From Eunapius fragilis (Eukaryota; Porifera; Demospongiae; Spongillida; Spongillidae): 64,000 nucleotides of DNA. Within the stretch, counting starts at the first letter, position 1. Every line of letters starts with the position of its first letter. Shown here in pieces: positions 1 through 64,000 of this stretch. A program made the position numbers and the translations under genes. The notes beneath the pieces are model-generated. The model did no database searches and was not told the origin of the DNA. It was given only the letters and a program-made list of their open reading frames with translations. The stretch covers positions 7,631,118 to 7,695,117 of the forward strand of contig OY811980.1 of assembly GCA_963681505.1 (NCBI GenBank). Reading direction: 5' to 3'.

Positions 1-289
1 AATTCCAAATCGCAGTGATAAGTCTTGGGTCTTCAGGTTTAGCCTAAGCTTAATTAAATTGATCCATTGGCTTCAGTTTCATTCTTCTTTGCCGCTGTTT
101 CTGTGTTGCTTTGCTACGCCAGTACTTCAACTTATATACAGCTGGACCAAGGAACTCAATTATATGATTTGAATCCAGTATAAAAACACAGTAAAGTATT
201 GCTGTCCTTCAGATTCAGTCAATATTCATTACTGATACTGCATTAATTAAACCTATCCTTTAATTTAGCATTCTCTGCCGATAAAAACA

Positions 290-466
290 TTCTCTATGAG
301 AACGTTGGTGGTAGGGTCTAATAAGAGATTCGCACACAATACAAATGTGCGAAATATAGGACTCAGTATTGCATTTCCCCTTCTTATTAGACCCCTGTTT
401 CCTTCCTTTTTACATCACTATTGCCTTCCAATCCTATATGGCCCCAAAGTTCTCTATGAGAACGTT
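290..466. repeat. Small interspersed repeat between 17-bp direct repeats
   Basis: The 17-mer ttctctatgagaacgtt occurs at 290-306 and again at 450-466, so the about 143 bp between them looks like an insertion flanked by a target duplication. The part from about 375 to 465 is the reverse complement, with mismatches, of 9560-9655 and of 44265-44360, which lie downstream of receptor genes R1 and R4. Family not recognised. Confidence 0.5.
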
Positions 467-485
467 ATTATTACTTGTGTCATCG

Positions 486-537
486 TTTTATTTATTTATT
501 TATTTTCTTTGTTCTTCTTCCCTTTGTGTGAATTTGA
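486..537 (+). mobile_element. Relic matching the 3' tail of LINE-A
   Basis: The TTTA-rich stretch followed by ctttgttcttcttccctttg and tgtgaatt is also found, reverse complemented, at 3029-3095, where it is the 3' untranslated end of the minus-strand LINE-A copy. Here it is in plus orientation with no coding part nearby, so it is probably a very short 5'-truncated insertion. Confidence 0.45.
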
Positions 538-569
538 GTCATTACTGTTGAAAAAAAAAAATTCTTCAT

Positions 570-1858
570 GAGATGAGAGATACAATTTTGAAATAAGACC
601 ATTTAATAATGTGGTGTTATTCATCATTCTCACTCCAGACGCACAATTGACAAATTTGAAACTAAGCAATTTGCACTATAAATACTAGCTAATACAAATA
701 TCCATATACATAGTCTGTCAGTGATAATGACATGGTGTCCAATTGGAATATCAGACCCCTCTTCCCAGGTACGAAGATGGTGTATTAGGATCCCCCAAAT
801 GGTGTCTACTTGTGGAGGTGGAAGTGGGGGTTGCATCTACTGGTGGAGCAGGAGGGGTATACTATGTGGAGGGGGAGGGAGCATCAACGGAGGCCCTGGG
901 AGGGGGCCAATGGGAAAATGCGGCATCTATGGAAAAGGGGGTGCCCTGATGCGGAGCTTGTAGTGGCGTGGATGTCCCAACATGAAGGGAAATTGATGAA
1001 GCTAGCGAGGTGTCCACTGGTGGAAGTCCAATGGATGCTCTTACAGTACAACTTGCGGAGCTTTTTCAAGCACCACCATTATACTCCTGGGTTAATACAG
1101 GGAGTAGCTATAGGAAATGATTGCAGTCATTAAATCATTTTTTTTTAGATTTTAGCCACCAAGTATATGCAACTCAATAACAGTGTAATTCCCACCAGCA
1201 TGGACACCAGGTATTAACAAGGCATGCACAGACCTGCGTGTAGTGTATAATAGTGACGCCATACACAGGTTCCGATAGTCTAGTACATTGATGAACCCTA
1301 CATGTATTAGAGTAAACTATCAGGTAAATTACTAATTTAATGGAGTCTATCTAGCTCCTGCAAGGTGTATAGTTGCAGGATTACTGGAGATTCTGGCGTC
1401 CAAAGTGGCATTCTAAGAGATTGGGCATGTTGTTATTTTAGTGTCTGGTCTTGTGTTGTGTTCCATTGCCACAGAGCTCTACCTTAACCCCATGCAGCGC
1501 TATGCAGATAGCTAGAGTGCAGTTGCTGGACTAAAAGGCAGAATGTATTGGGTCTTTCTCCACTGTGTGATTTTTTCCTCAATGACGTTTTTTCTGCAGT
1601 CAGAGTTTTTTTCCCCCTGAGGAAGGTGTGCTCCAAATAGCACACATTTCAGACTGATGCACATGCATGCACGTATCCATGCAGTCTGTTATGTATGTCC
1701 GCGTGTTTGTGTTAAGTCTAGTTGTGATGTATGTACGTGTTTTGTGTCGTGCACAGTCAGCGAACATAAATGTTAAATGTTGCTACAGTATACTATTGTG
1801 GTCTCTTGTATGAGCATGATTTGCGTGATTACGTCATGTGCAAATTATGTACCGAGCA
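570..1858. other. Gene-free stretch upstream of R1
   Basis: No open frame here has recognisable domain content. A G-rich patch at 800-960 gives Gly-rich open frames in several phases, which I read as composition. A TACGTCA half CRE site lies about 30 bp before the R1 start codon (near 1830). Otherwise I see nothing assignable. Confidence 0.4.
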
Positions 1859-2234
1859 ATGTACTACGTGTACGTTTTTAACGTTCTCTGTGTGCTCCCG
1901 CTCCAAACTGCAGGTAAGTGCATGCATGTTACCTGCACGGGTAGGAAACGAAGTTGAAATTGGGCACGTTCAGGGAGGGGGAGTCGGTGGCCGCCACCCG
2001 CACCTTTAATATAGCCTGTAAGACTGAAATAGTTTGTTTACTGTAAAAGGTTAGAACCTTTATTTAACGCAATGCACAAGTTCTAAGCATTTATATATAA
2101 GTTTGCTCTTTGGTATAGAAAAGGGTGGCGAACACTACTGACAGAGCATAGATTGAAGGTCTTCAATCTATGGACAGAGATAGACAAAAAAATATTTTAA
2201 TGTACGCGCCGCGATACTGTCGCTATCCACTGGC

Positions 2235-2266
<32 letters not shown>

Positions 2267-5200
2267 TTGGGGTTGGGGGGGTTGCAACCCCCCCTTTCCT
2301 CCTATTACATAATACGCAAAATGCGGCATAAGTAAAAAAAACTCGTAATTTTTTCATGCATTTTAGCACACCGAATTAACGTTTTCAAAAGCTTCAGCGC
2401 TTCGCGCGGGAGGGGGCACATCCCCCTCCCGCACCCTCCCCCTTTTGGTGATCCCCCTCCACTACAACCCCCCCTTTCTTTAAATCCTGCGTCCGCCACT
2501 GCTATCTACCCTCGCTTTTGGACCAAGCTATTTTCTGTACGATTGATGCGTGTAGGCTGGCAATCCAGGGTATTTATCTGCGAACAATCCATTATGCTCG
2601 TGCCATTCTGTCTATCCCCACCTTGTGCAGCAGGTGGATGAGCTTTGTGTGTAATTGTTTGTATTGTGTGTGGTTATATATAATCTGTGTCAATTTTGCT
2701 TGAAACAATCTATATGGGACAGTGTCCAGCAGAATCACCCTTCTGGCTAGTTTTTCAAGTTTTCATATTTTTTGATTTTCCTTGAACACCCATGAGCTTC
2801 TGTCAAATGGTCCTTACGCATCCTAAATCGGACTATCCATCACAAAGTTATTAGGCCCTGAATTTATAATTAGCCATACATTTCAATGCGAGCGTTACTT
2901 TTCTTTTGCTTGTTCTGGAAATTTTGAAAAGTGCCATAAGGGTGATTTAGCTGGACACTGTCCCATATGTTTTTAAATTTATGCATGAATAAAAGCACAT
3001 ACATATACAAATGTAAAGAATCGAGACATACTAGAGTAATTCACACAAAGGGAAGAAGAACAAAGAAAAAAAATCAATAAATAAATAAAATTTAATTGAA
3101 TAAAGTCACTCCTGCATGTATGGAAGTCCTGCTCCGTCTTCTATCTCCATCCTTCTCCTCCACTTCACCCGACTCCCACGAATGCACAAATTTGTAGCAC
3201 GAAGGATAGCAAACATCAGCCTTGCCCGCACATAACCCATCACTTCACTGTTTGATTTATGCCAAGTTGCAGCAATTTTTTCTGAAAGGAGGTGAATGAA
3301 TGCCTTTCCTTCAACACCCAGTGCCCCATCTGCAGTCACAACAAAAGGTGTAAACGAAGCATGTACACATTCAGCTGCTTGTGAGTATTTCTGTTTCTTA
3401 ATGTGCTCGATAGAAGAAAGCACCGCATTTACATCCCGTTGTACATAGGAGCTGGCATCTGAGTCGACTACTCTAACATGGAAAAAAGTAGTAGTTTGAG
3501 ACTGCCACACACCACGAACAGAAAGGTCAGCAACTAAAGCTGGAACATTTTTCTGGACATTCGGTTCTCTTATCACCGGTTCTCTCAAAACTTCTTTATA
3601 GGCAATTGAAGCCAAGTCACCAAGGGCATCCCTTATCTCATTGTGTCTTTGAATTACTAAACCTCCCTTTCTACAGTCGAGGGCATGTCCAGTGGTGAAT
3701 TGGCTACCACAACTATCACACAATGCTGGCAATCGTAGTAATGGTCTGTGATATTGTAGTGCCAAAGAGTCTCGAAATTCAGTGGCAGACAGATCAAAAT
3801 GATGATGTGCCAATGGTATCACTGTCAGCCATACTGAGGTCTTTCCATCAATTCCTCGTTGTATTGCTCTTTTCTTTGTGTTGTCAAAAGTTGGTAAAAT
3901 TGACTCTAGAAAATTGAGGTTTTGGATTTCAATGTCTTGCTTTATTTTGCGGTGTAACTTCGAAAGGTGTTCTGTGTGATCAAGAACACTAAAGACTGAA
4001 CTGCACTTTATTGCATCAACTATCAGAGCTGTACATTTTCTTGAATTTGTGAAAGAAGAAGCTGCAGTTAAAAGAGGATCGTGGATTCCCATCCCACCAT
4101 GACGAGCAGGAAGTACGAACAGCTTCTTTTCTGAATCACTTATAGTTCCCTGCAATACAGCAGGCCAAAAGATGTCATCCAATGCATTACGCAAAACTTC
4201 AAAGCAGGAATCACAATCTGGTACCACTCTTTGTCCCCAGGCTGCATTTACAGCTCTTTCAAGCAATTCCAAATGTAAAGAATCTAGAACACATAACTAT
4301 ACAAATAAAATTTAAAAAAAAGTAACTATTAATATTTATTGGTATTATTATTTCACACCCACACACACAGGTCAGACTGCTGGGATAGCCTGGTATAATC
4401 AGTCACTGATTGCGAACAACAGTCTGGTGTCCCTCTCAGCAGTTACAGCCAGAGTGAACACACTACTCCAGTTTCGAGCCCAGTATCCTCTGGTGTGCCA
4501 GGGTATAACAGGTGGACAGTGGTATCAACCAAATGGAGCCCTGTTTCCACTAGCAACACCAGACCCTACAACCACCCCTGGAGGGTTGGGTCAACGAAAT
4601 GGGCCATTAGGAGTAGAGCTGTATCGTGGAGCTCCTTCTGACTTCCCACATGGTGTTCAATGTTGTACCAATACCACCATCACACTCTGTGTTGGAATGT
4701 ACACTGATAACACACTAGCAGCATCAGTAGGCTTAACTGGTAGATCTTATGATCTCTCTGTAGCAGCCACTTGTAAGTAGAGAGGAAAGTACATCACATG
4801 TGTTATGGAAGTGTTGACTCTCCCACAGATGGTCCTAACATCACAGGAGGTGTCCAGTTTCAGCTGTTGACACCTACAAATGTTGATCCACCAGTGTTCC
4901 AGTTGACCTGCACCAGCACTAGTTCTCCTCCTACAATTGTGCAGTGGACCATCAATGGAAGTCCAGTGAATGGTGGTAACTATGCTTCCTCTCAGATAGT
5001 GACAGATCGACCAACATCTACTTACAACAACACCCTGATTGTGACTGGGAGAGCACCTGGGATGTACACATGCAATGTAATCACTGTCACCCTTACCACC
5101 AATCCCTGCACAAGTATATGTACGTTTACTCTCAATCCAAGATCCACTACCTCATCCCTCAGTGTATCAGGTAAGTACTGCCTATGAAGAGTGTCTTGTA

Positions 5201-5868
5201 CCTATAGACATGTACCTCTATACAGGTCCTCCTGCCCCACCCACTGATGTCACTGCTGTGCAGTCTGGTCCCACATCTGTCAGTGTCTCTTGGACTGCAC
5301 CAACCTCAGGTGGTCCAGTGAGCAGATATGATATCTACTGTGTGGTTAATGGAGTCCCAAGTACAAGTGGTGGTTCAACCACTTCTACCTCTTATGTCCT
5401 AACCAACCTTCAAGTTGGGGTTCAGTACAACATCTCTATCATAGCTGTGGGCACTTATATGCCATCTCAGAGTGGTATGTTTTATTAACCATGTTGGCTA
5501 GCTGAAGTAAATGTTAATGTAATGGCACAATTGATGATGGTCATGTGAGGCAGGGCTGAGCAGATCACATTATTTTCTAACTATTGGGATTAAATATCAA
5601 TTGGTGTAAAGGAGTATATATTCAGCTGGTTAGTTGGAAACATTCTGTACGTGGGGGTCAATATCACAGTAATTTGAATGGTGGAAGGACTCACAATCCA
5701 AAAATCCACCATACAAATGGTTATTAATTTACACACATGAGTAAGTCATTAAACTAGAATACCTTCTCACCAATAACCACATGACATACCTATGTTTGCA
5801 TCTCTCCCCACAGCTAATGTTACCATCACCTATCTGTACTACCCTACAACTATCCCTCCATCTTCAAG

Positions 5869-5900
<32 letters not shown>

Positions 5901-8803
5901 CCTCCTCCTCCTCCTCCTCCATTGGTGGTATAATCGGTGGGATCATTGGAGCACTGGTGGTTGTGGTGTTGATTATCATCATTGTTGCCATAGCAATACT
6001 CCTGAGGTAGGCTACCCAGCAGTATGTATAATTCATTACCATTGTCCACAGACGTAGGGAAAATGGAGCTACCAAACCAGAAGCAGTCTATGACTTGGAA
6101 GAGAAGTGAGTGGGCATTATTAATGGCCATTATTAATGGTACCAAGGTAGATTATGTCTAATAGCAGGGTCAATTATTGTTAATATCATGACCATGTCTT
6201 CATACCATGACCATCTCCTCCTCATACCATGACCATCACCTCCTCATACCCTGACCATCACCTCCTCATACCATGAGCATCACCACCTCATATCATGACC
6301 ATCACCTCCCATACCATGATCATCACCTCATCACATCACGACCATCACCTCCTCATACCATGGCCATCACCTCCTCATACCATGACCATCACCACCTCAT
6401 ACCATATCCATCACTCTCCTTAGACCCAGTGCTCATAAGTCTGAGGCTATGACCTATGAAGTTGTAGATGACAAAAAGTAAGGTGACATACACACTCCCA
6501 CCTCCCTCTCCTTTTCATGTTTCACCTCCAGTCATTACTCTTGTCCCTTCTCCTATTCCTTTCTCTAAATACTTCCTCTCTCCTTCAAGCTATCTCATTA
6601 TCTTATGCCTCCATTCCCAGTACTCCTCTTAATGCTGAAGGTACCACTTATGAAGTTGTGGACACAAGGTAAGTTAACTTGTGAAGGGAAGACTAACCCT
6701 TATAACATCAGCAATGCCTACATTCGTTACTCAGGGAATATATTTTTACTTTACATGGCTACCATCTCTTATACTACCCCATGTTTGAACCAATACTTAC
6801 ATCTCTCTCATGTTTGAACCAATACATACATCTCTCCCATGTTTGAACCAATACATACATCTCTTCCATATTTGAACCAATGCATACATCTCTCCCATGT
6901 TTGAACCAATACATACATCTCTCTCATGTTTGAACCAATACATACATCTCTTCCATATTTGAACCAATGCATACATCTCTCCCATGTTTGAACCAATACA
7001 TACATCTCTCTCATGTTTGAACCAATACATACAACTCTCCCATGTTTGAACATCTCTCCCATGTTTGAACCAATACATACATCTCTCCCATTTTTGAACC
7101 AATACATACATCTCTCCCATGTTTGAACCAATACATACATCTCTCCCATGTTTGAACCAATACATACATCTCTCCCATGTTTGAACCAATACATACATCT
7201 CTCCCATGTTTGAACCAATACATACATCTCTCCCATGTTTGAACCAATACATACATCTCTCCCATGTTTGAACCAATACATGCATCTCTCCCATGTTTGA
7301 ACCAATACATACATCTCTCCCATGTTTGAACCAATACATACATCTCTCCCATGTTTGAACCAATACATACATCTCTCCCATGTTTGAACCAATACATACA
7401 TCTCTCCCATGTTTGAACCAATACATACATCTCTCCCATGTTTGAACCAATACATGCATCTCTCCCATGTTTGAACCAATACATACATCTCTCCCATGTT
7501 TGAACCATTACATACATCTCTCCCATGTTTGAACCAATACATACATCTCTCCCATGTTTGAACCAATACATACATCTCTCCCATGTTTGAACCAATACAT
7601 ACATCTCTCCCACGTTTGAACCAATACATACATCTCTCCCATTTTTGAACCAATACATACATCTCTCCCATGTTTGAACCAATACATACATCTCTCCCAT
7701 GTTTGAACCAATACATACATCTCTCCCATGTTTGAACCAATACATACATCTCTCCCATTTTTGAACCAATACATACATCTCTCTCGTATTTGAACCAATA
7801 CATACATCTCTCCCATGTTTGAACCAATACATACATCTCTCCCATGTTTGAACCAGTACATACATCTCTCCCATGTTTGAACAAATACATACATCTCTCC
7901 CATGTTTGAACCAATACATACATCTCTCCCATGTTTGAACCAATACATACATCTCTCCCATGTTTGAATCAATACATACATCTCTCCCATGTTTGAACCA
8001 ATACATACATCTCTCCCATGTTTGAACCAATACATACATCTCTCCCATGTTTGAACAAATACATACATCTCTCCCATGTTTGAACCAATACATACATCTC
8101 TCCCATGTTTGAACCAATACATACATCTCTCCCATGTTTGAACCAATACATACATCTCTCCCATGTTTGAACCAATACATACATCTCTCCCATGTTTGAA
8201 CCAATACATACATCTCTCCCATGTTTGAACCAATACATGCATCTCTCTCATGTTTGAACCAATACATACATCTCTCCCATGTTTGAACCAATACATGCAT
8301 CTCTCTCATGTTTGAACCAATACATACATCTCTCCCATGTTTGAACCAATACATACATCTCTCCCATGTTTGATCCAATACATACATCTCTCCCATGTTT
8401 GAATCAATACATACATCTCTCCCATGTTTGAACCAATACATACATCTCTCCCATGTTTGAACCAATACATACATCTCTCCCATGTTTGAACCAATACATA
8501 CATCTCTCCCATGTTTGAACCAATACATACATCTCTCCCATGTTTGAACCAATACATACATCTCTCCCATGTTTGAACCAATACATACATCTCTCCCATG
8601 TTTGAACCAATACATACATCTCTCCCATGTTTGAACCAATACATACATCTCTCCCATGTTTGAACCAATACATACATCTCTCCCATGTTTGAACCAATAC
8701 ATACATCTCTCTCAGTGATGTGATCACCATGAAGTCATGTGAGGCATATGGTGAAATAAGAACAGGTGGACAGGACTGCTATGAAGTGGTTGGACACAAT
8801 TAG
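1859..8803 (+). CDS. R1: Ig-Ig-FN3 transmembrane receptor with tyrosine-motif tail
   Basis: Predicted type I membrane receptor of 494 residues. Exons: 1859-1913 (signal peptide, starts MYYVYVFNVLCVLPL), 4371-4772 (Ig-like, [10 protein letters not shown]...QCC...CVGMY), 4829-5170 (Ig, C-W-Y-C pattern), 5226-5474 (FN3), 5814-6006 (Ser-rich stalk then TM), 6052-6105, 6424-6477, 6621-6668 and 8716-8803 (tail, stop TAG). Every junction has GT/AG and matching phase; the ectodomain exons are phase 1-1. The tail carries AVYDL, two TYEVV motifs, AYGEI and CYEVV, spread over small exons. The TxYxxV spacing resembles SH2-binding immune tyrosine switch motifs; their function here is inference. Intron 1 holds LINE-A, and the last intron a 1.9 kb minisatellite. 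The signal exon is the most divergent of the set but keeps an in-frame ATG and donor. Ligand unknown. Confidence 0.82.
2228..2503. mobile_element. Non-autonomous DNA element with short inverted ends
   Basis: The left end actggcggacg and the right end cgtccgccactg are inverted repeats enclosing 250 bp of G/C homopolymer-rich sequence with no coding capacity. The ends resemble the CAGTGGCGGA termini often seen on hAT-like miniature elements; that family call is inference. It lies in intron 1 of R1. Confidence 0.55.
2590..2672 (+). mobile_element. LINE-B 3' fragment
   Basis: The sequence encoding RAILSIPTLCSRW and the following T/G-rich tail matches 12083-12165, which is the 3' part of a longer LINE-B relic. 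Only the extreme C-terminal coding end and 3' tail survive here. Confidence 0.5.
2712..2968. mobile_element. 257-bp miniature inverted-repeat element
   Basis: About 31 bp at the left end (atatgggacagtgtccagc, then aatcaccctt after two differing bases) is repeated in inverted orientation at 2938-2968 with only a couple of mismatches. The interior is non-coding. It sits in intron 1 of R1. The family is not identified. Confidence 0.65.
3008..4284 (-). mobile_element. LINE-A: 5'-truncated LINE with restriction-like endonuclease end
   Basis: A single open frame of 388 codons (4272 to 3106) ends a non-LTR retrotransposon ORF. It shows CDSCGSQFTTGHALDC (Cys/His knuckle), RHNEIRD, and ADLSVRGVW with FFHVRVVD, the layout of the PD-(D/E)xK restriction-like endonuclease at the C-terminus of R2-type LINEs. 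The reverse transcriptase palm is absent, so it is truncated at the 5' side. The 15-mer caaatgtaaagaatc occurs at 3008-3022 and 4270-4284 and is the likely target-site duplication. The open frame, lacking stops, suggests a fairly recent insertion into intron 1 of R1, antisense to it. Confidence 0.75.
6186..6412. repeat. 22-bp minisatellite in R1 tail intron
   Basis: About ten copies of ccatgaccatcacctcctca-ta lie between two cytoplasmic-tail exons. The same intron position carries it in R4 (42600-42752) and, reverse complemented, in RPTP-B (22905-23284). Confidence 0.85.
6778..8712. repeat. 30-bp minisatellite, about 64 units, in last intron of R1
   Basis: The unit is catgtttgaaccaatacata followed by catctctccc. 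It fills nearly all of the intron between the exons ending at 6668 and starting at 8716, and runs right up to the splice acceptor. One unit near 7040 is shortened. The same intron in R2, R3 and R4 has only about 4, 3 and 7 units. Long open frames in it are produced by a 30-bp unit without stops and are not genes. Confidence 0.95.
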
Positions 8804-9858
8804 AATACTTAGAAATGATGTGGCCAGACCATATCATTGTGATGTAGTATTTTTTTTGTTGTTGCCAAATTACATCAAAGGCCATTAAAATCAAGAAATG
8901 CAACTTTCCACTTTCAGGAAATGAAATTAGTGATGAATTGTTTTAAAACCAACCATTGCTATGAATATTTTTATTTGCTTTCTGTAGAATCAATTGCAAC
9001 AATGATTGGAGACTACCTTATACACAAAGTTGTTCATTAAAGCCATTCTGTGTATTTTGATGGAGATATGTGCCAAGGAAACATCATGTTTGGATCCTCA
9101 ATGGTGTAACCCACCATCCCATGAGCATGTATGTGGCCAATAGTATTTAATCTGCTGTATGTCTTATTTTAAGAAACCTATGTCATCGAGAAGGCGTAGT
9201 GTGTTCCACCTTATTTACTAGCAAGTCATACATAAGCTGACAGATTTGGGGAGGGGGTATGTGAATGTGGAGGTATAGGGGTGTGGAGAGTTATGGGTGG
9301 TAGGGCATGCCTGTTTTTTGTCTAATTTATTTTGTTTACACAGGTTGGTATGGCACTCATTGCAGGCTGCATTCACACACCACAAGGCCTGATTAGGTGC
9401 ATGAGGCCATAGATAGGTAAAGTCAGCAGATGGAAAAAATACATGTATCCTCTTAGCACATGTAAGGCATTTTTGTGTTATGTATTTTTGTTCTTTAGTA
9501 CAGTTCTTTCAGAATATGCACACACAAACTACCTAGACTAGTTAAAAATAAACAAATATTCTCTATGACAAAGTTGGTGGTATATAGGATTTGAAGGCAA
9601 TGGTGGTGTAAAGAGGAAGGAAACAGGGATCTAATAATAAGGGGAAATGTAACACATACTCCATAGACTGGTTAACAAAAAAAATAATAAAACATACTAA
9701 AAAAGAAACAGTGCTGAATTTATTCTGGCAGGTATGGAAGTCCAACTCCATCTTCATTTTTGACATGACATTATTAACATAAGTTAAATTATCAAAAAAC
9801 ACTTTTGCAATGTGCAGATTTTTGCTACAAATCTGTAGTAGAGTGAAATGGAGAAGGA
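8804..9858. other. 3' flank of R1, shared with R4
   Basis: No gene seen. The stretch is colinear with 43421-44390 downstream of R4, including the segment around ttgatggagatatgtgc, so it belongs to the duplicated block. It includes the 3' untranslated region of R1, but no clear polyadenylation signal could be assigned. Confidence 0.5.
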
Positions 9859-9930
9859 TCAATAACTATCAGGATGGTTGAACTGATCAAGGAAGACCAC
9901 CACTACCTCAAAGATTAGCTGGTACTAGTC
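9859..9930 (-). pseudogene. Relic of the last RPTP exon
   Basis: Reverse complemented, this matches the last exon of RPTP-A (54297-54371) and its upstream intron: [14 protein letters not shown]. The second codon (CAG in RPTP-A) reads TAG here. No other PTP exon is recognisable next to it, so it is the remaining 3' tip of an RPTP gene that once faced R1. Confidence 0.6.
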
Positions 9931-11715
9931 CTGTATCCATGGTGATATTAACTGATAACCTGGTTCAATAGAGTACCAAGTACAGCTTAACACAAAATAT
10001 CTAGCCCAGGGCCTGGGTGACCCTTAATTTAGCAATCCTTCAATCTCGGAACTGCACTTGATTAGTACAAAAGGTAAGAGATGGCATTCTCCATGTAAAT
10101 GTATCAACAACCTCAACGTGTGTAGCTTGAGCCATAAGTACACAATGGAGGGCTTGTAAATGAACCAGTCCATGACATTTTTAAATAGCCCAATCAGATG
10201 AAAGAGACTGGCTAATAAAGAACGGCTGAGCCCTCGTTCAAAATTAGAGCTCTCTTGATTGGCCCTACCCCAATGTGTGTACACCTGTTTTATGTGTTAT
10301 GTGTCAATTGTTGTACCAATGTGTATGAGATAACTATTTATGATGTCATTGATAAAAAGTTTGATGTGGATAATATGCTTGGTAAAGCATGCATTATGAT
10401 ATCAGGGTTATTCAAAAATGTGCATGGGAGGATAATTATAGTTGAATGACAGGCACACAGCAGAGCTATTTGACAAAAGACATTGACGTATTGATCGGTA
10501 AATTGTTATTACCCTTTTCCACGTTCTTCTTTTAAATCTGTCATTGTCTTGAGTGACAGATTCTTATCTATGTTGTAAGAGTCTCTTCCTACATGTATTT
10601 CATACAATCTTTTAGTTGAACAACCAAATCTCAATTTGGGACACCACCTCTTAAGCTAGCCGGTCATTTTTAAGTTACTGCAGATCTAAATCCTTCCCGC
10701 ACTAGCTTATATATACAGCAAAAAGGGTTACAAATTAGGAATTCACCTACATTCAGAACGTGCTCGGCCTTTATCAGTATGTGGGTTCGGCTGCTTGTTG
10801 ATTTCATAGCTACTGCACTATATATTATGTAGAGAAAAAATACAAAATGTATAAGATATTGCGACCATTCTAATATATACACAGCATGAGGCAAAGTGAA
10901 ACCCCATGTAAGCAGGTGAAAGAGATGTGTTTAGTCCTGGATTAGACCTGATAGTTACACTCGAGCATTGGCAAACCAAGCCAAGACCCTTTACTGCCCT
11001 CATATCCTCTTATATTTCCACGTATTCTGCCTTTCCTCTTAAAAAATCAAAGAGAAACCAGGTCTAGAATAGGATTAGCTGTTCTGATCTTGAATATATT
11101 CCAGCTGACTAACTATATGCAGACAACTGGACCTATTCAGCTACCATGCATCACTTGTTATATCTGACATTGTAAGGAAGAGACAGAAACCTAACCCAGA
11201 CCTGAACCTAGCACCGAAGTCAGGCACAGTGATGTCTGGAAATCAGCCCATACCCAGTAGGCACTCTAGTATTAGTTTTAGTAGGTGATGCAGATTAATT
11301 GCATGTGACTGCTGTGTTGTGCATTGTATTTTGTACATTTCTGATCCCACATTGTGTCCCCCTCCCCCCCCCCTCCCCCCCCCCCCCCCCCCCCTCCCCT
11401 ATCTTAACCTGTTGGCATCCAGTGCATCACTAGCAAAGATCACATCTAATCTGGGAGACCACTCACTAGGACAATTTACTGCAGAACTCAAATTGACTGG
11501 ATGATATTGTGAAGAAGTTATATGCTTCAAAATGATTGTGTGATCTAAAGATAATTTATTATCTTTCCAATACTGCCTGTTGAGTTTTCATAAAAATAAA
11601 TGAGCAACAAGTGTGCACTTATAAGGATGTGGCTATGATGGGGCATATATAACCTTTACCATAATCATTAATTATCACATGATTATTATTAATATTGGAA
11701 TACTGGCTTGTCATC
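9931..11715. other. Gene-poor region between R1 and R2
   Basis: From 10010 to 10500 it parallels 44790-45520, but the stretch that in block 2 holds the R5 signal exon is missing (jump near 10375). From 10500 to 10700 it parallels 45590-45775. A C-rich homopolymer tract lies at 11359-11398. No coding sequence recognised. Confidence 0.45.
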
Positions 11716-12165
11716 ACATCTTGAGGTTGGTAGTGGCTGGGGTGAGGAAGGTTCAAGGACCCGTCCAGAAGACATCCTAGTCACCAATTGGGACAATGGC
11801 ATCTCAGCAGCCTTCGATGTCACTGTTGCATCTCCACTCAATTCCAGTACCATTACGGAAGCCGGCATGTACTCAGATGCTGCGGCAAGACTCTAAATGT
11901 CCTGAACTAAGTTGGAAATGTATTCCGCTGGCGGTAGAGTGTTATGGTGCATGGGGTTCAGAGGCTTTAAAGGCCTTCTCACAAGTAGCCACTCGTTTAG
12001 CCATTCGTGGGAATACCTCTAAATCTATGGCATTGACTGACCTCTTTGGTCGCCTCAGTCACTCACTAATTAGAGCTAATACTCGTGCCATTCTGTCTAT
12101 CCCCACCTTGTGCAGCAGGTGGATGAACTTTGTGTGCAATTGTTTGTATTGTGTGTGGTTATTAT
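11716..12165 (+). mobile_element. LINE-B 3' fragment
   Basis: Translations in two frames match the C-terminal part of LINE-B at 32929-34245: RPEDILVTNWDNGISAAFDV with ASPLNSS (nuclease region), then IPLAVECYGAWGSEALKAF and RAILSIPTLCSRW. The frame switches around 11870, so it is decayed. The 5' side is absent. Confidence 0.65.
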
Positions 12166-12881
12166 TATAATTCATGTATAAAAATGAACAAGCATTAAAA
12201 TCCTGTACATGCATTTATTCCACTTTGTGTATTCTCTTGTATCTATTTATCACGTGTAACAGTAATTACATAGTAAGAGATAGATGCATTTCTATAAGCC
12301 TAGATGTAATTACATGGATGGTTGCAGTATGGACTCACATTTTCAACGTTTCAAAATTTTACATGTGTATATATTCAGAGGATGCATACATAAACATACA
12401 CACATCAGTAATCTCACTACCACACAACCTCCCACTATGTTACTGATCTGAATGTTATGACACATTATTAAAACAGTTCAGTATAGTTACAGCCAGAATG
12501 GGCACACTACACCCATCCGATATGCTGAGGGGATTATGCATCTGAATTTTCCACATGCCAAGTTACAATATTCCAAGGACATTAGTGATAAGCTGGTAAT
12601 GTAAAATGTAAGATTTCATGTGATTTCAATATCCTATGCTCAATAAAACTTATTAATAGATTTTAAGGAGCCATCCATGTATGACATCATCTTCTCCCAT
12701 ACAAAAATAAGCACAACGTCACGCTATTTACCATATGATGTAATTTTTAGTTAATTTTGAACAATGGTGTATCCAATTGTTACAATTGTTATTGACCAAC
12801 ATGGGAAAAATACCTCATCACCATTCAGTTTTCTTGATTTTAATAACATTATATCTGTGATTATTTCATGTCCTCCCACAG

Positions 12882-14747
12882 TCAACCTAGGATCACCTGG
12901 AATCAGTTTTATTCACTGTTTGTGATGATTGCCAACAACAGTCTGGTGTCCCTCTCATCAGTTACATCAAGAGTGAGCACACTAAATAACACAGCAGCCC
13001 AGTGTCCTCTGGTGTGTGAGGGTATAACAGGTGGACAGTGGTATCAACCAAATGGAGCCCTGTTTCCACTAGCAACTCCAGACCCTCCTTCCACCCCTGG
13101 AGGGTTGGGTCAACGAAATGTGTCACGAGGAGTAGAGCTGTATCGTGGAACTCCTTCTGTCTTCCCACATGGTGTTCAGTGTTGTACCAATACCACCATC
13201 ACACTCTGTGTTGGAATGTACTCTTATCTCACACTAGCTTTATCAGGAGTGGTAAATCTTCCCATTTCAGCCCCTACTAGCTATGCTCTCTCTGTAGCAG
13301 CCACTTGTAAGTAGAGAGGAAAGTACATCACATGTGTTATGGAAGTGTTGACTCTCCCACAGATGGTCCTAACATCACAGGAGGTGTCCAGTTTCAGCTG
13401 TTGACACCTACAAATGTTGATCCACCAGTGTTCCAGTTGACCTGCACCAGCACTAGTTCTCCTCCTACAACTGTGCAGTGGACCATCAATGGAAGTCCAG
13501 TGAATGGTGGTACCTATGCTTCCTCTCAAATAGTGGCAAATCCACCAACATCTACTTACCACCACCTGGTCCAGTGAGTGGACTACAAGCCTTCAACAAT
13601 ACCTTCACAACCATCACACTCACATGGTTACCTCCTTCTAACCCCAATGGGGTGATCATCATGTATCAGGTGACCTACTCCACCAATGGAATAGTCAACA
13701 CAGCCACACCCCCAGTGACAATAACAGGACTGGTACCAAGGACCACCTACACCTTCTCTGTCGTTGGTTACACCATCACAGGACCAGGGACACCACAACA
13801 AGTACAGACCAGTACTGCAGCTATACGTGAGTGTACAGCTGTTACTGTATCTTACATTTGTTCACACATACACCCGCATGATGCTTTGATTTTGTACCCT
13901 TCAGCCAATGTGACAGGAGTGGTGGTAGTAGCCACCAACACAACATCTGTCAGAGTGTCCTGGCTGGCTGTCCAGTGGCTCCCTCAAGATGGCATCCTTA
14001 CAGGGTACACTAGCTGTCTATTATCGTTCTCTTCCCAACACTTCAAAGAGGCAGTCGGGTGAGTACATCAGTCAGACCTTCCAACCAACCACCACCTTTG
14101 GGGACATCACCAACCTCAGTTCTAATGGTGTGTACCAGTTCAGTGTGGTAGCCATGGTGACCATTGCAGGACAGTCATACAATGGAGACATTCCTTCATC
14201 AGGAAGTGACACACCCACCATCACACCAGGTTAGGACTATCTCATGGCAATATCACAAACTAATGACATGTGATGTTGAAGGTACCCCAAACAATATGTG
14301 CAACTCATACTCTGGAGGAGTGCTTGCTGGCTCACTTATAGCTGAGTTTGTTATCCTTGTGGTTGCCATGGTGATTATTGCCATAGTACTGGTGATCTAC
14401 ATGAGAAGGAAGAGGTGTGTTGTAATATAACATTACGTCACACTTAAGCCTCTCTTACAACCACGGACCACAGTGAAGCCTTCACTATGGGATCAAATGA
14501 TACACATTCTAAAAATCGGTAAGACATAACTGCCAGCACCATTTTGAACCAATACATACATCTCTCTCATGTTTGAACCAATACATACATCTCTCCCATG
14601 TTTGAACCAATACATACATCTCTCCCATGTTTGAACCATTACATACATCTCTCTTTCAGTGATGTGATCACCATGAAGTCATGTGATGCATATGGTGAAA
14701 TAAGAACAGGTGGACAGGACTGCTATGAAGTGGTTGGACACAACTAG
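12882..14747 (+). pseudogene. R2: broken Ig-FN3 receptor of the R3 type
   Basis: Homologous pieces: Ig exon 12882-13306, second Ig from 13363 fused directly to the FN3 module (junction near 13560, ends 13826), FN3 13905-14229, TM 14282-14414, tail 14474-14518 and last exon 14660-14747. Damage compared with R3: one base is missing at the first Ig acceptor (cccacagtcaacc instead of cccacaggtcaacc). A deletion removes the end of Ig-2, all of FN3-1 and the introns, and joins out of frame. Extra bases near 14008 shift the last FN3. No signal-peptide exon is found upstream; the region where block 2 has one is deleted. It is therefore almost certainly not a functional receptor, although its 3' exons look conserved. 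Confidence 0.8.
14545..14655. repeat. 30-bp minisatellite, about 4 units, last intron of R2
   Basis: Short version of the array seen at 6778-8712, at the same position just before the last exon. Confidence 0.85.
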
Positions 14748-15002
14748 AACAGTATCTCTTAATACATACATTCATTTGGTAATTTTAATGTGTTAGGATG
14801 TATTTTATGTTTTGATTTAGTCCACAACATGGAAGTGTGAATCGACTCCAGAAGCACTGATAGCATTGCGTGAAGACATAAAATAGCTTCAGATATCATA
14901 ATAATGGAGCTTATACATACCTTCATAAGCAGCGTTGTTAACACACAACTGTTTATTGCATCAGGGTGTGTGTAGCTTGATGTTGGCTAACTTTACCTCA
15001 TC

Positions 15003-15253
15003 CCCCATAGGTCTACACACACCTCCATGTCATAGGTCTACACACACCTCCATGTCATAGGTCTACACACACCTCCATGTCATAGGTCTACACACACCTC
15101 CATGTCATAGGTCTACACATACCTCCATGTCATAGGTCAGCACACACCTCCATGTCATAGGTCTACACACACCTCCATGTCATAGGTCTACACACACCTC
15201 CATGTCATAGGTCTACACACACCTCCATGTCATAGGTCTACACACACCTCCAT
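15003..15253. repeat. 25-bp minisatellite, about 10 units
   Basis: Unit ataggtctacacacacctcc plus atgtc. It lies downstream of R2. The same family follows R3 (32185-32347) and R5 (48817-49326) with different copy numbers. Confidence 0.92.
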
Positions 15254-15255
15254 CC

Positions 15256-16290
15256 ATAGTTACAATCTCTGAGGACAATGTTTGTTTGCTTTGATAAAAA
15301 GACGGTGTGAGCAATTTTCTTAATAGCCAGGGTGGAATCCCATTGGCAGAAATAGGATCCCACACAAAATTCCCACAGCAGAAAGTGTTCCACGCTCCCA
15401 TCAAGGGTTAAGATAAATAATTTAATTGCGATATACAGGAACTAAGAAGCCATCCAATGAATTATGTTCAAGGCTCTAACATGCAGGTCATTCAGTTGCC
15501 AGTGGAGTCCAACGTTAAGCACTGCATGTATTAATTAGAAGCAGGCCTGTTTCTAATAAACACATGCATGCTAATTTGGAACATTGACCAGCACATCACC
15601 ATTGTGGGTAGTTTGGGTTACAAGTAGTAAGTAATACGTGAATTATTAGATGTTGCAGCTGTCCCAAACCTGATCATGTTTACCATCCTAATAAATCTGG
15701 TCTCCAAGTTTTTAACAATACAAAGTCTGTCTATCATTGTGGAAAAGTTTGAAGATATGAAGAGATATGCGTGAAGACCGAGGGCCCCCTCTCCTGAGGC
15801 AGAGCTAGGCACCCTGCCTCCTATAGCCAGGTCAGAGGTGTGGCCTGCCTTCTAGGTACCCATTGAGCCTGCCTAGCCTGCTGACCCAACTGGAAAAATC
15901 TATCTATACTAAATAAGGCATATCCAAATCGTTCAGTGTTTCATTTGAATGTTGAGAACTTGAAGACTTAAGTAAGCTTAATCTTGAATACAGGGTACCC
16001 ATAATCAAAAACCTTACGCATTTCACTAGAGGTATACTAGCTGGGTTTGGTCCGACTACCGCGTCAATATGCTATAATGCGCTTGGCAATACATGTGGTT
16101 CGATGTACAATATACTATTATTAAGACATATTATTTTAAAGGTCAACAACCATATCAACAAGGTCTGGCCTCTACTCTTGAATACGGGTACCCATAATCA
16201 AGAAGGGATTGCTAACCTTGAATACAGGGTAGCCATAATTAGGCGGGAAAAAATTGCTAATGTACAGGAATCAATAAACTATTTGTAAAT
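15256..16290. repeat. Shared non-coding block, loop part inverted relative to block 2
   Basis: 15256-15885 is the reverse complement of about 49510-50165, while 15886-16290 is in the same orientation as 50170-50570. The right part contains repeated cttgaatacagggtacccat motifs. No coding potential seen. Confidence 0.7.
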
Positions 16291-16396
16291 TACATACTGT
16301 AACCTAATTATCTGATCACCACATTTAGTTTATGTTTGATTTCTATAATGTATTTGGTTTTATGGTTTATTTATTTCTTTTTAATAAAAACAATAT

Positions 16397-16462
16397 AGCA
16401 CACACACTACAGCACACACACTACAGCACACACACTACAGCACACACACTACAGCACACACA
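16397..16462. repeat. 14-bp minisatellite, about 5 units
   Basis: Unit cacacacactacag. Longer versions occur at 35773-35938 and 50693-51066 in equivalent positions. Confidence 0.88.
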
Positions 16463-16834
16463 GTTGGTCATCTCCAGCAGCATTAGCCTGCTGGGCTGGA
16501 ACAGAAAGCCTTTGCATAAGGTAGCTCGAATGACCGCTGGTCTTCAGAATTAACTGTGATCTTTCGACCAAGCTCTCTTTAAAAAGTTAAGGGGCTCAGG
16601 GTCACATGTAGAGCATTTCACTTTTCTGTGTGGTACACAGGTATATGTGACATCAATACCGTAGTATATACAAAGCTTTCATTTCTTATAGTGGAAATGT
16701 CACATATGCAATACTTACATTACTCATTTGCACCATATTTGAACAGTAGTAAATATATTGTAAATCCAAACTTTCATGCAGTGAGAGTTACTAGGCTCTA
16801 GTTCTTTTTCTTCAGCGCTCTTACTCATATGTAC

Positions 16835-16925
16835 ACACATCCACACCCCCTGCACACACCTGTGCACACATCCACACACACCTGCACACACATTCACACA
16901 CACCTGCACACACACCTGCACATCC
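16835..16925. repeat. CA-rich tract
   Basis: Imperfect repeats of cacacctgcacacacatcca. Equivalent tracts occur at 36280-36325 and 51400-51525. Confidence 0.8.
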
Positions 16926-17162
16926 CACAAATGTACAAACATGATGCTGAGAATTTATGGAGAAGTTATTTCAATATAGAGAAAGGAAAATAAACACATA
17001 ACACCTTTACAAAACACAACACATGACTAAAACAAGGGTTTCTTTGAGTGATGCAACTGTAAATGGATGGTTGCCCTCATCTGATGCACAGGAGGCTTTG
17101 GTGAGGTAAGGAGAGGCCCAGGGGAGGTGGGATCCCACGCCAGCATCATGTGCCATTTCTCC

Positions 17163-18985
17163 TGAGGACAGAGGACATACTGTTGGGACAGAGGACATAC
17201 TGTTGGGACAGAGGGACATACTATTAGAACAGAGAGACACACTGTTGGGACAGAGGACACACTGTTGGGACAGAGAGACACACTGTTGGGACAGAGGACA
17301 CACTGTTGGGACAGAGGGACACACTGTTGGGACAGAGGACACACTGTTGGGACAGAGGACACACTGTTGGGACAGAGAGACACACTGTTGGGACAGAGGA
17401 CACACTGTTGGGACAGAGGACACACTGTTGGGACAGAGGGACACACTGTTGGGACAGAGGGACACACTGTTGGGACAGAGGACACACTGTTGGGACAGAG
17501 GACACACTGTTGGGACAGAGGGACACACTGTTGGGACAGAGGGCACACTGTTGGGACAGAGGACACACTGTTGGGACAGAGAGACACACTGTTGGGACAG
17601 AGGACACACTGTTGGGACAGAGAGACATACTGTTGGGACAGAGGGACACACTGTTGGGACAGAGGACACACTGTTGGGACAGAGAACACACTGTTGGGAC
17701 AGAGGACACACTGTTGGGACAGAGGACATACTGTTGGGACAGAGGACACACTGTTGGGACAGAGGGACACACTGTTGGGACAGAGAGACACACTGTTGGG
17801 ACAGAGGACACACTGTTGGGACAGAGAGACATACTGTTGGGACAGAGGGACACACTGTTGGGACAGAGGACACACTGTTGGGACAGAGGGACACACTGTT
17901 GGGACAGAGAACACACTGTTGGGACAGAGGACACACTATTGGGACAGAGGACATACTGTTGGGACAGAGGACACACTGTTGGGACAGAGGGACACACTGT
18001 TGGGACAGAGGACACTGTTGGGACAGAGGACACTGTTGGGACAGAGGACACTGTTGGGACAGAGGACACACTGTTGGGACAGAGGACACACTGTTGGGAC
18101 AGAGGACACACTGTTGGGACAGAGGACACACTGTTGGGACAGAGGACACTGTTGGGACAGAGGACATACTGTTGGGACAGAGGACATACTGTTGGGACAG
18201 AGGACACACTGTTGGGACAGAGGACACACTGTTGGGACAGAGGACACTGTTGGGACAGAGGACACACTTTTGGGACAGAGGACACACTGTTGGGACAGAG
18301 GGACACACTGTTGGGACAGAGGACACACTGTTGGGACAGAGGACACACTGTTGGGACAGAGGACACACTGTTGGGACAGAGGGACACACTGTTGGGACAG
18401 AGGACACACTGTTGGGACAGAGGGACACACTGTTGGGACAGAGGACACACTGTTGGGACAGAGGACACACTGTTGGGACAGAGGACACTGTTGGGACAGA
18501 GGACACACTGTTGGGACAGAGGACACACTGTTGGGACAGAGGACATACTGTTGGGACAGAGGACACACTGTTGGGACAGAGGACACACTGTTGGGACAGA
18601 GGACACACTGTTGGGACAGAGGACACACTGTTGGGACAGAGGGACACACTGTTGGGACAGAGGACACACTGTTGGGACAGAGGACACACTGTTGGGACAG
18701 AGGACACACTGTTGGGACAGAGGACACACTGTTGGGACAGAGGACACACTGTTGGGACAGAGGACACACTGTTGGGACAGAGGACACACTGTTGGGACAG
18801 AGGGACACACTGTTGGGACAGAGGACACACTGTTGGGACAGAGGACATACTGTTGGAACAGAGGGACATACTGTTGGGACAGAGGACACACTGTTGGGAC
18901 AGAGGGACACACTGTTGGGACAGAGGACACACTGTTGGGACAGAGGACACACTGTTGGGACAGAGGACACACTGTTGGGGTAGAA
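17163..18985. repeat. 20/21-bp minisatellite, about 89 units
   Basis: Units ggacagaggacacactgttg (20 bp) and a variant with one extra g (21 bp) alternate irregularly over 1.8 kb. The flanks are colinear with 51640-51800, where only a single unit is present (51757-51780). Because the unit has no stop in any frame and the 20- and 21-bp units shift phase, all six frames stay open; these are not proteins. Confidence 0.95.
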
Positions 18986-19135
18986 GGACATACTTCCTAT
19001 TCTGGTAGGCACTACGGCTCCATCTGGATTGCTATGACAGTGGAGACAGTGCTTTGAGTCAACAAAGTTGGTAGATGTTTGCTAATGGAAATGAAAATGG
19101 TCACATGACCACAATCAGCCTCCACCATCGTCTCC

Positions 19136-19440
19136 TGCCTCTCAGCACCAGGCATCATGGGACTTGCCAAGCCACCTTTGAGACCTTTACTTCCATCTGC
19201 ACCTGACCCTGTGACTAGGGACTACTTTGCGGTGTTAACAGCTTTGGCACACATGTCCTCAGTAGAGCAAAGGCAGACATTCACGTCACACGGCCATCAA
19301 TAACATTATCCATCGTTCACTGGCTGCTGCTAAGATCACATCTTGCCTTGAGCCTGTTGGCCTCCTAAGGTCTGGTGGTAAGCAGTCACTACTGTGCCGT
19401 GGAGTAGTATGGCATGGGGATGAGGTAGTAACGTTATAAA
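19136..19440 (+). mobile_element. LINE-C C-terminal fragment
   Basis: The plus strand reads INNIIHRSLAAAKITSCLEP then VGLLRSGGK, which resembles the region before the GKRPDG nuclease motif of another LINE group common in sponges and cnidarians (recognised from memory). The copy has an interrupting stop and a decayed nuclease motif. A sister copy lies at 51930-52210. Start and end are approximate. Confidence 0.45.
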
Positions 19441-20192
19441 ACCAGGCACAGCTCAAACCAGCCCAAGGCACATGTGAAGGTCTTCACACAGGATAAGGAG
19501 GGGCAGGAAGGAGGGGCAGGAAGGAGGGGCTTCCATTTGTGATAATAGGTTAATCCCTCTAGATGTAATGTTTACATGGGAGGGCCCCATCCCTACTCAT
19601 GAGGGAGATAGTCCATACTGCGGTTCTTTCCTGTTTCCTCCATGGCAACATCTCTGCAGACTGATGTGGGATCAGAGGACACTTGTCCCAGGACCTGCAC
19701 AGGTATACAGATGATGAATTGACCAATCAAATCAGAGATGGAATGTCACAAGTACTTCAAACTGAGATTCCAGTCTAGTTTTATTTGACACAGGATCCTT
19801 GGTTTGGAATGAGTTCAGAGAGACATGGATATCAAGAGACCTGGACCTGAGTGTTTCCACACATCACTGACTCCAGAATGGCATCATGGAGAAATATGTA
19901 CTGATCCTGTGAAAGAGGAAGTGGGAGGGGCATGAGAGAGGGGTGGGAGGGGCTACAGGAGGTGACCTACAGGTGTCTGAACCATCTTCATCCTCTGTCG
20001 TCTCATCTTCCTGATGGTACCGGCTATGTCCACCATTCCCTCCTTCTCTATCTGCTCCAGGACTGTGCCTATCGCAATCAGTGTTCCCGTGCGCCCCACA
20101 CCAGCACTGTAGGGTCACAGGGGTCACCATGACACCCCTCTCCCTCCTCCCCTCACCCACCTGCAGTGTACCAAGAGGGGTCCCCTGCCCCC

Positions 20193-20358
20193 AATCAGAA
20201 TTGTACCTTGCCCATTTGTACTAAGTGTTGCTATGCATGTGATATATATTTTAGTGCAGTCTATCTTCTTAGTGGTCCCCAGTCCTTAATGCTTGGCTGC
20301 TCCAATCAGAATTGTACCTTGCCCATTTGTACTAAGTGTTGCTATGCATGTGATATAT
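20193..20358. repeat. Direct duplication inside RPTP-B
   Basis: A stretch of about 53 bp beginning aatcagaattgtaccttgcc occurs at 20193 and again at 20305. It stands where RPTP-A has the rest of its WPD-loop exon, so it marks the rearrangement that removed that exon. Confidence 0.75.
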
Positions 20359-22344
20359 AACAAGACTATTTTAGTGCAGTCTATCTTGGTGGTGTAAATG
20401 TTGGCTTTGCCATGATTGTGAACAAACGACTACTTACCTACCCCACACTACACTAACTGTTATTGTTATCATAGCAACGGTGGAAGGACTGGGGCCCATG
20501 CTGCAACATTGTACAAAGCATGGTGCTAGCATTTCAATCTACTGACATTCATTCCAAAAGGAACATTTTTTGAACACTTACAGCAGTAGTTGTGACAATA
20601 ACTAGCCAATAGAATTTATCCACAGCCCTGCACTAACTACTACTGTTGACACAGCTAATGGCTAGGAGTGCATAATTCTATTTGCAACCCACCATATGCA
20701 TTAGAAAAGCTTACATATGTAACCAAGGAATGTAAAAACACTTTTAGTGAAAACATAAATGGCAGTCATATCACTGAACAGAACAACAAAATGAAGACAG
20801 GTCATTCTGGTGCCACACCCACAGTATCCCACAGTATCCCACAGTATTCTGAGCATCAGTTGCCCACTAAAACTCACAGACACTTCAAAGACCCTGATGA
20901 CATAGTCTGCAAATTCCTTATTCTCAGTGGTGGCTACAGTGAAGGGTCCATACTTCTGATGGCCTGACTCTGTTGAGTACTGCTGACACTTGATCTTGCC
21001 ATCCTCCTTGATGTTGGTCACCATGGCGATGGAAGGCACACCCTCCTGCCACACCAGCCTCCAGAAGTCCACAATAGTAGGTGGAAGAGGACCTTGGAGA
21101 GAGGGGGAAAGATGGAGGAGGTAAGAGGTCACATGCTTCACGAGAGGTGAGCTACCTTGAGTGGCTATGAACTTCTTTGGCCCTGAGTATCCCTGTTAAG
21201 AAGGAACACATCTTGTGGTTCATGGAACACACCATAAATTCAAGTGCTCACAGAAATGTAAGAAGCATTGATGTAGCTCCTCTGACAGTCTTGTTGACCC
21301 TCCATTGGAGAGAGCTGGATTAGATTCTCATCATCCGTAGGCATGAGGGTGTGGCACGTGATCCCTCCTCCCCAGTCCCCTACACCCTAAACTCACAGGG
21401 CACAATGTTGGCAAATCTGTTGAGAGTCTTATTATCAGCACTAGTGGCCACAGTGGAGGGACGTTTGGTACTGGACTCCAGAGACTAATTAAGGGCACAT
21501 TGGGGAGGATGGAAGCCTTGTCATCCTCTTGTTCCCATGGAGATAGCCACACCCACTCACCCTGTCAACATTGTTTTTCTCGTGATTCTTTGATACATAC
21601 TTTCCAAACTTGGCCAATGGTATTATTGGTATGGTCATCTGGTAGTCCACAGGCAGCTCTATCTCACTGCCGTACACACCAAGGGACACTTTACGTCTGT
21701 CCACACCTAGTTCATTGGCCACCTCCAGTTCATACACACCAGCTTGTTCCATCTCTGCTGTGTGGATGACAAGGCTTCCATCCTCCCCAATGGTGAGGGA
21801 GTGGTCTGTGGTGACCTTGGTCCCATTATGGTACCAGGTGAAGGAGGGCCTTGAGTATCCTGTGACACGAACATTGAAGACCACCTCCTCCCCGTCCACC
21901 ACATCGCAGTTAGAGGGGAACTCTTTAATGGTGGGAGCTGGAATGAGAGGAGGTATTGGTGAGTGGAGGGAAGGAGAGGGGGAGGAAGGGAATGGAGGGG
22001 AGGAGGAAGGTACCTGTCTTTGCAATGTTAAGATATTGAAGTTCCGCATTATCTTGGGTGCTAACCATGGTCTGGGCACCGGGCATGGTCTGGGGACTTG
22101 CAGTAGTATGAGGAGGTGGTTTGGTGGGAGTTGGTTTTCTGAAAACTACCAACACATGTGACATCCCATAATACCCCTCCCTAAGCTCTCCCTCCCAGTG
22201 CAAGATCTTATGCTATTAATTATTTCCTGCATAACTTAACTTTGGTTGGATATTAAGTCCTCCATTACAGCCATGTTACCATGCAACTTACTTTTTGTCC
22301 ACAACTTCATAAGTGACACCTTCAGCATTAAGCGGAGTACTGGG

Positions 22345-22445
22345 AACGGTGCCTCTGGGTGGAGAGTGGGAGGAGGGAAGGGAGAGGAGAGAGGAAGGGA
22401 GAGGAGAGGGGAGGGGAGGGAGGGGAAGGGGAGAGAGAGGAGAGG
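22345..22445. repeat. Purine-rich tract in RPTP-B intron
   Basis: Almost pure A/G on the plus strand with irregular gggagagg repeats; a similar purine tract lies at 22670-22740. On the coding (minus) strand these are polypyrimidine stretches upstream of splice acceptors. Confidence 0.6.
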
Positions 22446-22904
22446 GTAGAGATATACTTTATTTCGTCATTTGAGGAATTATTACACAGAAAATATGCTC
22501 ACAGCATACCTGTTACAGTATAGTACATACCCCTATGTGTAGGCATTGCGGGAACTCAAGGGTGTGTGTATGGATGCGTGTGAAGTAGTGGATATGCATG
22601 AGGTACATTGGGAGAGGAGGTGTATGGGAGAGGTGAAAGTTGGAGGACGTGGGTAAGAATAATGGTGAAGAGAGGTGGAGGGGAGAGAGTGGAGGGAGGG
22701 GAGGGAGAAGGAGGGGAGGAGAGAGGGAGGAGGGCTGTGAGAATAAGGAAGGTTCAAATGGGAACTAATGTCTGGAGGTGGAACATGAGAGAAGTATAGA
22801 GGGAGAAGGAGGTGGTGGGTGTGTATGTGAGCGTACTTTTTGTCACCCACAGCTTCATAGGTCACTGCTTCAGACTTATAAGCACTGGGTCTAAGGAGAG
22901 TGAT

Positions 22905-23284
22905 AGGTTATGGTATGAGGAGGTGATGGTCATGGTATGAGGAGGTGATGGTTATGGTATGAGGAGGTGATGGTCATGATGTGAGGAGGTGATGGTCATG
23001 GTATGATGAGGTGATGGTCATGGTATGAGGAGGTGATGGTCATGGTGTGAGGAGGTGATGGTCATGGTATGAGGAGGTGATGGTCATGGTATGAGGAGGT
23101 GATGGTCATGGTGTGAGGAGGTGATGGTCATGGTATGAGAAGGTGATGGTCATGGTATGAGGAGGTAATGATCATGGTATGAGGAGGTGATGGTCATGGT
23201 ATGAGGAGGTGATGGTCATGGTGAAGGTCATGGTGTGAGGAGGTGATGGTCATGGTATGATGAGGTGATGGTCATGGTATGAGG
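22905..23284. repeat. 22-bp minisatellite, about 17 units, in RPTP-B tail intron
   Basis: Reverse complement of the array in the matching intron of R1 and R4, which supports common descent of these tail exons. Confidence 0.88.
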
Positions 23285-23559
23285 AGAGGTTGACATAATC
23301 GATCCTAGTGTCATTAATAATGTTCACTGACTTCTCCATGTCATAGACTGCTTCTGGTTTGGTAGCTCCATTTTCCCTACGTCTGTGGACAATGGTAATG
23401 AATTAAACATACTGCTGGGCAGCCTACCTCAGGAGGAGTATTGCTATGGCAACAATGATGACAATCAACACCACAACCACCAGTGCTCCAATGATCCCAC
23501 CGATTATACCACCAATGGAGGAGGAGGAGGAGAAGGAGGAGGAGTAGGACAAGGCTGTA

Positions 23560-23915
23560 GTAAGGGGGGGGCTTGGGGGGGCTTAAGCCCCCCCAAAATT
23601 TTGGTCCAGCATATTATTTATAATAGGATACACGTTGATGTTATAGTACGCGCGGTACCGCGCGTACTATAACATCAATGTGTATCCTATTATAAATAAG
23701 TCAAATCACAAAAATTTGGAGGGGGGGGGGGTGCTAATTAATATTCATGATCTTGATAAAACGATGCATCGCGCGGTACCACAAATTGAACACATTCCGG
23801 TATTGCAAGCGCCCGTAAATTTAGAACGAGAAAGTGTCGTCAACCGTCGCGATGCATCGTTTATCAAGATCATGAATATTAATTAGCCCCCCCAAATTTT
23901 TGTGATTGACTACGG
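23560..23915. mobile_element. Two adjacent foldback elements interrupting the RPTP-B stalk/TM exon
   Basis: The left unit contains a near-perfect palindrome of about 80 bp centred on ggtacc near 23657 (arms atttataataggatacacgt and so on). The right unit (about 23700-23912) has arms of about 60 bp reading caaaaatttgg, a G run, and gctaattaatattcatgatc, inverted at the other end. Both are bounded by cccccccaaaatttt-type ends. They split the (TCC)n Ser-rich region of the RPTP-B exon. No coding capacity. Confidence 0.7.
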
Positions 23916-25789
23916 CCATGTAGGAGGAGGAGGCGGAGAAGGAGGAGGAGGAGAGGAGGAGGAGGAGAAGGAGGAGGAGGAGGAGGAGGAGGAGGCAGCA
24001 CTTGGAGAGGATATGGTAGTGTAGGAAGAGGGTAGCCACTTGAGATGAACACCAAGGTATTAACTGTGGTGGAGATACAAACACTGAGTAGATTACACAG
24101 GAGGAGAATTGCAGGGGTATATGTGGATATGCAGGAGTATACATGGATATGCAAATGGTGTGGGTTAGGTAATGTATTTACTGACTTACTCATCACTTTA
24201 TCAATCATTATGGCCATTTCAGTTTAGCAGCTAAATATTTAATAGGTATGGTGGAATTATAGAAGTGCGTTTAATATACTGTGTGTGGGATGACAGTAGG
24301 ATGCGATGCTTTCAAAGTGAATATCCAACTGCTGCTGGATAACCTTGGATATTCCTGTATACCCCCTGCATACAAAAACATCATTATACGTAAATGCATC
24401 CTAATGTTCAATACATTCTCCATCATCCATCATACCATACATTATTAACCACCATAAGAACAATAATCGGATACCATTTATCAGCCATGAAGCTGCCTCA
24501 CATGAGGCATAGCAAACATGACATCTAACGAAAACATCTGCTAACATGGTTTCAAAAAGATAGAAAATCATGTGCCTATAATATTAGTCCCCCCACCTAG
24601 AATGTCCCACCCCAAGGCATCATCCTCTACTGTGTGTCCATTACATTATTAACAATTATTTCAGCTAGCCAACATGGTCAAGAAAACATACCACTCTGAG
24701 AAATAAAATGAAGTGATTGGGCAAAATATAAAAATGAAAATGAGCTTCTGTTACTTTCATTTCTTCATGGAAATGTACGTACAAGAAGAGCACTATCGTG
24801 TCCTTAAATAAGGACTGAGAGCTGGTAAAAATGCACCTCTTGTTGTGATATGGCATATTTATCCAATAATTGCATCACCATTGCATACCTAAAAAGGCAC
24901 TCTGAGATGGCATATAAGTGCCCACAGCTATGATAGAGATGTTGTACTGAACCCCAACTTGAAGGTTGGTTAGGACATAAGAGGTAGAAGTGGTTGAACC
25001 ACCACTTGTACTTGGGACTCCATTAGCCACATAGTAGATATCATATCTGCTCACTGGACCACCTGAGGTTGGTGCAGTCCAAGAAACACTGACAGATGTG
25101 GGACCACTGTCCACCTGTTATACCCTCACACACCAGAGGATACTGGGCTGCTGTGCTATTTAGTGTGCTCACTCTTGGTGTAACTGCTGAGAGGAACACC
25201 AGGCTGTTGTTGGCAATCATTACAAACAGTTCATTCTGATTCCAGGTGATCCTAGGTTGGCCTGTGAGAGGGTATGATGTAATCAACACTGGGATAGTAC
25301 TTTTAGTGGTGCGTCTAAATGGCAGGTGTGAAGCTTTAATTTATGCTTTCCTCAACCATAGATATCAGGAGTGGTACAGTCTATACGCAAGGTTAAAAGT
25401 CCACTACTTCTACAACTGTGTGCGTATGCGCGTGTATACGCCTGCATGTGTGTATGCTTATGTGTGCATCTGCGTGCGCTTAAAGCTTTGCAGCGATGAA
25501 ACTGACAAATAATTTAGCGGCATGGGTTCTTTTTTTTTGAAGGGCCGAAGGCGTCAACGATCGGAAAAAACAAACACACATGTGGGGAAGCTGGTCGGCG
25601 AACGTCTAAAATAGACTAGCCTGCGGCTAGGTGTGGAAGCGCACAAAGAACGATGCAAACGATGAACACATACATGATATGATCTCTAACTTTAGAGAGA
25701 TGCTTCTGGGAACGAGGCCGTAATTTATTTAAATTTAATAACAGATTCAGATTGCAATTTATATACAACATGCATGTGGCAAAATACAT

Positions 25790-26600
25790 AATGATGAAGA
25801 GGATAGCTTTTGAGTTAGGTTGAGAGGTTCAACCGGCCATGGAATGCAATGGACTTTGGCCGGCAGGCAAGTCTGGAGGCAGTTGTGGAGATGATAGTTG
25901 AGGCTTCCTTACCCCAAGCGCCATATGTTTCCACCACCATACACATACCCACCCTAGTTCGGAACATTTAGGGTCATTAGATTGGTGCTTCCTTGACTAA
26001 GTGGCCTGGGCAGCAGCTGTGGGCAACACTCCCTCTTCCAACAGAGTACTAGAATTAAGCAATGAGGTGATGGACACATCTAAAGCTGTTGTTCTGCCCA
26101 AGACCAGTTAGGAAGTAAGATGTCAGCTGGACAGGCCTTGCTGTGGTCTCTACTAAAATTGCTGCCAACTTCCACCTTAACCCCTATGTGCCCAATGACA
26201 GGTCTCCACAAGGATGTCCCAAATCATATTATACCGAGTTACCACATCTCCACCATACTTGCAAGTAACTGCATAGTGGCCAAGGTGGTCAAGTGCATCA
26301 CTCCATGGCACAGTGCACATAGGGAGCCTTCAGAAGTATCAAGGCCAAGCCACCATTTGATGGCAACCTGGAAAACAGAGGGATCGATATGAAGCCCCAA
26401 GCTCTCAGAGGGCACAATGAGAGAGCCTGGATGCTGCATGAGGGGAAGATACTGACAAAAGACGCTCCTTGTCTGCTACAGAAGATGAGTTTAGCAGTAA
26501 GTTGAAGGCATGGTCATCTAGAAAGCGACACTGGTGAAGTGAGGAGAGATTCAATGCTGATTGCATCTGCAGGTGAGACCAAGCTGTTAAAGAACTCTGC
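25790..26600 (-). mobile_element. Decayed LINE-B relic
   Basis: Minus-strand pieces match LINE-B at 32929-34245: IVPSESLGLHIDP and KWWLGLDTSEGSLCALC near 26239-26439, CK.GGDVVT, and VVETYGAWGKEAS near 25900. Several frame changes and stops show it is old. It lies upstream (5') of RPTP-B. Confidence 0.6.
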
Positions 26601-26698
26601 TGCTTGAGACTGATGGTGAAAAAATAAAATTATTGTTGTAATATTAGAGGATGGCATGTATAGATTAATAACGGGATTGGAAACCCCCTGAAGTTATG

Positions 26699-27174
26699 CG
26701 CCTGTCATTGTAACATGGGTACTCACCCCATTGGGGCCAATAACGGGATTTGACCTTTATTAAATCAAATGCCCCACTGTTGGGGATTAATAACCGGTCA
26801 GATTGCCCGTCCACCCACGCGTGTTTTGGTACCGGGCGATCGATCCTGTTATAAATTCTTGTATGTGTTTTGATAGATTGTACACAACACTGCGCTGTGT
26901 CGGCGCATGTTTGGTTGTTCGAATACCTGCTATTCTCTCTCGATCACGAATGGTCGATCGATCGATCATCAATCTCTGTCCATTGTTATGTCCAATACAC
27001 ACAAGAGCCTTCTTTATAGCCTCCGTACTAGCACTTGAACTGGTAGACATCTTTGTTTAATCTCACCGATCTCGATCCACCTCTTCCGTGTCAAATGCCC
27101 GTCTATAGCCAAACGAAACAACCACAATCCAATTAGCGGTGTCAAATCCCGTACTAATCCCGACATTAGCCCCA

Positions 27175-27211
<37 letters not shown>

Positions 27212-27234
27212 ACCCATGTTACAATGACAGGTGC
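26699..27234. mobile_element. Foldback element upstream of R3
   Basis: Arms at 26699-26754 and about 27142-27234 are inverted copies of gcctgtcattgtaacatggg followed by a C/G run, ccaattgggg-like sequence and a cgggatttgac motif; the right arm contains a long G tract. A related half copy lies at 38415-38530, just downstream of the R4 signal exon. Its right end is only about 65 bp from the R3 start codon. Confidence 0.55.
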
Positions 27235-27298
27235 ATTATTATGACGTTCGTTATACATGTACGTCAGGCTAAATTAAAAGGCAAAAGAAAAATATATT

Positions 27299-30200
27299 AT
27301 GATTGTGTTCGCTTCACCTTGTACGGTTCTCTGTGTGTTTGCGCTCCCACTCCTAACCGCTGGTAAGTCTATAACCGTATCAGCAATATACAGAGCGGTC
27401 GGGGGTTGGGCGGGTGGGGAGCATGGAGCTTGGCGTTGAAGTACATGTACAGTAGATATCCCACATAATATCATCATTATAACATGGTATTATTATATTT
27501 GGTAATCCTTATTTTTAAATAAGGATGATCGACGGATTATACAGGGTCTTTGCAAAAGAGCGCAACGCTTTTAAATGAATATAATTCCTTAATAGGATTG
27601 TCAATCTATATGAATTTATGAATTTACAATAACCACGTTTAGTCATATACGAACCCCATTGTTACAATTCGTTTATCTTTAGCAGTTCAAAAGATAAAAT
27701 CAAATCAAATAGCTTGCAATTAACTAAATTGACTTACGACAAGTTTTTATTAATACCGTGATTTATAAACTGCAGAATAACGTTGATGAGACTTTGAAAA
27801 AGTATTAAATTTTAGCATTACTAGTTAAAACAACAAATCAAACTTGAAAAAGCTATATGACTACAACGTTTGTATTAACTTTGTGTTTTTATAACGCACC
27901 AAATCAAATAGTGTTTTGTACTTAATTTTATACTGGAATAATTTATGATGGTTATTTACTACATAACAGCTTCAACCTTAATAACTCTAAAGCAAATGAT
28001 GGTCTTAAATGTTAATAACTCACTATTGAACCTAGAAACTTGAAATCAGTACTGTTCCACCTCATATCCAGATCTCGTGTTACTTATCAGTAGTTATTAA
28101 TTATCGTAAACAGCAATCTTGAATAACTTTGTTAATAGAGGGCTTTGAATGTTTTGATTTATGAGGGTTTTGATACAGTTATACTTAAGCGCTTATTATA
28201 TTTGCATAACTACTGCAATATATGTTAAAGAAATCAAGCAGTTAATTAATTTCAATCCTGAGTTATAGGGCGTTGCGTTCTTCCTGTATGAAGCACACTC
28301 GATTCATTATTGTTGAAAATTTATAGGTTAGATTCAAGATGATAAGAATCTATGGCTGCACAAAATCCGGTTAAATTGATTAATTATGGATAAATGCCAC
28401 GCCCATCATGGTCAATGAGGCCAAAAAATGATCAAGACCTCAAGAGGACCATATCAATAATTGTCGTTTCCAGGCTGTGATGCCAGGTAGTTAGTACAAT
28501 ACAAATGCACTCTGTGACCAAAAACTCATGTACATATGTATGTACCTTAAACTCGTCCCCAGACCATTTTAATTAAAGTTAGCGGGACAAAAATAAGGTC
28601 CCGCTAACTTTAATATAAAATAGGCCTGGGACGAGGCTAATGTAACCTACTCCACACATACATGCATTGCATCAACAATGGAGCCATGGACAAATGTTAC
28701 AATAAATGGAAGGTAATTGTGATACACCATTAAAAGGCAAAATGTTATTAATCTGATTGTCGCTCACCCAAAGTAGATGGAGGTATGCACTCAACATCAT
28801 GGTCTATCCAATGACTACATATTTTTCAGCATTGCTTTCACTGTCCTAATTACATGCATGAATATACAGAGGTTATATACATAATGATATACCCTTCACC
28901 TCCCACTATATCACATGACGTTACAGATAACAGTGGTCTACAAGTAGTACTGGTCTCATTATATAACTAGCACATGCATTAATGTACTATATGACAAAGT
29001 TGGGCTCACAGTCTGGAATAGTTACACACTAATCATAATTGCTAACATCTATCTTATGTCTCTGCAGTTACAGCTAGCTAAGAAAAACAGTATAGCAATG
29101 AGTTGAAAGCTGAATTATGTACAGTGGCAGCATAGCCCATAGGGCAGGCACATGTAGTAGGGCTATGAATTGAAGGGCATAGCATCCTGGCAATTAGTAT
29201 AACAAAGTTTTTAACCCTTCCACTGCTGGTGCTGCTGCTGCTGCAATGTACATTCAAGGGGTGCATGAAAGGGCTATGCCCCTCCCATAACTCTAGTATG
29301 CCACCTCTTCCCCATTAATGATCACGTCCCATTACCTATTTTACTTGTGGTATTCTTGATGTTCATTATATTGTAGATTACATATCTTCACACAGGCCAA
29401 CCAAGAATCACCTGGAATCAGAATACACAGTTCGTTACAGTTGCCAACAACAGTCTGGTGTCCCTCTCAGCAGTTACACCAAGAGTGAGTGCAATAAATG
29501 ACACAACAACCAGGTATCCTCTGGTGTGTGAGGGTATAACAGGTGGACAGTGGTATCAACCAAATGGAGCCCTGTTTCCACCTGCACCACTGGACAATGT
29601 AGCCACCCCTGCTTGGGGTCAACGAAATGTGTCACGAGGAGTAGAGCTGTATCGTGGAACTCCTTATGACTTCCCACATGGTGTTCAATGTTGTACCAAT
29701 ACCACCATCACACTCTGTGTTGGAATGTACACTGATCTCACACTAGCAGCAGCACCTATGATAAATCTGCCCACTAATAGCTATGCTCTCTCTGTAGCAG
29801 CCACTTGTAAGTAGAGAGGAAAGTATATCACATGTGTTATGGAAGTGTTCACTCTCCCACAGATGGTCCTAACATCACAGGAGGTGTCCAGTTTCAGCTG
29901 TTGACACCGACAAATGTTGATCCACCAGTGTTCCAGTTGACCTGCACCAGCACTAGTTCTCCTCCTACAACTGTGCAGTGGACCATCAATGGAAGTCCAG
30001 TGAATGGTGGTAACTATGCTTCCTCTCAGATAGTGACAGATCGACCAACATCTACTTACAACAACACCCTGACTGTGACTGGGAGAACACCTGGGATGTA
30101 CACATGCACTGTCACCACTATCACCTCTCCCCTAATCAGCTGCACTGGTTCACCACAAGGGTGTAACTCAGGGCCTATTCTAAGCCAAAGATCCACTACC

Positions 30201-31923
30201 TCATCCCTCAGTGTATCAGGTAAGTACTGCCTATGAAGAGTGTCTTGTACCTATAGACATGTACCTCTATACAGGTCCTCCTGTCCCACCCACTGGTGTC
30301 ACTGCTGTGCAGTCTGGTCCCACATCTGTCAGTGTCTCTTGGACTGCACCAACCTTAGGTGATCCAGTGAGCAGATATGATATCTACTATGTGGCTAATG
30401 GAGTCCCAAGTACAAGTGGTGGTTCAACCACTTCTACCTCTTATGTCCTAACCAACCTTCAAGTTGGGGTTCAGTACAACATCTCTGTCATAGCTGTGGG
30501 CACTTACATGCCATCTCAAATATCAACAGCAGGTACAAAGTCCTTTAATTAATGCCTATAGGTGATTTCAAACAAGATGATTGGTTCGGCTGCATTTAAT
30601 CTTGTGCTTAATTAAAGGATTTTGTGCCACATGTAGGCCTAATGTGTTGTGCTTAGGTTTTCTGCAATTGCAATTTCTGCTCGCATTTCAGCCAGTGTAA
30701 ATCTGGTCAATCTGCAGCCTATTGCATCTGTTTAAGATGTGCATTGTACATCTTTCAGTATACAGTCCACCACCTGGTCCAGTGAGTGGACTACAAGCCT
30801 TCAACAATACCTTCACAACCATCACACTCACATGGCTACCCCCTCCTACCCCCAATGGGGTGATCATCATGTATCAGGTGACCTACTCCACCAATGGAAT
30901 AGTCAACACAACCACACCCCCAGTGACAATAACAGGACTGGTACTAAGGACCACCTACATCTTCTCTGTTGTTGGTTACACCATCACAGGACCAGGGACA
31001 CCACAACAAGTACAGACCAGTACTGCAGCTATACGTGAGTGTACAGCTGTTACTGTATCTTACATTTGTTCACACATACACCTGCATGATGCTTTAATGT
31101 TGTGCCCTTCAGCCAATGTGACAGGAGTGGTGGTAGTAGCCACCAACACAACATCTGTCAGAGTGTCCTGGCTGGCTGTCCAGTGGCTCCCTCAAGATGG
31201 CATCCTTACAGGGTACACTGTATATTATCGTTCTCTTCCCAACACTTCAAAGAGGCAGTCGGGTGGATACATCAGTCAAACCTTCCCACCAACCACCACC
31301 TCTGGGGATATCACCAACCTCAGTCCTAATGGAGTGTACCAGTTTAGTGTGGTAGCCATGGTGACCATTGCAGGGCAGTCATACAATGGAGACATTACTT
31401 CATCAGGAGGTGACACAGCCACCATCACACCAGGTTAGGACTATCTCATGGCAATATCACAAACTAATGACATGTGATGTTGAAGGTACCCCAAACAATA
31501 TGAGCAACTCATACTCTGGAGGAGTGCTTGCTGGCTCACTTATAGCTGAGTTTGTTATCCTTGTGGTTGTCATGGTGATTATTGTCATAGTACTGGTGAT
31601 CTACATGAAAAGGAAGAGGTGTGTTATAATATGACATTACGTTCACACTTAAGCTTTTCTTACAACAACGGACCACAGTGAAGCCTTCACTATGGGATCA
31701 AATGATACATATTCTAAAAATCGGTAAGACATAACTGCCAGCACCATTTTGAACCAATGTGCATACATCTCTCCCATGTTTGAACCAATACATACATCTC
31801 TCCCATGTTTATACCAATACATACATCTCTCTCAGTGATGAGATTACCATGAAGTCATGTGATGCATATGGTGAAATAAGAACAAGTGGACAGGACTGCT
31901 ATGAAGTGGTTGGACACAACTAG
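27299..31923 (+). CDS. R3: Ig-Ig-FN3x3 transmembrane receptor, short tail
   Basis: Predicted type I receptor of 650 residues, complete in sequence. Exons: 27299-27362 (signal peptide, MIVFASPCTVLCVFALPLL), 29396-29806 and 29863-30219 (two Ig modules), 30275-30532, 30759-31034 and 31113-31433 (three FN3 modules), 31486-31618 (TM, hydrophobic core EFVILVVVMVIIVIVLVIY then KRKR stop-transfer), 31679-31723, and 31836-31923 (tail ending CYEVVGHN, stop TAG). Phases are consistent throughout. Its TM exon is unrelated to that of R1/R4, but its last exon is almost the same and is again preceded by the 30-bp minisatellite, so 3' and 5' modules are shared while the middle differs. The tail keeps AYGEI and CYEVV but lacks the two TYEVV exons. 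Likely an adhesion or recognition receptor; ligand unknown. Confidence 0.82.
27556..28282. mobile_element. 727-bp non-coding DNA element with 13-bp inverted ends
   Basis: Ends aagagcgcaacgc and gcgttgcgttctt are inverted repeats with one mismatch. The interior is AT-rich and non-coding. A diverged copy in opposite orientation covers about 36435-38060 and is split there by a LINE fragment, which supports a mobile repeat family. It lies in intron 1 of R3. Confidence 0.6.
28551..28634. mobile_element. 84-bp hairpin element
   Basis: Arms containing cgtcccc and aaagttagcgggac are repeated in inverted orientation around a 9-bp loop. The otherwise colinear sequence upstream of R4 (about 39670) lacks it, so it is an insertion in the R3 lineage or a loss in R4. 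Confidence 0.65.
31747..31833. repeat. 30-bp minisatellite, about 3 units, last intron of R3
   Basis: Shortest version of the array at 6778-8712, directly before the last exon. Confidence 0.85.
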
Positions 31924-32184
31924 AACAGTATTTCTTAGTACACTACATTCATTTGGGAATTCCTATGTGTTAGGATGTATTTTATGTTTTGATGTAGTCC
32001 ACAACAAGGAAGTGTGAATCGACTCCAGAAGCATAGCATTGCTATTAAATGTGAAGAAAAAAATGGCTTCAGATGTCATAATAATGGAGCTTATACATAC
32101 CTTCATAAGCAGCGTTGTTAACACACACCTGTTAATTGCATCAGGGTGTGTGTAACTTGATGTTGGTCAACGTTACCTCACCCC

Positions 32185-32347
32185 CCATAGACCTACACAC
32201 ACCTCCATGTCATAGGTCTACACACACCTCCATGTCATAGGTCTACACACACCCCGCCATGTCATAGGTCTACACACACCTCCATGTCATAGGTCTAGCC
32301 ACACCTCCATGTCATAGGTCTAGCCACACCACTATGCCATAGGTCTA
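32185..32347. repeat. 25-bp minisatellite, about 6-7 units
   Basis: Same family as 15003-15253 and 48817-49326, downstream of R3. The last units are degenerate. Confidence 0.88.
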
Positions 32348-32749
32348 GGAGCCAGGTCCAATGGGTACCTAGAAGGTAGAAGGCAGGCCACACCTCTGAC
32401 CTGGCTATAGGAGGCAGGGTGCCTAGCTCTGCCTCAGGAGAGGGGGCCCTCAGTCTTTACCCATATCTTTTCACTACCTTCTAACTTTCCACAATGATAG
32501 ACAGACTTTGTATTGTTAAAAACTTGGAGACAAGATTAATTAGGATGGTAAACATGATCAGGTTTGGGACAGCTGAACACCTAATAATTCATGTATTACT
32601 TACTACTTGTAACCCAACTATTAAAATTTTAAAACTACCCACAATGGTGATGTGCTGGTCCCTGTTCCAAATTAGCATGCATGTATTTATTAGAAACAGG
32701 CCTGTTGTAAGCATGCACGCAAACATAATGTGAACACTAACTACTCAGA

Positions 32750-34260
32750 CTCATACACTTACAGCAGAATACTTAATTATAACCACATATTCAAAGTGTT
32801 CTTATCAACAGCAGACCAACTTCTGTTATGTCAACAGTTTGTTATAATTACATGTTCATACATGTATAAAAAGTTATTCAAGATTAGATACAAAATACAC
32901 TGACGCACAATTACATACACATAACAATTCATGAGGGCACAATCCTGGTGAGGATAGCCGAAGAAATGGATCTCATGGGGCAGGTGTTAAGCCTTCCGTA
33001 AATCTCATTTATGACGACTGATTTAGGCTTGGAGCATGCAATTGCCAGCCTGGATGCCAACTGCGCAAAAGTTTTAACTGCCTCTTGACCCCATGCTCCG
33101 TACGTCTCGACAACCAAAGGGATGCACACCCAACCTAATTCCCCACATTTAGCATCATTACTGTTGTGTTTTCTTATCTCTGAGGCCTGAGCCGCCACTC
33201 CTGAAGACACTCCCGCTTCCGAAAGGATAAGTGAATTTAGCGGAGAGGTCACACAGAAGTCAAAGGCTGCAGGCTTGCCCAGTGACCAATTGTGGACAAG
33301 GACATCTGCGGGTCTACTGTGGTCATGGTCTGGAGTTAAATTATTACCTACTTCGAGTTTGACAGGAAGGTGAGCCAGGCGGCAGGAATCTGCAAACACA
33401 TCTCGCAGCAGGTTATGGCGATGAACTGCGTCTCCCCCTCGTTTGCACATGGACGCATGGTGGCCTAGTGGATCCAGGATAGAATCTGGGCAGAATGCAC
33501 AACTAGAGCCACATGATGTGTCTAAACCTAGCCACCATTTAAGGGCTACATTGTATTGGTTTGGTTCGAAATGGAGCCCAAGGCCTTCTGATGGCACAAC
33601 CAAAAGCCAAGCAGAGGAATGAGGGGCAGAGATGGATAATAGGCGTGCCCTATCAGCGACTGAAGACCTGTTAAATATGCCCTGAAGTTGATAATCATCC
33701 AGTTTGGATGACAGGATCTTTTGATTTATGTTGGAAGATGCGAGGGAGTCCAACGAAATCTTATCAGCTGGTGCTACACATACACTGAACATCTCCACAT
33801 CATGGGTGAGGTGGGTAAGAGACTGGAGGCCATAGCCGGATGAACAAATGGAGGCAATGTTAGCAGCTGGAGCATGTAGCATGAGAGAGCGCATACCCAA
33901 ACCACCTCTACTCAAACTCAGCTGGGCCTGATTCCATGATACATCAGTCAAGTCTACCGAAGTACTCTGAGACAGACAACATCTAACATCCTGGTCGAAA
34001 AGCTCCAGAGCTTTGACGGAGAGCGAGGGTGGAGTAGCGCGAGCAAGATGAGATAGTTTGCAAAAGCCACTACAAGTGCGAAGTAGCATTAAAGCTACTT
34101 GAGGATCAAGTGCTCCAACTTCTTCTATCTGTAGCATGAGTTGTTTAGCCAAACCATGCTTATGAGAAATAAAGGTGGTACAAAAATCTTTGTCACCAAT
34201 CGGGATCCCCAAGATTTCAATGTTTGGCTGGTGGGATTGCTTCATTGATGGGGGGAAGTG
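32750..34260 (-). mobile_element. LINE-B: 5'-truncated LINE
   Basis: An uninterrupted frame of 438 codons (34245 to 32929) covers the end of the reverse transcriptase (ILGIPIG near the start), a thumb-like region with GGLGMRS, a Cys/His motif CAFC...HHASMC, RHNLLRD, and a restriction-like nuclease region RPADVLVHNW...AAFDF. The palm is missing, so it is 5'-truncated; the open frame suggests recent insertion. It lies within the non-coding block shared downstream of R2, R3 and R5, splitting it between 32700 and 34640. Outer ends are approximate. Confidence 0.7.
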
Positions 34261-34321
34261 ACTTAGGTCGCTGTGACAAAAAACTTTAATCTAAAATTAC
34301 ACATACTTAATAAATAAATAC

Positions 34322-34600
34322 ACAATATTCAACGAGCCCCTGCAGCGTGAGCCAGCAGCGCCTGTGCATTCTGTCGCATCAAGACAACTGACAGGCGGCA
34401 ATATAGTTCATTTAGTGCTGCCGAGCATGATTGTCTCTGGCGCAAACTCAGCAATTTGCTCAAACGGGCAAACATGGTAACAGCCTCCTGGCCCCATCCA
34501 CCATACGTTTCCACTACAAGAGGGATGCAAGACCATCCCCTTTCATTGCAGGGACCATCATTCTTCAAATGCTTCCAAACCATATATGTATGCAACTTTT
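34322..34600 (-). mobile_element. LINE-B C-terminal fragment
   Basis: Encodes GWSCIPLVVETYGGWGQEA and the following C-terminal residues, stop near 34329, clearly related to but diverged from the neighbouring LINE-B. It lies directly upstream of it in the same orientation, so the second insertion probably landed in or next to the 3' end of the first. Confidence 0.65.
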
Positions 34601-34879
34601 TTTTTTCACCCATCATATGGTATCTTAACCCCAAGGTAACCAGAATAGCCATGACCATTGGTCAAGTTAATGTGACCATAAATGCCAACAATTGTCCTAG
34701 ATTTGTGGGTCATGAGCCTGTAGCTATAGCCATGAGATAAATGCATAATTAAACTGCCTTCATCTGCAGGTACCTTGTATGCAGTGAGCTGCTATGGAAG
34801 TGGGTGGAGCTACATCCATTGTATCCTAAAGGTGTTGAATCCTCAGGTGTGATGGACCACATGCTTTTTTCATGGAGCT

Positions 34880-35690
34880 GAAGCAGTGCTTAACGTTGGA
34901 CTCCACTGGCAACTGTATGGTTTGTATGTGGTACTTAACATAATTCATTAGATGGCTTCTTAGTTCCTGTATATCGCAATTAAATTATTTATCCTTAACC
35001 CTTGATGGGAGCGTGGAACACTTTCTGCTGTGGGAATTTTGTGTGGGATCCTATTTCTGCCAATGGGATTCCACCCTGGCTATTAAGAGAATTGCTCACA
35101 CCATCTCTTTTTATCAAAGCAAAAAAACATTGTCCTCAGAGATTGTAACTAATAGCCTGCTGACCCAACTAGAGAAATCTACCAATACCAAATAAGGCAT
35201 ATCCAAATCGTTCAGTGTTTCTTCTCATTTGAATGTTGAGAACTTGAAGACTTAAGTTTAAGTAAGCTATATCTTGAATACAGGGTACTCATAATTAAAA
35301 AACCTTACGCATTTCGGTGTGGCCAGACCCATATGCTATAATGCGCTTGGCAATACATGTGGTTTGATGTACAATATACTATTCATTTTAAAGGTCAGCA
35401 ACCACAAGAACAAGGCTTTAGTCGGTTCGGCCTCTACTCTTGAATACGGGTACCCATAATCAATAAGTAATTGCTAACCTTGAATACAGGGTAGCCATAA
35501 TCAAGAAGGGATTGCTACTCTTGAATACAGGGTACCCATAATCAATAAGTGATTGCTACTCTTAAATACAGGGTAGCCATAAATAAAAAGGGGTTGCTAA
35601 TCTTGAATACAGGGTTGCCATAATCAAGAAGGGTTGAATTGCTATTAGGTAAGTGTACAGGAATCAATAAACTATTACATACTATAACCT
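34880..35690. repeat. Shared non-coding block downstream of R3
   Basis: Same orientation as 49900-50570. It contains four or five copies of a cttgaatacagggta-type motif. No genes seen. Confidence 0.65.
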
Positions 35691-35772
35691 AATTATCTGA
35701 TCACCACGTTTGGTTTATGTTTGATTTCTATGATGTATTTGGTTTTGTGGTTTGTTTTTTATAAAACAATAT

Positions 35773-35938
35773 AGCACACACACTACAGCACACACACTAC
35801 AGCACACACACTACAGCACACACACTACAGTACACACACTGCTACACACACTTCAGCACACACACTACAGCACACACATACTACAGCACACACACTACAG
35901 CACACACACACTACAGCACACACACTACAGCACACACA
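35773..35938. repeat. 14-bp minisatellite, about 12 units
   Basis: Same unit as at 16397 and 50693 with a few length variants. Confidence 0.88.
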
Positions 35939-36434
35939 GTCAGTCATCTCCAGTAGCATTACCCTGCTTGGCTGGAGCAGAGAGCCTTTGCATAAGGTAG
36001 CTCGAATGAACACTAGTCTTCAGAATAAACTGTGATCTTTCGACCAAGCTCTCTTTAAAAAGTTAAGGGGCTCAGGGTCACATATTTTAAACATTTCACT
36101 TTTCTGCGTGTGCAGCCACTTCACCATCTCCTTTCACTGCCATATGTAGCCATATCCCCTTTCACTGCCATATATAGCCATACATGTAGAAATTAGATTG
36201 CTTATCAAGATGGAATTAGGTTGTAATATATGTTGGGGTTTTAGGGTGCAGAGTGACTTGGCTCTACTGTTCCTTTTCTTCACACCTGCACACACACCTG
36301 CACACACCTGCACATCCCACAAATGTACAAACATGATGCTGAGAATTTATGGGGAAGTTATTTCAATACCATCACCAGAGGAAGGAAAAAACAATTTTTT
36401 TTATTGACTAGTGCTTAAATTTCATTATCGTTGT

Positions 36435-38060
36435 ATTTACGAAAGAATGCAACACTATAACTCAGGATTAAAATAAACTGATTTCTTTAATATATGCTGC
36501 AGTAGTTAGCTGAATACTAACAATCCAATTAGATTGTAATGATTAAGTAATTGTATCAATTATCATAAATCAATTTGTAATCCTGCTGAAATGGCCAACA
36601 TTGCTTACAACACTTCTGTATCAGGCACAAGGCATATTTCAGATGCCATAAAAGAAAAAAACCTTTTTCACTAATGGATCACAATGCTAAGATGGCAGAG
36701 GCAATATCAACTATGCATCATGAACTTCAGCAGCAAGATCAAATCAGATTAGATTCAGTGCTTCTCACAAACAGGTACGAGCTATTCAAAGAGCCATCAC
36801 ATTTAAAACATCTGCATGGTTAAGTTAACAGGGCTACCTACCACAGATCATCATTTTGACCTTTCTGCAACTGAGTTTCGTGATGCTTTAACAGTCAGAT
36901 ATCATAGACCCCTTTTGAAGATACCAGCAACATGTGATGGATGTGGTGCAGCCTTTAGTTATGAACATGCCCTGGACTGTAAGAAAGGGGGTCTCATTAC
37001 CAGACGTCACAATGAAGTAAGAGACACTCTTGGTGACCTGTCATCTATTGTTTATAAGGATCTTATCAGGGAACCAGTGATACAAGAGGCATGTGAAGTA
37101 GCAGGCGAACCCTCCTTAATAGCTGACCTTGGTGTGCGAGGGGTTTGGCAGCCTCAGGCTCAAGCACTTTTTGATGTATGTGTGATAGACACTGATGCAC
37201 CCTCTCATGTTCAAAGAAGTGTGGCAGCAGTCCAAGCATCAGCTGAAACAGAAAAAAAGAAAAAATACAACAATGCAGCTATTGCTAGACGAGCCTCATT
37301 TACACCATTTGTGGTATCAGTTGATGGTGCCTTGGGATGTGAAGCAACCAACTATCTTAAACACCTCTCTGAGCACATCTGCATGAAATGGGGAAAGTCC
37401 TATGGAGAATAGATGGGATGGCTGAGGGCCCGTTTGTCATTTGCAATCATTAGAGTCACTGATTTGTGTCTCCGGGGATCTCGTATCAGATGGAGGAGTG
37501 TTATGGATATGGCTGATGGCATAGGACTTCCCTATATAGTAGAATAGTTAGTTCTTCCAATAATATTTCCCAGTATTTATTTATTTCATTTCTTCTCTGG
37601 TATTATGGATTCTATATTTACTTAATTATTCTATGTATGTATTCCTCGTTTATTCATAGCCCTCTATTAAAAATATCATAGTTAGAGATAATTAATTTTA
37701 ATAGGCGGCAAAACAGCACTGATTTCAAGTTACCAAGTTCAATAGTGAGTTATTAACATTTAAGACCATAATTATAATTTGGGTTGATTATTTTAATAAC
37801 CATTACTAATTAGTCCAATATTAAAAGACACCATTTGTTTGGCAATAGATTATGTAATATGAGTTAATTGTAGTGCTTCTTCAAGTTTGATTTGAATATA
37901 AAATCTTTTTTATCAAAGTTCATAAGTCATGTTATTTAAATTAAAAGTTGTCGTACATTATTGTGGCAAATTAATTGCAAGCTACATGTGTATCTGATTC
38001 TAAAGATAATCGGATTCCAATAATGTGGTTATTGTACATTCATAAATTCATTTAGCTCGT
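36435..38060. mobile_element. Inverted copy of the 27556-28282 element, split by a LINE
   Basis: 36435-36595 and about 37690-38060 match the reverse complement of the 27556-28282 element in two consecutive parts. The intervening kilobase is a LINE-A-like fragment. The right terminus is eroded. Confidence 0.5.
36590..37680 (+). mobile_element. LINE-A-like fragment
   Basis: The plus strand encodes the same protein end as LINE-A at 3106-4272: HHFDLSATEFRDAL, CDGCGAAFSYEHALDC, RHNEVRD, ADLGVRGVWQPQ, FTPFVVSVDGALG, RGSRIRWRS. It is interrupted by a stop near 37410 and is frameshifted before 36816, so it is older than the LINE-A copy. No reverse transcriptase palm. Its 3' untranslated end is AT-rich up to about 37680. 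Confidence 0.7.
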
Positions 38061-38182
38061 AATACAGACCAGAGATAATATATACTATCTCTGTACAGAC
38101 GTAGCCACACCCTACCGTAAAACCCAAGAGGGTGTGGTCGTCAGACTGTATTTAAAAAAATGCTACTAAGTTAGACGAAGAG

Positions 38183-41100
38183 ATGATTGCGTTCCCTTCA
38201 CCTTGTACTGTTCTCTGTGTGCTTGTGCTTCCACTCCTAACCGCTGGTAAGTCGATAACCGTATCAGCAATATGTATACACACAGAGATGATCAAGCGGT
38301 CGGATGGGATGGGGGGGGGGGGGGGGGGGGGGGGGGGGGAATCAAGTGCTTTATTGGAGCTTTGTGTTGGAGCCGTATCCGAATTAAAATATAATACCAT
38401 CTTGCCTTATGACGATTATGCGCGTATCATTGTTACGTGAGACCCCCCCCCCCCCCCTCCCCATCCTGGGGTATTGGGAGGGATTTGACCTGCAAACTGC
38501 CCCTGGTTGGGGGTTAATAACCGGTCAAATGTCTATACAACGGCGTTTTCAATTATCCAAAGGAAAGTAGAATCATTGGGAATCATAAATCACATGCGTC
38601 TGATTTTAATGTTCAATTGCATAAGGATTTTACCATAGATTGGTTTGAGCCGTTTTTTCCCAGCGATACCTTTAATTTTCCGTAGGGTTTAGTCTATATA
38701 GAGTCAATTAATTGAGCAATTGGCCAGGGATAATATATCTGTACAGGCCAACTGAGAGTTTTAAAAATGAAAGTGACTGCACATTGCGTTCAAAGCTTTT
38801 ATAGAGAAGATCGGACATGAAAAAAAATCAGTTAAGTAGTCAACTACTATCAGATAGTTTCTTACCTTGCACAAGAACAAGTCCATAACAACATTTCCCC
38901 AGGGCAGTTTGGGTGTTGCATGTGGTTGATTTCCCCTTTGGGTAGTGCTGCTCCATCCTCAATACTGTGCAGTGATATGAGTAATGTCTCCAGCCATGTT
39001 TGGCCAATACCAAGCGTCTCATGCAAGCCTTAAAGTTGACTCTGAGCCCATAAGGCTAAGCATGCAGTCGGGTTAAAATATCAGCTCTCATAGGTTCAAG
39101 AACCACTACTAGGTCACCTATACCGGCCCTTTGGTCCCCAGGAGATGGTTAAGAAACTGCTGCCAACTTGAAATATGTGAATGGAGGTTCTGGCTAAAGT
39201 ACCTTCCAGGATGAAGGAATATTGTCTGTCAGTTGGGCACTGCAGTGTGTTCTGGCAATGTGTTGGCTGCTTCCAACTACTGGCAACTATGAAGTCCAGG
39301 TCTCCAGAAGAGTAACTCAATGTTCACAATGCATATGATGATGGCACAGTGAAGATATCCATGGGTCAACATGACCACCAGGAGGAGAGTGAGGTGTAGT
39401 ACCACAGCTGCTGTCACTTGATACTTTTATATGAAATGGAATCAGTCCACCTTAGCAAGCAGAAGATGCACTGAACGTGTCTAAGGAGGTGTTTACTACA
39501 AAGGTGCCTTCAGTGATGTATATCCAGAAGAATGTGACATTGAACTGGACCCATCCATTCCACAGGTACTAAATGGACCAGGGGAATCCCAACACCTTAA
39601 ACCATTCAGTTGACCTGTTGCTTGATGTGGTCAGTACAGTACAAATGCAATCTTGACCTAAAAGTAATGTGCACATGTATGTAACCTACTTCCCACATAT
39701 ATGCATTCCATCAACGATGGAGATGTGGACAAATGTAGCATAGGAGAGATGATGTTACTGTGATATTTCCATACCACAGTAACTCTCTTCCTACAAGTTT
39801 AGGAATGCGCAAAATGTTTTTAATCTAATTGATGCTCACCCAAAGTGGATGGAGGTATGCACTCAATGCCATCAACTAAAAATGCTGAGATATTCATTTA
39901 GTGTTTTTTTGGGGGGGGTTTATCCAATTTCAGCCATTAATTTCGCTGTCCATATTTCATGTATGAATACAGCGATTACACATATTCCCTTCAGTAAACA
40001 CATCCTCCCACTATATCACATGATGCTACAGATAAACAGTGGGTAATGGTCTCATTCATCATACAAAACATTAAAGTGAAGTTGGGCTCACAGCCTGGAA
40101 TAGTAGTTACAACCTAATCATAATTGCCAACAATTTATGTAGAAACTGTATGGTGTCTCACATCTAGAGGTTGACTTAAATAGTATAGCTCAAGGAGTAG
40201 GGTTGCTAGTGTGGGGAAGGACTATGCCCCTCCCACCAAACTGGTAGCCATATTCCCTGTAGTACATATTTTATTTGTGGTGTTATTGATGCTAATTATG
40301 TTGTAAGAGTAATGAATTCTTATCCTCTCACAGGTCAACCTAGGATCACCTGGAATTATAATGTATTGTTCGTTACAGTTGCAAACAACAGTCTGGTGTC
40401 CCTCTCAGCAGTTACACCAAGAGTGAGCACTCTAAATAGCACAGCAACCCAGTATCCTCTGGTGTGTGAGGGTATAGCAGGTGGACAGTGGTACCAACCA
40501 AATGGAGCCCTGTTTCCACTAGCAACACCAGACACTGTAACCCCTAGTCAATCTTGGGGTCAACGAAATGTGTCACGAGGAGTAGAGCTGTATCGTGGAA
40601 CTCCTTCTGATTTCCCACATGGTGCTCAATGTTGTACCAATACCACCATCACACTCTGTGTTGGAATGTACACTGATCTCACACTAGCAGCATCATCAGG
40701 CATAGCTGCATCAGGCACTATGGGCTATGCTCTCTCTGTAGCAGCCACTTGTAAGTAGAGAGGAAAGTACATCACATGTGTTATGGAAGTGTTGACTCTC
40801 CCACAGATGGTCCTAACATCACAGGAGGTGTCCAGTTTCAGCTATTGACACCTACAAATGTTGATCCACCAGTGTTCCAGTTGATCTGCACCAGCACTAG
40901 TTCTCCTCCTACAACTGTGCAGTGGACCATCAATGGAATTCCAGTGAATGGTGGTAACTATACTTCCTCTCAGATAGTGACAGATCGACCAACATCTACT
41001 TACAACAACACCCTGACTGTGACTGGGAGAGCACCTGGGATGTACACATGCAATGTCACCACTGTAACCTCTCCCCTAATCAGCTGCACTGGTTCACCAC

Positions 41101-43420
41101 AAATGTGTAATTCAGGGCCTATTCTAAACCAAAGATCCACTACCTCATCCCTCAGTGTATCAGGTAAGTACTGCTTATGAAGAGTGTCTTGTACCTATAG
41201 ACATGTACCTCTATACAGGTCCTCCTGCCCCACCCACTGGTGTCACTGCTGTGCAGTCTGGTCCCACATCTGTCAGTGTCTCTTGGACTGCACCAACCTC
41301 AGGTGGTCCAGTGAGCAGATATGATATCTACTATGTAGCTAATGGAGTCCCAAGTACAAGTGGTGGTTCAACCACTTCTACTTCTACCTCTTGTAACTTT
41401 CCTGTTACGATTCAGAATAACATCTCTGTCAATATATTTGTCATAGCTGTGGGCACTTACATACCATCTCAGAGTGGTATGTTTTATTGACCATGTTGGC
41501 TAGCTGAAGTAAATGTTAATGATATGGCACAATTGATGATGCTCTGGGGGCGGGGCGGGGGCGGGGTACACTGAATATAGATCACATCTTTTCTAATTAT
41601 TGGACTTAATAATCAATCGTGTACAGGGGTATGGTGTGTGGGTATTTAGCTGGTCAGTTGGAAACATCTGGTATGTGGGGATCAATACCACAGAAAGATG
41701 GAAAAACTCAAAATCCTAATGTACAAAACATTACCACATAATTTACGCCACCATACTACAGGTTACAGTGGCAGATCCTGGATTTGGGAGGCGGGGGGGG
41801 GGGGGGGGGGCAATGGAAGGTGTGGCTATAGGTGGGGTAGAGTAGTGAATGGTGCCGCATCCCAGGGAGGGTGCCCCCTCCCACACAGCTAGGGGGTATG
41901 GGGGAGCGCTGTAAGCTCCCCCACTCTGCCCCAGAAGTCAGCGTTTTGGCATAAAAAATCCTATAGCATTTATAACGATGAGGTTTAACTGAATGTCCAT
42001 TACATTAAGATACATATATTGTTTTAATCACTGAATTGCTAACTAAAGGGGGGCCCCCCTGTATCCTCGCATTTGTGAATTGTTAACGAAAGGGAAGATG
42101 GGGGGGGGGGGGGGGGGGGTGGTGGCACGGGCCCATTATCCCTTCCCCCCCCCCCGCCCCCCCTGGATCCGCATGAGTAAGTCATTAAACTAGAATACCA
42201 CCTCACCAATAACCACATGACCGACCTATATTTGCATCCCTTCCCCACAGCTAATGTTACCATCGCCTATCTGTACTACCCTACAACTACCCCTCCATCT
42301 TCAAGTCCTGTCCCCTCCTCCCCCTCCTCCTCCTCCTCCTCCTCCCCCATTGGTGGTATAATTGGAGGGATCATTGGAGCACTGGTGGTTGTGGTGTTGA
42401 TTATCATCATTGTTGCCATAGCAATACTCTTCCTGAGGTAGGCTGCCCAGCAGTATGTATAATTCATTACCATTGTCCACAGACGTAGAGAAAATGGAGC
42501 TACCAAACCAGAAGCAGTCTATGACATGGATGAAAAGTTAGTGGGCATTATTAATAATAGCAGGGTCAATTATGTCATTAATAGCAGGGTCAATTATTTT
42601 TAATACCGTGACCCATATCTTCATACCATGACCATCACCTTCTCATACCATGACCATCACCTCCTCATACCATGACCATCACCTCCTCATACCATGGCCA
42701 TCACCTCCTCATACCATGACCATTGACACCTCCTCATACCATGACCATCACTCTCATTAGACCCAGTGCTCATAAGCCTGAAGCAGGGACCTATGAAGCT
42801 GTAGGTGACAAGAAGTAAGGGGACATACACACCCACCACCTCCCTCTTCTTCTCATGTTTCACCTCCAGTCATTACTCTTGTTCCTTCTCCTATTTCTTT
42901 CTCTAAATACTTCCTCTCTCCTTCAAGCCATCTCATTATCTTATGCCCACCATTCCCAGTACTCCTCTTAATGCTGAAGGTACCACTTATGAAGTTGTGG
43001 ACACAAGGTAAGTTAACTTGAGAAGGGAGGACTTACCCTTATAAGACCAGCAATGCCTACACTCATTACCCAGGGAATATATTTATTAGTACTATACATG
43101 GCTACCATCTCTCATACTACCCCATGCATGCTTGAACCAATACATACATCTCTCCCATGTTTGAACCAATACATACATCTCTCCCATGTTTGAACCAATA
43201 CATACATCTCTCCCATGTTTGAACCAATACATACATCTCTCCCATGTTTGAACCAATACATACATCTCTCCCATGTTTGAACCAATACATACATCTCTCC
43301 CATGTTTGAACCAATACATACATCTCTCTCAGTGATGTGATCACCATGAAGTCATGTGAGGCATATGGTAAAATAAGAACAGGTGGACAGGACTGCTATG
43401 AAGTGGTTGGACACAACTAG
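38183..43420 (+). CDS. R4: Ig-Ig-FN3 transmembrane receptor with tyrosine-motif tail
   Basis: Intact sister of R1, predicted 508 residues. Exons: 38183-38246 (signal peptide MIAFPSPCTVLCVLVLPLL), 40334-40750 and 40807-41163 (Ig modules), 41219-41476 (FN3), 42251-42437 (Ser/Pro stalk, TM core ALVVVVLIIIIVAIAI), 42483-42536, 42761-42814, 42960-43007 and 43333-43420 (tail, stop TAG). All junctions are GT/AG with matching phase. The tail has AVYDM, TYEAV, TYEVV, AYGEI and CYEVV. In FN3, the strand that in all other copies reads [15 protein letters not shown] is replaced in frame by a different peptide (see findings). The intron before the TM exon holds a hAT-like miniature element absent from R1. 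Confidence 0.83.
38415..38530. mobile_element. Half copy of the foldback element
   Basis: Matches the left arm of 26699-27234, including a C-run, gggatttgacctg and the gttaataaccggtcaaatg motif. It lies 170 bp inside intron 1 of R4. Confidence 0.45.
41765..42173. mobile_element. hAT-like miniature element in R4 intron
   Basis: Starts acagtggcagatcctgg and ends ccccctggatccgc, an imperfect inverted pair of the CAGTGGCGGATCCAG type. It contains long G and C runs and no open frame. R1 at 5733-5750 has the corresponding site without it. The family assignment rests on the ends only. Confidence 0.55.
42600..42752. repeat. 22-bp minisatellite, about 7 units, R4 tail intron
   Basis: Same array as 6186-6412, same intron. 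Confidence 0.85.
43127..43330. repeat. 30-bp minisatellite, about 7 units, last intron of R4
   Basis: Same array as 6778-8712, abutting the acceptor of the last exon at 43333. Confidence 0.92.
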
Positions 43421-44395
43421 AATACTTAGAAATGATGTGGCCAGACCATATCATTGTGATGTAGTATTTTTTGTTGTTGCCAAATTACATCAAAGCCCAT
43501 TAAAATCAAGATTAAAGATTATTATGTTAGATGTAAAAATGCAACTTGCCACGAAATGAAATTAGTGATTTTTTTTTTACCAACCATTGCTATGAATGTT
43601 TTAATTTGCTTTCTGGAGAATCAATTGCAACAAATGATTGGACTTTTCTTTGTTGTAAAACAAGCAGACTACCTTTTACACAAAGTTGTTCATTAAAGCC
43701 ATTCTGTGTATTTTGATGGAGATATGTGCTATCCATGCCACCTTGTGTTGCCAAGGAAACATCATGTTTGGATCCTCAATGGTGTACCCCACCACCCCAT
43801 GAGCATGTAGTGCCAATCTGCTGCACGTCTTATTTTAAGAAGCCTATCCTCACGGAGAAGGCATATTCAATCATACATGTAGTGCATTCCACCTTTTGAA
43901 CATCACTAGCAAGTTATACATAAGCTGACAAATTTTTTTTGGGGTGGGGGTGGTGTGGATGTGAATGTAGAGGTATAGGGATGTGGAGAGGTATGGATGG
44001 TAGGGCATGTCTGTTTTTTGTCTAATTTATTTTGTTTATACAAGTTGGTATGACACTCATTTCAGGCTGCATTCGAACACCACATTAGGTGCGAGAGGCC
44101 ATAGATAGGTCAAGTCAGCAGGTGGAAAAAAACATGTATCCTCTTAGCACATGTAAGGTATTTTTGTGTTATGTATTTTTGTTCTTTAGTTTATAATACA
44201 GTTCGTTCAGAATATGCACACACAAACTACCTAGACTAGTTAAAAATAAACAAGTAATAAATATATTCTCTATGAGAAAGTTGGTGGCATATAGGATTGG
44301 AAGGCAATAGTGGTGTAAAAAGGAAGGAAACAGGGGTCTAATAATAAGGGGAAATGTAACACAAACTCGTTAACAAATAAATAAATATAAAAGCC

Positions 44396-44630
44396 ACAGT
44401 GAGCACAACTCCAGGCATATGGGTACGAATAGCCTTTACTTTCTGGGACACATCCATCACTCCTTCTGCCTTACACTGCTGGGTCACCATGGTGATGGCA
44501 CAGAACATACCAGACCTTCCCACAGTGTCACTAGAGGGGGAGGAGGAAGCATCATGTGACCTCACATGATCAAAGGGGGCTGCGCTCCCAATCCTCTGCA
44601 CCTTGATGACATCTTGAACACAGATCACAT
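44396..44630 (-). pseudogene. Relic of RPTP D2 exons
   Basis: Reverse complemented, 44530-44396 gives [20 protein letters not shown] and the following helix, matching the D2 loop exon of RPTP-A (54570-54435), with its upstream acceptor. 44579-44620 retains part of the preceding exon (KVQRIG). Downstream the last exon is missing. It faces R4 in the same way that RPTP-A faces R5. Confidence 0.7.
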
Positions 44631-45181
44631 GTTAATTTTAGACTGCAACATTAATGTACTACTTGAAATCATTCTTGTATATGTACTAAGTTTGATATCA
44701 ATCTGCAAATTAAAGCTTACCAAGAGGGCAAGAAAACATGCATTAAGAGAGACTTGAAGTGATGCACATCAAAATATCTAGCACAGGGCCTGGGTGTCCC
44801 TTAATTTAAGTTCAATTCAATCCTTCAATATAATCATATCCCTCATGCACTTGAATTAGTACAAGACTCCATGTAAATGTATCAACAACCTCAACGCGTG
44901 TAGCTTGAGCCATGTGTACACAATGGAGGGCTTGTAAATGAACCAGTCCATGACATTTTAAAATAACCCAATTGGATGAAAGATTAACAAAAGACAACAG
45001 AGCCATCGTGTCAAAATTAGAAGTCAATCCCACTCTCTTGATTGGCCCTGTACACCTGTTTTGTGTTATGTGTCAATTGTTGTACCAATGTGTATGAGAT
45101 AACTATTGTAATTGCAGTCATAGATCATCATGCACACTAAGCCAGTATTTACAATTATATATGATGTCTTTGATAAAAAGT
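44631..45181. other. Spacer between R4 and R5
   Basis: Colinear with 10010-10350 of block 1. No coding sequence seen. Confidence 0.45.
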
Positions 45182-45189
45182 TGACGTCA
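45182..45189. promoter_or_regulatory. Palindromic CRE (TGACGTCA) upstream of R5 signal exon
   Basis: A perfect TGACGTCA lies about 60 bp before the R5 ATG. Half sites occur near the start codons of R1 (TACGTCA near 1830) and R3 (ATGACGTT near 27240 and TACGTCA near 27260). A role as an ATF/CREB site is inferred from the motif alone. Confidence 0.35.
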
Positions 45190-45247
45190 CGCGACGATAA
45201 TATTAATAGTATTGTACTATATTTATCTCCTGCTTATACAGATCTAG

Positions 45248-48200
45248 ATGATTGCGTTCGCTTGCATTGTTCTCTTGGCGCATCCACTCCTAGCATCAGG
45301 TAAGTCGATTTGGAATCGTATAAGCAACATGCAACTATAATATTTGTGATCGAGCGATCAAATGGGCGGTGGAGATGGGTGGAGATGGGTGGAGGTGGGT
45401 GGAGGTGGGTGGTGGGTGGAGATGGGTGATATGCTTGGTAAAGCATGCATTATGATATCTTAAAATGTGGGAGGTTAATTAAAGTTGAACGACAGGCACA
45501 CAGCAGAGCTACTGATTTGACAAACTGATTTGACAAAAGACATTGACGCATTGCGTGCTCCATGCATCGGCAAATTTTTTCCACGATCTTCTTCTTAGAC
45601 TAAGTCTGTCATTGTCTGGATAACAGAATCTTATCTATGTTGTAAGAGTCTCTTCCTACATGTATGGCATGCAATCTTAGTTGAAAAACCAAATCTCAAT
45701 TTGGGACACCTCCTCTGAAGCTAGCTGGTCATTTTTTAGTTGCTGCAAATCTAAATCCTTGCCGCGCTAGCTTATACAGTGGCGGATCCAGGAAATCGGC
45801 GATGGGGGTCCGACATGAATAATAAATGAGGGGGGGGGGGGGGGGTGGAAGAGGTGCCATGTCCGAACTAGGGGTATGGGGAGGGATATAGCATGCGCAT
45901 ATGCAGAATTTAATGTAGAGGGAAAGCGCTGAACTTTAAAAAATTCGGAACACCGATAGACAGCCATATCCTCTGTGTGCTTTCTCACCCATGATTCTTT
46001 TAGCCACATATGTGTATTACTTTTAGTATCCCAATGCCTTCATTCCGATCCTATAACATGAGTTATGGTGCAAATGCTTAGCAACCTGCTGTCTTGAGCC
46101 TTTCCACAATAATAATATTATAACTAAAAAACTGCATGGATGAATTTAAAAAGAGATAGGCATTTCTATAAGCCTAGATGTAATTTGATCATTATGCCCA
46201 TGGTTGCAGCATTTCCAGCCCGTCAAAATTTTTACATGCATGTGTATATATTCAGAAGATGCATAGATAAATATACACCCTTCAGTAACCTCACCACCAC
46301 ACAACCTCCCACTATGTTACTGATCCCTTACCATATGAATGTTCTGGCATCATGACACATTAATATAATAGTTCTCACTCTCCATTGCTATAGCCAGAAT
46401 GGGCACACAACTCCCATCCGATTTGTTAGGGATTATGCACCTGAATTATCAGCATGCCAAGTTAATTTATTCCAAGGACATATCGGTATAATGTAAGATT
46501 TCAATATCCTATGCTCAGTAAGACTTATTAAAACATTAGTTAAGGCACCATCTGTATGACGTCATCCCTCACTTTTCTCCCATACAAAAATGTGCACAAC
46601 GTCACGTTGTTTCGAGACTAACCACCCCTCTTTATGATGTAACTTATGATGAGCCTTTAGTTAATTTTAAACTGTGGTGTATACAATTATTATTGGCAAG
46701 CATGTGAGTACATGTTGTGGCCCTCATCACCACTACTCAGTTTTCAATCTGTCATATCTCCCACAGGTCAACCTAGGATCACATGGAATCGGAATTTATT
46801 GTTTGTAATGCTTGCGAACAACAGTCTGGTGTCCCTCTCAGCAGTTACACCAAGAGTGAGCACACTAAATAACACAGCAACCCGGTATCCTCTGGTGTGT
46901 GAGGGTATAACAGGTGGACAGTGGTATCAACCAAATGGAGCTCTGTTTCCACTAGCAACACCAGACCCTGTAACCACCCCTGGAGGGTTGGGTCAGCGAA
47001 ATGTGTCACGAGGAGTAGAGCTGTATCGTGGAACTCCTTATGACTTCCCACATGGTATTCAATGTTGTACCAATACCACCATCACACTCTGTGTTGGAAT
47101 GTACACTGATCTCACACTAGCAGCATCATCAGGCATAAATGGAACTACTAGCTATGCTCTCTCTGTAGCAGCCACTTGTAAGTAGAGAGGAAAGTACATC
47201 ACATGTGTTATGGAAGTGTTGACTCTCCCACAGATGGTCCTAACATCACAGGAGGTGTCCAGTTTCAGCTGTTGACACCTACAAATGTTGATCCACCAGT
47301 GTTCCAGTTGACCTGCACCAGCACTAGTTCTCCTCCTACAACCGTGCAGTGGACCATCAATGGAAGTCCAGTGAATGGTGGTAACTATGCTTCCTCTAAG
47401 ATAGTGACAGATCGACCAACATCTACTTACAACAACACCCTGACTGTGACTGGGAGAGAACCTGGGATGTACACATGCACTGTCACCACTATAACTTCTC
47501 CAGTAATCGGCTTAATCAACTGCACTGGTTTACAACAAGTGTGTAATTTAGAGCCTATTCTAAGTCAAAGATCCACTACCTCATCGTATCAGGTAAGTAC
47601 TGCCTATGAAGAGTGTCTTGTACCTATAGACATGTACCTCTATACAGATCCTCCTGCCCCACCCACTGGTGTCACTGCTGTGCAGTCTGGTCCCACATTT
47701 GTCAGTGTCTCTTGGACTGCACCCACCTCAGGTGGTCCAGTGAGCAGATATGATATCTACTATGTGGCTAATGGAGTCCCAAGTACAAGTGGTGGTTCAA
47801 CCACTTCTACCTCTTATGTCCTAACCAACCTTCAAGTTGGGGTTCAGTACATCTCTGTCATAGCTGTGGGCACTTATATGCCATCTCAAATATCAACAAC
47901 AGGTACAAAGTCCTTTAATTAATGCCTATAGGTGATTTCAAACAAGATGATTGGTTTGGCTCCATTTAATCTCTTGCTTAAGTAAAGGATGTTGTGCCAC
48001 ATGTAGGCCTAATGTGTTGTGCTTAGGTTTTCTACCACCACCTGGTCCAGTGAGTGGACTACAAGCCTTCAACAATACCTTCACAACCATCACACTCACA
48101 TGGCTACCCCCTCCTACCCCCAATGGGGTGATCATCATGTATCAGGTGACCTACTCCACCAATGGAATAGTCAATACAACCACACCCCCAGTGACAATAA

Positions 48201-48692
48201 CAGGACTGGTACCTAGGACCACCTACTCCTTCTCTGTCGTTGGTTACACCATCACAGGACCAGGGACACCACAACAAGTACAGACCAGTACTGCAGCTAT
48301 ACGTGAGTGTACAGCTGTTACTGTATCTTACATTGTTCACACATACGCCTGCATGATGCTTTAATGTTGTACCCTTCAGCCAATGTGACAGGAGTGGTGG
48401 TAGTGGCCACCAACACAACATCTGTCAGAGTGTCCTGGCTGGCTGTCCAGTGGCTCCCTCAAGATGGCATCCTTACAGGGTACACTGTATATTATCGTTC
48501 TCTTCCCAACACTTCAAAGAGGCAGTCGGGTGGGTACATCAGTCAGACCTTCCCACCAACCACCACCTCTGGGGATATCACCAACCTCAGTCCTGTACCA
48601 GTTTAGTGTGGTAGCCATGGTGACCATTGCAGGACAGTCATACAATGGAGACATTACTTCATCAGGAGGTGACACACCCACCATCACACCAG
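45248..48692 (+). pseudogene. R5: truncated Ig-FN3 receptor of the R3 type
   Basis: Exons: 45248-45299 (signal peptide MIAFACIVLLAHPLLASG), 46767-47177 and 47234-47592 (Ig), 47648-47902, 48027-48302 and 48380-48692 (FN3). Compared with R3: 7 bp are lost at the end of Ig-2, which breaks phase with the next exon if the short intron is spliced; 8 bp are lost in the last FN3 (near 48594), giving a stop at 48604; and all TM and tail exons are deleted (jump near 48757 to the sequence that follows the gene elsewhere). It could at most make a secreted Ig-Ig-FN3 fragment; I treat it as a pseudogene. Confidence 0.75.
45776..45850 (+). mobile_element. End of a hAT-like miniature element
   Basis: Starts cagtggcggatccagg exactly where colinearity with block 1 (10690) stops, followed by a G run. 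The opposite end was not found with confidence, so only this end is annotated. Confidence 0.4.
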
Positions 48693-48816
48693 GTTAGGAC
48701 TATCTCATGGCAATATCACAAATTAATGACATGTGATGTTGAAGGTACCCCAAACAGTACTGTTTATTGCATCAGGGTGTGTGTAACTTGATGTTGGCCA
48801 AATTTACCTCATCCCC

Positions 48817-49326
48817 CATAGGTCTACACACACCTCCATGTCATAGGTCTACACACACCCCTCCATGTCATAGGTCTACACACACCTCCATGTCATAGGT
48901 CTACACACACCTCCATGTCATAGGTCTACACACACCTCCATGTCATAGGTCTACACACACCTCCATGTCATAGGTCTACACACACCTCCATGTCATAGGT
49001 CTATACACACCTCCATGTCATAGGTCTACACACACCTCCATGTCATAGGTCTACACACACCTCCATGTCATAGGTCTACACACACCTCCATGTCATAGGT
49101 CTACACACACCTCCATGTCATAGGTCTACACACACCTCCATGTCATAGGTCTACACACACCTCCATGTCATAGGTCTACACACCTCCATGTCATAGGTCT
49201 ACACACACCTCCATGTCATAGGTCAGCACACACCTCCATGTCATAGGTCTACACACACCTCCATGTCATAGGTCTACACACACCTCCATGTCATAGGTCT
49301 ACACACACCTCCATGTCATAGGTCTA
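48817..49326. repeat. 25-bp minisatellite, about 20 units
   Basis: Longest of three arrays of this unit, downstream of R5. Confidence 0.92.
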
Positions 49327-50570
49327 TTGATTCCTGTACATTAGCAATTTTTTCCCCCTAATTATGGCTACCCTGTATTCAAGGTTAGCAATCCCTTCTT
49401 GATTATGGGTACCCTGTATTCAAGATTAAGCTTACTTAAGTCTTCAAGTTCTCAACATTCAAATGAAACACTGAACGATTTGGATATGCCTTATTTAGTA
49501 TAGATAGATTTTTCCAGTTGGGTCAGCAGGCTAGGCAGGCCCAATGGGTACCTAGAAGGCAGGCCACACCTCTGACCTGGCTATAGGAGGCAGGGTGCCT
49601 AGCTCTGCCTCAGGAGAGGGGGCCCTCGGTCTTCACCCATATCTCTTCATATCTTCAAACTTTTCCACAATGATAGACAGACTTTGTATTGTTAAAATCT
49701 GGGAGACAAGATTAATTAGGATGGTAAACATGATCAGGTTTGGGACAGCTGCAACACCTAATAATTCATGTATTACTTACGTGAAACCCAACTATTTAAA
49801 ATAAAAAACTACCCACAATGGTGATGTGCTGGTCACTGTTCCAAATTAGCATGCATGTGTTTATTAGAAACAGGCCTGCTTCTAATTAATACATGCAGTT
49901 GGACTCCACTGGCAACTGAATGACTTGCATGTTAGAATTATATGGTGCTTAGAACATAATTCATTGGATGGCTTCTTAGTTCCTGTATATCGCAATTAAA
50001 TTATTTATCCTTAACCCTTGATGGGAGCGTGGAACACTTTCTGCTGTGGGAATTTTGTGTGGGATCCTATTTCTGCCAATGGGATTCCACCCTGGCTATT
50101 AAGAAAATTTCTCACACTGTCTCTTTTTATCAAAGCAAACAAACATTGTCCTCAGAGATTGTAACTAATAGCCTGCTGACCCAACTGGAAAAATCTATCT
50201 ATACCAAATAAGGCATATCCAAATCGTTCAGTGTTTCATTTGAATGTTGAGAACTTGAAGACTTAAGTAAGCTTAATCTTGAATACAGGGTACCCATAAT
50301 CAAAAACCTTACGCATTTCACCAGAGGTATACTAGCTGGGTGTGGTACGACTACCGCGTCAATATGCTATAATGCGCTTGGCAATACATGTGGTTTGATG
50401 TACAATATACTATTATTAACATATTATTTTAAAGGTCAACAACCATATCAACAAGGTCCGGCCTCTGCTCTTGAATACGGGTACCCATAATCAAGAAGGG
50501 ATTGCTAACCTTGAATACAGGGTAGCCATAATTAGGGGGGAAAAATTGCTAATGTACAGGAATCAATAAA
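49326..50570. repeat. Inverted repeat around a 0.6 kb non-coding loop
   Basis: 49326-49540 is nearly the reverse complement of 50170-50570, apart from about 180 bp extra in the right arm (about 50300-50480). The arms contain tgaatacagggtacccataa motifs. The loop equals, in opposite orientation, 15256-15885 of block 1. No coding potential. Confidence 0.7.
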
Positions 50571-50692
50571 CTATTTGTAAATTACATACTGTAACCTAAT
50601 TATCTGATCACCACATTCAGTTTATGTTTGTTTTCTATGATGAATTGGTTTTGTGGTTTATTTATTTCTTTTTTAAAAATAAAAACAATATA

Positions 50693-51066
50693 GCACACAC
50701 ACTACAACACACACACACTACAGCACACACACAACAGCACACACACTACAGCACACACACTACAACACACACACTACAGCACACACACTACAGCACACAC
50801 ACTACAGCACACACACTACAGCACACACACTACAACACACACACTACAGCACACACACTACAGCACACACACTGCAGTACACACACTACAACACACACAC
50901 TACAACACACACACTACAGCACACACACTACAGCACACACACTAAAACACACACTACAGCACACACACTACAGCACACACACTACAGCACACACACTGCA
51001 GCACAAACACTATAGCACACACACTACAGCACACACACACTACAACACACACTACAGTACACACAG
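50693..51066. repeat. 14-bp minisatellite, about 26 units
   Basis: Same unit as 16397-16462. Open frames rich in His and Thr here are composition artefacts. Confidence 0.9.
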
Positions 51067-51399
51067 TCGGTCATCTCCAGCAGCATTACCCTGCTGGGCT
51101 GGAACAGAGAGCCTTTGCATAAGGTAGCTCGAATGACCGCTGGTCTTCAGAATTAACTGTGATCTTTCGACCAAGCTCTCTTAATGGGCTCAGGGTCACA
51201 TGTAGAGCATATTTCATTTTTCTGTATGGTACACAGGTATATGTGACATCAATACCGTAGTATATACAAAGCTTTCATTTCTTATAGTGGAAATGTCACA
51301 TATGCAATATTTACATTACTCATTTGCACCATATTTGAACATTTCATGCAGTGAGAGTTACTAGGCTCTAGTTTTTTTCTTCAGCGCTCTTACTCATAT

Positions 51400-51525
51400 G
51401 TACACACATCCACACACCCCTGCACACACCTGTGCACACATCCACACACACCTTCACACACACCTGCACACACATCCACACACACCTGAACACACATTCA
51501 CACACACCTGTACACACACGCACAT
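51400..51525. repeat. CA-rich tract
   Basis: Imperfect cacacctgcacacacatcc repeats, matching 16835-16925. Confidence 0.8.
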
Positions 51526-51929
51526 CCCACAAATGTACAAACATGATGCTGAGAATTTATTTCAATACAGAAAAAGGAAAATAACACGTAACACCTTTAC
51601 AAAACACAACACATGACTAAAACAAGGGTTTCTTTGAGTGATGCTACCGTAAATGGATGGTTACCCTCATCTGATGCACAGGAGGCTTTGGTGAGGTAAG
51701 GAGAGGCCCAGGGGAGGTGGGATCCCACGCCAGCATCATGTGCCATTTCTCCTGAGGACAGAGGACACACTGTTGGGGTAGAAGGACATACTTCCTATTC
51801 TGGTAGGCACTAGAGCTCCATCTGGATTGCTATGACAGTGGAGACAGTGCTTTGAGTCAACAAAGTTGGTAGATGATTGTTAATGGAAATGAAAATGGTC
51901 ACATGACCACAATCAGCCTCCACCATCGT

Positions 51930-52210
51930 CTCCTGCCTCTCAGCACCAGGCATCATGGGACTTGCCCAGCCACCTTTGAGACCTTTACTTCCATCTGCAC
52001 CTGACCCTGTGACTAGGGACTACTTTGTGGTGTTAACAGCCTTGGCACACATGTCCTCAGTAGAGCAAAGGCAGACATTCACGTCACACGGCCATCAATA
52101 ACATTATCCATCGTTCACTGGCTGCTGCTAAGATCACATCTTGCCTTGAGCCTGTTGGCCTCCTAAGGTCTGGTGGTAAGCAGTCACTACTGTGCCAGAG
52201 AGCAGTATGG
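51930..52210 (+). mobile_element. LINE-C fragment, sister of 19136-19440
   Basis: Same decayed INNIIHRSLAAAKITSCLEP reading in a colinear context. Because both blocks carry it, the insertion predates the block duplication. Confidence 0.45.
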
Positions 52211-52506
52211 CATGGGCATGAGGATAAAACCAGGCACAGCTCAAACCAGCCCAAGGCACATGTGAAGGTCTTCACACAGGATATGAGGGGCAGGAAGGAG
52301 GGGCTTCCATTTGTGCTAATAGGTTAATCCCTCTAGATGTAATGTTTACGTAGGGGGGTGGGGTGGTTGTAAGTTACATTCCTTAGAGAAGTGTGCACAG
52401 GATTTAAGACATAACAAAGCCTTCTTAGGAATTGGAGGGAGTGTATACAAAGATAAGGGAGTACTCCCATTTCCATGTGTGAGTGATGACCCATCCGCTG
52501 AGTCCA

Positions 52507-54139
52507 TCCTGTCCCCACTAGCAGTGATATGTACCATCTCTCCTGTCCTCACTAGCAGTGATATGTACCGTCTCCCCTGTCCTCACTAGCAGTGATATGT
52601 ACCGTCTCCCCTGTCCCCACTAGCAGTGATATGTACCATCTCTCCTGTCCTCACTAGCAGTGATATGTACCATCTCTCCTGTCCCCACTAGCAGTGATAT
52701 GTACCATCTCTCCTGTCCTCACTAGCAGTGATATGTACCATCTCTCCTGTCCTCACTAGCAGTGATATGTACCATCTCTCCTGTCCTCACTAGCAGTGAT
52801 ATGTACCATCTCTCCTGTCCTCACTAGCAGTGATATGTACCATCTCTCCTGTCCCCACTAGCAGTGATATGTACCATCTCTCCTGTCCTCACTAGCAGTG
52901 ATATGTACCATCTCTCCTGTCCTCACTAGCAGTGATATGTACCATCTCCCCTGTCCCCACTAGCAGTGATATGTACCATCTCTACTGTCCTCACTAGCAG
53001 TGATATGTACCATCTCTCCTGTCCCCACTAGCAGTGATATGTACCATCTCCCCTGTCCTCACTAGCAGTGATATGTACCATCTCTCCTGTCCTCACTAGC
53101 AGTGATATGTACCATCTCCCCTGTCCTCACTAGCAGTGATATGTACCATCTCTCCTGTCCCCACTAGCAGTGATATGTACCATCTCTCCTGTCCTCACTA
53201 GCAGTGATATGTACCATCTCTCCTGTCCTCACTAGCAGTGATATGTACCATCTCTCCTGTCCTCACTAGCAGTGATATGTACCATCTCCCCTGTCCTCAC
53301 TAGCAGTGATATGTACCATCTCCCCTGTCCTCACTAGCAGTGATATGTACCATCTCTCCTGTCCCCACTAGCAGTGATATGTACCATCTCTCCTGTCCTC
53401 ACTAGCAGTGATATGTACCATCTCTCCTGTCCTCACTAGCAGTGATATGTACCATCTCTCCTGTCCTCACTAGCAGTGATATGTACCATCTCTCCTGTCC
53501 TCACTAGCAGTGATATGTACCATCTCTCCTGTCCCCACTAGCAGTGATATGTTCCATCTCTCCTGTCCCCACTAGCAGTGATATGTACCATCTCTCCTGT
53601 CCTCACTAGCAGTGATATGTACCATCTCTCCTGTCCTCACTAGCAGTGATATGTACCATCTCTCCTGTCCTCACTAGCAGTGATATGTACCATCTCTCCT
53701 GTCCTCACTAGCAGTGATATGTACCATCTCCCCTGTCCCCACTAGCAGTGATATGTACCATCTCTCCTGTCCCCACTAGCAGTGATATGTACCATCTCCC
53801 CTGTCCTCACTAGCAGTGATATGTACCATCTCTCCTGTCCTCACTAGCAGTGATATGTACCATCTCCCCTGTCCCCACTAGCAGTGATATGTACCATCTC
53901 TACTGTCCTCACTAGCAGTGATATGTACCATCTCTCCTGTCCCCACTAGCAGTGATATGTACCATCTCTCCTGTCCCCACTAGCAGTGATATGTACCATC
54001 TCTCCTGTCCCCACTAGCAGTGATATGTACCATATCTCCTGTCCCCACTAGCAGTGATATGTACCATCTCTCCTGTCCTCACTAGCAGTGACATGTACCA
54101 TCTCTCCTGTCCTCACTAGCAGTGATATGTACCATCTCT
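52507..54139. repeat. 34-bp minisatellite, about 48 units
   Basis: Unit ctcactagcagtgatatgta plus ccatctctcctgtc with few variants. It begins at the end of the non-coding spacer and stops about 160 bp beyond the stop codon of RPTP-A, so it lies just downstream of that gene, possibly within its 3' untranslated region. Block 1 lacks it. Confidence 0.95.
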
Positions 54140-54296
54140 CACACAACACCAACCTGTACGACTTGAAATTAAAAAAAAAAATCACTTTTAAAAATTTGCA
54201 CACACATATACATAACATTCTGATATAAAAAGGGTTCTACTGAATTTGCAAACATGAGTAAAAAAAATCATCTCACATCAAGATCATAGCCATTAT

Positions 54297-55952
54297 TCAT
54301 CGAAAGTTAGAGTACTGGTTGAACTGATCTAGGAAGACCACCGCTACCTTAAAGATTAGCTGGTACTGGTCCTGTATCCATGGAAATATAAACAGATAAC
54401 CCTATGGTTCAATAGAGTACCAAGTACAGCTTACCACAGTGAGCACGGCTCCAGGCTTATGGGTGCGAATAGCCTTTACTATCTGGAACACATCCACCAC
54501 TCCTTCTGCCTTACACTGCTGGGTCACCATGGTGATGGCACAGAACATACCAGACCTTCCCACAGTGTTACTGGAGGGGGGAGGAGGGAGCATCATGTGA
54601 CCTCACATGATCCAAAGGGAGCTATGGTTGGGATGGGGAGGAGGTACCTGCAGTGTACCACAATGGGGTGGTTCCCAGTCCTTCTCTGCACCTTGTCCAC
54701 CTCTTCAATGACATCAGTGATGGTGGCAAGGTTAGCACACACCCCATCAGGTGTCCAGTTGGTGATGTGGAACTGGGTCACTTGATGTATTTGTGTACTC
54801 TGCAGATGTTTAGTTGATCACAGAGGAAGACCATACCCCATGCCCCACTCTACACACACCATGGCCCCCTCCACACACACCATGACCCCCTCCACACACA
54901 CCATGGCCCCCTCCACACACACCATGGCCCCCTCCACACACACCATGGCCCCCTCCACACACACCATGCCCCCCCCCCCCCCTTTCACACACAGCTAGCA
55001 GCCTATAACTCATACTTGCTATGGTTCAACATAATGTGTGTACACACACACAGGTGGGTATGTCTAACCTGGTTACAAGGAAGCCCACATTGCACACACA
55101 CCTCTAATCATGAAAGGTGACATCTGATCTGGTCCATTGCTCCATTCCATACCCGGACAGAATTCCAAATTCCCCAACACACCCACCATGCCCACACCCA
55201 CACAACACCCACCCACACAGAGCCAACACATCAACAGTGGCCACACCCACCTTGGCAGCAGCCAGGTACAGTGTCCTTGTGGTGTAGCCATCATGGACCT
55301 CCTGCCCTCCACTCTCTATGGTGAACTCTCCATAGCTCTCTATCCCTTGGTCTGGCCAGTACTGGTGACACACCTCCTGTATACCACATGAGAATAATAA
55401 TGGTCTGGGCACCAGTTCAGGCTCCACCCACCTTCCCCTCCTCCTGGAGCTGGGATAACATGACAATGGCTCCACATTTCCCGTCAGACACCATCTTCCA
55501 GAAGTCTCTACATGTGGACTTCAAGGGACCTTGGGCTATAATGAAGGCCTTCTGTTGCTTATATCCCTGGGGTGGGAGGAGCAATGTAGTCATGGCAACC
55601 CTAGCCTTAATGACAGGCAATAACCAGTACTGACATTAACAAAGCAGGCATTGATGTAATCAGGATATTCCTGTTTGAGGATAACACGAGACCTGTCAGC
55701 TGCACACAGAGAGAATGTGCACATGATGAAAATCTAACACACTGACCAGGCCATTTCCTCATCCCTCTCCTCTCCTTCATTCTACCTCCCTCCCCTCCCC
55801 ACCCTTCCTCCTTCCTCTCCCTCTCTCCTTTCTCTCCCTCTCCCCCCTCCCTACTCACGGGGGAGGTAGTCTATACTGCGGTTCTTTCCTGTTTCCTCCA
55901 CGGCAACATCTCTGCAGACTGATGTTGGATCAGGGGACACTTGTCCCAGGAC
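54297..55952 (-). other. PTP D2 domain of RPTP-A (seven exons)
   Basis: Begins after VLGQVSPDP...[10 protein letters not shown], then [38 protein letters not shown] and [10 protein letters not shown], ending with [14 protein letters not shown]. In the signature HCxAGxGR[ST]G, Ala is replaced by Asn and Gly by Thr, while Cys and Arg remain. The WPD loop has an inserted Thr. Low or absent activity is inferred from family knowledge of D2 domains. Confidence 0.8.
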
Positions 55953-58900
55953 CTGCACAGGTATACAGATGATGAATTGACCAATCATATCAGAGATGGA
56001 ATGTCACAATGTACTTCAAACTGAGATTCCAGTCCAGTTTTATTTGACACAGGATCCTTGGTTTGGAATGAGTTCAGAGAGACATGGATATCAGAGACCT
56101 GGACCTGAGTGTTCCCACACATCACTGACTCCAGAATGGCATCATGGAGAAATATGTACTGATTCTATGATAGAGGAAGTGGGAGGGGCATGAGAGAGGG
56201 GTGGGAGGGGCCACAGGAGGTGACCTACAGGTGTCTGAACCATCTTCATCCTCTGTCGTCTCATCTTCCTGATGGTACCGGCTATGTCCACCATTCCCTC
56301 CTTCTCTATCTGCTCCAGGACTGTGTCTATCGCAATCAGTGTTCCCGTGCGCCCCACACCAGCACTGTAGGGTCACAGGGGTCACCATGACACCCCTCTC
56401 CCTCCTCCCTTCACCCACCTGCAGTGTACCAAGAGGGGTCCCCTGCCCCCATCATGTTGGGACCTGACCTTCCTGTGGAAGGCCAAGAGGGAGGTGGCAT
56501 ACTCTGGTACCCCATGGTCAGGCCAGCCAGTGAAGTGATACTGGATCACCTTCCTTTTGGGTACATCTGACCCTGACAGCTACGGGAGGAGGATGAAAAG
56601 GTGGAAGAACTGGGGAACATGCTGTGACACAGGGTGGAAGGACTGGTTACTGTAAACCATATTGCACATAGCAGAAGTCCAACCATCCAGCCATTTACTA
56701 CAAGCAATAGTATTCCCAAAGGTACAGGCATAGCCACCCATGAAAACTCACAGACACTTCAAAGACCCTGATGACATAGTCTGCAAATTCCTTATTCTCA
56801 GTGGTGGCTACAGTGAAGGGTCCATACTTCTGATGGCCTGACTCTGGCCAGTACTGCTGACACTTGATCTTGCCATCCTCCTTGATGTTGGTCACCATGA
56901 CGATGGAAGGCACACCCTCCTGCCACACCAGCCTCCAGAAGTCCACAATAGTAGGTGGAAGAGGACCTTGGAGAGAGGGGGAAAGATGGAGGAGGTAAGA
57001 GGTCACATGCTTCACGAGAGGTGAGCTACCTTGAGTGGCTATGAACTTCTTTGGCCCTGAGTATCCCTGTTAAGAAGGAACACATCTTGTAGTTCATGGA
57101 ACACATTATCAATTCAAGTGCTCACAGAAATGAAAGAAGCATTGATGTAGCTCCTCTGACAGTCTTGTTGACCCTCCATTGGAGAGAGCTGGATTAGATT
57201 CTCATCATCTGTGGGCATGAGGGTGTGGCACGTGATCCCTCATCCCCAGTCCCCTACACCCCAAACTCACAGGGCACAATGTTGGCAAATCTGTTGAGAG
57301 TCTTATTATCAGCACTAGTGGCCACAGTGGAGGGACGTTTGGTACTGGACTCCAGAGACTAATTACGGGCACGTAAGTGTTAAAGTCCTCTTGTTCCCAT
57401 GGAGATAGCCACACCCACTCACCCTGTACTGATTGTTGAATCCAGCATTGTTTTTGTCATGGTTATTGTACACATACTTTCCAAACTTGGCCAATGGTAT
57501 TATTGGTACGGTCATCTGGTAGTCCCCAGGCAGCTCTATCTCACTGCCGTACACACCAAGGGACACCTTACGTCTGTCCACACCTAGTTCATTGGCCACC
57601 TCCAGTTCATACACACCAGCTTGTTCCATCTCTGCTGTGTGGATGACAAGGCTTCCATCCTCCCCAATGGTGAGGGAGTGGTCTGTGGTGACCTTGGTCC
57701 CATTATGGTACCAGGTGAAGGAGGGCCTTGGGTATCCTGTGACACGAACATTGAAGACCACCTCCTCCCCATCCACCACATCACAGTTAGAGGGGAACTC
57801 CTTAATGGTAGGGACTGGAATGAGAGGAGGTATTGGTGAGAGGAGGGAAGGAGGGAGGGATGGGGAGGGGGAGGGAGGGAATGAGAGGAGGCATCAATGA
57901 GTACATGTGTTGTCCTATGGGTTCGTGCAAAGGGATGGTCTAGCATCATGTGATAATACAATCAGGGGTGCCCAGTATCATGTGATCATTTGCGGGGTGT
58001 GACCAAGTGTCACATGATCATCCAATGGGGTCATGTGATCATCCAATAGGCCATGTGATCATCTAATGGGGTCATATGATCATCCAATAGGGTCATGTGA
58101 TCACCCAATGGGGTCATGTGATCATCCAATGCAATAAGGTCATGTGATCATCCTACCTTGACGAGCAGGTTCCCCAGAGATGGTAGCATAGGCTTCCTCC
58201 TCCCCAGTCCTCTCTCTGCTGGCGTCCACTTCCTCAGTAGGTGAAGCCGCTTTCTTGACCATCTCGTAGGGGGGCGTGGTCACAGATTTTGTGGCATAGT
58301 TACCTCTACGTCTACATGTGTCAGTGGTGTGTGTGATGTGTGAGAGGTGTGTGATGTGTGGGAGGTGTGTGATGTGTGGGAGGTGTGTGATGTGTGGGAG
58401 GTGTGTGATGTGTGGAAGGTGTGTGATGTGTGAGAGGTATGTGATGTGTGGGAGGTGTGTGATGTGTCAGAGGTGTGTGCCCATATATCAGTGGTGTGTA
58501 CATGTATGCATGTGGGAGGTGTGTGTGTGGGTAGCTATTGCCACACATGACCACACTAATGGCTGCTCTAACCTTAAGGTAATCACTATGACAACTATGA
58601 TTACAACCACAATCAGTACGACCACGCCCACAAGCACTCCTCCCACTGCCCCTCCAATGGCAGCACCAGAGCTGGCAGCACTAGAGCCAGTTCCCCCTAT
58701 GAGGTGGGGAGGGGAGGAAGGAGGGAGGTGGACTTGGTGGTAAGATGATGGCAATGTAACTTACCTGGTGTGATGGTGGGTGTGTCACTTCCTGATGAAG
58801 GGATGTCTCCATTGTATGACTGTCCTGCAATGGTCACCATGGCTACCACACTGAACTGGTACACTCCATTAGGACTGAGGTTGGTGATGTCCCCAGAGGT

Positions 58901-61900
58901 GGTGGTTGGTGGGAAGGTCTGACTGATGTACCCACCCGACTGCCTCTTTGAAGTATTGGGAAGAGAACGATAATATACAGTGTACCCTGTAAGGATGCCA
59001 TCTTGAGGGAGCCACTGGACAGCCAGCCAGGACACTCTGACAGATGTTGTGTTGGTGGCTACTACCTTCACCCCTGTCACATTGGCTGAAGGGTATATAA
59101 GACCAGACCATAAACAAATCAAAATACCTTCAGTACCCCCTCCCCCCCCCACCAAGGGTAAATAAGTAACACAAACAAACAAACATTGTGAAAATACAGT
59201 ACTCATCCAATCAATTCTACTGGGTGTGGCTAGAACAAAACAATTTTGCTCTGTCATTATACCAGCAGTTGATGTGTTGCTGTGACAATAAGGGGTAGTG
59301 TAGGCTATGTATGGTGGTCCTACACACACCCCCTCACATATCTCACAGTACATTGTCACAGAGGCCTAAACTATGAATACTATTGAGGTATGCTATTTAT
59401 CTTGGTCAAATATTATCCCTGGAAGAGGACCAACGTTCCTCACATCTACAATGTCACAGGAGGCCTAGTGCCTTAGCAACATAGCACCGTAGCATTGGCT
59501 ATACACTTGTACACTCACGTATAGCTGCAGTACTGGTCTGTACTTGTTGTGGTGTCCCTGGTCCTGTGATGGTGTAACCAACGACAGAGAAGGTGTAGGG
59601 GGTCCTTGGTACCAGTCCTGTTATTGTCACTGGGGGTGTGGTTGTGTTGACTATTCCATTGGTGGAGTAGGTCACCTGATACATGATGATCACCCCATTG
59701 GGGGTAGGAGGGGGTAGCCATGTGAGTGTGATGGTTGTGAAGGTATTGTTGAAGGCTTGTAGTCCACTCACTGGACCAGGTGCTAGTGTGGAGAGAAATA
59801 ATTCACCTCTTCAATACTCATCCATCTCACACTTACCACTTTGCTCAGTCACCACAAAGAGAGGAGAGGTATAAGGACCCATGGCTCCATCACTGTTGAC
59901 TGCTGACACCTCAATGGAGTAGTTGGTATAAGGAGCCAGTCCAGTCACAGTCACTGCCCTACCAGAGGTAGCTACTGTCCCTCTCACACCACTGGTCACA
60001 GGTCCATAGAGAACACTGTACCCCATTATCACACTGTTCTGGTCCACACAGGGGACTTCCCCCAAACTGATGGTGACAGTGGAGGAGGTCTTGTTCACTT
60101 CAGTGAGGCTGTTAGGAGGAGCAGAGGGAGCTGTTGGGGAGAGAAGGGAAGGGAGTCAGCCATCTTGAGATGAGATCATCCACCTCACCTGCTGAGGAGG
60201 TGTTGACCATCACACTAGCTGGAAAGCTGCTTGCCCCACCAATGGAGGCAGTGAGGGTGAGGGTGTAGGGACTGAACTCCTGCAGTCCAGTGATGGTGTA
60301 CTGGGTAGCAGTGCCAATGGACACATTCCCACCACCACCACCACCACCACCAGCACATGGTCCCTGGTAGGTGTAGGAGAGGGTGTAGGTGGTACCTATC
60401 TCTCCAGCAGTCTGTGACCACATGACAGTGATAGATGTTGAGGTGACCTGTGCCATGGGTGAGGGGGTTGATGGTACTGGGGAGGAGGGAGAGGGTAATG
60501 GTTAAGTACCATAACTATAATACAATGACTCACTCGTGACACTAACACTCTGAGATGGAATATAAGTGCCCACAGCTACGACAGAGATGTTGTACTGAAC
60601 CCCAACTTGAAGGTTGGTTAGGACATAAGAGGTAGAAGTGGTTGAACCACCACTTGTACTTGGGACTCCATTAGCCACATAGTAGATATCATATCTGCTC
60701 ACTGGACCACCTAAGGTTGGTGCAGTCCAAGAGACACTGACAGATGTGGGACCAGACTGCACAGCAGTGACACCAGTGGGTGGGGCAGGAGGACCTGTAT
60801 AGAGGTACATGTCTATAGGTACAAGACACTCTTCATAAGCAGTACTTACCTGGTACACTGAGGGATGAGGTAGTGGATCTTTGACTTAGAATAGGCCCTG
60901 TATTACACACTTGTGGTGAACCAGTGCAGCTGATTAGGGGAGAGGTTATAGTGGTGACAGTGCATGTGTACATCCCAGGTGCTCTCCCAGTCACAGTCAG
61001 GGTGTTGTTGTAAGTAGATGTTGGTCGATCTGTCACTATAGTATAGTTACCACCATTCACTGGATATCCATCTATGGTCCACTGCACAGTTGTAGGAGGA
61101 GAACTAGTGCTGGTGCAGGTCAACTGGAACACTAGTGGATTAACATTTGTAGGTGTCAATAGCTGAAACTGGACACCTCCTGTGATGTTAGGACCATCTG
61201 TGGGAGAGTCAACACTTCCATAACACATGTGATGTACTTTCCTCTCTACTTACAAGTGGCTGCTACAGAGAGATTATAGTTAGTAGTTCCAATTATGCCT
61301 GATGCATTAGCTAGTGTGAGATCAGTGTACATTCCAACACAGAGTGTGATGGTGGTATTGGTACAACATTGAACACCATGTGGGAAGTCAGAAGGAGTTC
61401 CACGATACAGCTCTACTCCTCGTGACACATTTCGTTGACCCAACCCTCCAGGGGTGGAAGGAGGGTCTGGTGTTGCTAGTGGAAACAGGACTCCATTTGG
61501 TTGATACCACTGTCCACCTGTTATACCCTCACACAGCAGAGGTTTCATGTATGCTGATTGGCTGGATGTGCTCACTCTGTTTGGTACTGCTGAGAGAGAC
61601 CACAGGCTGTTGTTGGCAGCCATCACAAACAGTTCATTCTGATTCCATGTGATTCTAGGTTGACCTGTGGGAGGGTATGAAATGATCAACCCTGGGATAC
61701 TAGCTCAGTGGTACATGTCCGTGCCAGTTGTTAGGGGTTTTATGCTTTTACATGCATGCAAATGCTATATCCCTCCACCATATATTACTACTATGCCTCA
61801 AAGCAATGTCAAAGGCACGCTATTACCTGTGTGCATGTGCGCGCGTGTATGCGTCTGCATGTGTGTAGGTCTATGTGTGCATCTTCGTGCGCTTAAAGCT

Positions 61901-62078
61901 GTGTGGCACAGCGATGAAACAAGTACTAGTAATTTAGCAGATGGATGTGGGCCGGGCCGAAGGCGTCAACAATCGAGCCCAACAAACATGATAGAAACTG
62001 GTCCGCGAACGTATAAACAGGCTAACCTGCGGCTAGGAGTGGAAGGACACAAAGAACGATACAAGAGAACGCATACAT
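54297..62078 (-). CDS. RPTP-A: Ig/FN3 receptor tyrosine phosphatase with cytosolic Ig domain
   Basis: Predicted receptor tyrosine phosphatase of 1520 residues. Exons, read downward: 62078-62027 (signal [18 protein letters not shown]), 61664-61254, 61197-60850 (Ig), 60794-60534, 60476-60189, 60130-59837, 59782-59519, 59085-58765 (five FN3), 58696-58573 (TM), 58311-58157 (juxtamembrane, PPYEMV and EAYATI), 57814-57423 (Ig plus PTP wedge), 57358-57271, 57208-57126, 57066-57030, 56966-56752, 56579-56419, 56364-56229, 56164-56015 (D1), 55952-55859, 55699-55635, 55566-55432, 55376-55251, 54799-54648, 54570-54435, 54371-54297 (D2, stop TGA). Phases fit at every junction. D1 has KCQQYWP, WPDHG (D1132) and [10 protein letters not shown] (C1164), so it should be catalytic; D2 has WTPDG and [10 protein letters not shown] and is probably regulatory, as in vertebrate RPTPs. 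The signal and ectodomain match R1-R5. Confidence 0.88.
54843..54968. repeat. 21-bp minisatellite, 6 units, RPTP-A intron
   Basis: Unit accatggccccctccacacac inside the intron between the D2 exons ending at 55251 and starting at 54799. Confidence 0.85.
56015..57358 (-). other. PTP D1 catalytic domain of RPTP-A (seven exons)
   Basis: Starts [10 protein letters not shown] and NRFANIVPC (matching the N-R-Y-x-N motif), then [71 protein letters not shown]. The signature loop is split by an intron after the second base of the Ser codon. All residues usually required for catalysis are present. The acidic WPD Asp and nucleophilic Cys make it the only complete phosphatase domain in the window. Confidence 0.85.
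57423..57814 (-). other. Cytosolic I-set-like Ig domain joined to PTP wedge in one exon
   Basis: Residues about 840-970 of RPTP-A. I-set landmarks: [46 protein letters not shown]. Both canonical Ig cysteines are replaced (Val862 and Leu910). The same exon continues into [12 protein letters not shown], the usual start of a PTP D1 wedge, so no membrane segment can separate Ig and PTP. The RPTP-B copy (21937-21561) shows the same substitutions. Confidence 0.82.
58007..58152. repeat. 21-bp repeats with nested palindrome, about 7 units
   Basis: Unit ggggtcatgtgatcatccaa plus t, each containing the palindrome atcatgtgatcat-like core. It lies in the intron between the juxtamembrane exon and the cytosolic Ig exon of RPTP-A. 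Confidence 0.75.
58340..58480. repeat. 18-bp minisatellite, about 8 units
   Basis: Unit gtgtgtgatgtgtgggag in the intron between the TM and juxtamembrane exons of RPTP-A. Confidence 0.85.
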
Positions 62079-62510
62079 CCAGTCAGTCTGCATCCAGTAG
62101 ATCTGTACAGGATGCGTCCGAGAACGGACCGGATTTATTATTTAAAATTATTGTCAGATAATTTTAGATGGCCTGGGGGTGGGGCAAACTTTTAAAATCT
62201 TTGATGAGCTAGTTATCGCACGAGGTGACTTCAGGATTTTGACAAGTGCGTAGAAGTGTGCAGATGATGAAGACCAAACTTCTGTCAGGGCTGAAATTAC
62301 CAAATCTCTGGATTTACAGAACTATGTATTTTGTATCGTTGACATGACTATAGCATTTGGTTATATGGATGCCATGCATAATGGACCAGGTTTGCAATCA
62401 TATCTATCACTATATTAGCACATGTAGTTGAAGAACGACCCTTGGATACAAGGTAAGGTGCATGTTTATATACATTCTATGTATGCACTTGCATGGTTTC
62501 AGAGTTGAAA
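62079..62510. other. 5' flank of RPTP-A
   Basis: Presumed promoter side of RPTP-A (minus strand). The sequence just before the ATG contains tacagatctac, also seen before the R5 ATG (tacagatctag at 45236). No TATA box stands out and no other gene is seen. Confidence 0.4.
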
Positions 62511-63470
62511 AATGGTCGTGTTCCAGCTTCCAGCTTTATTCACCAAACATTTGAGATATTGGAAAGCTGAGGACTTCAGAAAATTTGCTTACCCAGCTTC
62601 TGAGTATTGTTTGGGAGGACCGAGAGTATCATGCCTGGGTACTGATAGCTCGTATAACTGAATTGCTATTTAATACCATGGACTGTATTTGACAGCAACC
62701 TTTTACATCATCTCATTGCAAAGCATAACATACTAACTGAAGAAGTTCAAGGTGTAAAGAGTTGTGTTGTTACTCTTCATAATCTGTTACATATTCCAGA
62801 AGATACAATGGATTTTCAACAATTTTCTACTAACAGTGCATGGACAGCTAATTCGAACGAGCAGTAAAAAAGTATGTATTAAAGTCTTCAAATGGGAAAA
62901 ATTTAGAATTAACATTTGCATGCTAGGTCAGAGTGCAGAAGGGAGTTTCTAAGATTCTACAATGGTGGCTTCAATACAACTACGGTGTCAAGAAGTTTTC
63001 CATTAAATGTTTGTCTTATTATAATTTTTAAAAAAAGTATTAAAAGGTTGGCACACAACAGTACGGAGGCTATTGTAGTAGTTCATTTGAGTAATTGACT
63101 TTCCAGGAGAAATTGTTTTTACAAGAAATTATATGTCAAATACAATGCGGTTGTTGAAGGAGAACTGAACACTAATGTGGTTGATCATAATGGCATCTAA
63201 TATCACCAGTACAGTTGAAGCAATTATGTGAAACGGTGAAACCAACATACAACGTGCTGTGCTATCCACTGCATGTATTGAGAAAAAAAATGATCTTTCC
63301 CGATATTGATCACTTAGATGATCTTACTTGCGACATCTCAATAGATCATCTTCGGCCATGTATTCCTTTAACAGTTGTGGATGTAATAGTGCCTTTTTAT
63401 CCTGAAATTGGTGATATGGTCATGAAAACGATAATGTGCGGCTGAAGAATGTGCGGTTAACTTCGTTATT
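62511..63470 (+). mobile_element. Decayed DNA-transposon gene, CACTA-like C-terminal part
   Basis: Successive plus-strand frames read PALFTKHLRYWKAEDFRKF, AYPASEYCLGG, KHNILTEEVQGVKSCVVTLH, NLLHIPED, SSNGKNLELTFA, RREFLRFYNGG. I recognise these from memory as the C-terminal part of transposon proteins widespread in sponge and cnidarian genomes, similar in layout to DUF4218-type CACTA proteins. Several frame changes and stops separate the pieces. The open frame 63215-63445 may be a further piece of it. From 63471 to 64000 I see nothing assignable. Confidence 0.5.
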
Positions 63471-64000
63471 GTTTGACAAATCCCCACGATGCTTTCGTCA
63501 AACACACATTTGTTTTAATGCATGCTGTGCCGGAGAGTATGCCGAGGTCACCTATATACACTGCGCGGAAGTATACCGTATACAGAGTAGCGCAGACACT
63601 GCATACTAAGTCATATACGGATACGTATACAGAAACTCTAGTATCCGGACACATATGGGGACTCGTATGTTAGAAGACTAGTATGAGGAGCAGAATGCTG
63701 TGCAGTATTTAGAGGGGCCGAATGCGGAGTAGTAAGAATGGGAATGCGGATCGATTTAACAAGTGGAAATACGCATGCCTGTATAAGCTTCTTGTGCAGC
63801 ATTCATAAAGAAGCCACGCGCTTGTCTGCGGACAGCTGTGATGGAACTACTCAACTGTAGCTTCAATCCTTGGTGGCTTGGTCAGCAGGCATCACTCATA
63901 ATAATCTTTTTTTTTTTAATTTTGTCTGTATCACGTGACTAGAACTTAGTTTAATATAGACCGCAGAGGGGAAGCACTTTGGAGTTTGGAGGGGTTAGTC

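What the first reader, a model, noticed from the sequence alone, without database searches (positions are those of the whole stretch)
57271..58696. Receptor phosphatase with an Ig domain on the cytoplasmic side, lacking the Ig disulfide
Seen: in RPTP-A the TM exon (58696-58573) and juxtamembrane exon (58311-58157) splice in phase to an Ig exon that runs without a break into the PTP D1 wedge. Both disulfide cysteines of the Ig are replaced (Val862, Leu910), in RPTP-A and in the sister RPTP-B. Known: RPTPs of the LAR and kappa/mu groups keep Ig domains outside the cell, while cytosolic Ig domains such as those of titin and myosin-light-chain kinase do not need the disulfide. Inference: an intracellular Ig module fused to a receptor phosphatase, perhaps positioning D1 or dimerising it. 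I know of no described RPTP with this order. An N-G-T sequon at 877 would be unused in the cytosol.
Basis: partly seen in the sequence, partly recalled or inferred. Interest (0 to 1): 0.82.

Follow-up and report, generated by a model that had tools for sequence, protein, structure and literature searches.

The report
Sponge receptor phosphatase with cytosolic Ig
A family of sponge cell-surface enzymes that remove phosphate from proteins appears to carry an immunoglobulin domain on the inside of the cell, next to the enzyme part, and in most members that domain has lost the sulphur bridge usual for such domains outside cells; what it does is untested.

Summary
RPTP-A (window 62078-54296, minus strand) reads through 25 exons with canonical splice sites: signal peptide, N-terminal and Ig-like regions, five FN3, one TM, a juxtamembrane exon, an I-set Ig, the wedge, an intact D1 and a degenerate D2. 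The Ig lies between TM and D1; both disulfide positions are replaced (Val862, Leu910). RPTP-B is not independent support: it is a recent copy with a broken acceptor and truncated D1. Better support: two old paralogs in the same genome (C16, C17) show the same order in frame without either cysteine, and so do proteins of Ephydatia, Halichondria, Geodia, Amphimedon and (one cysteine kept) Dysidea. In the homoscleromorph Corticium the Ig keeps both cysteines. None of the 178 other PTP proteins examined (capped lists) shows it. Ig-to-D1 spacing is nearly fixed while ectodomains differ. It is a sponge RPTP subfamily with a cytosolic I-set Ig tied to the enzyme core; what the Ig does is inferred only. 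Public protein sets already hold the order, and a 2001 Geodia paper (title recalled, not read) probably described one. New variant of a known kind, interest about 0.55.

The parts
62027..62078 (-). signal-peptide exon, [18 protein letters not shown], phase 1 donor
   Evidence: resembles the N-termini of Ephydatia P0001 and P0005
60850..61664 (-). N-terminal exon (61664-61254) and exon with an ectodomain Ig-like domain (61197-60850)
   Evidence: Pfam Ig_2 at 160-219
58765..60794 (-). five FN3 exons, each entered in phase 1
   Evidence: Pfam fn3, 5 stretches
58573..58696 (-). TM exon ([29 protein letters not shown]), phase 1 in, phase 2 out
   Evidence: hydropathy 3.76
58157..58311 (-). juxtamembrane exon, RRRGNYATK.. 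with tyrosines YEMV and YATI; phase 2 in, phase 1 out
57423..57814 (-). cytosolic I-set Ig exon running into the wedge helix; Cys positions Val862 and Leu910, Trp kept
56229..57358 (-). PTP D1, six exons, WPDHG and [10 protein letters not shown] intact
   Evidence: Pfam PF00102 at 970-1204
55859..56164 (-). D1-D2 linker, two exons (56164-56015 and 55952-55859)
54296..55699 (-). PTP D2, six exons, degenerate [10 protein letters not shown], ends with the stop codon
   Evidence: PF00102 has two stretches in the protein
19603..25259 (-). RPTP-B: partial copy with the same Ig exon (21935-21566), broken D1b acceptor at 21334, truncated D1e

Best explanation
RPTP-A is a type I receptor tyrosine phosphatase of a sponge subfamily in which an I-set Ig domain lies in the cytosol, between the juxtamembrane stretch and the D1 wedge. 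Shown: the gene anatomy, the same order in two old paralogs and in other sponges, absence of both disulfide cysteines in most members examined, a complete I-set fold prediction without them, and a nearly constant Ig-to-D1 spacing. Inferred: the cytosolic side (from topology), and that the Ig belongs to the enzyme half and not to the ligand-binding half, working as a cytosolic docking module of the titin/MLCK kind that holds D1 to a partner (a substrate or a cytoskeletal protein). Exchangeable ectodomains (FN3, Sushi, Ser/Thr-rich) would feed one conserved Ig-D1-D2 core. I put the docking role at about 0.4 and direct control of D1 by wedge contact or pairing at about 0.3; the confidence below is for the anatomy plus a role tied to the enzyme.
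For: Gene model and phases. I-set match. C16 and C17 paralogs, 41% and 30% identical in the Ig, join TM to Ig in frame by hand reading, C16 with the same intron phases 2, 1, 0. 44 of 222 proteins have an Ig within 130 aa before a PTP, 38 of the 44 with a TM within 150 aa upstream, 0 of 44 with a predicted TM between. P0125, 1468 aa on a 4845-base contig, joins TM, JM and Ig and leaves about 440 bases for everything else, less than the roughly 1 kb of introns between TM and Ig at C16, so it is probably a transcript. Sequons per 100 aa in 20 proteins: 1.89 before the TM, 0.52 between TM and D1, 0.64 in the PTP part. Both cysteines absent in 36 of 38 Igs, Trp in 38 of 38 (many are near-copies). 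Ig end to PTP start is 58-65 aa in 19 of those 20 proteins (P0011: 88), TM to Ig 32-63 (edges). In six pairs among this sponge, Halichondria, Geodia and Amphimedon the Ig keeps 38-49% identity, the ectodomain 9-31%. Geodia P0126 (Ig-D1-D2) has no predicted TM and opens with MGNKSS, which fits a myristoylation site (motif recalled).
Against: No localisation, cDNA or partner data exist here. The Ig-wedge linker is predicted disordered and the Ig-D1-D2 model has low pTM. Against Dysidea the Ig keeps only 24% (ectodomain 17%, TM+JM 25%), so its conservation is not deep everywhere. Outside the 20, spacing is 67 in P0126, 77 in P0178, 80 in P0138 and 39 in P0012 (some models are damaged). Cluster copies are too young for a selection test: mean pN/pS 0.63, median 0.39. 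Dysidea keeps one cysteine and Corticium both, so bridge loss is not required for the position. The calcareous Sycon row P0181 shows no Ig. P0125 as a transcript rests on contig length.
Confidence: 0.68

Rival explanations
1. The Ig acts on D1 directly: it packs against the wedge or pairs two receptors and so sets phosphatase activity.
For: Nearly constant Ig-to-PTP spacing in 19 of 20 proteins (edges) and one exon encoding Ig plus wedge helix.
Against: Low-confidence linker and pTM 0.49 in the Ig-D1-D2 model; the tool gave no contact map to inspect.
Confidence: 0.3
2. The Ig is a passive spacer left over from exon shuffling through phase 1 introns; its cysteines decayed because the cytosol reduces them.
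For: The ectodomain exons, the TM+JM pair as a unit and the start of the Ig sit at phase 1 introns, which favours shuffling. The Ig is only 24% identical to that of Dysidea.
Against: Ig at 38-49% identity in six pairs of four genera, above ectodomain (9-31%) and TM+JM (18-33%); Trp in 38 of 38 and a WYHxG...GVY pattern shared by most.
Confidence: 0.2
3. Artefact: the TM exon and the Ig exon belong to different transcripts, and the Ig is extracellular or starts its own cytosolic protein.
For: No cDNA of this gene was available; Geodia P0126 and Amphimedon P0178 models begin without a TM.
Against: Models in other sponges, a probable transcript contig, conserved phases and in-frame joins at C16 and C17.
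Confidence: 0.05

Closest known systems
LAR / R2A receptor phosphatases (PTPRF, PTPRS, PTPRD)
   Same: Ig and FN3 modules, one TM, wedge, two PTP domains; the sponge Ig matches their ectodomain Igs in sequence too.
   Different: In the rows shown their Igs lie before the TM, and none of them has an Ig between TM and D1. Three LAR rows form a starred D1 clade of their own; Nematostella LAR is unplaced.
Cytosolic I-set Igs of MLCK, titin, myotilin, telokin, palladin
   Same: Among the nearest folds (best Foldseek match MLCK1 IgCam3, 9.9e-10); cytosolic (recalled).
   Different: They sit in muscle or cytoskeletal proteins, not beside a TM and a phosphatase. Extracellular Igs (MuSK, Sidekick, DCC) fit as well by VIA-align.
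Sponge RPTPs in databases (Ephydatia, Halichondria, Geodia, Amphimedon, Dysidea, Corticium)
   Same: Same TM-Ig-D1 order.
   Different: Ectodomains differ: FN3, Sushi (PF00084) or Ser/Thr-rich. Named LAR-, alpha- or kappa-like, hypothetical or uncharacterised.
Geodia cydonium RPTP (Gene 2001, title recalled; nothing seen)
   Same: The title as recalled lists catalytic, Ig-related and FN3 domains, so it is probably the same subfamily.
   Different: Not checked; whether the Ig was called intracellular is unknown to me.

Membership tests
Receptor-type tyrosine phosphatase (tandem PTP) | signal peptide, single TM, two PTP domains | tested here: met
Receptor-type tyrosine phosphatase (tandem PTP) | D1 catalytic motifs ([15 protein letters not shown]) | tested here: met
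R2A (LAR) subtype | Ig domains only before the TM | tested here: not met
   one Ig lies between TM and D1
R2A (LAR) subtype | D1 groups with LAR-type D1 | tested here: not met
   D1 sits in a 100/98 sponge group; three LAR rows form another starred group (37 chosen rows, midpoint root)
I-set immunoglobulin domain | I-set profile and fold, Trp kept | tested here: met
Canonical extracellular Ig | B-F strand disulfide cysteines | tested here: not met
   V862, L910; both absent in 36 of 38 Igs
Sponge cytosolic-Ig RPTP group | D1 groups with other sponge Ig-before-PTP members | tested here: met
   100/98 group with demosponge members; Corticium joins at 92/74 only; P0147 and P0188 fall outside
Sponge cytosolic-Ig RPTP group | Ig physically in the cytosol | not testable with these tools
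   topology inferred from sequence only

The most novel reading that the evidence does not exclude
Sponges hold an old receptor-phosphatase subfamily whose enzyme core is Ig-D1-D2, in which an Ig module adapted stepwise to the cytosol: both cysteines in Corticium, one in Dysidea, none in the other demosponge members examined. It serves as a cytosolic docking or control domain under exchangeable ectodomains, in places as a TM-less, possibly lipid-anchored enzyme. I know of no other animal group that uses an Ig this way in an RPTP.
Probability: 0.45. Interest if true: 0.72.

Novelty: new variant of a known kind. Interest (0 to 1): 0.55.

Why it matters
How the juxtamembrane wedge controls RPTPs has long been debated in vertebrates, where as I recall that stretch holds no folded domain. 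Here a folded module sits at that point at a nearly constant distance from D1, so its effect on D1 can be tested directly. The family also offers a natural series of Ig domains with two, one or no bridge cysteines on the reducing side of the membrane, which makes the folding cost of that bridge testable. In this genome 15 close matches to the Ig exon (one of them the broken RPTP-B, one partial) lie on one chromosome, a lineage expansion whose use in signalling or recognition can be asked about.

Tried and rejected
RPTP-B as independent support: rejected, broken recent copy. Selection test on 13 C10 Ig exons, 78 pairs: uninformative, mean pS 0.039, pN 0.025. A homology search with the Geodia Ig-wedge region alone returned 5 proteins. 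Single-protein searches of the window's genome with the C16, C17 and Corticium Igs showed matches that run into the wedge only at C10, C16 and C17 (best candidates only); Ig-only matches elsewhere, such as C10 1.26-1.34 Mb near PTP exons, were not followed. A single origin of the cytosolic Ig is not settled: the label needs 5 changes on the D1 tree, starred branches force at least 3. Two rows labelled no-Ig (Dysidea P0148, the first Corticium PTP pair) begin inside the wedge and may be truncated; Amphimedon P0147 and the unnamed P0188 fall outside the main group. No TM was found within 2.5 kb upstream in 2 of 13 fetched C10 loci, L003 and L009; splicing was not modelled in any of the 13. Foldseek and VIA-align do not separate cytosolic from extracellular I-set Igs.

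Limits of the lists: one search listed 120 of 7992 matches and one search listed 120 of 658, so absence outside sponges means absence in these capped lists. Six named sponge rows among the 178 show no Ig: Geodia P0015, P0024, P0152, P0153 (named partial), Dysidea P0148 (starts in the wedge) and Sycon P0181 (no TM predicted).

Literature: searches listed no paper that I could identify as describing an RPTP with an intracellular Ig. Beyond the listings I saw passages of PMC6208332, PMC5336234, PMC3192720 and PMC5793068; none of the passages shown describes it. Most subscription papers are not held, so this is weak evidence of absence.

Rows dropped: the cysteine count used 36 of the 44 proteins plus C16 and C17. 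Left out were P0007, P0008, P0013, P0032, P0124 (Ig damaged, cut or gapped), P0122 (same Ig as P0121), P0147 and P0188 (cut at the N-terminus). P0188 keeps the second cysteine, and P0147 has a Cys near the first position. The sequon and spacing counts used 20 of the 44. The tree used 37 D1 rows of my choice.

Full report
What is there. On the minus strand RPTP-A reads from a signal-peptide exon (62078-62027) through 24 further exons to a stop at 54296, with GT-AG at the internal boundaries. The product is about 1520 aa: signal peptide, an N-terminal region, an Ig-like region, five FN3 domains, one TM, a juxtamembrane exon, an I-set Ig, a wedge helix, D1 with intact motifs and D2 with [10 protein letters not shown].

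Is the Ig inside the cell. Besides the signal peptide there is one strong TM, and it lies before the Ig. Four Arg/Lys follow it within 15 residues and none precede it within 15. In 20 of the 44 proteins, sequons number 244 in 12876 aa before the TM (1.89 per 100), 21 in 4007 between TM and D1 (0.52) and 65 in 10226 in the PTP part (0.64). No protein of 44 has a predicted TM between Ig and PTP. This is inference from sequence; nothing was localised.

Is it more than one gene. In the same genome the Ig query matches 15 places on C10 at 84-100% identity, C16 at 41% and C17 at 30%. C16 and C17 were read by hand. In both a TM exon joins the Ig part in frame, C16 with intron phases 2, 1, 0 as in RPTP-A, and both lack the two cysteines. 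A TM-coding stretch lies 0.6-2.1 kb upstream of the Ig in 11 of 13 fetched C10 loci, without splice modelling. RPTP-B is a damaged recent copy.

Is it in other animals. Three homology searches (the large ones listed the best 120 each) gave 221 proteins; with RPTP-A 222 were scanned. In 44 an Ig lies within 130 aa before a PTP, and 38 of these have a TM within 150 aa upstream. Those with a species name are sponges: Ephydatia muelleri, Halichondria panicea, Geodia barretti, Amphimedon queenslandica, Dysidea avara (Keratosa) and Corticium candelabrum (Homoscleromorpha). I take the rows named Em... as Ephydatia. P0125 and P0188 bear no species name. The other 178 show none; most of those named are LAR, alpha/epsilon, kappa/mu or CD45 types, and six are sponge rows, most of them partial. 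The same profile did find ectodomain Igs of LAR-type proteins, so it is not blind to ordinary Igs. P0125, 1468 aa on a contig of 4845 bases, joins what lies apart at C16 and so is probably a transcript (its TM was matched by eye). The window's species was not determined; it is close to Ephydatia (83-87% over residues 822-1250 in the six best rows).

Cysteines. In 38 Igs that cover both positions the first is Val 26, Pro 8, Cys 1, Tyr 1, Leu 1, Gly 1; the second is Leu 28, Phe 5, Tyr 3, Cys 2; Trp is present in 38. Many rows are near-copies within Ephydatia and Halichondria. Corticium keeps both cysteines and Dysidea the second. This suggests, but does not prove, stepwise loss after the domain became cytosolic.

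How it might work. In six pairs among this sponge, Halichondria, Geodia and Amphimedon the Ig keeps 38-49% identity, D1 59-65% and ectodomains 9-31%; against Dysidea the figures are 24, 55 and 17%. The Ig-to-PTP distance is 58-65 residues in 19 of 20 proteins, while TM-to-Ig varies from 32 to 63; outside the 20 a few models deviate (39 to 80). Halichondria members bear Sushi domains, RPTP-A bears FN3, and one Amphimedon member is Ser/Thr-rich. The Ig therefore seems to go with the enzyme. A Geodia Ig-D1-D2 protein without predicted TM opens with a possible myristoylation site (motif recalled). I favour docking of a cytosolic partner (about 0.4) over direct control of D1 (about 0.3); neither is shown.

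Evolution. On a D1 tree of 37 chosen rows the demosponge members form a 100/98 group with Dysidea, and Corticium joins at 92/74. One origin within sponges is plausible but not established: the label needs 5 changes, two other Ig-bearing rows fall outside, and two no-Ig rows may be truncated.

Novelty. The class (RPTP) and the domain (I-set) are known, and the order already sits in public protein sets. My searches listed no paper on it, in a library without most subscription papers. A 2001 paper on Geodia cydonium, recalled by title, probably described a member. The points I have not seen stated are the conserved cytosolic position across demosponges and Corticium, the nearly fixed spacing to D1 and the graded loss of the disulfide.

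Noticed in passing
window 19603-25259 (minus): RPTP-B is a truncated, pseudogene-like duplicate: acceptor acgg before D1b, D1e mostly missing, no D2 exon found nearby.
   Followed up: yes
window about 23526-22020 (minus): RPTP-B has a different TM and several juxtamembrane stretches with ITIM-like tyrosines (IDYVNL, VTYEAV, VTYEVV, LQYLNI; motif recalled); splicing not modelled.
   Followed up: no
G000 C10 5.5-8.5 Mb: Large cluster of PTP exons (counts are lower bounds), many without a match to the cytosolic Ig query nearby: a strong RPTP expansion.
   Followed up: partly
G000 C10:7748000-7757900 (L015): Locus with a 99% identical Ig exon and the same TM type about 63 kb from RPTP-A, a recent segmental duplication or an assembly duplicate.
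   Followed up: no
window about 17200-18970: Long minisatellite with a unit like ctgtcccaacagtgtgtcct.
   Followed up: no
P0126 (Geodia barretti, 785 aa): Ig-D1-D2 protein with no predicted TM, N-terminus MGNKSS, and a D2 that reads HGVNTVSRCG, so D2 lacks the catalytic Cys.
   Followed up: partly
P0188 (unnamed eukprot protein, 559 aa): Partial Ig with its second cysteine shortly before the wedge; organism unknown, D1 groups with a hemichordate row at 93/90.
   Followed up: no
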